A stretch of 64,000 nt of DNA from positions 1 through 64,000 of the forward strand of contig JAAYDW010000057.1 in the NCBI GenBank assembly GCA_012729055.1, given 5' to 3'. Both the position numbers and the translations under genes were made by a program. Source of the stretch: Deltaproteobacteria bacterium (GTDB taxonomy: Bacteria > Desulfobacterota > Syntrophia > Syntrophales > Smithellaceae). The notes below the pieces were generated by a model that worked only from the letters and a program-made list of their open reading frames with translations, had not been told where the DNA came from and did no database searches. The first letter of the stretch is position 1. Each line of letters opens with the position of its first letter. Shown in pieces: positions 1 to 64,000 of this stretch.

Positions 1-1
1 C

Positions 2-97
2 AGACAGTTTCGTATCAGCGTGCCGGCGGTCAGCTACTCGGTTGAGCGGGGAGAACAAATTGTGAAAATGAATAATTATAAGCTTGTTGAGAAATAA
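2..97 (+). CDS. 3' tail of an unidentified gene, cut by the window edge
   Basis: A reading frame open from base 2 ends at TAA 95-97 and gives 31 residues ending in YKLVEK. An open frame this short could occur by chance, but it runs in the direction of the Fic gene and stops just before an AT-rich spacer, as a gene end would. The family cannot be recognised from this fragment. Confidence 0.35.
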   Translation, partial: RQFRISVPAVSYSVERGEQIVKMNNYKLVEK

Positions 98-113
98 CTT
101 AATAATTTAAGGA

Positions 114-145
114 CGTCCCAATTTTCCTTCGTCCCAATTTTCCTT
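114..145. repeat. 16-bp perfect tandem duplication
   Basis: The unit CGTCCCAATTTTCCTT occurs twice head to tail (114-129 and 130-145) in the AT-rich spacer between the tail gene and the Fic gene. The left copy overlaps the palindrome GGACGTCC at 111-118. It looks like a REP-type or MITE-like remnant, but no transposase is adjacent. Confidence 0.75.
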
Positions 146-295
146 GGGGCGTCACCTATTGCTACTCGCCGTCCGCGAAAATGTGAACCTGAAGCCATTG
201 ATTGCCTGATAGGATTCTGACTGGACATTATTTAAGACAAATATTTCTTGCTAATTTATAATTATCATGTATTAACAGCATGTTACTAAAATATT

Positions 296-1480
296 ATGCT
301 GGACATATCAATGGACAATTCGAAAGACATGATATTGACCCGAAACTTTGAGATGAAAGTGGACTCCTCGCGGTTTGGTCCGTTCACGTTTTCAATCGGC
401 CTGGAGGCATCCGCCCCGGTCATGCTCCTGCAGCGTCTCGCCGACGCGCAAGCCAGGTTTTCAAGTTCCCCTCTTTCGCAGGTTGCCAGCCGTCTGGAAC
501 AGGAAGTTCTGGCGAGCAGCATTTTCAGCACCAACAGCATCGAAGGGGGAACGCTCTCGGAAGAAGAAACAAAAGACGCGCTCGATGCCGATCCCAAAGA
601 TGTGGAGGCTCAGGAACAGCGGCGGGTCGTCAATATCAAGAGGGCCTATGATCTGGCGCAAAATTTGGCGCAGGATTTTGCCTGGCGATTGTCCGTCGAT
701 TTTATGACACAGATCCACGCGGCCGTGACGGACGGCATTTCCCACCCTTATAACCGCCCAGGCTTAATAAGGAACAATCCCAAAAACATCGTTACCCGTG
801 TCGGCGACACGGCACACGGCGGGATCTACAAGCCGCCGCAGTACGAAGGCGATATCTGGCTTTTGCTGGATCGATTGGTGGCCTGGCACAATGAACTGGT
901 GGACGCCGGAATGCCGGCTCCGATTCGCGCGCCGCTTGTGCATTACTACTTTGAGCTGATTCATCCCTTCTGGGACGGCAACGGCCGTGTCGGCCGCGTA
1001 CTGGAAGCATCGGTGCTTCATCATGCCGGTTTCCGTTTTGCGCCATTTGCCGTGGCCCGCTACTATCTGGAGTATATCGACCGGTACTTCACCCTCTTCA
1101 ACCTTTGCCGCAAGCAAGCTGAAAAGAAGGAACCCCATCCCAATGCGCCTTTCGTTATATTTCATCTGGAAGGCATGCTGAGCGCCATCAACCGCCTACA
1201 CGACCGGGTCAACGTCATGGTAGGAGAGCTGTTATTCGAAACGCGCCTCAAACGCCTGCGGGATGCAAAAGAAATCAATATCCGTCAGTACGCGATTGTG
1301 GCGCAATTGATGGAGCGCCGCAAATCCATCAGGATGGACGAATTGCGTCGTGCGCCCTGGCTTGAAGCCCTCTACGTTAAACTGGGCGACAAAACAAAAC
1401 AGCGCGATTTGAGCCGACTGCGCGAGCTGAAATTGCTGATCGTGGATGACAAAGGTAACGTCCGTCCGGGAGCTGAGTGA
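296..1480 (+). CDS. Fic family protein (class II, N-terminal inhibitory helix)
   Basis: Fic enzymes usually transfer AMP from ATP to a hydroxyl side chain of a target protein, and some remove it. The core motif HPFWDGNGRVGR is intact at about residues 223-234, with the catalytic His and the phosphate-binding GNGR. An inhibitory motif of the form (S/T)xxxE(G/N), read as TNSIEG, lies at about residues 79-84, N-terminal to the Fic core. This marks a class II, self-inhibited Fic protein. The C-terminal 100 residues look like a winged-helix region, as in many 394-residue-type Fic proteins. No good ribosome site precedes ATG 296, and ATG 311 is an alternative start. The gene stands alone next to repeats and AT-rich DNA, which hints at an acquired gene. 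The target cannot be predicted. Confidence 0.9.
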   Translation: MLDISMDNSKDMILTRNFEMKVDSSRFGPFTFSIGLEASAPVMLLQRLADAQARFSSSPLSQVASRLEQEVLASSIFSTNSIEGGTLSEEETKDALDADPKDVEAQEQRRVVNIKRAYDLAQNLAQDFAWRLSVDFMTQIHAAVTDGISHPYNRPGLIRNNPKNIVTRVGDTAHGGIYKPPQYEGDIWLLLDRLVAWHNELVDAGMPAPIRAPLVHYYFELIHPFWDGNGRVGRVLEASVLHHAGFRFAPFAVARYYLEYIDRYFTLFNLCRKQAEKKEPHPNAPFVIFHLEGMLSAINRLHDRVNVMVGELLFETRLKRLRDAKEINIRQYAIVAQLMERRKSIRMDELRRAPWLEALYVKLGDKTKQRDLSRLRELKLLIVDDKGNVRPGAE

Positions 1481-1727
1481 GTTACGCAAAAGGCTGGAAA
1501 GGAGGCATAGCACCAGGGGACGGCCTGATCTTACCCAAGAAAAACGGACAAGGCGCCCCTTGTTGCCTGGTAGCAGGGCGTTTCCATGCGATATCCCTAT
1601 TGGCGGTGACGATATGCATTGTCGCCACTTTGTATTTTTGTGTTGAAGTCATAGGTCATGCAGCCGGAGGTTTTACACCCGGACGACTGCATGGTCGTAA
1701 AGTATGCCGGTTGTGTTGTAATATGTC

Positions 1728-2234
1728 TTACAGCTTTCGGCTGTCGTAGGCCCAGTGCAAAAGCGCCTGGCGCTGTTTGCGCCGGCAGGAAAGATCGCCG
1801 GCGGGGCAGTGTTTGATGAGCTGGGCTATGTGTCGCTGCATGGCCTTCCAGCGCCCGATTTGCCTTGCGTCGTCGGGGCCGCGCCGGCCCATCCAGTAAC
1901 GGCAGTACCATTGAAACCAGCCTCTGGGGTCGTCGGGATGGATCCAGCCTTTGGCCACCCAGTAGGAAAGGGGTTTTGACGCGTTGACTCCGAAGCAGTT
2001 GAGCTTCGGATCATGCCGCTCCGGAGAGAGTTTGGCCCCGGCAAACCAAGAGGCCGGAAATTCGCCGCGGCAGTCGGTCATGTACTTGCCGCCGAAGACG
2101 CCCAGCGCCAGCATCTGCTTCGGCGTGAGTTCCGGCCGGAAGTCGGGAGCAAAGTTTTTACCGGCCGGTTCGGTGAGAAGATAACGGTAACCCTTCTGCA
2201 TCCGGTCGTTGACAAGAATTTCCCTGGATTTCAT
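1728..2234 (-). CDS. Conserved tryptophan-rich hypothetical protein
   Basis: A 168-residue protein with many Trp and Tyr residues, including GWFQWYCRYWMGRR in its centre, and several Cys (DCRGEF, LNCFG, HCPAGDLSC). It has no signal peptide or membrane segment. The start ATG 2234 has a GGGAAG ribosome site. It lies 55 bases downstream of dnaB on the same strand and is probably the last gene of that operon. I do not assign a function. The dense aromatic core suggests a folded globular domain. Confidence 0.7.
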   Translation of the reverse strand: MKSREILVNDRMQKGYRYLLTEPAGKNFAPDFRPELTPKQMLALGVFGGKYMTDCRGEFPASWFAGAKLSPERHDPKLNCFGVNASKPLSYWVAKGWIHPDDPRGWFQWYCRYWMGRRGPDDARQIGRWKAMQRHIAQLIKHCPAGDLSCRRKQRQALLHWAYDSRKL

Positions 2235-2289
2235 GGCCGGTCTTCCCTTTGTTCAGAACCGTTTAAGGCGCGGCAAAAAAGGTTTGGCG

Positions 2290-3645
2290 TCAGGCGTGGG
2301 CGTCGGATCTGGCCAGATTCTCGAAGGTGGTGAATTTGTCCAGGAAGGCGAGCTTCACCGCTCCGGTCGGTCCGTTGCGTTGCTTTCCGATGATGATTTC
2401 GGCGACGCCCTTCTCCGGGTTGTCGTCCGCTTTGTTGTATACTTCGTCCCGGTAAATGAAGGCGATGACGTCCGCGTCCTGTTCGATGGCGCCGGATTCA
2501 CGCAGATCGGCCATCTGCGGACGGCGGTTGGGCCGATCCTCTACTTTACGGTTGAGCTGGGACAGGGCGATGACCGGCACCTTGAGTTCCTTGGCCAGCG
2601 CCTTGAGCGAGCGGCTGATTTCGGAAATTTCCTGTTCACGGGAATTGGTGTAGCCGCCGGCCCGCATGAGCTGAATGTAGTCTACCACGATCAGGCCCAG
2701 TCCCTGATCGGCCTTGAGGCGGCGGGACTTTGCCTTCATTTCCAGTACCGAAATCGCAGGCGTGTCGTCGATGAAAAGCGGCGCTTCGGAGAGCCGTCCG
2801 GCCGCGGTGGTCAGCTTCGGCCAGTCCGTTTCTCCCAGAAATCCCTTGCGCAGCCTTTGGGAATCCACACGGGCTTCGGAGGCCAGCATCCGGAATGCGA
2901 GCTGCTCCTTGGACATTTCCAGCGAAAAGATGGCCACGGGCGTCTGCGTTTCCAGCGCGGCGTGCTGGGCGATGTTGAGAGCGAAGGCGGTTTTGCCCAT
3001 GCTGGGGCGGCCGGCGATGATGATCAGATCGGCATTTTGCAGACCGGATGTCATATCGTCGATTTTATCAAATCCGGTGGGCACGCCGGTAATCAGCTCC
3101 TTGCGGGCGAAGAGATCCTCAATGGCCCTGAAACTTTCCCGGACGATATCCTTCATGGGATGGAAGGAAGGCCGGATTTTGTTTTCGGAAATTTCAAAAA
3201 TGCTGTGCTCGGCTTTGTCCAGGACGTTGTCAATGTCCGATCCCGTCTCGTAACAACTGTTGATGATATCGGTGGCCGAACTGATCAGCCCGCGCAGGAT
3301 GGCCTTCTCCTTGACGATTTTCGCGTAGTTGGCGACATTGGCCGCCGAGGGAACGTTGTCCACCAGGGAAGCCAGATACGCGGCGCCGCCGACCGCATCG
3401 AGCAGATTCCGGTCTCTGAGCGCGTTGCCGAGCGTGATCAGATCCACCGGCTCGTTGCTGTCCGCAAGCTCCGTGACGACTGAAAAAATTTTCCGGTGCG
3501 CCTCGCTGTAAAAATCATTCCTGGTGATGATTTCCAGAGCGGCGTTGATGGTGCCGTTTTCCAGCAGAATGCCGCCCAGAATGGATTGCTCCGCTTCGAG
3601 ATTCTGCGGGGGCAGTTTGTATAATGCCGGATCGATATCTCTCAT
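2290..3645 (-). CDS. dnaB: Replicative DNA helicase DnaB
   Basis: Hexameric 5'-3' helicase that unwinds the chromosome at the replication fork. It has the usual two-part build: an N-terminal DnaG-interacting helical domain (about 1-120) and a RecA-like C-terminal domain. Visible motifs are Walker A GRPSMGKT, SLEMSKEQL, the Walker B region VVDYIQLM, and LSQLNRKVEDRPNRRP. At 451 residues it is full length, with no intein. Its ATG overlaps the rplI stop by four bases (ATGA), so the two are translationally coupled in the rpsF operon. Confidence 0.97.
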   Translation of the reverse strand: MRDIDPALYKLPPQNLEAEQSILGGILLENGTINAALEIITRNDFYSEAHRKIFSVVTELADSNEPVDLITLGNALRDRNLLDAVGGAAYLASLVDNVPSAANVANYAKIVKEKAILRGLISSATDIINSCYETGSDIDNVLDKAEHSIFEISENKIRPSFHPMKDIVRESFRAIEDLFARKELITGVPTGFDKIDDMTSGLQNADLIIIAGRPSMGKTAFALNIAQHAALETQTPVAIFSLEMSKEQLAFRMLASEARVDSQRLRKGFLGETDWPKLTTAAGRLSEAPLFIDDTPAISVLEMKAKSRRLKADQGLGLIVVDYIQLMRAGGYTNSREQEISEISRSLKALAKELKVPVIALSQLNRKVEDRPNRRPQMADLRESGAIEQDADVIAFIYRDEVYNKADDNPEKGVAEIIIGKQRNGPTGAVKLAFLDKFTTFENLARSDAHA

Positions 3646-4091
3646 GATTCTTCGCCGACGACATGAAGCGTAAATTCGGTTTCGACGCCCGCTTGCAGCT
3701 TGACGCGGACCTTGAACTCGCCCAGCGATTTGATCTGTTCGTCGTGGATGATCATCTTGCGGTCGATGTCGAAGCCTTTTTCCCGCAGCGCGCTTTCGAT
3801 GTCCTTGGCGGTCACCGAACCGAAGATCTTGTGCTGGTCTCCCACCTTGCGAACAAGCGTCAGCGTGACCCGGCTCAGGCGGGCCGCCAGATCTTCGGCG
3901 TGGCTTTTTTCCTTTTGCGCCCGCTTGAGAACGTTCGATTTCTCAGCCTCAAAGGCTTTTACATTCTTGTCGTCCGCTTCCACCGCCCAGCCTTTCGGAA
4001 TCAGCAAATTGCGGGCGTAACCGTCATGCACCTTAACCAGATCGCCGGCCTTGCCTAAGGAAGGTACGTTTTGCTTTAAAATCACCTTCAT
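3642..4091 (-). CDS. rplI: 50S ribosomal protein L9
   Basis: L9 binds 23S rRNA near the base of the L1 stalk. The N-terminal signature MKVILKQNVPSLGKAGD and DGYARNLLIPKG is clear. The central helix and C-terminal domain are present, and the 149-residue length is normal. AGGAGG lies just before ATG 4091. It sits between the DUF2232 gene and dnaB, an order common in deltaproteobacteria and Firmicutes. Confidence 0.97.
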   Translation of the reverse strand: MKVILKQNVPSLGKAGDLVKVHDGYARNLLIPKGWAVEADDKNVKAFEAEKSNVLKRAQKEKSHAEDLAARLSRVTLTLVRKVGDQHKIFGSVTAKDIESALREKGFDIDRKMIIHDEQIKSLGEFKVRVKLQAGVETEFTLHVVGEES

Positions 4092-4129
4092 GAAAAAAAC
4101 CTCCTGTGAGCGTTGAAGTGAATATAACC

Positions 4130-5179
4130 TTATTCTGCCGCCTGGGCTTTACGGAAAAATTTTCGAAAGTCGATCCACAGATCGAGAAATCCAACGGCCG
4201 CTATTGCTATCATAAGCATTTGCTGAATCGCAATTAAAAAATAAAACAGCCAGCGGAAAAACAAAGAGATCTCCTTGTTTTGAAAGAAGAAACTGACGAT
4301 GGCCAGTCCCTGCAGGAAATAGATGAAGGCCGCGGTGAGAAAGACGTTGACGCCCGCAAAACCGATCTGCGTTTGCGGCAGGAGGGCCAGTCCTCCGCCG
4401 GCGATAAAAATCCAGACCAGAAGCGACGGCGCCTTCCATTCGGACAGCGCCGAAAGACGCCGCAAAACAACGCCCTGCCGGCGCAGGAACTTTCCGCCCA
4501 GGAGAAGATTGACCCAGAGGGTGAACAGGACAGCGACGACGCAGAGCGCGGGGAAGATGGCGGTGAAAAGACCGACGATCGCGGATCTGCTGCTCCGCAG
4601 GGACTGGATCTCCTCCGGATTCAGGGGCAAACGACTGTAGAGTGTGATGTTGGCGTCCACCGCTTCCACAATATGCTTCTTCACAAGGTCCCAGGGGCCG
4701 ATGGAAAGCTGCATGCCGCCGTAAAAAAAGTAAAAGACGATCGAGCCCAAAACAACAAGAGCGGGCAGACCGATGACGAATTCAACCGTGTATTCCCGGG
4801 TGGCCATCCGGGCCATCAGGATGCCGGCTCCTCCCATGGCGGCCAGCGCCAGGACCGGCAGATACGTCTGCATGAGCGAAAGCGCGAGCAGAAGGATGCA
4901 GAGGCTCGCCAGAAACGCGACCAGCGTTGTTCCCGGATCGTTGCGGAAGCTCAGAACGTACAGGAGCAGCGGCAGGAACAGGAGAAACAGGAGGCCTGCA
5001 AACGGGATCAGGGCAGCCGCCGAAAAAAGCGTAACAACCAGCAGCAGCCGGAGAAACGATGGCAAATTGGACGGTATCAAGAAAAAAACCTGAGCTGAAA
5101 AAAAAGGGTCAAGAAATTCGTAAAAAAACGGGTTTATCCGCGAAAAATATTTTTTACCGGCCGGTTTGGTCGGGACCAA
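4130..5179 (-). CDS. DUF2232 (YybS-like) polytopic membrane protein
   Basis: An integral membrane protein of up to 349 residues with about eight hydrophobic segments and a polar loop around residues 170-190. Position between rpsR and rplI together with this topology matches the DUF2232 family, whose members sit in the same place in many genomes. Function is unknown. The frame opens with a TTG at 5179 inside a 14-bp hairpin and has no ribosome site there. The first 35 residues are low quality, so the true start is probably a later alternative codon near 5080. Confidence 0.8.
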   Translation of the reverse strand: MVPTKPAGKKYFSRINPFFYEFLDPFFSAQVFFLIPSNLPSFLRLLLVVTLFSAAALIPFAGLLFLLFLPLLLYVLSFRNDPGTTLVAFLASLCILLLALSLMQTYLPVLALAAMGGAGILMARMATREYTVEFVIGLPALVVLGSIVFYFFYGGMQLSIGPWDLVKKHIVEAVDANITLYSRLPLNPEEIQSLRSSRSAIVGLFTAIFPALCVVAVLFTLWVNLLLGGKFLRRQGVVLRRLSALSEWKAPSLLVWIFIAGGGLALLPQTQIGFAGVNVFLTAAFIYFLQGLAIVSFFFQNKEISLFFRWLFYFLIAIQQMLMIAIAAVGFLDLWIDFRKFFRKAQAAE

Positions 5180-5188
5180 ACCGGCCGG
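5157..5188. other. Perfect 14-bp hairpin between rpsR and the DUF2232 gene
   Basis: Arms CCGGCCGGTTTGGT and ACCAAACCGGCCGG flank a 4-base loop. On the transcribed (minus) strand it is followed by A residues rather than a U run, so it is not a classical intrinsic terminator. It could limit expression of the downstream membrane protein or protect the ribosomal-protein part of the mRNA. Confidence 0.75.
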
Positions 5189-5200
5189 CGGTGCAAAACG

Positions 5201-5470
5201 TTATCGGCCTTCAGCGGTGACAAAAGGCATAATCGCGATGGAACGCGCTCTTTTAATCGCGACCGTCAACTCTCTCTGATGATACGCGCAATTGCCCGTG
5301 ATGCGCCGGGGCATGATCTTGCCGCGTTCGGTCACAAAATTATTAAGGATGATCGGATTCTTGTAATCGATCTTGATATTGGAATCCGTGCAGAACCGGC
5401 AGAATTTCTTTCTGTGGAAAAATCTCTTCTGGGGCGGGCGCGACGGTCTTTCGCCGTTGGGTGCAGCCAT
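5201..5470 (-). CDS. rpsR: 30S ribosomal protein S18
   Basis: S18 pairs with S6 on the platform of the small subunit. Residues 14-89 carry the family signature, including KFCRFC, the IDYKN segment, [11 protein letters not shown] and the basic C-terminal helix. The Cys residues (CRFC and NCAYH) suit the zinc-binding form of S18. Two bases separate it from the rpsF stop. Confidence 0.96.
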
Positions 5471-5472
5471 GG

Positions 5473-5949
5473 TTATTCTCCTTTCGTCGTGTTGCCTTCT
5501 CGCGGAGCCGGGGCCGGTTTCCGAAATGAAGGTCTTGCGGGTCTGGAATCGCTTGCGGCCTTGTCGTCCCGGCCGGCCGCCGTATTGTCGGTTTCGATGC
5601 GGATCTGCGTACGCTTCACTTCCGCGGCGGCGAACTCGGCGTCAATGCCCTCGCGGGTGACGGCCCCTTCCTTGGTCACGGTCATGAATTTCAGAATCCG
5701 GTCGTCGATTTTAAAATTTCTCTCCATTTCGGCCACGATTGATCCGTCGCCGGCGTAGTCGATGAAAAAATAAAATCCGTCTTTTTGTTTGTTGATTTCG
5801 TAGGCCAGGCGCCGCTTGCCCCATTTCTCGGTTTTGGCGATGACCCCTTTGCGTTCCGCGATGATGTTGGAAGACCGCTCGATAACAGCGTTGATGTCTT
5901 CTTCCGCCACATCGGTTTTGATGATAGCGATAACTTCGTATCTCTTCAA
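5473..5949 (-). CDS. rpsF: 30S ribosomal protein S6 (TTG start)
   Basis: S6 binds the central domain of 16S rRNA with S18. The core [17 protein letters not shown], the [17 protein letters not shown] strand and the [11 protein letters not shown] end are all present. The start is the TTG at 5949, five bases after AGGAGG, giving 158 residues. The upstream ATG in the same frame (5997) has no ribosome site and would overlap the leader hairpin. The C-terminal tail of about 55 residues is charged and Pro/Ala-rich, longer than in E. coli. First gene of the operon. Confidence 0.95.
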
Positions 5950-5972
5950 CGTTTCCTCCTTTCGGCTCTGTA

Positions 5973-5995
5973 GCCCGCAATCTTTAGCTGCGAGC
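5973..5995 (-). promoter_or_regulatory. Leader hairpin upstream of rpsF, possible S6:S18 autoregulatory site
   Basis: In the 5' untranslated region the transcript can form a stem GCTCGCA/TGCGGGC with a 9-base loop, just before the Shine-Dalgarno. Many bacteria repress rpsF operons by binding an S6:S18 complex to a leader hairpin. Position fits, but the consensus was not modelled. Confidence 0.35.
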
Positions 5996-6029
5996 AAGGG
6001 GAGAGACCTTATTCGTGATGTTGCCGCCT

Positions 6030-6056
6030 TCTATACCAGGACGGACGGAAAATCAA
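6030..6056 (-). promoter_or_regulatory. Promoter candidate for the rpsF-dnaB operon
   Basis: Reading the minus strand, TTGATT (6056-6051) is followed after 15 bases by TATAGA (6035-6030). The -10 is preceded by TGG, giving an extended -10 that would offset the short spacer. It predicts a leader of about 75 bases that includes the hairpin at 5973-5995. Confidence 0.45.
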
Positions 6057-6246
6057 GTGTTATGTTGGTTGCCTCCGATTCCGAGGGGCAAAAACAGCCG
6101 CCGGCGGAAACCCGTTTGAAAATTCGGAATTTTGGTGTAACGTGGGGCCCGCTTAAAAAACGCGCCGTTTTCAGGAAGACCGCCTCGGGCGGACCCGTTG
6201 CGTTTTCCGGTGTTTTTAAAGATTTTTCATAGAAAAAGGATGGAAC

Positions 6247-7320
6247 ATGACGATACCGTATCTCCACGATGACGCCGGACTGCCGCGGGCCTGGTCGCCC
6301 TGGTTTTCCCATGAATATATCGCGTACTTCTGCGTGAAGACCGTGGACCGGCTGACGGCTCTTCCCCCCGTGCCGGTCGCGGCCAATCCGCGCTGGCAGG
6401 ACAAAGTCTGGCCGGCGGGTCCCCGCCATATCGACATTTACAAGGAATGCTACCAGGAACACCGCCAGGTCGATCCGCTGTGGTCGTTTGATCAGCGGAA
6501 AAGAAACGGAGACTTCGCGCGGGATGTGCCGCCGGGTAAAAGCATCGAGCCCTGGAAAATCTACCTTCTGTACAGCACGGAGCCGGATACGTACGCGGAC
6601 GAGGATCTGCTCCTGCATAAAAATCAGGCGATGACGGGCGGTTCGCGCGGATGGCGGCATATGCACTTCAAACTGATGGGGAGCACTTACGGCATCGCGC
6701 CCAAGTCGTTTCGCGTCCACAGAGACCTCGCCCGCCTCGCGTTCTCCAAGGGCAGCGACTACTGGGCCTGGCGCTATCTGGCGCGCGCGGGGCACTACCT
6801 GGCGGACCTGGGGGCGCCCTTTCATGTCCGGGCAATGCCCGGCTTCTATTTGCTGCGAAATATTTTTTCCCGCGGCGAGCTCTTTCATACCGTCACGGCC
6901 CTGCATCAAAGCTACGAAATCTTCGTCGAGCGCCGCTTTCGCGAAGGATTCGCGCCTTTTGCCGAAGCGCTGACGCGCGGGGCGAAGGAAGGGCAGGGCG
7001 CGCCGGAAAAGCTCGACGCCCGCCTGAAAGGCTACATTGAAAGGGCCAGAAGCCGTCAGAAGAAGATTTTTTATCATCTGCACGACGGATTCGGTCCGGA
7101 ACTGCGAGCGGCTTTTGCGCCGATGAAACAGGGCGGCGGGCATGACACGGCGTCGCTCGCCGCACGCTGCGCCGCGGACGCGGTCCGGATTTTATTTAAA
7201 AAGGAACATCAGTCCCGGCTGGCCCGGCTCGAGAAAATCACCTGCGGAAGCCTTGCGGATGTCGGCTGGATGCAAGGCGCGCTCTTGGGCGGTTTTCAAA
7301 GCAGGACATCCGGAGCGTAG
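6247..7320 (+). CDS. Zinc-dependent phospholipase C / S1-P1 nuclease-like protein
   Basis: A 357-residue soluble protein. The segment HYLADLGAPFHVR (about residues 182-194) resembles the HxxxD...PxH zinc-binding core of bacterial phospholipase C and S1/P1 nucleases. Other candidate metal ligands are WFSHEY near the N-terminus, WRHMHFK around residue 139 and HTVTALHQSYE around 220. No signal peptide is visible, unusual for a secreted phospholipase, so it may act in the cytoplasm or on the inner membrane face. AGAAAAAGGA precedes ATG 6247. It may be co-transcribed with the small membrane protein and J-domain gene downstream. The fold assignment is moderate and the substrate unknown. Confidence 0.55.
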   Translation: MTIPYLHDDAGLPRAWSPWFSHEYIAYFCVKTVDRLTALPPVPVAANPRWQDKVWPAGPRHIDIYKECYQEHRQVDPLWSFDQRKRNGDFARDVPPGKSIEPWKIYLLYSTEPDTYADEDLLLHKNQAMTGGSRGWRHMHFKLMGSTYGIAPKSFRVHRDLARLAFSKGSDYWAWRYLARAGHYLADLGAPFHVRAMPGFYLLRNIFSRGELFHTVTALHQSYEIFVERRFREGFAPFAEALTRGAKEGQGAPEKLDARLKGYIERARSRQKKIFYHLHDGFGPELRAAFAPMKQGGGHDTASLAARCAADAVRILFKKEHQSRLARLEKITCGSLADVGWMQGALLGGFQSRTSGA

Positions 7321-7375
7321 CGGACCGTTTTAAGACGGTTTCATTTCATGGAGGATCGACAGGAGGAATCGCATC

Positions 7376-7558
7376 ATGGAAAACATCGCGCTTTACCTGG
7401 GCAATCTTTTTATCAAACTTTTAAACGTTATCGGCGCCGGCGCCTTTACGGAAACGATTGAATGGATCGGCGTCAAGGAAACCGGCTACGTCCTTTTGTT
7501 TGTCATCGTGGCATTGATCGCCCTGGTGGTTTGGACGAAGCGCAAAGGACGCAGGTGA
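7376..7558 (+). CDS. Small single-span membrane protein
   Basis: Sixty residues with a hydrophobic segment YVLLFVIVALIALVVW near the C-terminus and a basic tail (TKRKGRR), giving a positive-inside anchor. The ribosome site AGGAGG lies nine bases before ATG 7376, which supports real translation. It sits between the phospholipase-like gene and the J-domain gene, 40-55 bases from each. No family recognised. Confidence 0.6.
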   Translation: MENIALYLGNLFIKLLNVIGAGAFTETIEWIGVKETGYVLLFVIVALIALVVWTKRKGRR

Positions 7559-7597
7559 TGCCGCCCGGAAACCGGCGCGCCGAAAACAAGGACAGAC

Positions 7598-8404
7598 ATG
7601 CCGCAAAGAGATTACTATGATGTTTTGGAAGTGACGGGCGACGCCGATTCCGGACAGATCCGGGATGCGTACCGCCGGCTCGCCCTGCTGCACCACCCGG
7701 ACCGGAACCGGGACAATCCGGAGGCGACGGAGCGCATGAAGGAAATCAACGAAGCTTACGCCGTCCTTTCCGATCCGGAAAAAAGAAAAGAATACGACCT
7801 GATCCGGCAGACTTACGGATCGGCGGCTTCCGGCCGTTTCAGACAGACCCATTCCGATCAGGACATTTTCCGGGGCTCCGACATTCGCCAGGTGTTTGAA
7901 GAACTGAGCCGCGCCTTCGGATACCGGAGCTTTGAGGACATCTTCCGCGAATCGTACGGCGCAGGCTACCGGACCTTTGAATTCCGGCAGCCCGGCGCCT
8001 TCGGCCGGATATTTGTCGGCGGCTTCGGCGCGGGCGGAGCTGCGGGAAAACCGGCTCAGCCGGCGGGCTGGCTCGAAAAGCTGATCCGGTACGGTTTGAA
8101 AAGGAAGTGGGGCATCGAACTGCCCGAGCGGGGAAAAGACACAAATGACATTCTCACCCTGTCTCCCGAGCAGGCGAAAACCGGCGGGAAGGTCCGCTAT
8201 GCCGACAAGCGGACCGGCCGCGAACTGTCCGTAACCGTTCCTCCCGCTGCGAAAGCCGGGATGAAACTGCGCCTCAAGGGAATGGGCGAGGCCGGCCGCG
8301 GCGGCGGAGAAGCCGGAGACCTTTACCTGACGCTCGCCTTCCAGAGTCCGCTTCTCTGGAAGGCAAAGAATGTCATCGCCGCCATCCGTAAAGCCGTTCG
8401 TTAG
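7598..8404 (+). CDS. DnaJ/CbpA-like J-domain co-chaperone without zinc finger
   Basis: J-domain proteins stimulate the ATPase of DnaK-type chaperones. The N-terminal 70 residues form a J domain (DYYDVLEV, catalytic HPD in LLHHPDRNRD, INEAYAVLSD). A Gly/Phe-rich middle (about 75-150, rich in FRE, FGR, GGFGAGG) follows, then one substrate-binding beta domain (ILTLSPEQAKTGGKVRY to YLTLAF). The cysteine zinc-finger region of true DnaJ is absent, as in CbpA-type proteins. At 268 residues it is shorter than CbpA and ends after what looks like only one C-terminal beta domain. Confidence 0.88.
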   Translation: MPQRDYYDVLEVTGDADSGQIRDAYRRLALLHHPDRNRDNPEATERMKEINEAYAVLSDPEKRKEYDLIRQTYGSAASGRFRQTHSDQDIFRGSDIRQVFEELSRAFGYRSFEDIFRESYGAGYRTFEFRQPGAFGRIFVGGFGAGGAAGKPAQPAGWLEKLIRYGLKRKWGIELPERGKDTNDILTLSPEQAKTGGKVRYADKRTGRELSVTVPPAAKAGMKLRLKGMGEAGRGGGEAGDLYLTLAFQSPLLWKAKNVIAAIRKAVR

Positions 8405-8616
8405 CTTTTCCGGCGGCGGTCCACCGGCAAGTTTTTTGTTTTATCGTCTGCCCGTCGTTTTGAAGGAACCATTCCTGCCATCCGGGCCTGCTGCGCCTAT
8501 AATGAGGCGGCGTCCGGTCGTATGAAGCATTCCCGGCGATGCAGACATACCAGGCGCCGAAAATGCAGCGTGTTTTTCCCCTTGCAATAATTCAGACGAG
8601 GCTCTAACCTGTAGCC

Positions 8617-9225
8617 ATGATGAAAAATGATTCGTTTTCCCGCTGGCGGCCCCATCCATGGCATGGGCTTGAAGTGGGACCCAATCCGCCGAATATCGTA
8701 AATGCTTACATCGAAATCACTCCGTTCGACACGGTCAAGTACGAGGTGGACAAGCTCTCCGGGTACCTCCGGGTGGACCGTCCGCAGCGGACCTCATCCC
8801 AGCCGCCCACACTTTACGGATTCATCCCCCGCACCTACTGCGGTGAAAGGCTCGGCAGGCTTTCTCCCCGTTCCTCGGGCGGTGACGGCGACCCGCTGGA
8901 CATCTGTGTAATCAGCGAGCGCTCGGTGAACCACCCGGAGGTGATCCTGAACGCCCGCGTCGTGGGCGGCATTCAGATGATCGACAACGGTCTTGCGGAC
9001 GATAAGATCATCGGCATTCTGGCAAACGACACGGTCTGGGACAAGGTGGAAGACCTGCCCTGGCTGCCCCAGGTTCTTGTAGAACGCCTGAAGCACTACT
9101 TCAGCACCTACAAGCTGATCCCCGGGCAGGAAAAGTCCATTTGGATTGAAAATCTCTACGGCAGGGACCATGCGCTGAAGGTGGTGAATGCAGCCATGGA
9201 AGACTACCTCGATCTCGTCAAGTAA
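8617..9225 (+). CDS. ppa: Inorganic pyrophosphatase (family I)
   Basis: Hydrolyses pyrophosphate to phosphate and pulls biosynthetic reactions forward. The family I active-site signature is visible in [11 protein letters not shown], with metal-binding Asp residues, and substrate-contact segments around [14 protein letters not shown] and [11 protein letters not shown]. At 202 residues it is slightly longer than E. coli Ppa (176). It resembles the variant with an N-terminal extension ([11 protein letters not shown]) found in several anaerobes and plastids. A TATAAT at 8498-8503 could be its -10, but no good -35 was found. Confidence 0.93.
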
Positions 9226-9499
9226 AAAACGGACATCCGGTTAAACCTGAAGAAAGGGCAGTTTTGCCGAACATCCGGAAAAGAACTTGTCCCGTACCGC
9301 CCCGGCTTGAGCTTTTCGTTGAAGCTTCCGGATGGAAAAAAATACTTTGCCTGACATAACGATAGCGCAATACTGCAGGTGAAAGCTTGTTGTTCGAACT
9401 GTTCCTTTCAGCAAAAAAGATTAGCCCCGTCAGAAACGGAGAATCAATGTCTCCATGACATGCTTGCGTCACCCAGGATATTCATCACAGGTACGGAAG

Positions 9500-9733
9500 A
9501 TGAGCTTGAGGCAATGGGCTGAAAATGGCCGGTTAAAACCTCACCAAACCGGTCAAAAGAAAATTCGTGACTTATCAGGGGCGGAAAAGGTTGAAAAGCT
9601 TTTCAAAAGATGTAATATTCATCGCGCTTCATCAGACAACATCGTATATGCAGGAAAGAGGCTAAAAGCTTATATTTCAAAACCTAATTTGAACTCTCTT
9701 GTATCCAGGTTTAAATATTTATTCGGAGCCTAA
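9500..9733 (+). CDS. Small protein upstream of the PLD-helicase gene
   Basis: A 77-residue protein from ATG 9500 (weak GGAAG site). The first 24 residues (SLRQWAENGRLKPHQT) resemble the start of small HEPN-fold proteins that begin with a similar SL.EW.E.GWL.PH.TS pattern. The rest does not match that fold and is basic. It may be a remnant or chimera of such a gene. It ends nine bases before the helicase start and shares the low GC of that gene, so the two look like one unit. An upstream ATG at 9455 would add 15 residues but has poorer support. Confidence 0.5.
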   Translation: MSLRQWAENGRLKPHQTGQKKIRDLSGAEKVEKLFKRCNIHRASSDNIVYAGKRLKAYISKPNLNSLVSRFKYLFGA

Positions 9734-9742
9734 CAAAGCATT

Positions 9743-12700
9743 ATGACTGTCTCAGGTATATACGAAACCTTAATTACAGAAGTGCTTCAGTGTAGCCTTG
9801 AAAAGCTTCAATCTGAATTTTACATTCAGAAACAAACACTCGACGCAAGTGAAGCGGCGCTCTATTTATCCCGATTCCTCGGATTGGTCCTCCAAACGAC
9901 ATTGGATGCTCTTCCCAATGAAGATGATCGCATTGCAAGACAGATCGAAATCTCTAATGGCCTCATCAGATGGCTTGCTGATTATGTGAGGGATGCAGAG
10001 CTTTCTGAAAATCTAATTGCGTCACAGGGACAAATTCTCACGGCCCTATTTGCAAAGAACAATCCGATTGCTGCCGACCTTCATGCCCACGTTGCAAAAA
10101 TAACGCCACTAACCGGCTTGTCACAGAGCGAACTCTTTACCGGCAGCAATGCAGGGATTTCACTGGAATCAGAAATGAAACGAGAAATACGCTCCTGTGA
10201 TGAAATATGCTGGTTGGTATCATTTATAAAATGGACAGGTATTCGAGTTTTCGCTGAAGAACTCAAAGACTTTACACGAAGTGGTCACAAAATACGCGTT
10301 ATTACTACATCTTACATGGGTGCGACAGATCAAAAAGCGGTTGATTTTCTAGCGGCCCTTCCTAATACAGAAATAAAGCTCAGCTACAATACGACTCAGG
10401 AAAGACTCCATGCAAAGGCCTATATCTTTTTACGTAACACAGGTTTTGATACTGGATATATCGGGTCGTCAAATATTTCTCGTTCAGCACTTACCAATGG
10501 ATTAGAGTGGAATCTCAAAGTCACGACTCAAGAGATTCCAAACATTATCAATAAATTCAAATCTACCTTCGAAACTTATTGGGCTTCACCGGATTTTGAA
10601 ACTTACAGCGCTGGCGATGCTGTTGCTCATGAACGACTCGAAAAATCATTAAAAAGTGCATGCGGTGACAATCGCGATGAATCAACGGCTATGTTCTTTG
10701 ATATCAAACCACATGTCCATCAAAAGGAAATTCTTGAACGTCTAACCATAGAGCGTGACGTCCATAACCGATGGCGAAATCTTATCGTAGCTGCAACAGG
10801 GACAGGCAAGACGATTATTTCAGCATTTGATTTTCAGCGATTTCTCACTAAGAATCCTCATGCGAAATTCCTTTTTGTCGCTCATCGTGAAGAAATTCTT
10901 AAGCAGTCGCGGCAGGCTTTTCGTGGCATATTGCGTCAAACATCCTTCGGTGAACTTTGGGTCGGGAACGAGGAACCGGAACACTATAATCAGTTGTTCG
11001 CCTCTGTGCAGACACTGAACAACAGAAGGAATACGCTGCCACTTGCTCCTGATTTCTATGACTTCATCATTATTGACGAAGTGCACCACATTGTGGCTGA
11101 GAGTTATCGTTCTATCATCAATCGGTTTTCGCCAAAAATTCTTCTTGGCCTGACAGCAACACCTGAGCGCATGGATGGCGGCAACATTCTTGAAGATTTC
11201 TGCGACACTATTGCGGCAGAGCTAAGGCTGCCTGACGCGATTAATCGGCGTTATCTCTGTCCCTTTCAATATTTTGGTATTGACGACACTACAGATATTT
11301 CTCGTGTTCCGTGGGTGAATGGCCGATATCTGCCATCGGAATTGACAAGGATCTATAATGCTGATGATCTTCGTGTACGTCATATTTACCAAAATATGGT
11401 GGATATCATTGGTGACTTAAATGCCATTAAATGTTTGGCTTTTTGCGTAACGCAAGAGCATGCGCAGTTTATGTCTGAAAAGTTTCTGTTGCTCGGTATT
11501 AAAGCAGCAGTGCTTACCAGTCAAAACAGCCATGAACGCACAACACTCAGGGAACAGCTTACCCGAGGTGAAATAAACATCCTTTGTGTAGTGGATATAT
11601 TCAACGAAGGTATTGACATTCCAGAGATTGATACAATTCTTTTTCTGCGACCTACAGAAAGCCTTACCATATTTCTTCAACAGCTTGGACGTGGTCTTCG
11701 TTTAACAGAAGGTAAAGAATGCCTGACGGTTCTTGATTTTGTGGGAAATGCCCGTGCTGAATATGATTTTGCATCCAAATTTCGCGCTTTGGTTGGCAAA
11801 AGTCATATTTCAACAGTCGAAGAAGTCGAGCAGAACTTTCCCCATCTCCCTCTCGGATGCTCAATCATTCTGCAGAAGCAGGCAAAAGAAATTATTCTTC
11901 AGAGCATAAAAAATGCCATTGCGACGCAACGGCGGCTCATATCCTGGATTCGTGCTTATTCAGGGCAGACTGATCTTCCCCTTACTTTAAAAAATTTCCT
12001 TCATTTTAATACATCGGTGACTCTGGAAGATATTTACAAGAGCAAGATCGATGGCGGGGGCGGATGGAATCGACTTTGTATCAAAGCCGGATTGTCAACG
12101 CGTCAGATTGATCAAACGATTGAACAAGCAATGTATAGGGCGATAGCTAATCGAATCCTACAGTGCACCTCACGTTCCTATCTTTTATTTTTGGTGAAAC
12201 TGCTGCGCAATGGTTTTACATGGGATGAAGCAGATCCCATAGAACATCAAATGGCAATGATGGCCTACTATGATTTCTGGCAGAAACCAGGAAAAGGTTT
12301 CAATTTCTTGACCTTAAAGGAGGGTATTGCTGGCCTGAATGGGGATGCAACACTCGTTGCAGAGCTTGATGAGGTTCTCGAACTTGTTTTGGATTCACTC
12401 GACGTTGCGGAAAGACCTATGAATATTGATCCACCATCCGCACTATCTATTCATGCACGTTATTCCAGAGATCAAATCCTTGCAGCCTATGGTAAAAATA
12501 CTTTTGAAAAGAAGTCAGGTAGCCGTGAAGGGGTTGTTGAGATAAGAAAATTCAATATCGAACTACTATTCGTTACACTGCAAAAGACAGAAAAGAAATA
12601 TTCGCCCACAACGCTGTACCATGACTATGCCATTAATGAATATCTATTTCACTGGCAATCACAAAATACGGCCAGGCCCGACAAAGGAAGAGGACTCTCG

Positions 12701-12913
12701 TATATCGAGCACATGCAAAGAGGGAAAAAGATCATTCTCTTTGTCAGAGAACGTAACGAAGACGAACATGGCCGAACGATGGGATTTGTCAATCTCGGAC
12801 CTGTTAGCATCGTGGCACATGATGGAAGCAAACCCATGAATATAACGTGGAGGCTTGATGTGCCGTTACCATCATTTCTCTGGAACGATGCTGCAAAACT
12901 TGCAGTAGGATAA
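9743..12913 (+). CDS. HKD/PLD nuclease - SF2 helicase - DUF3427 protein
   Basis: A 1056-residue three-part protein. Residues about 130-290 form a phospholipase-D-type domain with one HKD-like motif (HAKAYIFL at about 222, then GSSNISRSA), as in HKD nucleases. Residues about 320-660 are a superfamily 2 helicase: Walker A ATGTGKT, DEVH box (IIIDEVHHIV), LLGLTATPERMDG, and motif VI QQLGRGLRLT. The C-terminal 300 residues match the DUF3427 type, which commonly follows such helicases. These proteins often occur in genomic islands and are suspected of acting on foreign or damaged DNA. This was not shown here. Codon use and GC are clearly lower than in neighbouring genes, suggesting horizontal transfer. 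Confidence 0.9.
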   Translation: MTVSGIYETLITEVLQCSLEKLQSEFYIQKQTLDASEAALYLSRFLGLVLQTTLDALPNEDDRIARQIEISNGLIRWLADYVRDAELSENLIASQGQILTALFAKNNPIAADLHAHVAKITPLTGLSQSELFTGSNAGISLESEMKREIRSCDEICWLVSFIKWTGIRVFAEELKDFTRSGHKIRVITTSYMGATDQKAVDFLAALPNTEIKLSYNTTQERLHAKAYIFLRNTGFDTGYIGSSNISRSALTNGLEWNLKVTTQEIPNIINKFKSTFETYWASPDFETYSAGDAVAHERLEKSLKSACGDNRDESTAMFFDIKPHVHQKEILERLTIERDVHNRWRNLIVAATGTGKTIISAFDFQRFLTKNPHAKFLFVAHREEILKQSRQAFRGILRQTSFGELWVGNEEPEHYNQLFASVQTLNNRRNTLPLAPDFYDFIIIDEVHHIVAESYRSIINRFSPKILLGLTATPERMDGGNILEDFCDTIAAELRLPDAINRRYLCPFQYFGIDDTTDISRVPWVNGRYLPSELTRIYNADDLRVRHIYQNMVDIIGDLNAIKCLAFCVTQEHAQFMSEKFLLLGIKAAVLTSQNSHERTTLREQLTRGEINILCVVDIFNEGIDIPEIDTILFLRPTESLTIFLQQLGRGLRLTEGKECLTVLDFVGNARAEYDFASKFRALVGKSHISTVEEVEQNFPHLPLGCSIILQKQAKEIILQSIKNAIATQRRLISWIRAYSGQTDLPLTLKNFLHFNTSVTLEDIYKSKIDGGGGWNRLCIKAGLSTRQIDQTIEQAMYRAIANRILQCTSRSYLLFLVKLLRNGFTWDEADPIEHQMAMMAYYDFWQKPGKGFNFLTLKEGIAGLNGDATLVAELDEVLELVLDSLDVAERPMNIDPPSALSIHARYSRDQILAAYGKNTFEKKSGSREGVVEIRKFNIELLFVTLQKTEKKYSPTTLYHDYAINEYLFHWQSQNTARPDKGRGLSYIEHMQRGKKIILFVRERNEDEHGRTMGFVNLGPVSIVAHDGSKPMNITWRLDVPLPSFLWNDAAKLAVG

Positions 12914-12923
12914 GACGATATCC

Positions 12924-12970
12924 GAGGATAAACGAGCATAAAGGAAAAACGAGAATAAAGGAGAATAAAG
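12924..12970. repeat. Degenerate 10-bp repeat array at the helicase gene's 3' end
   Basis: Successive units read GAGGATAAAC (12924), GAGCATAAAG (12934), a 7-base interruption, then GAGAATAAAG twice exactly (12951-12960, 12961-12970). The array runs into GGGACAGGTACC (12969-12980), a REP-like phrase. It begins 11 bases after the helicase stop and marks the right edge of the low-GC segment. Confidence 0.7.
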
Positions 12971-13032
12971 GGACAGGTACCAAGAATACACGGCTGTCGG
13001 GCCGCATTCCGATAATCGGCAAGCGCATCTCC

Positions 13033-13146
13033 ATGAACCTGATCCGCTGGTTTGCACGGCGCGGCTTTGAGGACGTGCCGCAGAATTACGGACAAATGCA
13101 AATAATCATTGAAGCAGCAAACGAGGTCGAAGTTTATGACTACTAA
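13033..13146 (+). pseudogene. Gene fragment, 37 residues
   Basis: The frame reading MNLIRWFARRGFEDVPQNYG and ending in VEVYDY stops at TAA 13144-13146. It stays open upstream through the repeat junction (residues SGRIPIIGKRIS), so it looks like the 3' end of a gene joined to repeat DNA, or a very small gene from ATG 13033. No ribosome site is seen. The GC content is higher than in the helicase gene. Family not recognised. Confidence 0.35.
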
Positions 13147-13315
13147 GACCAACCGTTATGTTGTGATCGATCCGTTACCTGCCCATTTATAATCCAAAGG
13201 AGTCCGGTCTGCCTTTGACCTGAAAATATTCATCTGGCAATTATTCCTTGCCATGTTATAGATGTTTCCATTGTAATGTTCAACGTTATCAATTTTCACC
13301 CGAAAGGAGTCCGAT

Positions 13316-14239
13316 ATGAAAAAAATCATTCATGTTATATTTATTGCGCTGTTTTTATCACTTTGCCTCGGCGGCTGCGTGGTCACACCGCAGCCTGTGC
13401 CCGGTACAACCTACGAAAGCGATCGCCCTGCATACAATAACGACAGGCCGAGAGCGTATAATGTGGACATCAGCGACATCAGCCAAAGAATAGCTCAGAT
13501 GGATCAAAGAATTGACCAGGGGATGCGCAGCGGAGCACTCACCCGCGATGAGGGGCGCAGGCTGCGTATGGAATTGAATAAGGTGCGCGACGATGCGGCC
13601 AGAATGAAAAGAGACGGCATCCTGACTCCCCGGGAAAAGGACAGACTGAACGCTGAGCTTGACCGGCTGCAAAGGGATATTTACCGCGAAGCAAAAGATA
13701 ACGACCGGAATCGCGGTCGGCAGGTGGACATCAGCGACATCAGCCAAAGAATAGCTCAGATGGATCAAAGAATTGACCAGGGGATGCGCAGCGGAGCGCT
13801 CACCCGCGATGAGGGGCGCAGGCTGCGCATGGAATTGAATAGGGTGCGCGATGATGCGGCCAGGATGAAAAGAGACGGTATCCTGACGCCCCGGGAAAAG
13901 GACAGACTGAATGCTGAACTTGACCGGCTGCAAAGGGATATTTACCGCGAAGCAAAAGATGACGACCGGAATCGCGGTAGGCAGGTGGACATCAGCGACA
14001 TCAGCCAAAGAATAGCTCAGATGGATCAAAGAATTGACCAGGGGATGCGCAGCGGAGCGCTCACCCGCGATGAAGGGCGCAGGCTGCGCATGGAATTAAA
14101 TAGGGTGCGCGACGATGCGGCCAGAATGAAAAGAGACGGCATCCTGACACCCCGGGAGAAGGACAGGCTGAACGCTGAGCTTGATCGACTGAACAAGGAT
14201 ATTTATCGCGAAAAACGAGATCGGGGCAGAAGGTATTGA
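13316..14239 (+). CDS. Lipoprotein with three near-identical 87-residue helical repeats
   Basis: A 307-residue exported protein. A signal peptide ends in the lipobox LGGC (Cys about 20), predicting a lipid-anchored envelope protein. After a short linker it carries three units. Each starts VDISDISQRIAQMDQRID and contains two paired motifs, GALTRDEGRRLRMEL and GILTPREKDRLNAEL, predicted as helical hairpins. Similar double GxLT..E motifs occur in small secreted proteobacterial proteins of unknown role. Only the last unit's end differs (LNKDIYREKRDRG). AAAGGAG precedes ATG 13316, and a strong terminator follows. Confidence 0.85.
   Translation: MKKIIHVIFIALFLSLCLGGCVVTPQPVPGTTYESDRPAYNNDRPRAYNVDISDISQRIAQMDQRIDQGMRSGALTRDEGRRLRMELNKVRDDAARMKRDGILTPREKDRLNAELDRLQRDIYREAKDNDRNRGRQVDISDISQRIAQMDQRIDQGMRSGALTRDEGRRLRMELNRVRDDAARMKRDGILTPREKDRLNAELDRLQRDIYREAKDDDRNRGRQVDISDISQRIAQMDQRIDQGMRSGALTRDEGRRLRMELNRVRDDAARMKRDGILTPREKDRLNAELDRLNKDIYREKRDRGRRY
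13463..14236 (+). repeat. Three 261-bp in-frame direct repeats
   Basis: Units start at 13463, 13724 and 13985, exactly 261 bp apart. They differ by only a handful of mostly silent changes (for example AAG/AGG at the Lys/Arg of ELNK and ELNR). Such identity implies recent duplication or continuing gene conversion, and makes copy number prone to change. Confidence 0.95.
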
Positions 14240-14270
14240 AGGAGAAGGGTTAAATAAAAGTACGCTGGCA

Positions 14271-14304
14271 ACAAAAAAACCGCCCAAACGGCGGTTTTTT
14301 TTGT
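14271..14304. terminator. Bidirectional intrinsic terminator
   Basis: An inverted repeat with core CCGCC/GGCGG around a CAAAC loop, flanked by a run of A on the left and eight T on the right. It ends the repeat lipoprotein gene and, read leftwards, could also end the tRNA transcript. Confidence 0.85.
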
Positions 14305-14323
14305 CCGGAAAATAATGATGGCT

Positions 14324-14400
14324 TGGTGGGCAATGTGAGATTCGAACTCACGGCCTTTGGCTTCGGAGGCCAGCGCTCTATCCAGCTGAGCTAATTGCCC
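14324..14400 (-). tRNA. tRNA-Arg (anticodon CCG)
   Basis: The minus strand folds as a tRNA. The acceptor stem is GGGCAAT/ATTGCCC, the D-arm GCTCAGCTGGATAGAGC, and the anticodon loop CTCCGAA with CCG after U33. The T-arm is GTGAGTTCGAATCTCAC and the CCA end is encoded (14326-14324). It reads the arginine codon CGG. The outermost anticodon-stem pair is a C-A mismatch. Confidence 0.95.
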
Positions 14401-14412
14401 ATGAGGGGTGCT

Positions 14413-14439
14413 TCTACACTATCCGGGCGCAATCTTCAA
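14413..14439 (-). promoter_or_regulatory. Weak promoter candidate for tRNA-Arg
   Basis: On the minus strand TTGAAG (14439-14434) precedes TGTAGA (14418-14413) by 15 bases, a short spacer. The tRNA may instead be read through from the methylenetetrahydrofolate reductase gene. Confidence 0.3.
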
Positions 14440-14442
14440 TGA

Positions 14443-15981
14443 CTAAATTCCGGATTTTTTCGCGGTGTGGTCCCGGCCCAGGTAGTAATTGATCCAGGAA
14501 GACGTCCGGGAGAGGTCCCAGTTGCAGGGCGGGACGATGCTGCTCTTCAGTTGTTCCTGCTCGCCGTGCTTTTTCAGCCGGGCGTAGGCGCGGACGTAGA
14601 TGCACTGCTTCTTTCCGGGATACACTTCACACCAGCCCTGGTAGCTGCCGCCGCAGGCGCCGTTGCGCTGGTTTTTCGGGCACTGGGACATCGGACAGAG
14701 GTAGGCCGTGTCGATAAGCGCGCAGTCTCCGCAGTCCCGGCAGTCGAAGAGCGCGACTTTGGAGAGGTGTTCCAGCTTGTGAAAAGAGCCTTCGGCCCGT
14801 GAACCCGCCACTTTACCGCACAGCGTTTTCATTGCGCCGTAGAGATTCCGTCCCGGTTCAAACAGCAGTTTGTGGCAAAACCGCGCAAATCCGTACAGGG
14901 CGTCCACGGGGGCGTCGGACGGCCGGGCGCCAAAGCGCGCCGGCTCCTCCCGGTTGAGGCCTGTGGCGGGATCCTTTTCATAGCAGTAAAAGCCGCCGTC
15001 GATCGGATAGTCGAAATGCCGGACCAGTTCTCGCCAGCCGGGGGCGAGGGCTTCTCCCTGCCGGACGATTTCGTGGACCTGCCCGCAGGATATGTTGTGT
15101 CCGCCGATGTGGACGCCGCTGTAGCCCATGCCCTTGAGGACTGCATACAGACGCGCCGCGCGCAGAATTCGTGCGCCCAGCCCCTTGTCCGGATCGCTGC
15201 GCTCCCGGTCGATGTCCGCCAGAAGACGGTCCGTCACGACGGAGCCGGGCAGTTCGTTGGCGTTCATCATCCGGGCCGCGCCGTAAGGCAGGATGTAGAT
15301 ATTGCCGATGAGCGGAAGGGTGAAGCCGCTCTGTTTCATGAAGAGCAGGACTTCGTGAAATTTTCTGGCGTCGTAGCCCAGCTGCGTGACGACAAACTCT
15401 GCGCCCGCCGCAATTTTTTTGGCAAGCTTGTAGTACTGGATCATCTGCTCCGCTTCGGTGGCCTTGAAAGGGGACACCACCGCGCCGGCGAAGAAATCGG
15501 AAGGCTGGTGGCGCACGGTGCCTTTCGGACCGGGGATTTCGAGCCCGCGGTTCATGTCCGAAATCAGTTGCAGGACGTGGATCGGATCCAGGTCGAAAAC
15601 CGGCGCGGGCCGGCCCTGAAAGCCGGAGACCGGGTAGTCGCCGCTCATCACCAGCAGGTTTCGGACGCCCGCGCGGTCGAGCGCGTAAAGCTGGCTTTCG
15701 ATGGCGTTGCGGTTTTTATCCTTGCAGGTGAAATGGACCAGAGGCTCGATGCCCAGCTTCACGATTTCGCCGCCCATGAAATCGGCGGACATGGCCGGCG
15801 TGCCGCCCGGATTGTCCGTGAGCGTGAGCGCGGCAATGTCTCCGCCCGCCGCCGCCTGCGCGGCCTGGGCCAGAGCCCTGTCCTGAGGCGCTTCCCGCGC
15901 GCCCCGGCCCGGCACCAGTTCCCAGGTGACCGGAAACAGGGATGGATTTTGCAATGCCGCTCTGAAACGATTTTCCCGCAT
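14443..15981 (-). CDS. metF: Methylenetetrahydrofolate reductase with fused MetV-like C-terminal domain
   Basis: Interconverts 5,10-methylene- and 5-methyl-tetrahydrofolate, for methionine synthesis or the methyl branch of the Wood-Ljungdahl pathway. Residues about 1-310 form the MTHFR TIM barrel (TLTDNPGG, VHFTCKDKNRN, LLVMSGDYPVSGFQG, VTQLGYDARKF). The last 150 residues hold a cysteine-rich domain (CRDCGDCALIDTAYLCP, then CPKNQRNGACGG, WCEVYPGKKQC), the pattern of MetV-type partners of MetF in acetogens and related anaerobes. ATG 15981 has GAGGCGG before it and gives 512 residues. A longer frame from 16137 would translate a 7-bp repeat and is rejected. Confidence 0.88.
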   Translation of the reverse strand: MRENRFRAALQNPSLFPVTWELVPGRGAREAPQDRALAQAAQAAAGGDIAALTLTDNPGGTPAMSADFMGGEIVKLGIEPLVHFTCKDKNRNAIESQLYALDRAGVRNLLVMSGDYPVSGFQGRPAPVFDLDPIHVLQLISDMNRGLEIPGPKGTVRHQPSDFFAGAVVSPFKATEAEQMIQYYKLAKKIAAGAEFVVTQLGYDARKFHEVLLFMKQSGFTLPLIGNIYILPYGAARMMNANELPGSVVTDRLLADIDRERSDPDKGLGARILRAARLYAVLKGMGYSGVHIGGHNISCGQVHEIVRQGEALAPGWRELVRHFDYPIDGGFYCYEKDPATGLNREEPARFGARPSDAPVDALYGFARFCHKLLFEPGRNLYGAMKTLCGKVAGSRAEGSFHKLEHLSKVALFDCRDCGDCALIDTAYLCPMSQCPKNQRNGACGGSYQGWCEVYPGKKQCIYVRAYARLKKHGEQEQLKSSIVPPCNWDLSRTSSWINYYLGRDHTAKKSGI

Positions 15982-16073
15982 CGACCGCCTCGATTTTTTG
16001 CGCAGAAAATCGCACGCCGCCGAAAGCTTGTCAACCTTTTTTAGCTTTTTTAGCGCAAGGGGAAGGTGGATAG

Positions 16074-16122
16074 CGGTGAATGGTGGATGGTGAATGGTGG
16101 ATGGTGGATGGTGAATGGTGAA
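16074..16122. repeat. Seven-unit 7-bp repeat array
   Basis: Period is exactly seven: CGGTGAA, TGGTGGA, TGGTGAA, TGGTGGA, TGGTGGA, TGGTGAA, TGGTGAA, then two decayed units (CAGTTGA, TGGCTCA). It lies in the divergent gap between the methylenetetrahydrofolate reductase and amidase genes. Confidence 0.9.
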
Positions 16123-16214
16123 CAGTTGATGGCTCATGGTTTGCGGGAACGGGGCGTGTCAGACTTTTGCAAGCATTCCTTGCAGTCGGCGGAGAAATTT
16201 GTTACTTCTTGCCC

Positions 16215-17753
16215 ATGTATCCGGTAAAGACACTTCGAAGACAGTCGATGGGACCCGGGCTGTTCATCCTTTGCCTGGTCTTTTTGTCTTCCTCGGCGTG
16301 GGCCGCAACGGAAATCACCAATGTCCGGCACTGGGCGGCGCCCGATCATACCCGCCTGGTTTTTGATCTCAGCGCCGAACCGGACTTCACGTATGAAGTC
16401 GACGACAAGCGCGTCGTTCTGGTGTTTTCCGACACCGCCTTTTCTTCCTCCGTGTCCGCTTCCCGAAAAATCAGCCGGCCGGGCCTCCGCGGCGTCCTTT
16501 TCTCGACTTTGGAAAATCGCTCCTGTAAAATTGAAATCCAGCTTGCCGATCATCTGACCGTCGAAGTGTTCCCGTTGAAGAAATTCATGGACAAACCGGA
16601 CCGCGTCGTCGTGGATATTATTGTGGCGATGCCCGAAAAAGAAGAACCGGTAAAAGACAAGGCGACGCCGTCCGGCAGGAAGCGGGTGATTGTCGTGGAT
16701 CCGGGCCACGGCGGAGAAGATCCGGGGGCCATCGGCAAAAACGGCACCTACGAAAAGCACGTGGTGCTCGCCATCAGCCGGGAAATCAAAAAGGCGATCG
16801 ACAAAATGCCGGGTTATCGGGCCGTGCTGACCCGTGACGGAGATTACTACGTATCGTTCAGCAAGCGTCTGGACGTTGCCAGGAAGACCAATGCCAGTCT
16901 GTTCATCAGCGTTCATGCCGACGCGGCCCGAAACCGCCAGGCCAAATGCAGTTCCGTGTACTGCCTGTCCACCGGCGCCGCAAGCAACGAAGCGGCGAAG
17001 CTTTTGGCCAATAACGAAAACCTCTCGGATATCATCGGCGGCGTTCCCGGCCGCGGGGGAAACAATCAGTCCGATGAAATCATCCTCAATATGTTTCAAA
17101 CCCACACGATCAATCTGTCGAAAACCTTTGCGGCTGAACTGATCGATCATCTCGGCCTTGTGCATTGTTTAAAATACCCGGTGTTTCACGAGGCGCCGTT
17201 CCGCGTCCTGAAGCTGCCGGACACGCCTGCCGTGCTTCTCGAAACCGCTTTTCTCTCCCATCCCGAGGAAGAGCGCCTGCTCAAGACCGCCCGGTTTCGC
17301 AAAACGGTTGCTTCGGCCGTCGCCCGGTCCGTTGCCGGTTACTTCGGCGAATCGCCCGCGCCGGCGTCAACGGCGGAAGCGGGCGGAGATACGGTCGTCG
17401 CCCCGAAAGGGCCGGGCGCCGCCGGACCGGTCCGCACGACAACCTATCGTGTGCAGCGCGGAGAATCGCTAAGCGGCATTGCAAGGAAGCACCAGACCAG
17501 TCTGACGGTTTTGATGAAACTCAACGCCATGGGCCTCCATGATCCGCTCCGTGCCGGACAGAAAATTCTGATCCCCGCGGTTGAACCGGAAGCGGACGCA
17601 AGATCCTCGAAAAAATATGCGGTCATGAAAGGCGACACGCTGTTTTCCCTTGCGAAGAGCCATTCCACCAGCGTCGATGAATTGCGGCGCCTCAACAATA
17701 TGTCGGAGTCCGATGTTCTCTGCTTCGGACAGACCATTCGGGTGCCGCAGTAG
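16215..17753 (+). CDS. N-acetylmuramoyl-L-alanine amidase (AMIN, Amidase_3, two LysM)
   Basis: Cleaves the bond between N-acetylmuramic acid and the stem peptide to split peptidoglycan at division. In order: signal peptide ending SSSAWA, an AMIN targeting domain (about 32-130), and a zinc amidase domain from VIVVDPGHGGEDPGAIG, with later metal ligands in SVHAD and catalytic Glu in VLLETAFLSHPEE. Then come two C-terminal LysM wall-binding modules (YRVQRGESLSGIARKH and YAVMKGDTLFSLAKSH). The first Met of the frame is at 16167, but ATG 16215 or 16248 gives a better signal peptide. Acts in the periplasm, like AmiC/AmiB. Confidence 0.93.
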   Translation: MYPVKTLRRQSMGPGLFILCLVFLSSSAWAATEITNVRHWAAPDHTRLVFDLSAEPDFTYEVDDKRVVLVFSDTAFSSSVSASRKISRPGLRGVLFSTLENRSCKIEIQLADHLTVEVFPLKKFMDKPDRVVVDIIVAMPEKEEPVKDKATPSGRKRVIVVDPGHGGEDPGAIGKNGTYEKHVVLAISREIKKAIDKMPGYRAVLTRDGDYYVSFSKRLDVARKTNASLFISVHADAARNRQAKCSSVYCLSTGAASNEAAKLLANNENLSDIIGGVPGRGGNNQSDEIILNMFQTHTINLSKTFAAELIDHLGLVHCLKYPVFHEAPFRVLKLPDTPAVLLETAFLSHPEEERLLKTARFRKTVASAVARSVAGYFGESPAPASTAEAGGDTVVAPKGPGAAGPVRTTTYRVQRGESLSGIARKHQTSLTVLMKLNAMGLHDPLRAGQKILIPAVEPEADARSSKKYAVMKGDTLFSLAKSHSTSVDELRRLNNMSESDVLCFGQTIRVPQ

Positions 17754-17810
17754 ACGCCAGAAATTTTGGCGAATTGTTTGCCGGACTTTTAACATCTGAA
17801 GGAGGTTTCC

Positions 17811-18464
17811 ATGACCGAAGCAACCCTGCAGGCCTTGAACGGTCTGCGCGATCTCACCCTGATCAAGTGGTACGTCATTCCCCTGCTGGCCGTCGTTTTT
17901 TACGTGTACACGCGGGAAATCAAAGAGGCGAGAAAGACGGGCGACTGGAATGCCGTGCTGGCCGGCTTGACGATTTTCGGCGTCGATTTCTTCAATGAAA
18001 CCTGGAACGGTTGGGTTCTGAACATCACCGGCCGCTCCGCCTTCTGGACGACGCCCGGCGACACCGCCCTGCGCACGATGGTCGGCTGGAACATCGAAAT
18101 CATGTTCATGTTCCTGCTGGTGGGCATCATCTACTACCACACGCTGTCGGAGAGCCGGAAAGAAAAGATTCTGGGCCTGCCTGAAAAGTGGTTCTGGGCG
18201 ATCGGCTACAGCCTCTTCTGCGTTTTTGTGGAATGCCTGCTGAACCTCGGCGGCCACCTGGTCTGGGAGTACCCGTTCTGGTATCTGTCGTTCAAGGGCG
18301 TCTGGCTGATCTTCCTGATCGGTTACTTCCATTTCTTCTGCTTCGCCATCCTGGTCATCAGCCTCAAAACGCTGAAGGCCAAACTGATGACGCTGGGCAT
18401 TATCTACGCCGTGCCGGTGGTCATGAACATCGCGGCGTTTGGTTTCCTGGGCTGGCGGTATTGA
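17811..18464 (+). CDS. Unknown polytopic membrane protein
   Basis: A 217-residue protein with six hydrophobic spans, among them YVIPLLAVVFYVYT, MFMFLLVGIIYYH and VVMNIAAFGFLGW. Polar or charged residues inside the membrane region (NETWNGW, VECLLNLGGHLVWEYP) suggest a transport or enzymatic role. AAGGAGG precedes ATG 17811. No family recognised. It stands alone between the amidase gene and the convergent hemerythrin gene. Confidence 0.7.
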   Translation: MTEATLQALNGLRDLTLIKWYVIPLLAVVFYVYTREIKEARKTGDWNAVLAGLTIFGVDFFNETWNGWVLNITGRSAFWTTPGDTALRTMVGWNIEIMFMFLLVGIIYYHTLSESRKEKILGLPEKWFWAIGYSLFCVFVECLLNLGGHLVWEYPFWYLSFKGVWLIFLIGYFHFFCFAILVISLKTLKAKLMTLGIIYAVPVVMNIAAFGFLGWRY

Positions 18465-18539
18465 TTTCCGGAGCAAAACGGTCCTGCCCCTGTTGCGCGG
18501 TTCTTCAGAGCGACCGAAACGCACGGCAGAAAAAATGGC

Positions 18540-18594
18540 TTCCGGCAAACGGTTGCGGCCGCCTCTTCAAGGACGGCTTTGCCGTTTGCCGGAA
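18540..18594. terminator. Inverted repeat between convergent genes
   Basis: Arms TTCCGGCAAACGG and CCGTTTGCCGGAA (13 bp, perfect) surround a 29-base loop that can itself pair in part. It separates the membrane protein gene (plus) from the hemerythrin gene (minus). A terminator role is likely from position, though U-runs are weak. Confidence 0.5.
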
Positions 18595-18621
18595 AGCTTT
18601 TGCCGGAAGGAGAGCCGGGCC

Positions 18622-19158
18622 TTACAGCCCGCGGTAGTCGTCGAAAATTTTGTTGTACTTTTCGTGGATCATTTTGCGGTCGAATTCCCGGAATTCGGCC
18701 AGCATCTTTTCCTGTTCGGGGCGGCTGAAGTATTCCTGACAGGGATAGAAGAAGCGCTTGTCCTCTTTCTCGATGTGCTTCGGATAGAAATGTCCGAGCT
18801 CCCGCGCCAGCCTGATGATCTCACCGAGACGCCCGTCGTCACCCGCCAGATACGCTTCCTTGGCGGCCACGATCCGTTCGGTGGTTTTTCTGCCCCAGGC
18901 ATGTTCGTCGAGCAGTTCCTGCATGGTTTTCCTCAACTCGGCGCTCAGATCCTTCTGCGCCAGATCCCGAAACAGAATTTCTTCCTCCTTGCCGTGATGC
19001 GTACGGTCCGCATAGGTGCGGATGAAGTCGACGGCCACGTCGATTTTCACCGGGTCGATTTTCTTTTCAGATTCGGCCCGGTCCATATGGCGCATGACGG
19101 CCTCCAGCATTTTTTCAATCAGGCGGTGTTCCCACATCAGCGGTCCGATGGGTTTCAT
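18622..19158 (-). CDS. Hemerythrin-domain protein
   Basis: Hemerythrins hold a non-heme di-iron centre in a four-helix bundle and bind O2 or sense oxygen or iron. The 178-residue protein has spaced His/Glu ligands: WEHRLIE, DRTHHGKEEEILF, LLDEHAWGRK and HFYPKHIEKEDKRFFYP. ATG 19158 follows AAAGGAGGAG. The longer frame from 19203 is not supported. In an anaerobe it may scavenge oxygen. Its divergent neighbour is a metal importer. Confidence 0.88.
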   Translation of the reverse strand: MKPIGPLMWEHRLIEKMLEAVMRHMDRAESEKKIDPVKIDVAVDFIRTYADRTHHGKEEEILFRDLAQKDLSAELRKTMQELLDEHAWGRKTTERIVAAKEAYLAGDDGRLGEIIRLARELGHFYPKHIEKEDKRFFYPCQEYFSRPEQEKMLAEFREFDRKMIHEKYNKIFDDYRGL

Positions 19159-19576
19159 GAATGACTCCTCCTTTCCGGATGGTTTTTTTGCCGACGACGG
19201 CACGGATCTTCTTATACCATGTTTCCGGGCAGGGAAGAAAGCAAATCGGCCGGTTTTTCCGTCCCGCCGTTCGCCCGGCAGCGGATTTCATAAATATTGC
19301 ATCTTGACGGCAATTTTGGTACACGGACTTTCCGTAAAACAAAAGGAATGCTCTCTTTGTTTTGGCCGGCGCTGCGGACGGGATGCCGGAGACCCGGCTG
19401 CGCGATTCGCTGCAGCGGGCAAGACAAAAACACGCGGATTCCGTCCCGCAAGCGGCCGCGTCATTGGCGAGCAACCGGAGGCAGAGCAGGAAAGACTTCC
19501 GCGGATGCGTCGCAGACCGATTCCGACTTTGGACCCCAGATTCCTTTGCCGCCTGTTCGGGCAAAAAGAAAGAGAC
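19159..19576. other. Divergent spacer between hemerythrin and the metal-uptake operon
   Basis: About 418 bases without a convincing gene. The plus frame upstream of znuA stays open but has low-complexity, Arg/Pro-rich translation with no ribosome site. A small inverted repeat ATTGC-N9-GCAAT overlaps a TTGACG (about 19300-19325) and might be an operator or promoter. It does not match the usual Zur box. Confidence 0.4.
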
Positions 19577-20557
19577 ATGATCATGCATACAAGAAAGCTG
19601 TTTTTTATTTTGCTCGCGGGGCTTTTTTTAATCCTTTCCTGCCAGCGGGCGGACGCCCCGCCGGCCCGGGACGCGCGTCTGACCGTGATCGCCACGATCT
19701 TCCCCCTGTGTGATTTCGCCCGCGAGGTGGGCGGGGACAAGGCGTCCGTCACGATGCTCCTGCCGCCGGCGTCGGACGCGCACCACTATGAACTCAAGCC
19801 GGATGACATTGTCCGGGTGAGCCATGCGGATATTTTTCTTTTTGTCAGTTTCGAAATGGAGCAGTGGGCCTACAAGGTGATCAACGCCGCGGCGGAAAAG
19901 ACAAACATGCTGGCCGTGGAAGCGGGGAAGGGCGCTATGCTGCTGCCCCTGACGCAGGAGCCCGGGCACGGGCACGAATCGGACGCGATGGAGGCTTCCG
20001 GGGACCGGGAGGAGGAGCCCGCGACCAGGTACGACCCGCACATCTGGCTTGATTTTGCCAATGCGCAGACCATGATCGACAACATCGCCGCGGCCTTCAT
20101 CAACAAAGATCCGTCGAACAGCGAGACCTACAAGCAAAACGCCGAACGGTACAAAGCGCGCCTCCAGGAACTCGACCGCAGTTACCGGACCGGCCTGTCG
20201 GACTGCCGGACAAGGACGCTCCTGCATGCGGGGCACTGGGCGTTCAGCTATCTGGCCCGGCGTTATCAGCTGACGTATCTGTCGGCCTACAATATGTCGG
20301 CCGACGCCGAGCCTTCGCCGCAGCAAATGCTGATGTTGATCAACGAGGTCAAGAAGAAAAAACTGCCCTACATCTATTACGAAGATCTGGCTGCGCCGAA
20401 GCTCGCGAAAACCATTGCCGCGGAAACGGGCGTCGGTCTGCTGAAGCTCAACAACGGCCATGACGTCGGGAAACGGGACATCCAGGCCGGCGCCACCTTT
20501 ATTTCTTTGATGGAAGGCAATCTGAAAAGTCTGAAAAAAGGCATGCAATGTCCGTAA
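19577..20557 (+). CDS. znuA: Zinc/manganese-type ABC transporter substrate-binding lipoprotein
   Basis: Captures a divalent metal in the periplasm and delivers it to the permease. Signal peptide with lipobox LSC (Cys about 18). Cluster A-I family features are visible: TVIATIFPLCDFAREVGGD, SDAHHYELKPDD, a short His/acidic loop (GHGHESDAMEASGDREEE), PHIWLDFANA, and the C-terminal LKLNNGHDVG. The brief His-rich loop favours zinc but does not exclude manganese. The start was set at ATG 19577 (19583 also possible) because the longer frame upstream is not protein-like. Overlaps the ATPase gene by ten bases. Confidence 0.9.
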   Translation: MIMHTRKLFFILLAGLFLILSCQRADAPPARDARLTVIATIFPLCDFAREVGGDKASVTMLLPPASDAHHYELKPDDIVRVSHADIFLFVSFEMEQWAYKVINAAAEKTNMLAVEAGKGAMLLPLTQEPGHGHESDAMEASGDREEEPATRYDPHIWLDFANAQTMIDNIAAAFINKDPSNSETYKQNAERYKARLQELDRSYRTGLSDCRTRTLLHAGHWAFSYLARRYQLTYLSAYNMSADAEPSPQQMLMLINEVKKKKLPYIYYEDLAAPKLAKTIAAETGVGLLKLNNGHDVGKRDIQAGATFISLMEGNLKSLKKGMQCP

Positions 20558-21285
20558 TTCGCGTAGAAGAGTTGACATTCCGCTACAACGGGATCGATGT
20601 GATCAGCGACATCACCTTTGCCGTGGAGCAGGGGGCTTATCTGGGGCTCGTCGGTCCCAACGGTTCGGGCAAAAGCACGCTCATCAAAAACATTCTGGGC
20701 ATTCTGCCCGCCGCGCGGGGGAGGATTGAACTCTTCGGCGAGCCCCTGGGCGTTTTCCGCCGATGGAAAAAAATCGGTTACCTGCCGCAACGCCTCGGCG
20801 CGCTCAACGCCCATTTCCCGGGCACGGTCGAGGAAATCGTTCAAATGGGTCTTGCGCGCCGGGATCCTGTCGATTTGAAGCGCACGCTTTCCAAGATGGC
20901 CATCGGCCATCTTGCGAAGCGCCTGATCGGCGAGTTGTCCTACGGCGAGCAGCAGCGGGCCATGCTGGCGCGCGCGCTGATCCGCCGGCCGGAGCTTTTG
21001 ATCTTTGACGAGCCGACCACGGCGCTGGATCCAGAAACCAGGGACGTCTTCTATGCGCTGACCCGGACGCTGAATCGGGAGGAAGGCACAACGATCATTC
21101 TGATCACGCATGACAGCGGGATCATCGGACAGTACGCGCAGTATCTGCTTTATCTGGACAAGAAAGTCATTTTCTCGGGAACATTTAAAGATTTCTGTTC
21201 GTCGCGCGACATGACCGGTATTTTCGGCCTGGACAGCCAGCATATCATCTGTCACCAGCACGACGCGAACGGGAGCCGCGCCTGA
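20548..21285 (+). CDS. znuC: Zinc/manganese-type ABC transporter ATPase
   Basis: Powers the metal importer. It has Walker A GPNGSGKST, Q-loop in GYLPQRLG, signature LSYGEQQR, Walker B LLIFDEPTTALD and H-loop ILITHD. At 245 residues it is typical. Translation is coupled on both sides: it begins inside the binding-protein gene and its TGA overlaps the permease ATG by one base. Confidence 0.93.
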   Translation: MSVIRVEELTFRYNGIDVISDITFAVEQGAYLGLVGPNGSGKSTLIKNILGILPAARGRIELFGEPLGVFRRWKKIGYLPQRLGALNAHFPGTVEEIVQMGLARRDPVDLKRTLSKMAIGHLAKRLIGELSYGEQQRAMLARALIRRPELLIFDEPTTALDPETRDVFYALTRTLNREEGTTIILITHDSGIIGQYAQYLLYLDKKVIFSGTFKDFCSSRDMTGIFGLDSQHIICHQHDANGSRA

Positions 21286-22112
21286 TGGAGATGATCGAAA
21301 TCCTGCAATACAGCTTTGTGCAGCGGGCGCTCCTGGCGGGCGTCCTGATCGCCGCCGTGTCCGCGCTGTTGGGCCTGTTTTTGGTTTTGCGCCGCTTTTC
21401 TCTGATCGGCGACGGACTGGCCCATACCACGTTCGGCAGCGTCGCGGTGGTGCTGCTCGTCGGCGTGAGTCCGCTGTATGTTACGGTGGCGGCCGTGCCG
21501 CTGGTGATGCTGTCCTCGCTGGCCATTTACAAGTTGACCTCGTCGCGCAAGATCAATGCCGATGCGGCCATCGGCATCGTGTCCTCCCTGGGCATCGCGG
21601 CGGGCGTTGTGCTGGCCAGCCTCTCCGGCGGGTTCAACGTGGATCTGTTCAGCTATCTGTTCGGCAACATCCTGACGGTGAACCGGGCGGAACTGCTTGT
21701 CTCCCTCCTGGTTTTCATTGTCGTCCTGGCCGTCGTGATTCATTTTTACGACGATCTGTTTGCGGTGACTTTCGATCAGGAACTGGCGCAGAGCATGGGC
21801 GTCAAAACCCGCCGGATCAACGTGATGCTGTTTCTGCTCACGGCCGTGGCGGCTGTCCTGGCCATGAAAGTCGCCGGAATCATGCTGGTCTCCGCGCTGC
21901 TTATTCTGCCGGCGCTCACAGCGCTGCAGCTGTCGCTGAGTTTTCGCCGGACGATGATTGCCGCCGTCGGGTTTGCGGTGGGCGCGGTGCTGTGCGGCAT
22001 ACTGTTTGCGTTCGCGCTCAATCTGCCGGCCGGCGCAATGATCGTCTTATTCAATATCGGTTTTCTTTCCGCGGTTTTCGTCGTAAAAAAACTCTCTCAT
22101 TGGAGGAGGTGA
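21285..22112 (+). CDS. znuB: Zinc/manganese-type ABC transporter permease
   Basis: A 275-residue ABC-3 family permease with about eight membrane spans. Hallmarks are FLVLRRFSLIGDGLAHTTFG near residues 25-45 and VAGIMLVSALLILPALTA in the second half. It forms the channel for the binding protein and ATPase encoded just upstream. Confidence 0.93.
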   Translation: MEMIEILQYSFVQRALLAGVLIAAVSALLGLFLVLRRFSLIGDGLAHTTFGSVAVVLLVGVSPLYVTVAAVPLVMLSSLAIYKLTSSRKINADAAIGIVSSLGIAAGVVLASLSGGFNVDLFSYLFGNILTVNRAELLVSLLVFIVVLAVVIHFYDDLFAVTFDQELAQSMGVKTRRINVMLFLLTAVAAVLAMKVAGIMLVSALLILPALTALQLSLSFRRTMIAAVGFAVGAVLCGILFAFALNLPAGAMIVLFNIGFLSAVFVVKKLSHWRR

Positions 22113-22118
22113 GTTGCG

Positions 22119-23063
22119 ATGTGGATGATCCGGATTCTGGCTTCATTTTCCAACCTGTTTTTTTTGCTGGGGATGCTGGCGGGGCTGTATCTGCCGCAAG
22201 GCGCGCCGGTGGCGTACGCGCTGCTGTTCCCGGCGCTGACGGTCGTGCTCACCATGACGCTGCTGCGGTTTCCCGGCGGCTTCTTTAAAAAACCCAGAGA
22301 GCACCTGTCCGGCTTTTTGCTGGGCAATTGCATGAACTATCTGGTGCTGGGCAATCTGGTGATCCTGCCGGGCCTTTTCTTGATCCGCGGCGAATCGTTC
22401 TGGATCGGCCTGGTGCTGATTGCCGCGGTTCCGGCGGCGGCGGTGATTTTGCCTCTAGGCTGCCGGATGGGGAGCGACAAGACGCTTACACTGTCGGGGC
22501 TTGCCGGAACCTATCTCGGCGCGCTTATCCTCTCGCCGCTCATCGGCGCCGCTTTTCTCAAATATCTTCCCATTGCCTGGGATAAACTGGCGATCGTCAT
22601 GATTGCGCTGATCGCGCTGCCGCTGATCCTGTCGCGCATCGTCGTGGACCGCAACTGGGATGAGCGGATCGAACGCTGGGAACAGGGCATTTCCGGCGTA
22701 TGCATCTTCGTCATCTTCTACTCGCTTGCCGCCAACAGCGCCCCTTTCGTCCGGCAGGGCAACCGCGAGATTGTCATCATCGCGGTCATCGCTCTGGCCG
22801 CCGTTATCGTCATCAGTTTTGCGCTCTTGCTTCTCGGCCGGCTTTATAAAGTCCCCCGGACGAAAATCCTGTCGCTGCTGCTTCTGGGCACCATGAAGAA
22901 TTATGGTCTGGCCGGCGGACTGGCCCTCTATTTGTTCGGGGCCGAGGCCGCCGTTCCTGTCCTGATTTTTTCCGTCGTGATGTTTTTAAACACCATCTGG
23001 CTGAAGTTTCTGGCCGGAAAAAATCCGTCCCATGCCGGAGGCGATGCAGGCCCGGAGAACTAA
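22119..23063 (+). CDS. BASS/AEC-like membrane transporter
   Basis: A 314-residue protein with about nine or ten hydrophobic spans. The layout and the GTMKNYGLAGGLAL segment near residue 255 recall bile-acid:sodium symporter (BASS/BART) folds. It begins seven bases after znuB with GGAGG before ATG 22119, so it is probably in the metal-uptake operon. The substrate is unknown; an organic anion would be usual for the family. Confidence 0.65.
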   Translation: MWMIRILASFSNLFFLLGMLAGLYLPQGAPVAYALLFPALTVVLTMTLLRFPGGFFKKPREHLSGFLLGNCMNYLVLGNLVILPGLFLIRGESFWIGLVLIAAVPAAAVILPLGCRMGSDKTLTLSGLAGTYLGALILSPLIGAAFLKYLPIAWDKLAIVMIALIALPLILSRIVVDRNWDERIERWEQGISGVCIFVIFYSLAANSAPFVRQGNREIVIIAVIALAAVIVISFALLLLGRLYKVPRTKILSLLLLGTMKNYGLAGGLALYLFGAEAAVPVLIFSVVMFLNTIWLKFLAGKNPSHAGGDAGPEN

Positions 23064-23066
23064 CAT

Positions 23067-23094
23067 TTGACAAAACCGGGAGTCTGTCTATATT
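23067..23094 (+). promoter_or_regulatory. Sigma-70 promoter for superoxide dismutase
   Basis: TTGACA at 23067-23072 and TATATT at 23089-23094, spaced by 16 bases. The start would fall about 30 bases before the AAAGGAG site of the dismutase gene. The promoter begins right after the BASS-like gene stop, making the dismutase independently transcribed. Confidence 0.7.
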
Positions 23095-23127
23095 AATTCT
23101 CAAAACAGGAGAAAGGAGAGAAACGAT

Positions 23128-23721
23128 ATGGCGATAACTTTACCCGAACTGCCTTACGCAAAAGAGGCGCTGGCGCCTTATATCAGCGCCGGCACGCTGG
23201 ACTTTCATCACGGCAAACATCATAAAGCATATGTGGACAATGTAAACAAACTGATCGCCGGAACCGATCTGGAAGGGAAACCCCTGGAGGAGATCATTGC
23301 CGCCGCCGCCAAGGATCCCGCCAAAGCCGGCCTATTCAACAACGCCGCCCAGGTGTGGAATCATTCGTTTTACTGGAAATGCCTGAAGCCGGGAGGAGGA
23401 GGCCCGCCCACCGGCGCGATCGCGGACAAAATCAACGCCGCCTTCGGCGGCTACGACGCGTTTGCCGAAGAGCTGAAAAACGCCGGTGTGACGCAGTTCG
23501 GCAGCGGCTGGGCCTGGCTGGTCCTGGACGGCGGAACTCTGAAGATTACCAAGACGGCAAACGCCGACACGCCGCTCGTCCACGGGCAGAAGGCTTTGCT
23601 GACGCTCGATGTCTGGGAGCACGCCTACTATCTCGATTATCAGAACCGGCGGCCGGATTATCTCGCGGCGGTAATTCAACATCTGATCAACTGGGATTTC
23701 GCAAACGCCAATCTGGACTGA
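23128..23721 (+). CDS. sodB: Superoxide dismutase, Fe/Mn type
   Basis: Dismutates superoxide to O2 and H2O2. Metal ligands are visible: His in LDFHHGKHHKAY, His in VWNHSFYWKCL, and Asp/His in DVWEHAYYLDYQN. GSGWAWLV is also characteristic. At 197 residues it is full length with no signal peptide. It has its own promoter and a terminator downstream. Fe or Mn specificity is not certain from sequence. With hemerythrin and metal uptake nearby it suggests an oxygen-defence neighbourhood. Confidence 0.95.
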   Translation: MAITLPELPYAKEALAPYISAGTLDFHHGKHHKAYVDNVNKLIAGTDLEGKPLEEIIAAAAKDPAKAGLFNNAAQVWNHSFYWKCLKPGGGGPPTGAIADKINAAFGGYDAFAEELKNAGVTQFGSGWAWLVLDGGTLKITKTANADTPLVHGQKALLTLDVWEHAYYLDYQNRRPDYLAAVIQHLINWDFANANLD

Positions 23722-23761
23722 CGGGGCGGCCGGTTTCGGCGCATCCTCAACAAAGCACAAA

Positions 23762-23797
23762 AAAAGAAGGGGACTTGATTTCAAGCCCCCTTCTTTT
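23762..23797. terminator. Bidirectional intrinsic terminator
   Basis: Arms AAAAGAAGGGGACTTG and CAAGCCCCCTTCTTTT pair with one mismatch around a 4-base loop, with T/A runs on both ends. It separates the convergent dismutase and IHF-like genes. Confidence 0.88.
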
Positions 23798-23817
23798 ATG
23801 TGACAGTTGCAGGATTA

Positions 23818-24099
23818 CTATTTTTTATTGTCGACCCGGTCTTTGAGCTCTTTGCCGACTTTAAAGAAAGGCAGTTTTTTGGGTTCAACTTTTATTTTGG
23901 TTCCGGTTTTGGGATTTCTCCCGGTATAGGAGCCGTATTCTTTTACGACGAAACTGCCGAATCCGCGAATTTCAATGCGCCCGCCTTTTTTCAATTCATC
24001 GGTAAAACCTTTGAAAACGAGATTGACGACGTCTATTGCTTTTTTTTCCGTTAAATTCAGCTTTTTACTTAAAGCTTCTATAAGACCGGATTTATTCAT
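23818..24099 (-). CDS. HU/IHF-family DNA-binding protein (IHF-like)
   Basis: A 93-residue histone-like protein that bends DNA as a dimer. N-terminal helices (MNKSGLIEALSKKLNLT) are followed by IEIRGFGSFVVKEYGSYTGRNPKTG, which carries the beta-arm and the GRNPKTG tip. The RGFGSF form and length resemble IHF subunits more than HU. AAGGAGG precedes ATG 24099. A second paralogue lies at 27556. Confidence 0.92.
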   Translation of the reverse strand: MNKSGLIEALSKKLNLTEKKAIDVVNLVFKGFTDELKKGGRIEIRGFGSFVVKEYGSYTGRNPKTGTKIKVEPKKLPFFKVGKELKDRVDNKK

Positions 24100-24208
24100 A
24101 GAGCCTCCTTAAGACTGATTACAGCTTGAATCAACCGCTACGATGGCTTCAGGGTGCCTCGCACGTGGGCGACTATGATTCATTTTTCAGTGATTGTCAA
24201 GAATATTT

Positions 24209-24937
24209 TCACCTTTTTTGTCCCGCGGCATCGAGCAACTGCTTGATTTCACGGCCGGTCAGATGGCGCCACTCGCCTTCTTTCAGGCCCGTCAGCGTGA
24301 CGACGCCGATGGATTCGCGCACCAGCCGGGCCACCCGGCGGCCGACGGCTTCCAATCCCCGGCGGATGATCCGGTTTTTGCCTTCGCGCAGCGTCAGGCG
24401 AAGCCAGGTGCTCTTATCGTTGATTTTTTCCACCGTCAGATTTTCCGGGCGGAAGACGCCGTCTTCCAGACGAACGCCGCCGGCGAGCTGCCTGAATTCC
24501 TCGCGGCTCAGGCGTCCGACGATTTTGACCCGGTAGGTTTTGGGCGTTTGATGCCGCGGATGCTGGATTTTCTGCGCGAAGTCGCCGTCGTTGGTCAAAA
24601 GCAACAGCCCTTCCGAATCGTAATCCAGGCGACCCACGGGATAAACCCTTTCTCCTACGTTTTGGACGAGATCGACCACTGTCGGTCTTTTCTGGGGATC
24701 GGACAGGGTTGTGACGACGCGCGCCGGCTTGTAGAGCGCGATGTAGCAAAAGGTGGTTTCACAAGAAATGACGGCGCCGTCCACGCGGATGACGTCTTTT
24801 GAGGGATCGGCTTTGGCGCCCAGCGTAGTTACCGCTTCGCCGTTGACGCTGACCCGTCCCGTCGTGATCAGCTCCTCGGCGCGGCGGCGCGAGGCCAGGC
24901 CGGCGGCGGCGATGATTTTTTGCAGACGTTCTTTCAT
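24209..24937 (-). CDS. rluB: 23S rRNA pseudouridine synthase (RluB/RsuA family)
   Basis: Converts a uridine in 23S (or 16S) rRNA to pseudouridine. N-terminal S4 RNA-binding domain (RLQKIIAAAGLASRRRAEELI), then the catalytic domain with GRLDYDSEGLLLLTNDG, where the Asp is catalytic, and GKNRIIRRGLEAVG. At 242 residues it is of normal size. The start overlaps scpB by four bases. The scpAB-rluB order is widespread. Confidence 0.93.
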   Translation of the reverse strand: MKERLQKIIAAAGLASRRRAEELITTGRVSVNGEAVTTLGAKADPSKDVIRVDGAVISCETTFCYIALYKPARVVTTLSDPQKRPTVVDLVQNVGERVYPVGRLDYDSEGLLLLTNDGDFAQKIQHPRHQTPKTYRVKIVGRLSREEFRQLAGGVRLEDGVFRPENLTVEKINDKSTWLRLTLREGKNRIIRRGLEAVGRRVARLVRESIGVVTLTGLKEGEWRHLTGREIKQLLDAAGQKR

Positions 24938-25707
24938 GGGAGGATCTCATCCCCGGCGTCACGGGCGGCGCCGGCGTCGTTTTCGTCGAAGGTCGGAGGC
25001 TCATCGGGCGCCGGTTCGATGGCGGCGTCGCTCGCCGGTTCGACGGCCGGGGAAGCAGCCGAGTCGGGCGGGGGGGGTGTTGCCGTTTCCCCGAAATTGC
25101 CCCGATCCGCCTCCTGACGCAGCGCGTCGCGGACTTCGGATTGCGCCTCGTCGAAATCGATGGTTTCCTGCTCCGGAATTTCCTGATGTTCGGTCAGCTC
25201 TTTGAGCTCGCGCATGGTCGGCAGATCGGCGAGTTCCTTCAGATTGAACACTTCCAGAAACTTTTTCGTCGTTCCGTAGATGATGGGTTTGCCCGGAACA
25301 TCCATGCGCCCGACGATGCGGATGAGTTTCTTTTCCAGCAGGCCCTTGAGCGGGGCGCTGACATCCACGCCGCGGATGTGTTCGATGTCCGCCTTGACGA
25401 TCGGTTGTCGGTAGGCCACGATGGCGAGCGTTTCCAGCGCGGCCGGCGACAGGGTCGCGGGCTTCGAGCCTTTGAGCTTCTTGACCCAGACGGCGAGCTC
25501 GGGCCGCGTGCGCAGCTGGTAGCCGCCCGCGATTTCCTGGATGCTGATGCCGCTGGCGCGTTCATCGTACCCGGCCATCAGCGCGGCAATCGCTTCTTCG
25601 ACCTCTTTTTTCCCCGCGCCGTCCAGAACGGAGCAGATTTTTTCCACCGTGACCGGCGATTCCGACGCCAGCAGCAGGGCTTCGACGATGGACGAAATAT
25701 TTTCCAT
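24934..25707 (-). CDS. scpB: Segregation and condensation protein B
   Basis: Kleisin-associated winged-helix protein of the SMC-ScpAB condensin. The family core is clear: IVEALLLASESPVTVEKI, LETLAIVAYRQPIVKADIEHIRGV, LIRIVGRMDVPGKPIIYGTT. The C-terminal 70 residues are acidic and Pro/Ala-rich, and probably disordered. It abuts scpA with no gap. Confidence 0.95.
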   Translation of the reverse strand: MENISSIVEALLLASESPVTVEKICSVLDGAGKKEVEEAIAALMAGYDERASGISIQEIAGGYQLRTRPELAVWVKKLKGSKPATLSPAALETLAIVAYRQPIVKADIEHIRGVDVSAPLKGLLEKKLIRIVGRMDVPGKPIIYGTTKKFLEVFNLKELADLPTMRELKELTEHQEIPEQETIDFDEAQSEVRDALRQEADRGNFGETATPPPPDSAASPAVEPASDAAIEPAPDEPPTFDENDAGAARDAGDEILP

Positions 25708-26454
25708 TTATGCCTCCACGGCCGGGAAGATGCGAATGACGCCGAATGCCGCCGTCTGGTAGGCCCGGATCATCTTCAGGCGAATCAGTTCCAGCATGGC
25801 CAAAAAGGTGTATACGATCCGGCGGCGATCCTTCTTTTCTCCCAGCAGCTCTTCAAAAGTCAGATTCTTTTCGCGCGTCAGGCGCTCCATGACGTCATTG
25901 ATGATATCGGAGAGCGACAATTTTTCCAGATCGATTTCCAGAAGCTCTTTCTTGTCCAGGCGCGAGATGAGACGGGAAAAAGCGTCGATCAGCTCGAAAA
26001 TGGACACCTCGACCAACTCCTCTTCGCCCGCGTCTTTTTGCCGCGGTTCTTCCGGCAGAGCCGCCGAACGCTTGAAAACATCGCGCTCCAGCATCGGCCT
26101 TGACGAAAGCTGCGCCGCCGCCTCCTTGAAGGCCTGGTATTCCAGGAGCTGACGGACCAGCTCGGCGCGCGGATCGTCTTCCAGCTCCTCGCCGGACGGC
26201 TCCTCCGGCGCGGGCAGCAGCATGCGGGACTTGATGTGAATCAGCGTGGACGCCATGACCAGGTACTCGCCCGCCAGGTCCAGGTTCAGGGACTTGATGA
26301 TGTCGAGGTATTCGAGATACTGCTGGGCGATGAGCGCGACAGGAATGTTGTAGATGTCGATTTCATTTTTCTTGATCAAATACAACAAGAGATCCAGAGG
26401 ACCTTCAAAGATGTCCAGCTTGATTTCGTAAGTTGTCGAAGGTTCTTCGTTCAT
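25708..26454 (-). CDS. scpA: Segregation and condensation protein A
   Basis: Kleisin subunit bridging the SMC heads. The N-terminal signature YEIKLDIFEGPLDLLLYLI, then NIPVALIAQQYLEYLD and the C-terminal winged helix (VYTFLAMLELIRLKMIRAYQ) are all visible. At 248 residues it is typical. No smc gene is in the window. Confidence 0.95.
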   Translation of the reverse strand: MNEEPSTTYEIKLDIFEGPLDLLLYLIKKNEIDIYNIPVALIAQQYLEYLDIIKSLNLDLAGEYLVMASTLIHIKSRMLLPAPEEPSGEELEDDPRAELVRQLLEYQAFKEAAAQLSSRPMLERDVFKRSAALPEEPRQKDAGEEELVEVSIFELIDAFSRLISRLDKKELLEIDLEKLSLSDIINDVMERLTREKNLTFEELLGEKKDRRRIVYTFLAMLELIRLKMIRAYQTAAFGVIRIFPAVEA

Positions 26455-26462
26455 AGCCGTCG

Positions 26463-27455
26463 TTAAATTTTAACCGCTTCGCGAACCTCTTCCATGGTTT
26501 TGCGGGCGATGAGCGTTGCCCGGGCGTTGCCGTCGGCAATGATGCCGGTAATATCCGACAGGTGGCCGAGATAATAATCCATGCGTTCATGAATCGGCGC
26601 CAGCGCTTCTGTGATGCGCGCCGCCAGCATTTTCTTGCAGTCGGTGCAGCCGATGCCCGCCGCGCGGCACGACCGGTTGATCTCGGCCGCGGTTTCCGAA
26701 GCCGAGTACAGGCCGTGGAACGCGAAGACGTTGCAGATGTCGGGATCGCCCGGATCTTTTTTCCTCATGCGCTGCGGATCGGTGAACATGGCGGCGATTT
26801 TCTGCGCCAGCGCGTTGCCCCGGTCGGACAGGTAAATGGCGTTTTCATAGGATTTGCTCATTTTCCGTCCGTCGATTCCGAGAAGCTTCGGGACGCTGGT
26901 CAGCAGCGGCTCCGGGACCGGAAAAACGTCCTTCTGATAAATGTAATTAAAGCGCCTGGCAATCTCGCGGGTGAGCTCCACGTGCGGCAGCTGATCCACG
27001 CCGACCGGAACGCCGTAAGCCTTGTACATGATGATATCCGCGGCCTGCAATACCGGATAGCCGAGGAACCCGAACGTCGAGAGGTCCTTGGTGGAAAGCT
27101 CCGCCTGCATCTCCTTGTAGGTGGGATTGCGCTGCAGCCAGGCCAGCGGCGTGATCATGGACAGCAGCAGAAACAGTTCTGCATGTTCCTTGACGGCCGA
27201 CTGGACGAACAGCGTGCTCTTTTCCGGATCGAGACCGGCGGCGAGCCAGTCGATGACCATATTGACGCTGTTGTTCCGGATGGATTCCGTGGAGGCGTAT
27301 TCACTGGTGATGGCATGCCAGTCCGCCACAAAATAAAAACAGTCATAGTCGCCGCTCTCCTGCAGAGCGACCCAGTTGCCCAGAGCCCCGTGCAGATTTC
27401 CCAGATGCAGTCTTCCGGTGGGTCTCATTCCGCTGAGAATTCTTTTTTTCGCCAA
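26463..27455 (-). CDS. trpS: Tryptophanyl-tRNA synthetase (TTG start)
   Basis: Class I synthetase charging tRNA-Trp. The HIGH-type motif GRLHLGNLHGALG and the KMSKS motif in GRKMSKSYENA are intact. VGVDQLPHVELTREIA is also characteristic. The best start is TTG 27455, nine bases after AAGGAG, giving 330 residues starting (M)AKKRILSGMRPTG. The in-frame start at 27494 would add 13 unsupported residues. It heads the trpS-scpA-scpB-rluB run. Confidence 0.94.
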   Translation of the reverse strand: MAKKRILSGMRPTGRLHLGNLHGALGNWVALQESGDYDCFYFVADWHAITSEYASTESIRNNSVNMVIDWLAAGLDPEKSTLFVQSAVKEHAELFLLLSMITPLAWLQRNPTYKEMQAELSTKDLSTFGFLGYPVLQAADIIMYKAYGVPVGVDQLPHVELTREIARRFNYIYQKDVFPVPEPLLTSVPKLLGIDGRKMSKSYENAIYLSDRGNALAQKIAAMFTDPQRMRKKDPGDPDICNVFAFHGLYSASETAAEINRSCRAAGIGCTDCKKMLAARITEALAPIHERMDYYLGHLSDITGIIADGNARATLIARKTMEEVREAVKI

Positions 27456-27490
27456 AACGCTTAACTCCTTGCCCCTGAGAAATAAATACA

Positions 27491-27534
27491 CCAAGGCCTC
27501 CGATTGTGAGACGAATAATGCGGAGGCCCTGGTT
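27491..27534. terminator. Hairpin between HU gene and trpS
   Basis: Arms read ACCAAGGCCTCCG and CGGAGGCCCTGGT, nearly perfect, with a 17-base loop. On the minus strand it follows the HU stop and precedes the trpS ribosome site, so it would act as a terminator or attenuator. The following bases are T-rich but not a clean run. Confidence 0.55.
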
Positions 27535-27555
27535 TCAATGAAACGTGTAAAAAAA

Positions 27556-27828
27556 CTATTTGACTTTTTCGGCCAAGGTCTTGCCGGCCTTGAATTTTAC
27601 GACCTTCTTGGCGGGAATCTTGATGGTCTTGCCCGTCTGGGGATTCCTGCCTTCTCTGGCCTTTCTTTTCACAACGGAAAACGTGCCGAAGCCGACCAGT
27701 CCGATTTTCCCGGTTTTTTTGAGCTCCTTGGTGATCGCCGCCACATAAGCGTCCAGCGCGTCGGACGCGGCCGCCTTGGAAATCTCCGCCTCATCCGCCA
27801 TAATGCCGATCAATTCTGCCTTTGTCAT
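27556..27828 (-). CDS. HU-family DNA-binding protein
   Basis: A 90-residue nucleoid protein. TKAELIGIMADEAEISKAAA begins the dimer helices, and VGFGTFSVVKRKAREGRNPQ with GKTIKIPAKKVVKFKAGK forms the saddle and DNA-binding arm. It resembles HU rather than IHF. GGGGGTAG lies before ATG 27828. Upstream of trpS on the same strand, with a hairpin between. Confidence 0.94.
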   Translation of the reverse strand: MTKAELIGIMADEAEISKAAASDALDAYVAAITKELKKTGKIGLVGFGTFSVVKRKAREGRNPQTGKTIKIPAKKVVKFKAGKTLAEKVK

Positions 27829-28235
27829 ACTCTACCCCCTTGTTGTAGAAATCGTTAATTTTTTATCAACTGCCGTTTCCGGCAACCCTGAAATGATCCG
27901 TTGGCGGGTGTCTCTAAAAAAAGCGCGACGAATTTTCATGCCTGCGCCGGACATCCCGCGATGATTTTGGACCCTGCTTGTGAGCGTGCGTGGCGAAGCG
28001 TCTTTGCGCTTCAAACTTGCGCTACGCCTAGCACATCAAAAAACAACAATCAAGGAAAAAGTAGCCGCCGCGCGGGCGGTCACGCCGGTTGTAATGGGCG
28101 AGGAGCGGGAAAAAAATGTTGACACCCGCCGGCCGCTCATATAGTTTTTTTTTACAAAAGGATTCCGATTGTCCTTTTGCCCGGCAACGGAGAAAAAGAA
28201 AACGGCGTCCGGAGCCTGAAAAAGGATTTTTTAGC
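27829..28235. other. Spacer between HU and the lipoprotein-protease pair
   Basis: About 407 bases of divergent intergenic DNA. No coding frame has a ribosome site or protein-like composition. It holds the promoter candidate at 28119-28145 and presumably the HU promoter, which was not pinpointed. Confidence 0.5.
28119..28145 (+). promoter_or_regulatory. Promoter candidate for the lipoprotein-protease pair
   Basis: A perfect -35 TTGACA at 28119-28124 is followed after 15 bases by TATAGT (28140-28145). The spacer is shorter than the ideal 17. It would give a leader of about 85 bases. Confidence 0.5.
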
Positions 28236-28664
28236 ATGCCGGCATCCTCCATGAAAATTATCTTTCTGAAAATGTCTGTTTTGTTCCTGGCGTGGCTGCT
28301 GCTTGCCGTCCTGCTTTCCGGATGCGCCGCTGCGCCGGGCGCCGCAGAGGAAAACACGATGCGCGAAAAGCGGATTCTGTCCACGACGGAAAGCGCGCAG
28401 GTGATCGTTCGGTTTAAAGACGAGGTTGAGGATCCGTCGCGGCCGGACTTTCTGGCGGATCTTTCCCGGACGGTTGCGGCGCGGGTCGATTATGTCCGGC
28501 CCATGTCGGGCGGCGCGCATGTTCTTCGCGTGGAGACGGCAGGCGGCCGGGGAAGGATCGAAGATCTGCTCACGAAGCTCTCGCAAAGGCCGGATGTTGT
28601 GTATGTGGAACAAGATGCGGTTATGATGCATCGTCAAAAAAATAAGGAAGACCCTTTGAGGTGA
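28236..28664 (+). CDS. Lipoprotein resembling a free-standing subtilase propeptide (I9-like)
   Basis: A 142-residue lipoprotein with signal peptide and lipobox LLSGC. The mature part ([12 protein letters not shown] to [13 protein letters not shown]) has the beta-alpha-beta pattern of inhibitor I9/subtilisin propeptides. It parallels the propeptide of the protease encoded next: both contain a V..MSG..HVL stretch and end in (D)(A/V)V.Y.E.DA.M. It may chaperone or inhibit that protease in trans. ATG 28236 follows AAGGA; ATG 28251 is a possible alternative. Five bases separate it from the protease start, indicating one transcript. Confidence 0.65.
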
Positions 28665-28669
28665 AGCTG

Positions 28670-31033
28670 ATGAAAAAGAAAGCGATTGGTCTTTTGCTGT
28701 TTCTGGGGGTGGCGGTCCTCGGCGGTCTGCTGCTGATGAACCCGTCTCTCTCCGGCGCCGGCAGTTCCGCCGATCCGTCTTTCGGGCAGTCTTGCAGCGC
28801 CGACGGAGGCACCGACCGGATCATCGTTGCGTACCGCGATCCATCATTCGTTCGAAGTGCGGCCACGGCTCTTCAAGGCGCCCATCCGGCTGTGAGCGAA
28901 CGGATTCGCGGCCTCGGCGCCAGGGCCGGCATGGAGCTTGCGCATGTTCGGTTCATGTCGGGCGACGGGCATGTCCTCAAACTGCCGCACCGGATGACGC
29001 TTGCCGAGGCCCATGACGTGGCCGCGGCCCTCAAAAAAGATCCCGCGGTTTTGTATGCCGAGCCGGATGCGCGGATGCGGTCTCTGCTCACGCCCAGCGA
29101 TCCGCGCTACGCCGAACAGTGGCATTACCGGGCGCCGCCCGCCGAGCCGGGCGGCGCCAATCTGCCCGCCGCCTGGGATAAGACGACCGGCGCCGCGGAC
29201 GTGGTGGTGGCGGTGATCGATACCGGCTACCGTCCGCATGCGGACATCGACAGTTCGCGGATTGTTACGGGATATGATTTTGTCTCCGACGCGCTCATGG
29301 CCAATGACGGAGACGGGCGCGATCCGGATCCGGCCGATCCCGGCGACTGGATCACGGCGGACGAAAGCGCATCCGGACCTTTTCTGGGGTGCGATGTGAC
29401 CGACAGCACCTGGCACGGCACGCACGTCGGCGGAACGATCGGCGCCAAAACGGACAATGGCCTGGGTGTGGCCGGCGTGAACTGGACGTCGCGAATTCTG
29501 CACGCGCGCGTGCTCGGAAAATGCGGCGGCTACCTCTCCGACATTGCCGACGCCATTCGCTGGTCGGCCGGTCTGGCTGTGCCGGGCGTTCCGGAAAACG
29601 CCCATCCGGCCAAAGTGCTGAACATGAGCCTCGGCGGCTCCGGCCTCTGCGGTCCGACGTATCAGAGCGCCATTAACGCCGCCGTGGCGGAAGGCGCGGT
29701 GGTTGTTGTGGCGGCCGGCAACAGCAATGTCGATGTGGCTTCCTCCCGGCCCGCCAACTGCGACAACGTCATTGCCGTGGCGGCCACGAACCGCGCCGGC
29801 GGCAAAGCTTCCTACAGCAACTACGGAACGAAGGTGAAGATCGCCGCGCCCGGCGGGGACGGCGCAGCGTCCGACCGCATTTTATCCACGCTCAACGCGG
29901 GTACGACAACGCCCGGCGCCGACAGCTATGCTTTTTATCGTGGAACCAGCATGGCTGCGCCGCACGTGGCAGGCGTAGTTTCCCTGATGCTTTCCCGGAC
30001 GCCCACCCTTACCCCGGCGCAGATTCTGTCGCGCCTCCAGACGACGGCGCGCTCCTTTCCCGCGGGAACCGGTTCCGATTGTACGACCGCTATTTGCGGC
30101 GCGGGCATCGTCAACGCCGCCGCGGCCGTTGAAAACCCGGTGCCGGCGACGACCGGTCTCCAGCCGTCATCCGTCACCGCGGGCAGCGGCGCTTTTACGT
30201 TGACGGTGAACGGAAGCAATTTTGTCGCCGACTCCGTTGTGCGCTGGAACGGGGCGGATCGGGAAACGACGTTTGTGTCCGGCACGCAAGTGACGGCGTC
30301 GGTCACGGCTGACGATACGACAACCGGCGCAGTGGTTCCCGTGACCGTTTTTAATCCGACGCCGGGCGGCGGAACGTCAAATGCCCAGAATATCACCGTC
30401 AACAATCCGGTTCCGGAGATTACCTCTCTCAGCCCGTCTTCCAAAGCGCCGGGCGGTAACACGTTCACACTGACCGTCAACGGGAACAGGTTTGTCGGAA
30501 CTTCCGTTGTGCGCTGGAACGGAGCTCCCCGGGCGACCACGTTTGTTTCCTCCACAAAACTGACGGCGGTCATTCTCGCCGCGGACATCACGGACGAGGG
30601 AGACATTCTGATCACCGTTTTCAATCCGGCGCCTGCGGGCGGCGTCTCGGCCGCGAAGACGTTTTCCGTGAAGAAGATCCTCGCCGCGGCCGGAAGCGGC
30701 GGCGGCGGGTGTTTCATCGCCACGGCCGCCTTCGGCACGCCCTCTGAAAAGCACGTCGCCCTTTTGCGGACCTTTCGCGACCGCTGTCTTCTGACATCAA
30801 CGGCGGGACGGACGTTTGTCGATTTTTACTATACGGTCAGTCCGCCGATTGCGGAAGTGATTGCCGGAAATGAGGCGCTTCGGTTTGTCACCCGGTTGGG
30901 ATTGCTGCCGCTGGTCGGCGCGGCCTGGCTGGCGCTGCATTTCGGCGCGGCAAGCCTCCTGGGAGGGGTACTGGCGCTGTTACTGGCGGCGTTCACGATT
31001 CGGCAAATCCGCAGAAAAACGGCCGGAGTCTGA
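28670..31033 (+). CDS. Secreted subtilisin-like serine protease with two IPT-like domains and CFI-box C-terminus
   Basis: A 787-residue S8 protease. In order: signal peptide, I9-type propeptide (about 45-145), and catalytic domain with Asp in [15 protein letters not shown], His in [13 protein letters not shown] and Ser in [14 protein letters not shown]. Two Ig-like IPT/TIG repeats follow, each with the pattern [17 protein letters not shown] Gly-rich spacer leads to [16 protein letters not shown], the CFI-box C-terminal domain, and then hydrophobic segments with a basic end (IRQIRRK), implying membrane anchoring or sorting. ATG 28670 has GAGGTGA at ideal spacing and is preferred over GTG 28661. 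Confidence 0.92.
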
Positions 31034-31052
31034 AAACTTTTTCAGGTTCAGG

Positions 31053-31082
31053 AAAAAAAGGGCTTTTTGCAAGCCCTTTTTT
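31053..31082. terminator. Bidirectional terminator between protease gene and glpC
   Basis: Arms of the form AAAAGGGCTT and AAGCCCTTTT around a short loop, with A-run and T-run flanks. It touches the glpC stop codon, so the two convergent transcripts share it. Confidence 0.88.
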
Positions 31083-32274
31083 ATTTCGGCTGTTTTTTGT
31101 CCCGGATGCCGAGCGATTCGCAGAGAATTTCCGCGGGATCGTAAGACGCCAGGCCGGACAGGCCGCTGAGCTGCATGCGGCACGAGCCGCAATCGGCGAC
31201 GATGGCCTCCGCGCCCGTCTTTGCGATGAGCGAAACGGCGCGCGAGCCCAGCTGCACCGCCGTGGTCTCGTTGATTTTCTTGAAGCCGTAGCTGCCGTTA
31301 AGCCCGCAGCAGGCGTCGTCGAGAATCCGGCATTCCAAATCCGGAATCCGCTGCATCAGTTCGGCGGCGGGATAGCCGATTTTCAGCGCCCGCAGGTGGC
31401 AGGGAATGTGGTAGGCCAGCGTGCGGTGGACTTCCTGAAACTTCGGTTGAATTTCTTTTTCGGCGATCAGCCGGAGCAGATACTCGTGCAGGTCGTAGCT
31501 GTTTTCCGCAATTTTTTTGGCCTCCGGAATTTCCAGAATGCCCTGGTAGTCGTGCAGCAGACACAGGCCGCACGACGTGCAGGTATAGACGACCTCATAT
31601 CCCGCATCGATGTAATTGGACAGAGACGCCACGTTTTTCCTTGCGAAGGAGCGGGCCAGCGCCAGATTGCCGTTGCCCAGGGCGGGCAGCCCGCAGCACC
31701 ACTGGGGCGGCAAAACAACGTCGATTTTAAACGACTGCAAAAGCCGGATGATTTTCCGGCCGATGTCGGGACGGTAAAAGTTGATGAAGCAGCCGTAGAA
31801 GAAAGCCACTTTCCGGGTGCCGCGCCGGATGCTTTTCTTTTCCGCGCTAAGGGTCCGGAAACTGAACCGGGGGAAGGGGATGTACGTCGCGATGCCCATG
31901 CGCCGGAAAATGCTTTTTCCGATTTTCGTGGCGGCGAAGCGGTTGGCCACGGGCGCGGTCAGCGATCCGAGCGTGGAAAGGTAGTAGTTGTTGGCGAAAA
32001 GCAGATGCGCCGCGGTGTGCGGATGTTCGCGGCCGTAGCGCTGCTGGGCCCGGAGAATGATCTGGGCGGGCTCCACGCCGCAGGGGCAGGCCATCTCGCA
32101 GCGTTTGCACTGGCTGCACAACAGCACCCAGTCGTCGACGGATTTTTCCCGGTCGCTGCGAAAGCGCTCTGCATCGGGCCCCGCCTGCTTGGGGCCGGGG
32201 AAGGCCGGATTGACCCGGAAGACGGGGCAGTTTTCTACGCAAATCGTGCAGCGGATGCAGTGTTCGAATTTCAT
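31081..32274 (-). CDS. glpC: Anaerobic glycerol-3-phosphate dehydrogenase, iron-sulfur subunit C
   Basis: Passes electrons from GlpA to the quinone pool at the inner membrane. Two 4Fe-4S motifs (CIRCTICVENCP and CSQCKRCEMACP) are followed by two CCG domains (QWCCGLPALGNG and DACCGLNGSYG), as in heterodisulfide-reductase-type subunits. ATG 32274 overlaps the glpB stop by four bases (ATGA), giving 397 residues. The longer frame upstream is read-through over glpB. Confidence 0.94.
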   Translation of the reverse strand: MKFEHCIRCTICVENCPVFRVNPAFPGPKQAGPDAERFRSDREKSVDDWVLLCSQCKRCEMACPCGVEPAQIILRAQQRYGREHPHTAAHLLFANNYYLSTLGSLTAPVANRFAATKIGKSIFRRMGIATYIPFPRFSFRTLSAEKKSIRRGTRKVAFFYGCFINFYRPDIGRKIIRLLQSFKIDVVLPPQWCCGLPALGNGNLALARSFARKNVASLSNYIDAGYEVVYTCTSCGLCLLHDYQGILEIPEAKKIAENSYDLHEYLLRLIAEKEIQPKFQEVHRTLAYHIPCHLRALKIGYPAAELMQRIPDLECRILDDACCGLNGSYGFKKINETTAVQLGSRAVSLIAKTGAEAIVADCGSCRMQLSGLSGLASYDPAEILCESLGIRDKKQPK

Positions 32275-33467
32275 CGCAGATACTCCAGGCACGACCGGGC
32301 CGCCGCCTCGCCCGTAGCGATGGCAAATCCGTGGCCGCATCCGTTTTTCAGGGCTTCCACGTGGGCCAGAATTGCGCCGCAGGTGAAAATATTGTCCCAG
32401 GGACAGCCGTCGGGGCGGAAGGCGGCGTCCACCGCAATGCCGGCCCGCCCGATGCCGTGGTTGCCGGAAAAATAATCCTGCACAAACCAGTCGTCCCGGT
32501 CGCCCGGCACGAAGACCGGCAGATCGAACACTTTTTCGACAATGGTTTCGCGCCGGGCCCAAAGACCGCCGCCGACAAAAGATCCCGTCGCCAGGATGAA
32601 GGCCCGGGCGTTGAGGCTCATGGGTCGGCCCTGTGATTCGACGCGAACCGCTTCGATCTGCCGGTCGGCCTTTTCCACACCGATCACCGGCCAGCCCCAG
32701 TAGATGATCCCGCCTTGCCTCCGGAAGTGATCCTTCAGGACGTTGAACAGACGGCGGCCGGGCATCGACGGCGGGATGGTGGGGATTTCGAATACCGGGC
32801 GCTCCAGGCGCTTTTCGATTTTATCCACGATGGAAGCCGCCGATTCCAGCCCCAGCACGGCGGGAAAGGCGATTTTATTTTCGCGGATGTTGAGCTTTTC
32901 CAGCCACAGGATGAACGCTTCCAGAAATGTGTCGTCTTCGAAATTGGCCGCGATGCCCATCGTGGTGGAAACGCCGGCGTCGTACGTGGAAAAGGCGGCG
33001 TTTTCAAGCCGCGCAAGGATATAGCCGGGATAGAAGTCTTTCAGGCCGGCGAACGTGACGATGTGAACTTTTTCCTCCGCGCTTTGCGGCGAGGACCGCA
33101 TCGTGACCGGCACCAGGCAGGAGGTCTTGAACGTGCCGATGGCGGAAAGCACCAGGCGGTTTCGGTCCGCATCGCCGGTATAGGGCATATTCAGGTCGGC
33201 GGCGATGGTTTGAAAGTTTCGCAGTGATTCGCGGAGCGCCGTGGCGGAAATCCGGTGGTAGGGATGGCTTTCGGGCAGGTCTGCGATGCCGCCCGGCGGA
33301 TTTTTACCTGCCGAACAGACGTCGATGCAGCCCGTGGAAAGGCAGGCCGTCGGTTCGCCGGCGGTTACCAGGGCGACCCGCAATCCCTCTGATGCCAGAC
33401 GGGCGCCGGCGGTGAGCCCCGCCGCGCCGGCGCCGATCACAATGACGTCGTACGCAATCACGCTCAT
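32271..33467 (-). CDS. glpB: Anaerobic glycerol-3-phosphate dehydrogenase, subunit B
   Basis: Second flavoprotein-like subunit of GlpABC. The Rossmann motif VIGAGAAGLTAGARLASEG is at the N-terminus, and ARAFILATGSFVGGGLWA and a C-terminal GCGHGFAIATGEAAA close the FAD site. It is 398 residues from ATG 33467, overlapping glpA by four bases. A conserved Ser/Cys-rich loop TACLSTGCIDVC is also present. Confidence 0.94.
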   Translation of the reverse strand: MSVIAYDVIVIGAGAAGLTAGARLASEGLRVALVTAGEPTACLSTGCIDVCSAGKNPPGGIADLPESHPYHRISATALRESLRNFQTIAADLNMPYTGDADRNRLVLSAIGTFKTSCLVPVTMRSSPQSAEEKVHIVTFAGLKDFYPGYILARLENAAFSTYDAGVSTTMGIAANFEDDTFLEAFILWLEKLNIRENKIAFPAVLGLESAASIVDKIEKRLERPVFEIPTIPPSMPGRRLFNVLKDHFRRQGGIIYWGWPVIGVEKADRQIEAVRVESQGRPMSLNARAFILATGSFVGGGLWARRETIVEKVFDLPVFVPGDRDDWFVQDYFSGNHGIGRAGIAVDAAFRPDGCPWDNIFTCGAILAHVEALKNGCGHGFAIATGEAAARSCLEYLR

Positions 33468-34966
33468 GAATGTTTCCCCAGCGCCAGAATGCCCAGATAA
33501 ATATATTCGACCAGCTGCTCCTCGCGCAGCTGGTCCCCCCACAGGGCGTAGCGGATGCCGCGGAACCGCCGCTCGAGAAACTCCCGGAGCGACTGAACGG
33601 ACTGCTCCGCCGTCAGAATATCCATGTCATGCATGATTCCCAGCGCGCGAAACGTGCAGAATCCGCCCTGGCAGGGCCCCATGCCCAGACGCGTCCGGTG
33701 CGAAATATCGCCGACATGGCGGGTGCCGGTCTGCTCGATGATCCGCTCCACGTCGCCGCGGGTGACGAGCTCGCATTCGCAGACGATGTTTTTCATGTCG
33801 GCCAGGCGCTTGTTCAGCGGATAGCCGCTCAATTCTTCCTGGCCGTCGAGCGGCCGCTCCGCGGTTTCGCAGTCGCGCTTCAGGTTGAAGGCGGCCATGA
33901 TCGTGTCCACCATTTTTTCCGCCATCAGCCGGAAGGTGGTGAGTTTGCCGCCGACAATGCTGTACAGGCCGTTTTGATGGTCGATGATCTGGAAGCCGCG
34001 GGAAATTTCCCGGCTGTCGAGTTTCTGCGACTTGAGCAGGGGACGGACGCCGGAAAACGCCCGGATGATGCGGGTGGAATTGAAATGCGGAATCATGCGC
34101 CCCGCCTCGCCGATGATCGTGTCCACTTCGGCGGGTTCAATGCCGATGCGGTCGGGGTCTTCGACCAGGAGCGACGTGGTGCCGGCCAGACAGACCGCCT
34201 CGTTGGGCACGATGATGTCGCCGTCGGAAGCCGGCCGCAGGCGGTTGATCACCATGTCGGTCAGGCGGTGATTGGTGATGACGAGCGACCCCTTCGACAG
34301 GGTGAGGGGAACTTCGCAGCCCGCCAGGCGGGCCACCCGGTCGGTCCAGGCGCCCGAGGCGTTGACGAGAATGTTTGCGTGGATTTCCTTGATTTCGCCC
34401 GTGTAGACGTCGGCGGCTTTTACGCCGATGCAGCGCCCGTGGGAACGGACGATTTCCACCACGCGGTGGCGCGTGAAGGAGAGTCCCCCTTTGATCTGCG
34501 AAGTTTTCATGTTGAGCAGGCACAGGCGGAAGGGGTCGATCGAGCAGTCGGGGACCACGATGGCCTCCTCGAGCGCCGGATTGAGATTGGGCACCAGTTC
34601 GAGCGCGCGGGTGGAGGAAAGAATTTCCGTCGGAATGCCGATGTCGTCGCAGCCTCTTAAAAAGCGCTCGCGGAACATCTTGGAGTCGCCGGGCAGGCGC
34701 ACAAACAGGCCCCCGGTGCGCTCCACGCATTTTTCGCCGATGCGGCGCAGAATTCGATTTTCATCGTAGCATTCCTTGGCCGCGACCGGGTCGGAGACCG
34801 CGTAGCGGCCGCCGCTGTGCAAAAGGCCGTGGCAGGCGCCCGTAGCGCCCGCCGCCAAATCGCCTTTTTCGATCAGACAGTGCGGAATGCCCCGCAGCGC
34901 CAGATCCCGCGCGATACCGCAGCCGGTGGCGCCCCCGCCGATGATGATGACGTCCGTCTTGATCAT
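33464..34966 (-). CDS. glpA: Anaerobic glycerol-3-phosphate dehydrogenase, catalytic subunit A
   Basis: FAD enzyme oxidising glycerol-3-phosphate to dihydroxyacetone phosphate. N-terminal IIGGGATGCGIARDLALRG binds FAD, and GACHGLLHSGGRYA is a family hallmark. The C-terminal extension holds a BFD-type [2Fe-2S] site (NIVCECEL and GPCQGGFC). At 500 residues it is slightly shorter than E. coli GlpA (542). It is first of the tightly overlapping A-B-C trio, about 90 bases downstream of glpK. Confidence 0.95.
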   Translation of the reverse strand: MIKTDVIIIGGGATGCGIARDLALRGIPHCLIEKGDLAAGATGACHGLLHSGGRYAVSDPVAAKECYDENRILRRIGEKCVERTGGLFVRLPGDSKMFRERFLRGCDDIGIPTEILSSTRALELVPNLNPALEEAIVVPDCSIDPFRLCLLNMKTSQIKGGLSFTRHRVVEIVRSHGRCIGVKAADVYTGEIKEIHANILVNASGAWTDRVARLAGCEVPLTLSKGSLVITNHRLTDMVINRLRPASDGDIIVPNEAVCLAGTTSLLVEDPDRIGIEPAEVDTIIGEAGRMIPHFNSTRIIRAFSGVRPLLKSQKLDSREISRGFQIIDHQNGLYSIVGGKLTTFRLMAEKMVDTIMAAFNLKRDCETAERPLDGQEELSGYPLNKRLADMKNIVCECELVTRGDVERIIEQTGTRHVGDISHRTRLGMGPCQGGFCTFRALGIMHDMDILTAEQSVQSLREFLERRFRGIRYALWGDQLREEQLVEYIYLGILALGKHS

Positions 34967-35015
34967 CTATACTACCTTCTTCTCCGCAGGGAACGGTCGC
35001 GACCTTTCCCTGCCT

Positions 35016-35057
35016 CTTGTACCTTAAGCCTTGTACCTTGTGCTTTGTACCTTGTGC
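35016..35057. repeat. Six-unit 7-bp repeat array between glpK and glpA
   Basis: Exact period seven: CTTGTAC, CTTAAGC, CTTGTAC, CTTGTGC, TTTGTAC, CTTGTGC, then CTTA running into the glpK stop. The array begins about 50 bases upstream of the glpA start and ends one base short of the glpK stop codon. Confidence 0.88.
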
Positions 35058-35058
35058 C

Positions 35059-36687
<1,629 letters not shown>

Positions 36688-36724
36688 TCAGTTTTTTCCG
36701 CCGTCTGAAATCTGCTTCGGTAAA

Positions 36725-38479
36725 TTATTTCACACGGCCCTTCTTCCAGGCTTCAATGAGTTTGTCGTAATCGACGGTTTCACCCTTTGGCTTTTCATTG
36801 GCCAGTCTGGCCTGCGGCGCGACGCCGCCCGGCCGGCCCAGGTACGTCTTTTCGCTTACGCACTTGTTGAGTTTGGGGCCTTTGTTGCCCTGAACGCCGG
36901 ACCGTTCGATCCGTTCCATGACGGCGTCCATCTCCTTGGCCAGATTATCCATGGCCTTATCGACGCTGGTGGCGCCTGACGAGGCTTCGCCGATATTCTG
37001 CCACCAGAGCTGGGCCAGCTTCGGATAATCGGGCACGTTGGTGCCGGTCGGCGTATTGGTCACGCGGGCCGGACTGCGGTAGTATTCCACGAGACCGCCG
37101 AGTTTCGGCGCGCGGTCCGTGAAGGATTTGTGGCGGATATCGCTGTCGCGGATGAAGGTCAGACCGACGTGCGCTTTCTTGAGCGAGGTGGTTTTACACA
37201 CGCAGAACTGGGCGTACAGCCATGCGGCCTTGATGCGTTCCACCGGCGTTTGTTTGAAGAACGTCCAGGAGCCGCAATCCTGATAGCCCAGTTTCATGCC
37301 TTCTTTCCAGTATGCGCCGTGCGGCGACGGGGCCATACGCCATTTCGGCGTGCCGTCGGCGTTCACGGTGGGGCCCGGCGCGACCATTCCCGGCACGAAT
37401 GACGTGTACCAGAAAATCTGCTGGGCCACGTTGCCTTTTTCCAGATACGGCAGATAGGTGTAGAAATCGAGCCCGCGCGATCCGGGAGGCGCATATTTGT
37501 CGAGCCACTCGATATACTTGCGCAGCGCGTATTTCGCCGCCGGACCGTTGGCGTCGCCGCCGCGGCAGACGCTGGCGCCGAACGGCCGGCCGGTTTTATC
37601 GACGCCGATGCCCCATTCATCCACCGGCAAACCGTTCGGGATGCCCTTGTCGCCGGCGCCGGCCATGACCAGCCAGGCGTCGGTGAAGCGCCAGCCCAGA
37701 TCCGGAGCTTTCTTGCCGTAGTCGTTGTGGCCGTAAACCTTGACGCCGTCGATGACTTTGATGTCGTTGGTGAAAAATTCGGCGATGTCTTCATAGGCGG
37801 ACCAGTTCACGGGCACGCCCAGCTCGTAGCCGTACTTGTCTTTGAATTTCTTTCTGAAGTCCGGCCGCTTGAACCAGTCGTAGCGGAACCAATAGAGGTT
37901 GGTGAACTGCTGATCGGGAAGCTGCCAGAACTTGCCGTCGGGCGCTGTGGTGAAGGATATGCCCATGAAGTCCTTGACGTCGAGGGTCGGCAGTGTGACG
38001 CTCTTGCCTTCGCCTTTTGTGAAATCCTCGAGGCACACGGCGTGCCCGTAGCGGTAATGCGTGCCGATCAGGTCGGAGTCGTTGACCCATCCGTCGTAGA
38101 GGTTTCTGCCCGACGCCCATTGGGTCTGGAGTTTTTCAATGACGTCTCCCTCCTGAATCAGGTCGTGCGTGACCTTGATGCCGGTAATTTCATAAAAAGC
38201 TTTCGCCAGCACTTTTGATTCATACTCATGGGTGGGAATGGTTTCCGACACCACTTTGATCTCCATGCCCCGAAACGGCTTGGCCGCGGTGATGAACCAC
38301 TCCATTTCCTTCATCTGCTGGGCTTTGGTCAGCGTGGAAGGCTGGAATTCCTTGTCGATCCACTTTTTGGCGGCAGCCTGGTCCGCGCGGACCGGCGGGG
38401 CGGATAGTATGAAGAACACGGCCGCCAGGGAACACAAAAGCATTACCCATGTTCTCATCCTGAACATAAAACTGCTCAT
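36725..38479 (-). CDS. glpV: Glycerol ABC transporter substrate-binding protein
   Basis: A 584-residue periplasmic protein with signal peptide (LLCSLAAVFFILSAPPVRA). Large size, a GWVNDSDLIGTHYRYG region and NIGEASSGATSVDKAMDNLA near the C-terminus fit the GlpV-type binding proteins of the rhizobial glycerol transporter. Gene order matches that system exactly. AAGGAGGAGAG lies before ATG 38479. Binding of glycerol is inferred from the cluster, not from known contact residues. Confidence 0.88.
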   Translation of the reverse strand: MSSFMFRMRTWVMLLCSLAAVFFILSAPPVRADQAAAKKWIDKEFQPSTLTKAQQMKEMEWFITAAKPFRGMEIKVVSETIPTHEYESKVLAKAFYEITGIKVTHDLIQEGDVIEKLQTQWASGRNLYDGWVNDSDLIGTHYRYGHAVCLEDFTKGEGKSVTLPTLDVKDFMGISFTTAPDGKFWQLPDQQFTNLYWFRYDWFKRPDFRKKFKDKYGYELGVPVNWSAYEDIAEFFTNDIKVIDGVKVYGHNDYGKKAPDLGWRFTDAWLVMAGAGDKGIPNGLPVDEWGIGVDKTGRPFGASVCRGGDANGPAAKYALRKYIEWLDKYAPPGSRGLDFYTYLPYLEKGNVAQQIFWYTSFVPGMVAPGPTVNADGTPKWRMAPSPHGAYWKEGMKLGYQDCGSWTFFKQTPVERIKAAWLYAQFCVCKTTSLKKAHVGLTFIRDSDIRHKSFTDRAPKLGGLVEYYRSPARVTNTPTGTNVPDYPKLAQLWWQNIGEASSGATSVDKAMDNLAKEMDAVMERIERSGVQGNKGPKLNKCVSEKTYLGRPGGVAPQARLANEKPKGETVDYDKLIEAWKKGRVK

Positions 38480-38583
38480 CTGCTCTCCTCCTTCTGGCCT
38501 TCAAAAGTTAAAATTGGTTGAAGGTTCCAATCTGCCCGGCGTGAAGGCCTCAATCGCCGCGCAGCATGGAGCCTGTCCTGACG

Positions 38584-38862
38584 CTATCCCCAAATCATGA
38601 CCAAGACGATCCAGCCCACGGCGAAAGGAAACACGATCCATAAACTGAGGTCCGTCAATCCAAGCCAGGCCAGATGAATGAATATGGCGGTAATGATCCC
38701 GATAAAAAGACGGGTGCCGGGCGTTGTCACGAGCGGCAGAAAGCCGCGGCGGGGAACGGAAGGCGCCAGCGTCTGCCAGACGGTCATCGCCGCCAGAACC
38801 AGGAAAAGCGCGGTGAAGAAAATCGCCGTCGGTTTTGTCCAGTACATCCAGTCCAGGATCAT
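38584..38862 (-). CDS. glpU: DUF2160 small membrane protein of the glycerol transporter
   Basis: A 92-residue protein with about three hydrophobic spans (TAIFFTALFLVLAAMTVW, LFIGIITAIFIHLAWLGL, LWIVFPFAVGWIVLVMIW). This family occurs only in glycerol ABC operons between permease and binding protein. Role unknown, possibly a transporter accessory. ATG 38862 follows AAAGGAGAAAGG. A longer frame to 39726 in the same phase is read-through over glpQ. Confidence 0.85.
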   Translation of the reverse strand: MILDWMYWTKPTAIFFTALFLVLAAMTVWQTLAPSVPRRGFLPLVTTPGTRLFIGIITAIFIHLAWLGLTDLSLWIVFPFAVGWIVLVMIWG

Positions 38863-38873
38863 ACCTTTCTCCT

Positions 38874-39680
38874 TTACACCCGGCCGAGGGCAAAGCCCCG
38901 GGCCATGTGGTTGCGGACAAACCAGATCACCAGGGCGCCCGGTACCAGGGTGAGCATTCCGGCCGCGGCCAGAAGCCCCCAGTCCATGCCGGTGGCGCTG
39001 ATCGTCCGCGTCATCACCGCCTGAATGGGCTTGGCGTTCGTGATCGTGAGCGTCCGGGCAAACAAAAGTTCCACCCAGCTGAACATGAAGCAGAAAAACG
39101 CGGTTACCCCGACGCCGGCGCGGATGAGCGGAATAAAAATGGTGATGAAAAAGCGCGGCAGGCTGTAGCCGTCGATAAAAGCCGTTTCGTCGATTTCCCG
39201 GGGAATGCCGGACATGAAACCCTCGAGAATCCAGACGGCCAGCGGCACGTTGAACAGGCAGTGCGCCAGCGCGACGGCGATATGCGTGTCCAAAAGTCCG
39301 ATCGTGGAGTAGAGCTGGAAAAAGGGCAGCGCGAAAACGGCCGCCGGCGCCATGCGGTTGGTCAGGAGCCAGAAAAACACCTGGGAATCTCCGACGAAGG
39401 AGTACCGTGAAAAGGCATAGGCGGCGGGCAGCGCCACTGCCAGCGAAATCAGCGTATTGACGGTCACATAAATGATGGAGTTGACGTAACCCATGTACCA
39501 CGCGGGATCCGTGAAGATGTTGATGTAGTTGGCAAACGTGGGATCGGCCGGGTAGAGTGTGAGCGCGCCGAGAATATCGGCGTTGGTTCGAAGCGACATA
39601 TTGAGCATCCAGTAAATCGGGAGGAACAGCAAAGTGAAATAGATGCCGAGAGCGATTAATTTTTTTCTTCCCTTCATCAT
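38874..39680 (-). CDS. glpQ: Glycerol ABC transporter permease 2
   Basis: A 268-residue MalG-type permease with six membrane spans. The EAA loop that meets the ATPase is visible as ETAFIDGYSLPRFFITIFIP. Its start overlaps glpP by four bases. Here GlpQ means the transporter subunit, not the phosphodiesterase of the same name. Confidence 0.92.
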   Translation of the reverse strand: MMKGRKKLIALGIYFTLLFLPIYWMLNMSLRTNADILGALTLYPADPTFANYINIFTDPAWYMGYVNSIIYVTVNTLISLAVALPAAYAFSRYSFVGDSQVFFWLLTNRMAPAAVFALPFFQLYSTIGLLDTHIAVALAHCLFNVPLAVWILEGFMSGIPREIDETAFIDGYSLPRFFITIFIPLIRAGVGVTAFFCFMFSWVELLFARTLTITNAKPIQAVMTRTISATGMDWGLLAAAGMLTLVPGALVIWFVRNHMARGFALGRV

Positions 39681-40552
39681 GTTCCGGTTCCTTTCCCCAC
39701 GTTCTTGAGAACCTGGTAGAAGACAAAGCAGAGAATCTCGATAATTAAAAAGTAGATCAACGAAAAAGCGCCCGCCGTTCCCAGATCGAACTGGCCCAGG
39801 GCCAGTTTGACGAGGTAAATGGACAGGAACGTGGTTGAATTTCCGGGGCCGCCGCCGGTGAGGACAAAAGGTTCGGCGTAGATGAGAAAGCTGTCCATAA
39901 AACGCAGGAGGACGGCGATGGTCAGCACGCCCCGCATTTTCGGCAACTGAATGTACCGGAAGGTCGCCCAGGGCGAAGCGCCGTCAATTTTCGCCGCCTG
40001 GTAATACACCTCCGGAATCGCTCTCAGCCCCGCATAGGCCAAAAGGGCGACCAGCGGCGTCCAGTGCCAGATTTCCATGAGCAGCGTCGTGATCCAGGCG
40101 TCGAGCGGCCGCGCCGTGTGATCGAACCCAATGCCCAGCACGTTGTTGACAAAAGCGCCGAACAGGCCGATGTCCGGGCGGACGAAAATGATCCAGATCG
40201 ATCCGATGGTGTTCCAGGGGATTAAAAGCGGCAGGGCCATGACCACCAGCGAGAAGGAAACGCCCCAGCCTTTTTTCGGCATGGCCAAAGCCAGCGCAAT
40301 GCCCAGAGGAATCTCGATGAGGAGGACCAGGCCGGAAAAAAGGAACTGCCGCCACAGGGCTTCGTGCAGCCGGGCATCGCGCAGGACGTTCTTGTACATC
40401 TCCGTTCCGACAAACAGGCTCTGTCCCGGCCCGAAAATATCCTGCACGGAGTAGTTGACGACCGTCATGAGCGGAATGATGGAGCTGAACGCCACAATGA
40501 CGAGAACGGGCACCGTCAAAAGCCAGGCGCGATTGTTTTCCCACTTGTTCAT
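39677..40552 (-). CDS. glpP: Glycerol ABC transporter permease 1
   Basis: A 291-residue MalF-type permease with six spans. The EAA loop reads YQAAKIDGASPWATFRYIQL near residue 195. It follows the ATPase glpT after 12 bases and is coupled to glpQ. The heterodimeric permease pair matches the two unequal ATPases. Confidence 0.92.
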   Translation of the reverse strand: MNKWENNRAWLLTVPVLVIVAFSSIIPLMTVVNYSVQDIFGPGQSLFVGTEMYKNVLRDARLHEALWRQFLFSGLVLLIEIPLGIALALAMPKKGWGVSFSLVVMALPLLIPWNTIGSIWIIFVRPDIGLFGAFVNNVLGIGFDHTARPLDAWITTLLMEIWHWTPLVALLAYAGLRAIPEVYYQAAKIDGASPWATFRYIQLPKMRGVLTIAVLLRFMDSFLIYAEPFVLTGGGPGNSTTFLSIYLVKLALGQFDLGTAGAFSLIYFLIIEILCFVFYQVLKNVGKGTGT

Positions 40553-40564
40553 GGTCTCACCTCT

Positions 40565-41650
40565 CTATTTCACCAGCCGACCGTCGGCGTACAGTTTGGT
40601 TTTTTCCGGCGGAAAGACAATCCAGACATTGCCCGCGGCCAGCGGGGCATCTTCCGGCAGGCGCGCATAAAGGGTTTTTTCATCCAGAAGAATTGCGGCA
40701 ATTTTATAGCTTCCCAGGTCCTCGAAACTTTTCACGTGCGCCGGAAGAGCGTTCTCGACGGGCCGGGGACTGATTTCCAGGTACTTGGGCCGGATGCCGA
40801 TTTCCAGCTTTCCGGCGGTTTTCTGTGCGGCATTCGCCGTCTGCTTGCCGAGTTTGATGCCCAGGCCGTTGACGTAAGCGATATTGCCTTCGAGCCGGCA
40901 GGACAGGAAATTCATGCCGGGCGATCCGATGAAATAGCCGACGAATTTATGCTCGGGATTCTCAAAAAGATCTTCGGGCGTGCCGGTCTGCACGATTTCT
41001 CCCTCGTACATGACCACCACTTTTTCGGCAAAAGTGAGCGCCTCCATTTGGTCGTGCGTCACGTAGATCAGTGTGAGTTTGAGCTGCTCGTGAATTTCTT
41101 TGAGCTTGCGCCGCAGATGCCATTTGAGATGCGGATCGATAACCGTCAGGGGCTCGTCAAAAAGAATAGCCGCCACGTCGCTGCGGACCAGTCCGCGCCC
41201 CAGGGATATTTTTTGTTTGGCATCCGCGGCCAGCCCGTAGGCTTTCTGTTTGAGAAAAGGAGTTAAGTCAAGAATGTCGGCGATTTCCTGCACGCGGCGG
41301 TGGATGGCGTCTTTTTCCAGACCGCGATTTCGCAGCGGAAAGGCGAGATTCTCGTACACGGTCATCGTATCGTACAATACCGGAAACTGGAAGACCTGGG
41401 CGATGTTGCGCTTCTCCGGCGGCAGGGCGGTGACATCGGTCCCATTGTATAACACCCTCCCTCTGGTGGGGGTCAGCAGTCCGGAAATGATGTTGAGCAG
41501 GGTGGTTTTGCCGCATCCGGAAGGTCCCAAAAGCGCATAGGCGCCCCCGTCGTCCCAGATGTTGGCAATCGTCTTGATGGCGTAATCCGCGTCTTTTTCA
41601 GGATGACGCAGATAGCTGTGGGCAACACCGTCCATTTCGATTTGTGCCAT
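40565..41650 (-). CDS. glpT: Glycerol ABC transporter ATPase 2 (degenerate signature motif)
   Basis: A 361-residue MalK-like ATPase: Walker A GPSGCGKTTLL, Q-loop QVFQFPVLYD, Walker B AAILFDEPL and H-loop YVTHDQMEAL are intact. The ABC signature LSGGQ is missing; at that position the protein reads LAADAKQKISLGRG (about 41196-41240). The TOBE-type C-terminal domain is present. ATG 41650 has AAGGAG. The name follows the rhizobial operon and is not the E. coli antiporter. Confidence 0.92.
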   Translation of the reverse strand: MAQIEMDGVAHSYLRHPEKDADYAIKTIANIWDDGGAYALLGPSGCGKTTLLNIISGLLTPTRGRVLYNGTDVTALPPEKRNIAQVFQFPVLYDTMTVYENLAFPLRNRGLEKDAIHRRVQEIADILDLTPFLKQKAYGLAADAKQKISLGRGLVRSDVAAILFDEPLTVIDPHLKWHLRRKLKEIHEQLKLTLIYVTHDQMEALTFAEKVVVMYEGEIVQTGTPEDLFENPEHKFVGYFIGSPGMNFLSCRLEGNIAYVNGLGIKLGKQTANAAQKTAGKLEIGIRPKYLEISPRPVENALPAHVKSFEDLGSYKIAAILLDEKTLYARLPEDAPLAAGNVWIVFPPEKTKLYADGRLVK

Positions 41651-41664
41651 GCCGCGCTCCTTAA

Positions 41665-42747
41665 TTATCCGGCCCCGAAAGGGGACGCCAGCAGCCGTCC
41701 CGGTTTCTCGTACACAAAAAAACAACCGGGATTTGCGTAAACTGTTATGTTTGATCCGATATACCGGGGGTGGATGCCGTCTTCCTGCAGCACCAGATGC
41801 AGATCTCCATGGCTGACATGGATAAAGGTTTCCGATCCGTTGATTTCGGCCAGTTCGACTTTGACGCTGATTTCAACGTTTCCGGCGCCCTGGGCGTGTA
41901 AAAAAAGATGATTCGGGCGGACGCCGAAAGCATATTCCCCATCCGGAACCGCGCTCAGGTGTCCGGTCATGGCAATATCGATGTCCCGCCCCAGGCGGGC
42001 TTTGCCGCCGGCCACCACGCCCGGAAGAAAATTGATCGGCGGATCGCTGACGACCTGCGCCACCCGCGTGGTCGAGGGATGATGATAAACAGAGGACGTG
42101 GGACCGGTCTGCAGAATCCGTCCCTCGTCCATGACCACCAGGTTGCCTCCCAGCATCAACGCCTCCGAGGGTTCCGTCGTGGTATAAACCACAATGGCTT
42201 TGCGCGCCCGAAATATGTCCTGGAGCTCCGCCTGCAGTTCTTCGCGGAGTTTGTAATCCAGATTCACCAGGGGTTCGTCGAGCAGCAAAAGTTCCGTGTC
42301 TTTGACGAGCGACCGGGCGATGGCCGTGCGCTGCTGCTGGCCGCCGGAGAGTTCGGCGGGCATTCGGTCAAGCAGGCGGTCAATGTGCAGCGTGGCCGCC
42401 GCCGCGCGCACCTTCCGATCGATATCCGCGGAGGGCAGACCGCTCATCTTCAGCGGAGAAGCGATGTTGTCATAGACCGTCATGGACGGATAGTTGATGA
42501 ACTGCTGGTAAACCATGGCGACGCTGCGTTTGCGGACAAACAATCCGGTGACGTCCCGGCCGTCCAGAAAAATGCGTCCTTTCGTGGGCCGGTCCAGTCC
42601 GGCCATCAGACGCAACAGAGAGGTCTTGCCCGCCAGGGTATGCCCCAGGATGACGTTCGTCGCGCCACTGGTTAATTGGAGCGTGATGCTGTTGAGATGC
42701 GTTTCGCCGTTGATGACTTTGCTGACGCCGTCGAGCACGATTTCCAT
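41665..42747 (-). CDS. glpS: Glycerol ABC transporter ATPase 1 (H-loop histidine replaced)
   Basis: A 360-residue MalK-like ATPase with Walker A GHTLAGKTSLL, signature LSGGQQQRTAI and Walker B LLLDEPLVNLD. The H-loop reads VVYTTTEPSEAL, so the switch histidine is Thr (codon at 42175-42177). ATG 42747 has GGAG nine bases upstream; ATG 42762 is an alternative. First gene of the glycerol cluster. Confidence 0.9.
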   Translation of the reverse strand: MEIVLDGVSKVINGETHLNSITLQLTSGATNVILGHTLAGKTSLLRLMAGLDRPTKGRIFLDGRDVTGLFVRKRSVAMVYQQFINYPSMTVYDNIASPLKMSGLPSADIDRKVRAAAATLHIDRLLDRMPAELSGGQQQRTAIARSLVKDTELLLLDEPLVNLDYKLREELQAELQDIFRARKAIVVYTTTEPSEALMLGGNLVVMDEGRILQTGPTSSVYHHPSTTRVAQVVSDPPINFLPGVVAGGKARLGRDIDIAMTGHLSAVPDGEYAFGVRPNHLFLHAQGAGNVEISVKVELAEINGSETFIHVSHGDLHLVLQEDGIHPRYIGSNITVYANPGCFFVYEKPGRLLASPFGAG

Positions 42748-42861
42748 CTTCCGGTTCTCCATAGTCGGCGTTTGCGCGCTCTTCGATCCGATGCGCGAAC
42801 CCGGCCGTCGATGAAAAAACAGGACTGATTTAGAAAGCCTCAATCACCCGATTATTACCCT

Positions 42862-42891
42862 GTATAACATCCGTCTTTGCGAAAAGGTCAA
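42862..42891 (-). promoter_or_regulatory. Proximal promoter candidate for the glp cluster
   Basis: Minus-strand TTGACC (42891-42886) and TTATAC (42867-42862) are 18 bases apart, about 110 bases before glpS. Confidence 0.45.
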
Positions 42892-42917
42892 TTGGAATAG
42901 GAGAATGTAAAAAACTG

Positions 42918-42950
42918 ATTATAAATATAGATACATAAGGTTCCTGTCAA
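42918..42950 (-). promoter_or_regulatory. Distal promoter candidate for the glp cluster
   Basis: Minus-strand TTGACA (42950-42945) is followed after 17 bases by TATTTA, which merges into TATAAT (42923-42918). The surrounding DNA is very AT-rich, as in a strong promoter. No clear GlpR operator was identified. Confidence 0.55.
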
Positions 42951-43057
42951 GAATAATTTTAACCGGTAAAAATCCTTGGCTGATGTCGACTTCAGCACTG
43001 CTGCCGCCGACAGATGACGACCGACCGGGCAGGCCGAGGGAAAAACGGTTAAACAAT

Positions 43058-43086
43058 TTGACATCCGTGGTGTTTTTAAGTTAGTT
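43058..43086 (+). promoter_or_regulatory. Promoter candidate for the coiled-coil protein gene
   Basis: TTGACA at 43058-43063 with TTAGTT at 43081-43086, spacer 17 bases. The start would lie about 40 bases before ATG 43131. Together with the opposing glp promoters it explains the 380-base spacer. Confidence 0.55.
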
Positions 43087-43130
43087 TAGCGCCGTTGCAC
43101 AGCTAAACAACTGTATCAGGGAAGGGAGTT

Positions 43131-45203
43131 ATGACAAGACACAAGATCTGTTGGTTGTTAGCCCTCATTGCCTCGGCCGTTCTGGTCTCCTCCGCTTTTG
43201 CCGCACCGAAACACCAAGCCGCGTCGTCAAAACAGCATCAGCAGCCGGCGCTCCGCTGGGTCTCTCTCTCTACGGATTCCCGCGACACCGTGCGTGAAAT
43301 CATCCGCTCCGAGGTTGACAGCCGTGAATCCTTTTCTGCCCGCCAGGAGGAGAAGGCGAATCTTAAAGTCGTCGAAGACGAAAAAGAGAGGGAAGACTCG
43401 GAGTACAAAAACGCCATCGTCACCGCGAAAAAGGAATTTGTCCGGGCCAAAAAGAAGCGCGACGATCTCACCTCCCAGTTTCACATGGTGTCCACGGACC
43501 TGGATGAATCGGCCAAAGGCATCAAGAACATCCGGACGACCATTGAAAACCTGGACGGGCAGATCAACCGCTACCAGCAGGATATCCACGCCCAGCAGGA
43601 GTCGCTCAAGCGCTGGCTTGTGACCGAAAAACAAGGCGAGATCGTTGTGGCCGTTATTTACACGCGCGGCTTCCGGGACAGCGCCCACGCCCTGGAGGGG
43701 AGAGCGGATGTCGCCTCCGCGCCGCTGATCGCGGGGCACATGGGAACCTACATTCAATCCTTTACGAAAATGATAAACAACGTGGCGGCGGCCGATTTCA
43801 TCCGCGCCACGGAGGAAGGCACGGCCAAGTGGAATAACGAAGAGCCCATCCGCATCGAACTGGAAAAAAGCGTTAGAGGCACCTCCTACCTGCGTCTGAA
43901 ACGCTACGAACTGTATCCGTTTCAGGAGAACAAGGCCGGCAAGGTTCGGTCGTCGCAGGGCGCCGCCTTTAAAACGGCGATCATCAAATCCCGCAAGGAC
44001 CTGGAGGATTTCCTCACGGCCAGCCAGTATGCGCCGGCCGGCTACGATCTCGACCGCGCCAATCGCGTAATCGCGAACACGCTGCAGAACAATGCGGCCG
44101 CGGAAGAGGGATTGAACGAACAGATCAAATCCTTCCAGGACCGCATTCTGAATCTTCAAGGCAAAATCAGCGCGTCCCGGTCGGAACGCGAAACGCAGAA
44201 GAGCCTGCTTAAGCGCCGGGAGGAAAGCTACTATAAACTGAGCGTGGATGTCGCCGATATCCGGAGCAAGAAGGAGGATGCGGAAAGGGCTTTTGTCCAG
44301 GCTCAAACCACGCTGCAGGGGAAGAAGCGCGTTCATGAATCCATCATCATCAAGACCGCCCTGGCAGCAACCAAGGGGTCGCAGACGCCGGCCGAGGCCT
44401 CGGCGGAAGTGATTCTGGACAAGCTTGAAGAAGTCAGAAACGACGCGAAAACCCAGCACTCCAGCTCGGCCACCGAAGTGACGAACTTCCAGGTCACATC
44501 CGAAACGACGACGCAGTCCATCACGGAAGCCCGGATCACGGCGGTCCGCCTGATTTCGTTTGTCAACGAGGGGGACAGCGTTCGCGTCAAGATGGCGTTT
44601 CGCGTGCGGACCGTCCTCGAGGAGCAGCCTCCCGCCGAGGAGCAGGCCAAAACCGGCCCGAAGCCGCCCGTCCAGGCGAAAACGGGACAACCGGTTGCCC
44701 CGGCCGCGCCTGTCGGAAAGCAGGCGTCTCTTGCGCCGGCGCCTTTCAAGCGGACTTACCGGCCGATGGCGGTGAAGGATGCCCTGGGCTGCCACTTTGA
44801 ACTGCGGAGCGTGAACCCCTCGCGGGAAGGGCTGCGCGTTTTGTTCGAGGTGGTGAATCTGGACCAGGAAAAAAGAAAAGTGGCTTTTTACGACCACAGT
44901 TTTCCGGCGTCCTGGCCGCGCTCCAAACTGACAGACGATTCCCAGAAGGGCCATGATCCGGACATTGCCTACGTATGGCAGGGGGCTGAGAAAAAAACCA
45001 TGATGGAAATCGACACCCGCGGGCGCGGAGTGGAAATCCAGCCCGGCACATCCGCGACCATGGAGTTGATTTTCAAAAACATTCCGGCCAACGCCCACGC
45101 CGTCAAGATTGCGCTGCATCCCTTTATTTATTACCTGAGCGGCCGGCGGGAAGTCTGGCAGGAGTTTGAACTGGAAATGCCCGAGATACGCCTGCGGCGT
45201 TAG
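43131..45203 (+). CDS. Secreted coiled-coil protein of unknown function
   Basis: A 690-residue protein with a clear signal peptide (LLALIASAVLVSSAFA). Residues about 70-165 and 325-430 are charged heptad-like stretches (KEREDSEYKNAIVTAKKEFV; ISASRSERETQKSLLKRREE) predicted as coiled coil. A Pro/Ala linker (about 500-545) leads to a C-terminal beta-rich domain (CHFELRSVNPSREGLRVLFE to FELEMPEI). This build suggests a periplasmic scaffold or surface-associated protein. No family recognised. GGGAGTT precedes ATG 43131. It is followed after 21 bases by the exported glutaredoxin gene. Confidence 0.8.
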   Translation: MTRHKICWLLALIASAVLVSSAFAAPKHQAASSKQHQQPALRWVSLSTDSRDTVREIIRSEVDSRESFSARQEEKANLKVVEDEKEREDSEYKNAIVTAKKEFVRAKKKRDDLTSQFHMVSTDLDESAKGIKNIRTTIENLDGQINRYQQDIHAQQESLKRWLVTEKQGEIVVAVIYTRGFRDSAHALEGRADVASAPLIAGHMGTYIQSFTKMINNVAAADFIRATEEGTAKWNNEEPIRIELEKSVRGTSYLRLKRYELYPFQENKAGKVRSSQGAAFKTAIIKSRKDLEDFLTASQYAPAGYDLDRANRVIANTLQNNAAAEEGLNEQIKSFQDRILNLQGKISASRSERETQKSLLKRREESYYKLSVDVADIRSKKEDAERAFVQAQTTLQGKKRVHESIIIKTALAATKGSQTPAEASAEVILDKLEEVRNDAKTQHSSSATEVTNFQVTSETTTQSITEARITAVRLISFVNEGDSVRVKMAFRVRTVLEEQPPAEEQAKTGPKPPVQAKTGQPVAPAAPVGKQASLAPAPFKRTYRPMAVKDALGCHFELRSVNPSREGLRVLFEVVNLDQEKRKVAFYDHSFPASWPRSKLTDDSQKGHDPDIAYVWQGAEKKTMMEIDTRGRGVEIQPGTSATMELIFKNIPANAHAVKIALHPFIYYLSGRREVWQEFELEMPEIRLRR

Positions 45204-45224
45204 GTGAACGAGGAGAGCCTTCTT

Positions 45225-45671
45225 ATGAAAAAGATATTATTTTTTTCACTGACGGTGGTTTTGTTGTTGGCGGGGACGGGAGGAGCCGACTTTTACACCT
45301 GGGAAGACGAGGCCGGCGTAACGCACATTACGGATTATCCGCCTCCGAAAAATCAAAAAAACGTGAAGCTGAAAATGTTTGAAGAAACGTCGTCCGATCG
45401 GTTGGGCAACGCAGCGGCGCACGTGGGGGAAAAACCGGAAATTATCCTTTACACCAAAAACGACTGCGCAGAGTGCGACAAGGCCCGGGAATTTTTAGCC
45501 GCTCAGAACATGACCTCCATCGAATACAACATCGATTTGGACCGGGCGGCGTTGAAGCGGAGAAAAGCCATCGACGACAGCGAAGAGGTGCCGCTGCTGG
45601 TCGTCGGCAGAACGCAAGTTTACGGTTTTTCCGAAGTCACATACAACCGCGCGCTTAAAGCTCTTCCCTGA
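45225..45671 (+). CDS. Exported DUF4124-glutaredoxin fusion
   Basis: A 148-residue protein. It has an N-terminal signal (KILFFSLTVVLLLAGTGGA), then a DUF4124 segment (FYTWEDEAGVTHITDYPPP), then a glutaredoxin-like domain with the redox pair in KNDCAECDKAREFL and the cis-Pro in EVPLLVVG. The CxxC dithiol would work in the periplasm. GAGGAG precedes ATG 45225; the GTG at 45204 is less likely. Its stop overlaps the next ATG by one base. Confidence 0.85.
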   Translation: MKKILFFSLTVVLLLAGTGGADFYTWEDEAGVTHITDYPPPKNQKNVKLKMFEETSSDRLGNAAAHVGEKPEIILYTKNDCAECDKAREFLAAQNMTSIEYNIDLDRAALKRRKAIDDSEEVPLLVVGRTQVYGFSEVTYNRALKALP

Positions 45672-46492
45672 TGAAAACGACGCTGTTTTTTTATTCGGGA
45701 ACGGGCAACGCTCTCTGGACGGCGGAGAAAATCGCCGTCCGGCTGGAGTCCGCGGATATTGACGCCCTTGCCCGCCGCCGCGAGAAGGTTGTCCGCCCGC
45801 CATCACCCGGCGTCGGCCTGATTTTTCCCGTGCACATCTGGGGCGTGCCGCCGCCGGTGCTGAATTTCATCGACCGCCTGGAAGTTGCTCCCGATCAGTA
45901 TCTTTTCGCCGTCGCCGTTCATGCCGGTCAGGTTGCCGCGACGCTTGTCCGGTTGCAGAAGCATTTAAGGGCCCGCGGTCTTTTCCTGTCGAGCGGCTTC
46001 TCGCTCAATCTGCCCAGCAACTACATCCCCTGGGGCGGCGCGGATCCGCCCGACGCGCAGCAGAGAAAATTTGCCGCAGCGCTCGGGAAAATCGAAGCCG
46101 TGGCCGGAGCCGTGCGACGCCGGGAGTGTTTGCCTGTGGAGAAGGGGCCTTTCTGGCAGAACGGCATCCTGTCGCTTTTCTACCGCCTGACATTGCCGCG
46201 CGTCGCCAAAATGGACAAATCCTTTTTTGCCGACGCAGCATGCAGTTCCTGCGGAATCTGTGAAAAGATCTGCCCCGCCCGCAACGTCAGGATGATCGAC
46301 GGGCGGCCGGTCTGGCAGCGCCGCTGCGAGCAGTGTTTCGCATGTCTCCAGTGGTGTCCGGAAGAAGCGATTCAGTACGGACGGGGCACGCGCGGCAGGA
46401 AACGCTACCACCATCCGGAAATTACACTGGCCCGGATGCTGGCCTGGGCGCCTTCCGGAAAGGGCGGCGGGCGCGCGGGGGAAAAAGCTTGA
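45671..46492 (+). CDS. EFR1-family ferredoxin with flavodoxin-like domain
   Basis: A 273-residue cytoplasmic protein. The N-terminal flavodoxin-like fold opens with LFFYSGTGNALWTAEKIA (FMN phosphate loop), and FPVHIWGVPPPV is typical. The C-terminus has two 4Fe-4S motifs (CSSCGICEKICP and CEQCFACLQWCP). EFR1 proteins are common electron carriers in anaerobes with mostly undefined partners. One-base overlap with the glutaredoxin gene suggests a shared redox task. Confidence 0.9.
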   Translation: MKTTLFFYSGTGNALWTAEKIAVRLESADIDALARRREKVVRPPSPGVGLIFPVHIWGVPPPVLNFIDRLEVAPDQYLFAVAVHAGQVAATLVRLQKHLRARGLFLSSGFSLNLPSNYIPWGGADPPDAQQRKFAAALGKIEAVAGAVRRRECLPVEKGPFWQNGILSLFYRLTLPRVAKMDKSFFADAACSSCGICEKICPARNVRMIDGRPVWQRRCEQCFACLQWCPEEAIQYGRGTRGRKRYHHPEITLARMLAWAPSGKGGGRAGEKA

Positions 46493-46496
46493 AGAT

Positions 46497-46994
46497 TTAT
46501 TTTGCGGCGGCTTGCTTTTCTTTCCGGTTCAGGATCATTTCCCAGATCATCAGAATCGCGCCGATAGTGATGGCGGAATCCGCCACGTTGAAGGCCGGCC
46601 AGTGCGCCGTTCCCACATAGACATCCAGAAAGTCCACCACGGCGCCGAACCGGATGCGGTCGATGAGATTGCCCACCGCGCCGCTGAAAATGAGCGTCAG
46701 CGCAACGGCGAGCAGCGGATGGCGGGGATTGCTTTTGACCAGATAGTAAATGATCAGCGCCGCCGCCAGGACCGTGACGCCCGTAAAAAAGATATAGCGG
46801 AATGTTTCGGAGGCGTCGGCCAGAAAACCGAAAGCCGCTCCGGGATTCAAAACGTAAACCAGGTTGAAGAATCCCGGAATCACCTCCCGGACGTCATAAA
46901 GCGCAAAATGCGACGTGACGGCCGATTTCGTTATCTGATCGAGCGCGATGATGACCGCCGCGCCGAGAAGAAAAACCCAAAGATTCTTTTTCAA
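46497..46994 (-). CDS. lspA: Lipoprotein signal peptidase (signal peptidase II)
   Basis: Inner-membrane aspartyl protease that cleaves lipoprotein signal peptides before the lipidated Cys. Four spans; VLNPGAAFGFLAD, GNLIDRIRFGAVVDFLDV and AFNVADSAITIG contain the two catalytic Asp (NLIDR...FNVAD). At 165 residues it is typical. It is downstream of ileS on the same strand, the classical ileS-lspA pair. Several lipoproteins in this window would be its substrates. Confidence 0.96.
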   Translation of the reverse strand: MKKNLWVFLLGAAVIIALDQITKSAVTSHFALYDVREVIPGFFNLVYVLNPGAAFGFLADASETFRYIFFTGVTVLAAALIIYYLVKSNPRHPLLAVALTLIFSGAVGNLIDRIRFGAVVDFLDVYVGTAHWPAFNVADSAITIGAILMIWEMILNRKEKQAAAK

Positions 46995-47083
46995 AAAATG
47001 CTCCCGGTTTCCTGTTTTGTGAACGTGAGCTTCCCTTCACGGAGCAAGGCGTAGTGCCTCCCTGCTCCTTTCATCTTGCCTTT

Positions 47084-49873
47084 TTACAAATTCGACAGGC
47101 AGCGGCCGCAAAGCGTGGGGTGCCTGGCGTCGGCGCCGACCGACTCTTCGTAAATCCAGCAGCGTTCGCATTTTGCGCCGCGCGCTTTTTCCACGCCGAC
47201 GACAAGTCCCTTGATTTCCTCGCTGCGATAGGGGGCGGCGATGTCTTTTTCGTCGGCCACCACGAGCTGCGAAACGATCAAGAGCGCGCGCAGTTCCTCT
47301 TTGTGCGTATCCAAAAGCGCGCGCAGTTTTTCCGGTGCCGCGATCGTGATGCGGGCGTCGAGCGAATGGCCGATGACTTTTTCCTTGCGCGCCTGCTCCA
47401 CGGCTTTGGCGATTTCCGACTTCGCGTCGATCATGGTTTTCCAGCGTTCGCCCAGCCCGCCGTCCAGAAGCTTCTCATCGACCGCGGGAAACTGCGTCAG
47501 GTGCACGCTTTCGCTCTTGTCCTTCCAGGCGGGCAGCGCCCCCCAGACTTCCTCGGCCGTGAAGGTAAAAATCGGGGCCAGAAGCCGCGTCATGGCGTTG
47601 AGAATCAGAAACATCGCCGTCTGGCCGGAGCGGCGCGCCGGCGAAGCGGCCTTATTGGTGTAAAGCCGGTCTTTGAGCACATCCAGGTAAAGCGCGCTTA
47701 AATCCACGGCGCAGTAGTTGTGCAGCGTGAAAAACACCATATGAAACTGGTGGCGTTCGTAGGCTTCCGTCACGCGTTTGATCACTTCCTGCAAACGGTG
47801 CAGCGCCCAGCGGTCCATTTCCAGCATCCGGTCGCAGGCGACGCTGTCTGCGTCCGGCTGAAAGTCGTACAGATTGCCCAGGATGAAGCGGCTGGTGTTG
47901 CGGATGCGCCGGTAGGCCTCCATCAGGCGCTTGAGAATTTCTTCAGAAATGCGGATGTCGTCAGTGTAATCCTCCGCCGCCACCCACAGGCGGAGAATTT
48001 CCGCTCCGTATTTGGCGACGGCTTCTTCCGCGCCGATGACGTTGCCCACGGACTTGGACATTTTCTTGCCTTCGCCGTCCACCACAAAGCCGTGCGTGAG
48101 CACGCTTTTGTAAGGCGCGCGCCCGCGAGTCCCCACGCATTCCAGAAGCGAGGAGTGAAACCAGCCGCGGTGCTGGTCGTTGCCTTCCAGGTACATGTCG
48201 CAGGGCGAAGCGAGCTCCGGTCGCTTTTCCAGCACAGCCGCGTGGCTGACACCCGAGTCGAACCAGACGTCGAGAATATTCACTTCCTTGGTGAACTCCG
48301 TGCCGTGGCAGTGCGGACAGAAAGTATGCCTGGGCATGAGGTCTTTGGGATCCTTCTCAAACCAGACATCCGCTCCGTTTTTTTCCACCAGCGCCACCAG
48401 GTGATCCAGGATTTCCTTCGTCAGGACTTCGTTTTTGCACTTGGCGCAGTAAAAGACCGTAATCGGAACGCCCCACAGCCGCTGGCGCGAAATGCACCAG
48501 TCGGGACGGTTTTCCACCATGCCGTAAATGCGGTCGTGCCCCCAGGCGGGAATCCACCGCACGTCGTTGATGGCCGCCAGCGCTTTTTTGCGCAGATCGT
48601 TTTTCTCCATGGAAATGAACCACTGTTCGGTGGAACGAAAGATAATGGGTTTCTTGCAGCGCCAGCAGTGCGGGTAGGAGTGCTGCATGGGCACGTGCCC
48701 CAGAAGCGCGCCCATTTCATCGAGTTTGCGGATCACGTTGTCGTTGGCGTCAAAGACGAACTGTCCGGCGAAATACTCGACGTCCTCGGTGAATTTGCCC
48801 GCGTCGTCCACCGGCGCGTAGTTGTCCAGGCCGTATTCCAGGCCGATTTCATAGTCCTCCTGGCCGTGGCCGGGCGCGATATGCACGGCGCCGGTGCCCG
48901 CGTCGAGCGTGACAAAAGGCGCCAGAATGAGCACGCTGTGCCTTTTCACCAGCGGGTGGAGGCATTTCTGGCCTTCGAGCACCGCGCCTTGAAACTCGTC
49001 GAGGATTTCAAAGGGCCGTCCGCGCCGTCCGAAAGCGTCCAGGCAGTAGTCGAGCATGTCTTTGGCGACGATGAGGACTTCCGAGTCGATTTTGACCGCC
49101 GCGTAAATGAAATCATCCTTCACCGCAATGGCGAGATTCGCGGGAATCGTCCAGGGCGTGGTGGTCCAGATGACCATGGACACTTTTTCGCCGGCCAGTT
49201 TGGGCCGTACGGCGCCGATGTCGGAATCAAAAGCGAACTTGACGTAAATCGACGGCGTGTGATGATCCGCGTATTCCACTTCCGCTTCGGCCAGCGCCGT
49301 CTTGCACGACGCGCACCAGTAAACCGGCTTCTTTCCCTTGTAAACGCTGCCCTTGAGATAGAGTTTGCCGAATTCGGCGACGGTGGCGGCTTCGTACGGA
49401 TACGCCATGGTCAGATAGGGATCGTCCCACTGGCCGAAAACGCCCAGGCGCTTGAACTGTGCGCGCTGGATGTCCACGAATTTTTCGGCGTAGACGCGGC
49501 AGGCGCGGCGCTTTTCCACCTGCGACAGGCCGGATTTTTTGCCGCCCAGTTCCTTGTCGACCTGGTGTTCGATGGGCAGGCCGTGGCAGTCCCACCCCGG
49601 CACGAACACGCCGTCGAAGCCGGTCATGTTCTTGGCCTTGATGACGATGTCCTTGATGATTTTATTGAGCGCCGTGCCCAGGTGGATATTGCCGTTGGCG
49701 TAAGGCGGGCCGTCGTGCAGGATATAAGGCTCGCGCCCTTTGGCCGCCGCCCGGATCTTGCCGTAAATATCCATGTCTTCCCACTTTTTCAGCATCTCCG
49801 GCTCGCGCTGGGCCAGGTTGGCTTTCATCGGAAAATCGGTCTGGGGAAGATTCAACGTCTGTTTGTAATCCAT
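47084..49873 (-). CDS. ileS: Isoleucyl-tRNA synthetase
   Basis: Class Ia synthetase with editing domain. The HIGH-type motif [15 protein letters not shown] is near residue 60. [16 protein letters not shown] marks the CP1 editing domain. KMSKS is in [10 protein letters not shown], and a C-terminal zinc site uses CERCW and CGRCL. At 929 residues it is full length, of the bacterial type. No T-box was recognised upstream. Confidence 0.98.
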
Positions 49874-50165
49874 GGTGCTGCTCCTGTCTTTTCAAAAAAA
49901 ATAGCGGTTAACCCGCGCAAATATGGCTGCATTTCAGAATTCTCAAAACAGGTCGCTCCCGCAATCGCGAGCATCCCGTTTTTTTGATATCTTATTTTCA
50001 GTCGCCGTCAACTACCACATAAACATAGGACTTTCAAGCACAACTCTTCCGGAGGCCGACTTTGCGCTGCCCGGGAATTCCTGTTGCAAGCCGGAGAATA
50101 TTTTGTTACTTTTAGCGCGGATTCCACAGGCGCATTTTTTAGACGATAACTCGAAGGAGGAGAAT

Positions 50166-51095
50166 ATGAGATTAAAATTCGTTTCCATGGCGGTTTTGAC
50201 GGGAATGATTTTGTTTCTGGCGCAAACCGGTTTTTGCCAGGATGCCATCAGCATGTCCGAGTGGGTGGAAAAAGTCGGCCAGGGTTCGGTGAACTGGTCG
50301 GCGGGCTACATTGAAGCGGTCGGCATCGGCGCGCCGCCCGACCGGAGTCTGGGAAAGATCAATGCCCGGCCCATGGCGCTGCGCGCGGCGAAAGTGGACG
50401 CTTACCGCAATCTGCTCGAAATTACAAAAGGCGTGCAGGTTGATGCCCGAACGACGGTCCGGGATTTCACCGTGGAAAGCGACGTCGTCAACACGCAGGT
50501 TGAAGGCCTGATCAAAGGCGCCCAGGTGGTGGACCAAAAATACATGTCCGACGGCACTGTGGAAGTCCGTCTCCGAATGCCGCTTTACGGGAACCTCTCG
50601 CAGGTCCTGATGCCGCTGGCCATCGAAAAGCGCAAACAGCTTCCTTCTCCGCCTCCTCCCGCGGTCCTTGCTCCGGCGGCGCCTGCCCCGGCAGCCCCGG
50701 CTCCGCCTGCTCCGGCGCCAACCGTAACAGCGCCACCCGCGCCGCCGGCTCCGGTGGTATACACGGGTCTGGTGGTTGACGCCCGCGGCATCGGCGCGCG
50801 TCCGGCCATGTCGCCGCGTATTTACGATGAAAACGGCAATGAAATTTACGGATCCGCGAACGTGGACCGCGAATACGCCGTCCAGCAGGGGATGAGCGGC
50901 TACGCGCGCGACCTCGCAGCGGCGCAGGGCAATGCCCGCGTTACGGCCAGTCCCGTGACGGTCAAGGCGCTGAAAACAGGCGGCATGGGCAAATCCGACC
51001 TGGTGATCAGCAACGCCGACGCCGCCCAGATCAACGCCTCCGCGGAAAACGCATCGTTTATGAAGAAATGCCGGGTAATGATCGTTCTGGATTAG
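50166..51095 (+). CDS. Secreted LPP20-like protein with proline-rich linker
   Basis: A 309-residue protein with signal peptide (VLTGMILFLAQTGFC). Residues about 30-150 (GYIEAVGIGAPP, ARPMALRAAKVDAYRNLLE, VQVDARTTVRDF, TVEVRLRMPLYG) resemble the LPP20/FlgP-type fold of outer-membrane-associated proteins. A linker of Pro/Ala runs from about 155 to 195. The C-terminal domain (VYTGLVVDARGIGARPAMSP to VMIVLD) looks like a second small repeat domain. AAGGAGGAG lies before ATG 50166; the longer frame is rejected. Role unknown, perhaps envelope or motility. Confidence 0.75.
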   Translation: MRLKFVSMAVLTGMILFLAQTGFCQDAISMSEWVEKVGQGSVNWSAGYIEAVGIGAPPDRSLGKINARPMALRAAKVDAYRNLLEITKGVQVDARTTVRDFTVESDVVNTQVEGLIKGAQVVDQKYMSDGTVEVRLRMPLYGNLSQVLMPLAIEKRKQLPSPPPPAVLAPAAPAPAAPAPPAPAPTVTAPPAPPAPVVYTGLVVDARGIGARPAMSPRIYDENGNEIYGSANVDREYAVQQGMSGYARDLAAAQGNARVTASPVTVKALKTGGMGKSDLVISNADAAQINASAENASFMKKCRVMIVLD

Positions 51096-51213
51096 CCGGC
51101 GCCGTTCCGCATGATATTCGGCCGCAGCCGCTTCTTTGTGGCTGCGGCTTTTTACTGCGACCGGGAAAGACGAACAACCGTCCGCGCTCTTTTCCGCGTC
51201 GCCGGCAAGGAAG

Positions 51214-53010
51214 ATGACTGTGTCGAAACGTATTTCCGTTTTATCCGAAGAGGTGGCCAACCAGATTGCCGCCGGGGAAGTGGTGGAAAGGCCGGCGTCG
51301 ATCGTCAAGGAACTGGTTGAAAACGCTCTCGATGCCGACGCGGGCGACATCCGCATTGAACTGGTCCGCGGCGGCTGTGAATCCATCCGGGTGGCGGACA
51401 ACGGATCCGGCATTCTGCGCGACGACGTGGCGCTGGTGTTTGAACGGCACGCCACCAGCAAAATATCCCGAATCGACGATCTGGGTCGGATCGGATCGTT
51501 CGGCTTTCGCGGCGAGGCGATGGCCAGCATCGCATCCGTGGCGCGCGTGGAACTGCTCTCGCGCCGGCCCGAAGACCTGGCCGGAACGAAAGCCTGCGTC
51601 GAAGCGGGGTTCATTTCTGAAATCGCGCCCGCCGGCCTGCCGCCCGGCACGCAGGTCACGATAACGAAGCTCTTTGCCAATGTGCCGGCCCGCCGCAAGT
51701 TTCTGAAAACGGAAGCCACCGAACAGGGCGCCTGCCTCGATGCGGTCACCCGGCTCGCGCTGGTGCATCCGCACGTGCGTTTTTCTGTCGTCGCCGACGG
51801 CCGCGAGGTCTTTGCCGCGCCCGCCGCAAACGACGTTTCCCGGCGCATCGCCATGGTTCTGGGGCAGGATTTTGTCGGCCGCAGCCGGGAAATCGGCGGG
51901 CAGCGGGGGCAGGTCCGGCTGCGCGGATTCGTGTCGACGCCCGACTTCACCCGGTCGAATGCAAAGAGCATTTTCCTGTACGTCAATTCCCGCTTTATTC
52001 GCGACGCTTCGCTCGGGCACGCGGTGCTTGCCGCCTACCGGCAGGTGATCGAACCGCGCCGTTATCCGGCCGCCGTGCTGTTTCTGGATTTGCCCGGCGA
52101 AGATGTCGATGTCAACGTCCATCCGGCCAAGCTGGAAGTCCGCTTTAAAAATTCCCGCGAGATTTACGACCTGGTCGCCACAACCGTCGCGCAGGGGCTG
52201 GCCGCCGCCCGGACGGCGCCCGACGCGGTCGCCTACCGCCTGGCGCCGCGCGAGACAAGGTCCGCCGCATCCGGATTCTGGAAACCGAAAGAGACGGGAT
52301 CTCTCCGGGAAAGGCCCGACGAGGCGTACTCGCGGCGGAACCTGCAGCAGGCGCTCGAGACGGACTGGCTCAGGCGGTCGGAAAAAACTTTTCCGTCGTC
52401 CGGACCGGCGGCAGCGACATCCGACACGCAAAAGATCACCTTTGCCGACCGCGGCTATCTGGGGCAGTTTGCCGGAACCTACCTGGCCTTTGGCGGCCCC
52501 GACGGGCTTACGCTCGTCGATCAGCACGCGGCGCATGAACGCATTATTCTGGAGCGCCTGAAGGCATCCGCCTCCCGGGCCGCGAGCCAGCCGCTGCTGC
52601 TGCCGGAGGTGGTGAGCCTTCCTCCCGCGCAGATCGCCCTGTTTGCCGATGCGCTGGATCTGCTTGGCGACATCGGCCTGGAGCTGGAAATATTCGGCCG
52701 CGACGCCCTGGTGGTAAAGGCGCTGCCCGCCGATCTGTCCCGTGTGCCGACGGCCGATCTCGTTTCCGATCTGGCCGATCAACTGGCCGGCGAGGCGAAA
52801 CTGTCGCTGGCCTGTCGCAAGGAAAAAATTCTGGCGTCGCTGGCCTGCCGCGCCGCGATCAAAGCCAACACCGCGCTTTGCGGGGATGAGGTGGCGGCCC
52901 TGTGCCGGGATCTGGAGCAGACGCCTTTTAACGCCACCTGTCCGCACGGCCGTCCGGTCAGCGTGCATTTTTCCGTATATGAAATCGAAAAACTCTTTAA
53001 ACGCAAATAA
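51214..53010 (+). CDS. mutL: DNA mismatch repair protein MutL (endonuclease type)
   Basis: Links mismatch recognition to strand removal. GHKL ATPase motifs: KELVENALDAD, VADNGSGI, GSFGFRGEAMASI. The C-terminal domain keeps the nuclease motif DQHAAHERIILE, ACRAAIKAN and CPHGRP, so this MutL can nick DNA itself, as in bacteria lacking MutH. ATG 51214 follows AAGGAAG, giving 598 residues. It overlaps miaA by 32 bases. No mutS in the window. Confidence 0.96.
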   Translation: MTVSKRISVLSEEVANQIAAGEVVERPASIVKELVENALDADAGDIRIELVRGGCESIRVADNGSGILRDDVALVFERHATSKISRIDDLGRIGSFGFRGEAMASIASVARVELLSRRPEDLAGTKACVEAGFISEIAPAGLPPGTQVTITKLFANVPARRKFLKTEATEQGACLDAVTRLALVHPHVRFSVVADGREVFAAPAANDVSRRIAMVLGQDFVGRSREIGGQRGQVRLRGFVSTPDFTRSNAKSIFLYVNSRFIRDASLGHAVLAAYRQVIEPRRYPAAVLFLDLPGEDVDVNVHPAKLEVRFKNSREIYDLVATTVAQGLAAARTAPDAVAYRLAPRETRSAASGFWKPKETGSLRERPDEAYSRRNLQQALETDWLRRSEKTFPSSGPAAATSDTQKITFADRGYLGQFAGTYLAFGGPDGLTLVDQHAAHERIILERLKASASRAASQPLLLPEVVSLPPAQIALFADALDLLGDIGLELEIFGRDALVVKALPADLSRVPTADLVSDLADQLAGEAKLSLACRKEKILASLACRAAIKANTALCGDEVAALCRDLEQTPFNATCPHGRPVSVHFSVYEIEKLFKRK

Positions 53011-53938
53011 GCCGTTCCGGATTCCGCTGATCGTGTTGGGGTCGCCCACGGCCACCGGGAAAACCCGCCTGGCCGTCGAACTGGCTCACGCCTGCGGCGG
53101 CGAAATCGTCAACGCCGATTCTCTGCAGGTCTATCGCTTCATGGATATCGGAACGGCCAAGCCGACCGCGGAAGAGCGAAAGCGCGTCCGTCATCACCTG
53201 ATCGATGTGGTCGATCCGGATGAAGAATTCAACGCCGCATTGTACGCCGACGCGGCCAGGGCGGCGATCGCCCGTCTGCACGGGGAAGGCAAGCCGGTCT
53301 TCGTTGTCGGCGGGACCGGGCTTTACATCCGGGCGCTGCTCAGCGGTATTATTGCCACGCCGCCGGTCGATGCGGCGCTCCGCCGTCATTACCAGAGCCT
53401 CCGGGACCGCTTCGGCCGCGCCCACGTGTACCGGCTTTTGTGCGAGAAGGACCCGGCCGCGGCGGCCAGGCTCAATCCCAACGATTCGGTGCGTGTGATC
53501 CGCGCGCTGGAGGTTTTCGACCAGAGCGGCCAGTCCATTGTCGTCCTGCAAAACCGGCACGCGTTTACCGACTGCCCCTACGAGGCGCTGAAAATCGGTC
53601 TCTGCGTCGAACGAAATGAACTCAAACAAAGGATCCTCGACAGAACGGCGCGGATGGCCGAAGCAGGTCTCGCCGCGGAAGTCCAGGGACTTCTGGACCG
53701 GGGCTACGGCGAAAAACTCAAATCCATGCAGTCCCTGGGCTACAAGCAGATGATCGCCTTTCTGACAGGCAAGCGTACGATGGACGAGGCGCTTGCGGAG
53801 ATGAACCGGGAAACCTGGCGCTACGCGAAACGGCAGATGACCTGGTTTGCCGCGGATAAGGAGATCCTCTGGCATTCTCCCGGACAAATCGACGACATCC
53901 GCCGCAAGGTCGAGGATTTCTGGACGCGCGTCCGGTGA
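52979..53938 (+). CDS. miaA: tRNA dimethylallyltransferase
   Basis: Adds a dimethylallyl group to A37 of tRNAs reading U-initial codons. P-loop GSPTATGKTRLAVELA, INADSLQVY-type motif (VNADSLQVYRFMDIGTAKP), VGGTGLYIRALL and the C-terminal WRYAKRQMTWF are all present. The start ATG 52979 lies inside the 3' end of mutL in another frame, giving 319 residues. A longer in-frame start at 52742 is read-through over mutL. The mutL-miaA order is widely conserved. Confidence 0.95.
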   Translation: MKSKNSLNANKPFRIPLIVLGSPTATGKTRLAVELAHACGGEIVNADSLQVYRFMDIGTAKPTAEERKRVRHHLIDVVDPDEEFNAALYADAARAAIARLHGEGKPVFVVGGTGLYIRALLSGIIATPPVDAALRRHYQSLRDRFGRAHVYRLLCEKDPAAAARLNPNDSVRVIRALEVFDQSGQSIVVLQNRHAFTDCPYEALKIGLCVERNELKQRILDRTARMAEAGLAAEVQGLLDRGYGEKLKSMQSLGYKQMIAFLTGKRTMDEALAEMNRETWRYAKRQMTWFAADKEILWHSPGQIDDIRRKVEDFWTRVR

Positions 53939-53990
53939 CGCGGAACAATTACCGCGCCGGCGGATGTAAAGATCTTCTCTTAATATTGAC

Positions 53991-54019
53991 TTGACTTAAA
54001 ACGGCGCAGACGCTAATTA
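53991..54019 (+). promoter_or_regulatory. Promoter candidate for the TPR lipoprotein gene
   Basis: TTGACT at 53991-53996 and TAATTA at 54014-54019, spaced 17 bases. The -10 merges with TATAAA. A second TTGACT starts five bases upstream. Confidence 0.5.
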
Positions 54020-54091
54020 TAAACGCTGTTTAAGCCGGGAGGTCAAAGACATTCTGACGATGAACCTTTTGGAAAAAGAAAGGAGCACCAT

Positions 54092-55270
54092 ATGTTAAGC
54101 GGCCAATTCAAAAAAAAGGCATTTTCGCTGATCCTGTTCCTGGCGGCTGTTTTACTGATTGTCGCCTGCGGACCCAAGGCGCGGATTCCGGTGAGCCAGC
54201 TGGATACGCCCGAGCACCATGTCTTTACCGGAATGAAACTTTTCGATCAGGAAAAGTATGCCGACGCCCAGCGGGAGTTTGAACTGGCCCTGCAGCTCGA
54301 CGCCGAATATTCCCGGGCCCATACCGGTGTCGGACTGGTGAAAACCTTCATGACGCCGCCCGACTACCGGGGCGCGGCCGACGCGCTGGGAAAAGGCGCC
54401 AAGTACGCGAAGGCGGACGAAGAGACGCTGGCGAACAAGGTGGCGCTGATCCGCTATTACACGCAGGGCAAGCAGGAAAAGAAATGGCTCGGCCTGGCTG
54501 CCGGGGAATTCGATGCGGCGGTGAAAATCGATCCGAAGCACTCCGCCGCTTACTATTTCATGGGGATCGCCTACAAGCAGGCCTACGATTTTGATGCGGC
54601 GGGGAAGATGTTCACCAAGGTCCTCGAGCTGAAAACGGATTACATCGCTCCGGCCGACGCGGAGTGGAATTTTATCCAGAAGGTGCAGCGGGCGATGCCC
54701 GGCTCCGTGACGGGCAAGCAGATCGCCCTGGTGGAGCGCATCAACCGCGCGGACGCCGCGGCGCTGTTTATGGAAGAACTGAAGATCGACGTTCTGTATA
54801 AAAAACGGACGCCCAAGACCTTCGATACGTCTTTCAAGGATCCGGAGAAGACCGCCAGGGAAGCCCAGAAGGTCCAAGTGACGGCCAAGGATATCGCGGA
54901 TCACCCCCTGAAGGCCGACATTGAAGGCATCCTGGAAATCGGCGTGCGCGGCCTGGAAATCTATCCCGACGGCAATTACTATCCCGGAGAGCTGATCACG
55001 CGCGCGGCGTATGCGATGATGCTGGAAGACGTCCTGATCAAGGTGACGGGAGACAACGCGCTTGCCACCAAGTTCATCGGCGCGAAATCGCCTTTTCCCG
55101 ATCTGCGGGCGGATCTGCCGTATTTCAACGCCGTGATGGTCGTGACCTCGCGGGGCATCATGGCAACGAAGGATGTGGCCACCGGCGAATTTGCGCCGCT
55201 CAAACCCGTGGCCGGCGTGGACGCCCTGCTGATTATCCGCAAGCTGAAGGAAGAACTGAAATTCAACTAA
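54092..55270 (+). CDS. TPR lipoprotein with C-terminal SLH-like domains
   Basis: A 392-residue lipoprotein (lipobox VAC, Cys about 27). Residues about 45-200 form TPR repeats (LFDQEKYADAQREFELALQL; AAYYFMGIAYKQAYDFDAAG). The last 120 residues (LEIYPDGNYYPGELITRAAY, FPDLRADLPYFNAVMVVTS, FAPLKPVAGVDALLII) match the SLH pattern of S-layer or peptidoglycan anchoring. It may tether an envelope complex to the wall. GAAAGGAG precedes ATG 54092. Confidence 0.75.
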   Translation: MLSGQFKKKAFSLILFLAAVLLIVACGPKARIPVSQLDTPEHHVFTGMKLFDQEKYADAQREFELALQLDAEYSRAHTGVGLVKTFMTPPDYRGAADALGKGAKYAKADEETLANKVALIRYYTQGKQEKKWLGLAAGEFDAAVKIDPKHSAAYYFMGIAYKQAYDFDAAGKMFTKVLELKTDYIAPADAEWNFIQKVQRAMPGSVTGKQIALVERINRADAAALFMEELKIDVLYKKRTPKTFDTSFKDPEKTAREAQKVQVTAKDIADHPLKADIEGILEIGVRGLEIYPDGNYYPGELITRAAYAMMLEDVLIKVTGDNALATKFIGAKSPFPDLRADLPYFNAVMVVTSRGIMATKDVATGEFAPLKPVAGVDALLIIRKLKEELKFN

Positions 55271-55363
55271 AGATCGTTTGACGGCGACACCCCGCGGAGA
55301 TAAACGGCTGCCCGTTTGGCCCCGCGGTTGAAATGCCGGCGAACGATACAGGCAAGAGGAAAC

Positions 55364-55385
55364 CAAAAGGGCGCAAGCCCTTTTG
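55364..55385. terminator. Intrinsic terminator upstream of valS
   Basis: Perfect 9-bp stem CAAAAGGGC/GCCCTTTTG with loop GCAA, followed by TGTATTTAT. It ends the TPR lipoprotein transcript or attenuates valS. No T-box anchor sequence was recognised nearby. Confidence 0.65.
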
Positions 55386-55414
55386 TGTATTTATAGAGGG
55401 GAGAGTTAATTTTC

Positions 55415-58072
55415 ATGTCACCGAAAGAGTTAGGCAAAGCATTCGAACCGGCCGAGGCCGAAAAGAGACTGTATCATTACTGGCTCGAGAACAAGTTTTT
55501 CCACGCGCAGGATACCAGCGAGGCGCCGCCTTTTTCCATCGTCATTCCGCCTCCCAACGTGACCGGCATGCTGCACATGGGCCATGCGCTCAACAACACG
55601 CTGCAGGACATCATCATCCGCTTCAAGAGGATGCAGGGCTACAACACGCTGTGGATGCCGGGAATGGACCATGCGGGCATCGCGACGCAAAACGTGGTGG
55701 AGCAGCAGCTCCGCAAGGAGGGACTCTCCCGGCACGATCTGGGGCGGGAAAAATTCATCGCCCGCGTCTGGGAGTGGAAGGAACAATACGGCGGCGTCAT
55801 CATCAATCAGCTCAAGCGCCTGGGCTGCTCCTGCGACTGGGACCGCGAGCGCTTCACCATGGACGAGGGGCTTTCCCAGGCGGTGCGCGAGGTTTTTGTG
55901 CGCCTCTACAACGAAGACATGATTTACCAGGGGGATTACATCGTCAACTGGTGTCCCCGCTGCCACACCGCCATCTCCGACCTGGAGGTGGAGTTCAAGC
56001 AGGACCAGAGCAATCTGTGGAACATCCGGTATCCGTTCGCCGACGGCGCGGGCGACATCGTCGTCGCCACGACGCGGCCGGAAACCATGCTCGGCGACAC
56101 GGCCGTGGCGGTGCATCCGGATGATCCGCGTTACAAGGACAAGATCGGCAAAATGGTCATTCTGCCTCTGGTGAACAAGCCGATTCCGATCATCGCCGAC
56201 GATTACGTGACGATGGAATTCGGCTCCGGAGCGGTGAAGATCACTCCCGGCTCCGATCCCAACGACTTCGCCATGGCCCAGCGCCACAACCTGGAAATCA
56301 TTTCGGTCATTGACGGACAGGGCCTGATCAACGAATACGGCGGAAAGTACAAGGGGCAGGACCGCTACGAAGCGCGCGACAACGTGGTCGCCGATCTCGA
56401 AAAGGAAGGCTACCTGGTCGGCACGGAGCCCTATGCGCACAATGTCGGCCAGTGCTACCGCTGCAAGACGGACATCGAGCCGATGGTGTCCAAACAGTGG
56501 TTCGTCAAAATCAAGCCGCTTGCGGCCAAGGCCATCGCCGCCGTTTCGAAAAAGAAGACCCGCATCGTGCCCGCCACCTGGGAAGCCACCTATTTCGAGT
56601 GGATGAACAACATCCGCGACTGGTGCATCTCGCGTCAGCTGTGGTGGGGGCACCGCATTCCCGTCTGGTATTGCGGCGACTGCGGCAAGGTCATCGTGTC
56701 CACGGTCGATCCGGACAAGTGTCCGATCTGCGACGGTTCCTCGCTTAGGCAGGATGAGGACGTCCTCGACACCTGGTTCAGTTCGGCCCTGTGGCCGTTT
56801 ACCACGCTGGGCTGGCCCAAAAGAACGGAAGCCCTCAAAACCTTCTATCCGACGTCGCTGCTCATCACCGGATTCGACATCCTCTTCTTCTGGGTGGCCC
56901 GCATGATGATGATGGGCCTTTACGTCATGAAGGATGTGCCGTTCAAGGACGTCTATCTGCATGCGCTGGTCCGCGACGAAAAGGGCGAAAAGATGAGCAA
57001 ATCGAAGGGCAACAGCATTGACCCGCTGCTCATGATCGATCAATACGGAACCGACGCGTTCCGTTTCACGCTGGCCGCCTATACCGCCCAGGGGCGCGAC
57101 GTGCGCATGTCGCCGGAGCGCATCGAAGGCTACAAGTTTTTCGTCAACAAGATCTGGAACGCGGCGAAGCTCACACTCGCCTGCCTGGCGGATTACGATG
57201 AAAACGCGCCGCTCGATGCCCCGGATTCACTGCCGGACAAGTGGATTAAGGCCAAGCTCAACGAAACGATCGCCGACGTGATCCGGAGCCTCGACGAGTA
57301 CCGCTTCAACGACGCGGCGGCTGCGGTCTATAACTTCATCTGGCACGAGTACTGCGACTGGTATCTGGAAGTAAGCAAGCCCGCGCTCTATGGCCGCATC
57401 GGCCCCGCAGAAAAGCACGCGGCCCAGCGCACGCAGCGGGAGGTTTTCGGCGCAATGCTGCAATTGCTGCACCCTTTCATGCCGTTTGTGACCGAAGAGC
57501 TCTGGCAGGCGCTTAAGGGAAGCGACGAACACTCCATCATGGTCAGTCGCTTTCCGGCCGTCCGGGAGGACTGGAATGAAAAGGACGCCGAAAAGGAAAT
57601 GGAAATGATCATGGACGTCATTACCGCCATCCGCAACATCCGCGGTGAGATGCGGATTCCGCCGTCTCACAAACTGACCGCGCTGGTGTCCGCCGGAGAC
57701 GAAACCAGCCGGGAAGCCGTTGAACGGGGCAGGGGCTTTATCGTGAACCTCGCCAATCTCGAATCCCTGGCGGTGGACGTGAGCCTGTCGGAGCCCAAAG
57801 GCGTCGCCACGGGCGTAGTCGGCGGTATGAGAATTTTCGTGCCGTTGGCCGGCCTGGTCGATATCGCGGGAGAAAAGACGCGCCTGGAAAAGGAGATCGC
57901 CAAGGTGTCCAAAGATCTCGAACAGAGTTCGCGCAAGCTGGCCAACCGGGATTTCCGGGCCAAGGCGGCGCCGGAGGTGATTGCCAAGGAAGAAGCGAAG
58001 CTCAAAGAGTTTCAGGAAAAATTCACGGCGCTCGAAGGGGCGTTGAAGAAATTGAAGGACATCGCCGGATAA
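55415..58072 (+). CDS. valS: Valyl-tRNA synthetase
   Basis: Class Ia synthetase with CP1 editing domain. HIGH-type motif PPNVTGMLHMGHALNN, editing region VVATTRPETMLGDTAVAV, KMSKS in GEKMSKSKGNSIDP. A C-terminal coiled-coil arm (about 815-885, ETRLEKEIAKVSKDLEQSS) binds the tRNA. At 885 residues it is full length. GGGGAGAG precedes ATG 55415. It heads the nadC-birA-coaX-coaE run. Confidence 0.98.
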   Translation: MSPKELGKAFEPAEAEKRLYHYWLENKFFHAQDTSEAPPFSIVIPPPNVTGMLHMGHALNNTLQDIIIRFKRMQGYNTLWMPGMDHAGIATQNVVEQQLRKEGLSRHDLGREKFIARVWEWKEQYGGVIINQLKRLGCSCDWDRERFTMDEGLSQAVREVFVRLYNEDMIYQGDYIVNWCPRCHTAISDLEVEFKQDQSNLWNIRYPFADGAGDIVVATTRPETMLGDTAVAVHPDDPRYKDKIGKMVILPLVNKPIPIIADDYVTMEFGSGAVKITPGSDPNDFAMAQRHNLEIISVIDGQGLINEYGGKYKGQDRYEARDNVVADLEKEGYLVGTEPYAHNVGQCYRCKTDIEPMVSKQWFVKIKPLAAKAIAAVSKKKTRIVPATWEATYFEWMNNIRDWCISRQLWWGHRIPVWYCGDCGKVIVSTVDPDKCPICDGSSLRQDEDVLDTWFSSALWPFTTLGWPKRTEALKTFYPTSLLITGFDILFFWVARMMMMGLYVMKDVPFKDVYLHALVRDEKGEKMSKSKGNSIDPLLMIDQYGTDAFRFTLAAYTAQGRDVRMSPERIEGYKFFVNKIWNAAKLTLACLADYDENAPLDAPDSLPDKWIKAKLNETIADVIRSLDEYRFNDAAAAVYNFIWHEYCDWYLEVSKPALYGRIGPAEKHAAQRTQREVFGAMLQLLHPFMPFVTEELWQALKGSDEHSIMVSRFPAVREDWNEKDAEKEMEMIMDVITAIRNIRGEMRIPPSHKLTALVSAGDETSREAVERGRGFIVNLANLESLAVDVSLSEPKGVATGVVGGMRIFVPLAGLVDIAGEKTRLEKEIAKVSKDLEQSSRKLANRDFRAKAAPEVIAKEEAKLKEFQEKFTALEGALKKLKDIAG

Positions 58073-58905
58073 TGGTTTCAGGGCCGATCAAAACCCTTAT
58101 TAAAGCCGCGCTCGCCGAGGATATCGGTCCGGGCGACATCACCACGGAAGCCACCGTCTCCCCGCGCCGGGAGGGCCGGGCCCTCGCCGTGGCCAAAGGA
58201 GATTTTGTCGTCGCGGGACTGGACGTTTTCGCCGCGGTTTTTCAGGCGCTTGATAAAAAGATTCGAGTGACCGGGCGCGTGACCGACGGCCGTCGGATCA
58301 AAAAAGGGACGGTGATCGCCGAGGTGGAGGGCCGCCTGGCGGCCATTCTCCAGGCGGAGCGCACGGCGCTGAATTTGTTTCAGCGCATGAGCGGCATCGC
58401 GACGCAGACGGCCCGCTACGTGGCGGCCGCGCGCGGGACGAAGGCCCGGATTCTCGATACGCGCAAGACCGTTCCGGGGCTGAGGCTCCTCGACAAGATG
58501 GCGGTGCGCCTGGGCGGAGGAGCCAATCACCGCTTCGGACTTTACGATGCCGTGCTCATCAAGGACAATCACATTGAAGCCGCGGGCGGCATTGCCGCCG
58601 CCGTGGCGGCCCAGCGCCGACGCCTGAAAAAACCGGCGCGCATTGAAGTGGAAACCAAAAATCTGCGCGAGGTCGCAGAGGCCCTCTCCTGCGGCGTCGA
58701 TGTCATCATGCTCGACAACATGACCTGCGCCGCCATGAAGAAAGCCGTCGGCCTGGTCGCCGGGCGCGCGCTCGTTGAAGCTTCCGGCAATGTCACCCTC
58801 CGGCGCGTTCGCGCCATCGCCGCCACCGGCGTGGACTGGATATCCGTCGGCGAACTGACGCATTCCGTGCGCGCCGCGGATATCTCGCTTCTTGTTTCCG
58901 GCTGA
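58072..58905 (+). CDS. nadC: Nicotinate-nucleotide pyrophosphorylase (carboxylating)
   Basis: Converts quinolinate and PRPP to nicotinate mononucleotide in NAD synthesis. The signature LDTRKTVPGLRLLDKMAVRL, GGGANHRFGLYDAVLIKDNH and VEASGNVTLRRVRAIAATGV are clear. At 277 residues it is normal. Its ATG overlaps the valS stop by one base (TAATG). Confidence 0.96.
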   Translation: MVSGPIKTLIKAALAEDIGPGDITTEATVSPRREGRALAVAKGDFVVAGLDVFAAVFQALDKKIRVTGRVTDGRRIKKGTVIAEVEGRLAAILQAERTALNLFQRMSGIATQTARYVAAARGTKARILDTRKTVPGLRLLDKMAVRLGGGANHRFGLYDAVLIKDNHIEAAGGIAAAVAAQRRRLKKPARIEVETKNLREVAEALSCGVDVIMLDNMTCAAMKKAVGLVAGRALVEASGNVTLRRVRAIAATGVDWISVGELTHSVRAADISLLVSG

Positions 58906-58987
58906 GAAGCCGCGCGGGACGGAATGTCCCCCGGGCCGATACCGGGGCAGAGGCGGATCGAAATGTCCCGGCTAAGGAAAAAATATC

Positions 58988-59779
58988 ATGAATGCTCATT
59001 TCGCGCCCCGGGAAAAACCGCCCGCCGATCAATGTATCGGCCATCAGGTCCATTATTACAAAACCGTCGGGTCGACAAACGATGAAGCGTTTCGCCTCGG
59101 CCTCCAGGGCGCGCCCGGGGGAACGGCAGTGGTCGCCGACGCCCAGAACGCGGGCAAGGGCCGCCTGGCGCGCGTGTGGCATTCGCCGCCCGGCGCGAAC
59201 ATTTACACATCCGTCCTTTTGCGGCCTCGCTTTGAAGCCGCCCGCGCGCCGCAGATATCGATTGCCGCGGGCGTCGCCGCGGCCGAAACGATCGAGCCCT
59301 ACTGTCCCGGCCGCGTGGCGCTCAAATGGCCCAACGACGTTCAGATCGGGGGGAAAAAGGTTTGCGGCATTCTGGCGCAGATGAAACTGGCCCAGGCGGA
59401 CATTGACTTTGTTGTGGTCGGCATCGGTATGAACGTCAACTGGCGGCCGGAGCAGTTTCCGGAGGAAATCCGCAGCATCGCCACGTCGCTTTTCCTGGAA
59501 ACGGGCCGGGACATTTCCCGGGAGGATTTGTTAAATCGCCTGTATGAAAATTTGACAAAATGGTATAAGAGCCTCCTGACTTGCGGTTTCGAGGCGGTCC
59601 GGCAGGCTTGGCTTTCCCGGGCGCCGATGATCGGTCAAAACGTCGCGGTCCGGTTCGGAGACGAGACGCTCAGCGGACGGGCCGCGGGGCTGGATGAAGA
59701 CGGGTCCCTGATCCTGGAAACGCCGGAAGGCGCCGCAAGGAAAGTGTCCGCGGGGGACGCGACCATTCTCAAGAGGTGA
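58988..59779 (+). CDS. birA: Biotin--[acetyl-CoA carboxylase] ligase (no DNA-binding domain)
   Basis: Activates biotin as biotinyl-AMP and attaches it to carboxyl carrier proteins. GSTNDEAFRLGLQG, GKGRLARVWHSPPGANIYTS (biotinyl-AMP loop) and LKWPNDVQIGGKKVCGILAQ are visible, and a C-terminal SH3-like cap follows. No N-terminal helix-turn-helix is present, so it is a class I ligase that does not repress biotin genes. 263 residues. Confidence 0.94.
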   Translation: MNAHFAPREKPPADQCIGHQVHYYKTVGSTNDEAFRLGLQGAPGGTAVVADAQNAGKGRLARVWHSPPGANIYTSVLLRPRFEAARAPQISIAAGVAAAETIEPYCPGRVALKWPNDVQIGGKKVCGILAQMKLAQADIDFVVVGIGMNVNWRPEQFPEEIRSIATSLFLETGRDISREDLLNRLYENLTKWYKSLLTCGFEAVRQAWLSRAPMIGQNVAVRFGDETLSGRAAGLDEDGSLILETPEGAARKVSAGDATILKR

Positions 59780-59782
59780 CGT

Positions 59783-60559
59783 ATGCTGCTAGTGATTGAT
59801 GTGGGGAACACCAATACAGTCCTGGGCCTTTTTGACGGAGAGACGCTGATTCACGATTGGCGGATCCGCACGGAAATCGATCATACGATCGACGAGTACG
59901 GCGTGCTCATTTCCAATCTGTACCAGTCCAGCCGGATGAAGGCCAAGGAAATCAAAGCCGTCACGGATATCATCATTTCCTGCGTGGTGCCGCCGATGCT
60001 CAACATTCTCGAGCCACTCTGCATGAAATATTTCAATCTCAAACCGCTGATTGTCGGCCCCGGCATCAAGACGGGCATGCCGATTTTTTACGACAATCCC
60101 AAGGAAGTGGGGGCGGACCGGATCGTGAACGCGGTTGCCGCCTACGCCAAGTACCGCCGGGAGTCGATCATCGTGGATTTCGGGACGGCGACCACGTTCG
60201 ATTACGTTTCGCCCAAAGGAGAATACATGGGCGGATGCATCGCGCCGGGCATCGTGATTTCCAGCGAGGCTCTCTTCAAACGGGCGTCCAAACTGCCGCG
60301 CGTCGAATTCAGCCGCCCCAAAACCATCATCACGAAAGACACGATCAGCGCCATGCAGGCGGGGATCATGTTCGGTTACGCGGGGCTGGTGGACGGCATC
60401 GTCGAACGGATGAAGGCGGAGGTCAGGACCAATCCGCTGGTCATCGCCACGGGCGGCCTCGCGCGGATTGTCGCTCCGGAATCCCGGACCATCGAGAAGA
60501 TTGAAGAGATGCTCACACTGGACGGTCTGCGCTTCATTTACGATCTCAATAAGAAATAG
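59783..60559 (+). CDS. coaX: Type III pantothenate kinase
   Basis: First step of CoA synthesis. The N-terminal phosphate motif [14 protein letters not shown], the substrate region [15 protein letters not shown] and the FGTATTFD motif mark the CoaX (ASKHA fold) family. 258 residues. It starts three bases after birA with AGAGGTGA overlapping the junction. Confidence 0.96.
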
Positions 60560-60562
60560 CCC

Positions 60563-61204
60563 ATGCTGAATGTCGGTTTAACGGGCGGCATCGCCTGCGG
60601 AAAATCCACCGTCGCGGACATGTTTGTGTCGCTGGGCGGACATCTCATCGATTTCGACAAGCTGGCCCACGAAGTCCAGGAGCCCGAAAAGCCGGCTTGG
60701 CGGGAGGTGGTGCGCTTGTTCGGGACGGACATCCTGCGTCCGGATCAGACCATCGACCGCAACAAACTGGCCGCGACGGTTTTCAACGACGCGGCCAAGC
60801 TCAAAAAGCTCAACAGCATCGTCCATCCGCGCGTTTTCGAAGAGTGGTGGCGCCGCCTGGAAGCCATTGGAACGCGCGATCCGCGCGCGATCGTTTTTTC
60901 GGACGTCCCGCTGTTGTTCGAAGGCGGCATGCAGCATCTTTTTGATCTCACGGTCCTGGTGATGATCGAGCCGGCCTTGCAGATCAGGCGCCTGATGTTC
61001 CGCAACGCGCTCGGCCGCGAGGAAGCCGAACTTCGCCTGTCCAGCCAGCTGCCGATCGGCGAAAAAGCGCAGATCGCGGACATCGTGATCGACAATTCCT
61101 CTGCCGTGGCCGAAACGCAAAAGAAAGCGGCGACGGTGTGGCGCGAGCTGATCCGGAGAGAAAAAGCGAAATATCTGTCTTCGCAAGCATCCAAAATATC
61201 CTGA
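60563..61204 (+). CDS. coaE: Dephospho-CoA kinase
   Basis: Last step of CoA synthesis. P-loop GLTGGIACGKSTVADMF, the LIDFDKLAHEVQEP substrate loop, and the VFSDVPLLFEGGM region are typical. 213 residues, starting three bases after coaX. Together coaX and coaE put the first and last CoA steps in one operon. Confidence 0.96.
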   Translation: MLNVGLTGGIACGKSTVADMFVSLGGHLIDFDKLAHEVQEPEKPAWREVVRLFGTDILRPDQTIDRNKLAATVFNDAAKLKKLNSIVHPRVFEEWWRRLEAIGTRDPRAIVFSDVPLLFEGGMQHLFDLTVLVMIEPALQIRRLMFRNALGREEAELRLSSQLPIGEKAQIADIVIDNSSAVAETQKKAATVWRELIRREKAKYLSSQASKIS

Positions 61205-61218
61205 ACACGGAGGAAAGT

Positions 61219-61833
61219 ATGATTGAAAAAAATGTAAAAACGGATTTCAGCGCGCAGGTCTGCGACCCGGTGATCGGAGAAGGCGCCTATGTGCATCCGC
61301 TGGCGGCGGTCATCGGCAACGTGGTTCTGGGCAAAAACGTTATGGTCGCGCCGACAGCCTGCGTGCGCGGCGACGAAGGCCAGCCGCTTTGTGTCGGAGA
61401 CGATTCCAACGTCCAGGACGGCGTGGTGATTCACGCGCTGGAAACCGAGTTGGACGGGAAGCCCGTGGAAAAAAACCAGGTCGAGGTCAACGGTAAGAAG
61501 TATGCCGTTTACGTCGGCAACCGCGTGTCGCTTGCGCACCAGGTGCAGATTCACGGTCCTGCCGTCGTCATGGACGATACGTTCGTGGGGATGAAAACGC
61601 TGGTCTTCAAGTCTTTTGTCGGCAAAAACTGCGTGGTCGAGCCGGGCGTCATCCTGATGGGGGTGAAGGTTGCAGACGGACATTATGTGCCGGCGGGATC
61701 GGTGGTCAAAACCCAGGCGGACGCGGATGCGCTGCCCGCCATCACCGCCGACTATCCCATGAAGGACATGAACAAAGGCGTCCTGCACGTCAACAAGGCC
61801 CTGGCCAAGGGGTATCTGGCGGCCGGCCGATAG
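61219..61833 (+). CDS. cam: Gamma-class carbonic anhydrase, Cam type
   Basis: Interconverts CO2 and bicarbonate. Left-handed beta-helix repeats (VIGNVVLGKNVMVAPTACV). RGDEGQPLCVGDDSNVQDGV, VVIHALETEL, and GNRVSLAHQVQIHGPAVV supply the His ligands of the interfacial metal. The acidic loop and the extended segment around VEKNQVEVNGKKYAVYV align with the archaeal Cam prototype rather than the shorter CamH forms. 204 residues from ATG 61219 (GGAGG). No signal peptide, so cytoplasmic, possibly supplying bicarbonate to carboxylases. Confidence 0.88.
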   Translation: MIEKNVKTDFSAQVCDPVIGEGAYVHPLAAVIGNVVLGKNVMVAPTACVRGDEGQPLCVGDDSNVQDGVVIHALETELDGKPVEKNQVEVNGKKYAVYVGNRVSLAHQVQIHGPAVVMDDTFVGMKTLVFKSFVGKNCVVEPGVILMGVKVADGHYVPAGSVVKTQADADALPAITADYPMKDMNKGVLHVNKALAKGYLAAGR

Positions 61834-61853
61834 CGGCTTCGGAGGACCAATCG

Positions 61854-61894
61854 GACAGCCGGTTCGGACCACGGTCCGCAACCGGTTGTCTTTT
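61854..61894 (+). terminator. Strong intrinsic terminator
   Basis: Arms GACAGCCGGTTCGGACC and GGTCCGCAACCGGTTGTC pair with one bulge and one mismatch, followed by TTTTCATTTT. It closes the valS-to-cam operon. Confidence 0.88.
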
Positions 61895-61903
61895 CATTTT
61901 ACC

Positions 61904-62629
61904 ATGCTTACCATCAGCAAATCTTCTTCGAAGGGCAAAAAGCAAAACGCCTGTCTCGCCTGCGGGACCACGGAAAACATCGGCAAGCGGCGCTACTGCT
62001 CCGTGCGGTGCCGGCAGCACCTGCGTCAGAAGCTCAACACGCGGACCGGTTTGCTGCAGGCTCTGAACGCGCGCTACGCGACGTTTTATTTCACGCCCTC
62101 TGCGGTGGTTCTGGATGTCGTGCCCCACGGCGTCCGGGAGATATTCCGGTTTACGGCCGCGCGCACGAGAGGGTGCCGGCCCGCCGACGATTTCGGACGG
62201 ATGACGAATATCCTGGGCGGCGCCTGGTGGGACGAGGAAAAACGGACGGCCAAAAACTACCTGGCGTCGCGCCGTGTACTGGAAATGGCCGAGCGCTTGG
62301 CGATATCGGAAGGACTGGCCCGGCCGCGTCTGATCAAGGCCCCAACGGTGAAACCGGAAAACCTGGTGCTGCTGGACATTGCCCGGGTGGACCTGGGATC
62401 GCGCGATCTGATCCGGATCATCAAGAATGCCTACCGCCGGCAGGTCAAGGTTCATCACCCCGATGCGGGCGGTCAGGCGGCCATCTTTCGGAAAATTCAC
62501 GCCGCCTATCAGGAAATGCTGCGCTGGGCGGACAATCCAACCTTCATCCGCCGCCGCGGTTTTCCCGACAAGTGGTACTACGACGGCGACCACAAACGAT
62601 GGGTTCAACCCATGCCGGCGCGCAAATAG
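61904..62629 (+). CDS. Zinc-finger protein with C-terminal J domain
   Basis: A 241-residue protein. The N-terminus has a four-cysteine finger (ACLACG...YCSVRCRQHL). A middle domain of about 110 residues is unfamiliar (ILGGAWWDEEKRTAKNYL). The C-terminal 75 residues form a J domain with the HPD motif in VKVHHPDAGG and AAYQEMLRWAD. J domains normally lie at the N-terminus, so this order is uncommon. It starts ten bases after a terminator without a Shine-Dalgarno, and the frame allows only ATG 61886 or 61904. It may have a leaderless or internal promoter. Confidence 0.72.
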   Translation: MLTISKSSSKGKKQNACLACGTTENIGKRRYCSVRCRQHLRQKLNTRTGLLQALNARYATFYFTPSAVVLDVVPHGVREIFRFTAARTRGCRPADDFGRMTNILGGAWWDEEKRTAKNYLASRRVLEMAERLAISEGLARPRLIKAPTVKPENLVLLDIARVDLGSRDLIRIIKNAYRRQVKVHHPDAGGQAAIFRKIHAAYQEMLRWADNPTFIRRRGFPDKWYYDGDHKRWVQPMPARK

Positions 62630-62650
62630 CTTTTGGAAAATCCGAAGCCG

Positions 62651-64000
62651 TTACTGAACCGCCCCGCCCAGTGTTTTGTAAAGCGTAATGCGATTGTTGA
62701 TGCGGACGAGTTTAAGCAGAATGAGCCCCTGCTCGGCGGCGTAAAGCGAGCGTTGTGCGTCCAGAACGGTCAGATAACTGTCGATGCCCTTGTTGTAGCG
62801 GGATTCGGAAAGGCGATAGGCCGTGGCCAGCGCCTCCACCAGGGATTCCTGCGCCGCAATGCGTTCATTGATCATGCCCTTTTCGGCCAGCGTGTCGGAA
62901 ACTTCCCGGAAAGCCGTCTGGATGGACTTTTCATACTGGGCAATGGAGATTTCTTTTTCCAGTTTGGCGACATCGTAGGCATACCAGGTGCGGGCGTCAA
63001 AAATCGGCATTGTGATCTGCGGCGTGAAACTCCATACACCGGAGCCGGATTTGAAAAGACCGGAAAGTTCGGCGCTGGCCGTTCCCACGGAGGTGGAAAG
63101 CGCAATCCTGGGGAAGAAGGCGGCGCGGGCCGCGCCGATATTGGCGTTGGCCGCCCTGAGGCGATGCTCCGCCGCGAGGACATCGGGGCGGGCAAGCAGC
63201 GGCTCCGAGGACAGACCCGCGGAAATATCCCGCGGCGGGCCGACGCTGCTGAGATTTTCGGGCAGCAGATCTTGCGCGACGGGCGAACCGGCCAGCAGAT
63301 TCAGAGCGTTCAAATCCTGCGCGACCAGCTGCGTGTAGCGGGCGACGTCGCCGCGGGCGGCGTCGACCTGGCTTTGCGACCGTTTCAGATCCAGTTCCGA
63401 GACCATGCCGACCTCATAGCGCTTCCGGATCAGCCGGTAGGATTCCTCCTGCGCCGTGAGCGTTTTTAAAACCTGCTGCTGGGCTTCCCGGTCGGCGGCC
63501 AGCGCAAGGTAGGCTTGCGCGACGGTGGACACCAGCAGAACTTCTGCTCCACGCAGCGCTTCCCGGGAGGCCATATACTCTTCCAGAGCGGCATCCCGGA
63601 GGCTGCGGATGCGGCCGAAAAAATCGAGCTCCCAGGACGTGATGCCCAGATTGACGCTGTATTTTTCCGCGGTGTAGGCGTTGCCGGAAGCGGACAGATC
63701 GGCGGGAATCCGTTCCTGGTACCAGGTGCCGGCGGCGTTCACCGTGGGCAGCAAAGAGACGCGGCCGATGCCGTAGTAAGCCCGCGCTTTTTCCACGGTG
63801 AGAACGGCCAGCCGCAAATCGCGGTTGTTGGCGAGCGCCGTTTGAATGATCTCCTGCAGACGCGCGTCGGGAATGAAGTCCCGCCAGGGCAGAGGCGCCG
63901 TCTTTTCCGCAGCGGCGTTTTCCGCCGGAGGATAGGCTTTTCCGGCCGGCCATTGCGCGGGGACGGGCGCCTCCGGGCGTTCGTATTTGGGCGCCATTGT
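62651..64000 (-). CDS. Outer-membrane efflux factor (TolC/NodT family), start beyond window
   Basis: Outer-membrane channel of a tripartite RND or MFS efflux pump. The first visible residues TMAPKYERPEAPVP are the usual segment just after the lipidated Cys of NodT-type factors, so only the signal peptide is missing. Two OEP repeats are present (AQAYLALAADREAQQQVLKT; SESRYNKGIDSYLTVLDAQR). The coiled-coil barrel helices and the ELDFFGRIRSLRDAALEEY segment are typical. The inner-membrane and adaptor genes would be expected just past the right edge. Confidence 0.93.
   Translation of the reverse strand, partial: TMAPKYERPEAPVPAQWPAGKAYPPAENAAAEKTAPLPWRDFIPDARLQEIIQTALANNRDLRLAVLTVEKARAYYGIGRVSLLPTVNAAGTWYQERIPADLSASGNAYTAEKYSVNLGITSWELDFFGRIRSLRDAALEEYMASREALRGAEVLLVSTVAQAYLALAADREAQQQVLKTLTAQEESYRLIRKRYEVGMVSELDLKRSQSQVDAARGDVARYTQLVAQDLNALNLLAGSPVAQDLLPENLSSVGPPRDISAGLSSEPLLARPDVLAAEHRLRAANANIGAARAAFFPRIALSTSVGTASAELSGLFKSGSGVWSFTPQITMPIFDARTWYAYDVAKLEKEISIAQYEKSIQTAFREVSDTLAEKGMINERIAAQESLVEALATAYRLSESRYNKGIDSYLTVLDAQRSLYAAEQGLILLKLVRINNRITLYKTLGGAVQ

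Follow-up and report, generated by a model that had tools for sequence, protein, structure and literature searches.

Results

Gene organisation of the lipoprotein-subtilase locus

The window, a stretch of 64,000 nucleotides of a deltaproteobacterial contig (JAAYDW010000057.1, assembly GCA_012729055.1), carries two adjoining genes on its forward strand. The upstream one (28236–28664; ORF and translation, with homologues at the equivalent place in six Syntrophales genomes) encodes a predicted I9-like lipoprotein of 142 aa, for which an alternative start at ATG 28251 is as plausible as that at 28236. The downstream one (28670–31033) encodes an S8 subtilase of 787 aa, recognised by Pfam Peptidase_S8 (E 1.5e-52) and by its PDB relatives. 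The genes lie in different reading frames and are separated by the 5 bases 28665–28669; ORF calls and translations thus agree with the reading frames, coordinates and five-base spacing given in a preliminary description of this DNA. A Shine-Dalgarno-like GAGGTG (28658–28663, forward strand), read directly from the sequence, overlaps the stop codon of the lipoprotein gene and lies 6 bases upstream of the protease ATG. Downstream of the protease gene lies a terminator-like hairpin (31054–31082, forward strand) with a 12-bp stem, a 5-nt loop, a U-run in its 3′ arm and a folding z of −2.1; the consensus terminator scan missed it, probably because the stem absorbs the U-run. No sigma-70-like promoter was found in a sigma-70 scan at the gene pair. 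The layout from 28236 to 31082 reads as a single two-gene unit closed by the hairpin.

The subtilase and its putative surface-sorting tail

The protease scores 179 bits against Peptidase_S8 (cut-off 21.8), and its catalytic motifs are present; its closest PDB relatives are 7w2a (gliadinase Bga1903), 5yl7 and AprV2/AprB2/BprV. It has an I9-like propeptide of its own (residues 50–139; 28817–29086), delimited by an AlphaFold2 (AF2) model with beta-alpha-alpha-beta-beta-alpha-beta topology and by the mature PDB chains, which align from residue 140. This alignment with the mature chains of relatives places P1 at about Leu139, that is, Asp133+6. The catalytic S8 domain (residues 177–461; 29198–30052) is assigned by Pfam and translation; in a model of propeptide plus catalytic domain, the catalytic part is poor (mean pLDDT 58.9). 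It is followed by two CoaZ_rpt_PGGG repeats (NCBIfam NF058597, E 9.2e-59, two stretches), the first spanning residues 490–577 (30137–30400), and by a CFI-box-CTERM domain (residues 681–749; 30710–30916; NCBIfam NF041770, E 1.5e-26). Together with a hydrophobic stretch and a basic end, this domain forms a putative surface-sorting tail.

Such a CFI-box-CTERM tail occurs in the window protease and in four other Syntrophales proteases tested or read, and several other cognate proteases have glycine-rich tripartite tails, one of them above the GlyGly-CTERM cut-off. A GlyGly-CTERM tail keeps VesB at the surface of Vibrio cholerae (PMC6219818). In the Nitrospirae protease, the CFI-box tail is spread over two reading frames (L067:8300-8626), which reflects either a sequencing error or a real frameshift.

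The lipoprotein carries an I9-like domain

The lipoprotein begins with a signal peptide (28236–28325) ending in an LSGC lipobox (LSGC|AA), a sequence pattern that puts the lipidated residue at Cys30 (28323–28325). The residue at position +2 is Ala, not Asp, and by the +2 rule the lipoprotein would be sorted to the outer membrane. With its signal peptide, a stop codon before the protease gene and no catalytic domain, it is by sequence a separate exported product.

The I9-like domain covers about residues 54–132 (28395–28631), as delimited by AF2, by hhalign to propeptides and by alignments to PDB prosegments. It contains a helix-capping motif, E125-x-D127, and a hydrophobic residue, Met130, at the P4-equivalent position. 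Within the domain, AF2 predicts a beta-alpha-beta-beta-alpha-beta arrangement with block pLDDT values of 73–91. This is the prosegment order of elements, so the refuting outcome named in the preliminary description, a predicted fold unlike I9, did not arise; the topology is, however, common to many ferredoxin-like domains. The matches listed by Foldseek and VIA for the model were to generic ferredoxin-like domains (ACT, Lrp, ribosomal S6 and NikR; Z <8), and none of those listed was a prosegment. Because the predicted topology is common and these matches are generic, the argument is carried by sequence and not by fold.

Homology of the lipoprotein domain to subtilase propeptides

Lipoprotein and propeptide share the motifs named in the preliminary description, in the same order (IVRFKD, for example). 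In pairwise BLASTP, lipoprotein and protease are 30% identical over 64 aa (E 3e-6, as a single comparison), and the local score of 72 was reached by none of 5000 shuffles (mean 26.8, sd 4.7, maximum 55). When the own genome was searched with the single sequence, the propeptide was at noise level (E 0.015), near a PilM-like protein (G000:C34, E 0.020) that we discarded as a chance match. Profiles are far more sensitive: one built from seven lipoproteins finds the own propeptide at E 2.9e-11 and the propeptides of six relatives at E 1.3e-16 to 1.5e-5, and hhalign of the lipoprotein and propeptide profiles gives a probability of 99.4 and E 1e-21. Against the PDB, the lipoprotein profile matches only four distinct sequences at E<=10, individually weak (E 0.04–0.23); all four are prosegments (of proteinase K, subtilisin BPN′ and subtilisin E), aligned on the YvEeD / E-x-D helix-capping motif. 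These comparisons establish the mature lipoprotein domain as a homologue of the adjacent S8 subtilase's I9-like propeptide, and the parallel drawn between them in the preliminary description stands.

The mature lipoprotein domain lies below the Pfam gathering scores for PF05922 Inhibitor_I9 (16.1 bits vs 21.2) and PF22148 Fervidolysin_NPro-like (17.0 vs 21). The protease's own propeptide also falls short (14.4 vs 21), so the Pfam models are insensitive here. No NCBIfam model applies to the lipoprotein in an NCBIfam search. We call the lipoprotein I9-like and do not file it as a member of the Pfam I9 family.

The lipoprotein gene tracks its protease gene

Within the order, the lipoprotein is found at E<1e-50 in 7 of 155 genomes (G000, G010, G015, G018, G021, G030 and G036), which are MAG-based and not phylogenetically independent samples. 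Protease orthologues occur in exactly those seven, two of them cut by contig ends, and the two genes adjoin in all seven; the other 148 genomes have neither. In five other genomes of the order the S8 proteins present are all more distant (E 1e-115 to 1e-50), and the lipoprotein is again missing. Only 4 genomes of the same genus have both genes, so the pair comes and goes as one. Weak matches in four further genomes of the order (G005, G009, G013 and G090; E 0.003–0.009) were not counted, being to the signal-peptide region of ORFs of about 210 aa or to part of an unrelated ORF. In one pair-bearing genome (G015), the lipoprotein is also adjoined by a 667-aa protein (L034:1820-3823) that contains a C39-like peptidase domain and whose C-terminal end is hydrophobic and basic, resembling that of the protease.

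Named homologues come from Syntrophaceae, Smithella and a deltaproteobacterium, and further pairs from a Nitrospirae bacterium, Halothiobacillus and another gammaproteobacterium. The lipoprotein is otherwise absent among 345 sampled genomes of its own phylum; searches of the Halothiobacillus class (369 genomes) and the Nitrospirae phylum (245 genomes) added more stand-alone genes. Across Desulfobacterota, Nitrospirota and Gammaproteobacteria, 20 of the 22 stand-alone I9-like genes or domains directly adjoin an S8 gene, in either order: the protease gene comes first in G798 and G707, and in G527 the stand-alone gene sits between two S8 genes. The two exceptions are a gene near a contig end (G588) and a domain that ends a DUF3047 protein (G804). 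The co-occurrence of the pair elsewhere, put forward in the preliminary description as a check, is thus seen both within the order and in Nitrospirota and Gammaproteobacteria. The homologue of G021 (L064:5944-6363) has a signal peptide without a lipobox Cys, and that of G588 likewise lacks this Cys, so lipid tethering is not universal in the family.

Two other proteins show the domain in larger chains. In a betaproteobacterial genome (G492), two tandem I9-like domains, an S8 domain and DUF5648 form one chain (L092:955-3165), on its domain content a natural fusion of the two-gene arrangement. In the G804 protein (L101:1495-2469; Pfam E 4e-65 for DUF3047), the I9-like domain is the C-terminus, and no S8 gene was recognised nearby.

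Chain ends and the capping motif

In prosegment complexes, the E-x-D residues cap catalytic-domain helices, and the non-prime subsites take up the C-terminal tail (PMC6993865, PMC10580911). Counted from the Asp of this motif, the last residue of both solved prosegment chains, 1scj_B (71 aa) and 1spb_P (78 aa), is Asp+6, as computed from coordinates and chain lengths. Among the 22 stand-alone sequences, Asp+6, the P1 position, is also the commonest chain end (8 sequences), and 18 end between Asp+5 and Asp+9. E-x-D or Q-x-D is kept in 21, and 20 have a hydrophobic residue or Ala at Asp+3 (P4). Chain ends, P4 residue and motif of this kind would be expected of a product-like inhibitor that is already cut. 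The tail of the window lipoprotein runs to Asp+15, the longest in the family, so its chain end does not lie at P1 unless trimmed; this copy would need trimming or a looser fit.

A probable old separation from the propeptides

The preliminary description had attributed the lipoprotein to a partial duplication of this protease's own propeptide. A tree of 67 I9 domains, built on just 81 columns and with many forks left open, places the window lipoprotein among those of other genomes (98/90); the window propeptide falls among other propeptides (98/97). Constraining the two to pair is rejected (AU p 0.003), which excludes a recent local duplication in this lineage and overturns that attribution. 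A single clade of all stand-alone forms is not rejected (AU p 0.39). An old separation, followed by co-inheritance or co-transfer with the protease, is the better reading. In G519 (L132:4420-6353), the branches of lipoprotein and propeptide are both very long (2.0 and 2.9), as though the two were diverging in step.

Discussion

We consider it likely that the lipoprotein is an envelope-tethered, stand-alone mimic of a subtilase propeptide and that it inhibits, in a product-like manner, the S8 protease whose gene directly follows its own. After Sec export, lipidation at Cys30 would leave the I9-like domain tethered by some 25 flexible residues, probably at the outer membrane. By homology, its sheet face and E-x-D motif would dock on the catalytic domain as the propeptide does, and the tail after the Asp, given its length, would lie in the S4–S1 subsites. 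Protease that matured prematurely could in this way be held inactive while on the periplasmic or envelope side, up to the point at which it has been secreted and its CFI-box or GlyGly-type tail has sorted it to the surface. An envelope-anchored inhibitor would suit a protease retained on the surface of the cell that makes it. Affinity may be modest, since the tail residues of the lipoprotein (MMHR or MRHQ) differ from those of the cognate propeptide (MRSL or MFPL).

Propeptides are chaperones as well as inhibitors. This background, together with co-translation just upstream, which would supply the lipoprotein in time, gives some ground for regarding the lipoprotein as a trans-acting, membrane-anchored foldase for the protease instead, with a role like that of lipase foldases or of Aeromonas sobria ORF2, an adjacent gene able to supply chaperone function (PMC5638518). 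ORF2, however, serves a propeptide-deficient protease, whereas the window protease and other cognate proteases keep a complete propeptide of their own, with which the window enzyme presumably folds; a separate chaperone is thus not obviously needed. Since the stand-alone tails are also clustered at P1, pointing to occupancy of the active site, we regard a foldase as unlikely. The lipid anchor and the surface-sorting tails of cognate proteases could also belong to a docking or sorting partner that holds the protease at the envelope, and the G527 gene between two S8 genes would suit an inhibitor of a different protease, paralogous or foreign. We give these roles rather little credence: presence and absence track one specific protease across the order, adjacency is kept despite the reversed gene order in G798 and G707, and the protease has a retention tail of its own. 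Similarity between neighbouring genes of one operon might finally reflect a recent partial duplication with little function, the lipoprotein being a decaying propeptide copy. This explanation is highly improbable, as the rejected pairing of window lipoprotein and window propeptide and the intact family, with motifs conserved across three phyla, both argue against it.

The recurrence of the two-gene arrangement in three phyla suggests an inhibitor that shields the cell from its own enzyme. Extended to Desulfobacterota, Nitrospirota and Gammaproteobacteria as a whole, the inhibitor reading would describe a bacterial family of lipid-anchored, propeptide-derived subtilase inhibitors that, paired with surface-retained subtilases, makes up a mobile two-gene module for self-protection, its chains typically ending at P1 and each born in cleaved, inhibitory form; we put the chances of this wider proposal as evenly balanced. 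Most documented stand-alone propeptide-like subtilase inhibitors are eukaryotic, and a bacterial lipoprotein family tracking its protease gene would explain how Gram-negative cells tolerate surface-retained subtilases. Such inhibitors, naturally separated and detectably homologous to the cognate propeptide, would also make the chaperone and inhibitor roles of I9 domains testable apart, and the family names a set of proteins left unannotated by current Pfam and NCBIfam models.

Comparison with known systems

SUB1-ProM of Plasmodium, POIA1, yeast proteinase B inhibitor 2 and TgMIC5 are, like the lipoprotein, small separate gene products; they have the propeptide fold, whose topology is predicted for the lipoprotein (PMC6993865, PMC10580911). 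The SUB1-ProM/POIA1 type shares with the lipoprotein family the E-x-D/N capping motif, a hydrophobic P4 and a chain end near P1, from which the longer tail of the window protein departs. In the malarial inhibitor SUB1-ProM, the chain stops at +5 (N148 to L153), and the capping residues and P4 are in common (PMC6993865), and it too is encoded beside subtilase genes. Inhibitors of this type, however, are eukaryotic, soluble and without a lipid anchor, whereas the window protein is a predicted bacterial lipoprotein; furthermore, they are described as having no significant sequence similarity to propeptides, while here homology to the neighbouring propeptide is detectable.

The gene layout has bacterial parallels. 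In Tannerella forsythia, small lipoprotein genes for potempins directly precede secreted KLIKK protease genes, as here, and potempins are reported as specific inhibitors of the downstream protease (PMC7296668). They belong to a different phylum and are likened to our protein by description and not by sequence, propeptide homology not being described in that part of the source (PMC7296668). Inhibitor and protease genes are likewise juxtaposed in the SpeB-Spi and Bacteroides fragilis Bfi systems, in which Spi is a propeptide analogue and Bfi1B and Bfi4 are predicted lipoproteins; the proteases, however, are C10 cysteine proteases, and the Bfi proteins are staphostatin-like, not propeptide-like (PMC2873492). 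The external chaperone gene ORF2 of Aeromonas sobria also lies next to a subtilisin-like protease gene, and ORF2 inhibits, its C-terminus sitting at the catalytic site; it is encoded 3′ of a propeptide-deficient protease, whereas the window protease keeps its own I9-like propeptide (PMC5638518).

A bacterial lipoprotein I9 inhibitor was not found in a literature search of partial coverage that included few subscription papers. What appears to be new here is a bacterial lipoprotein form of the known stand-alone I9 inhibitors, outside all Pfam and NCBIfam models. By analogy, the window pair would be laid out like the genes of the potempins, Spi and the Bfi inhibitors and would encode a stand-alone I9 mimic of the kind represented by SUB1-ProM, POIA1 and yeast proteinase B inhibitor 2.
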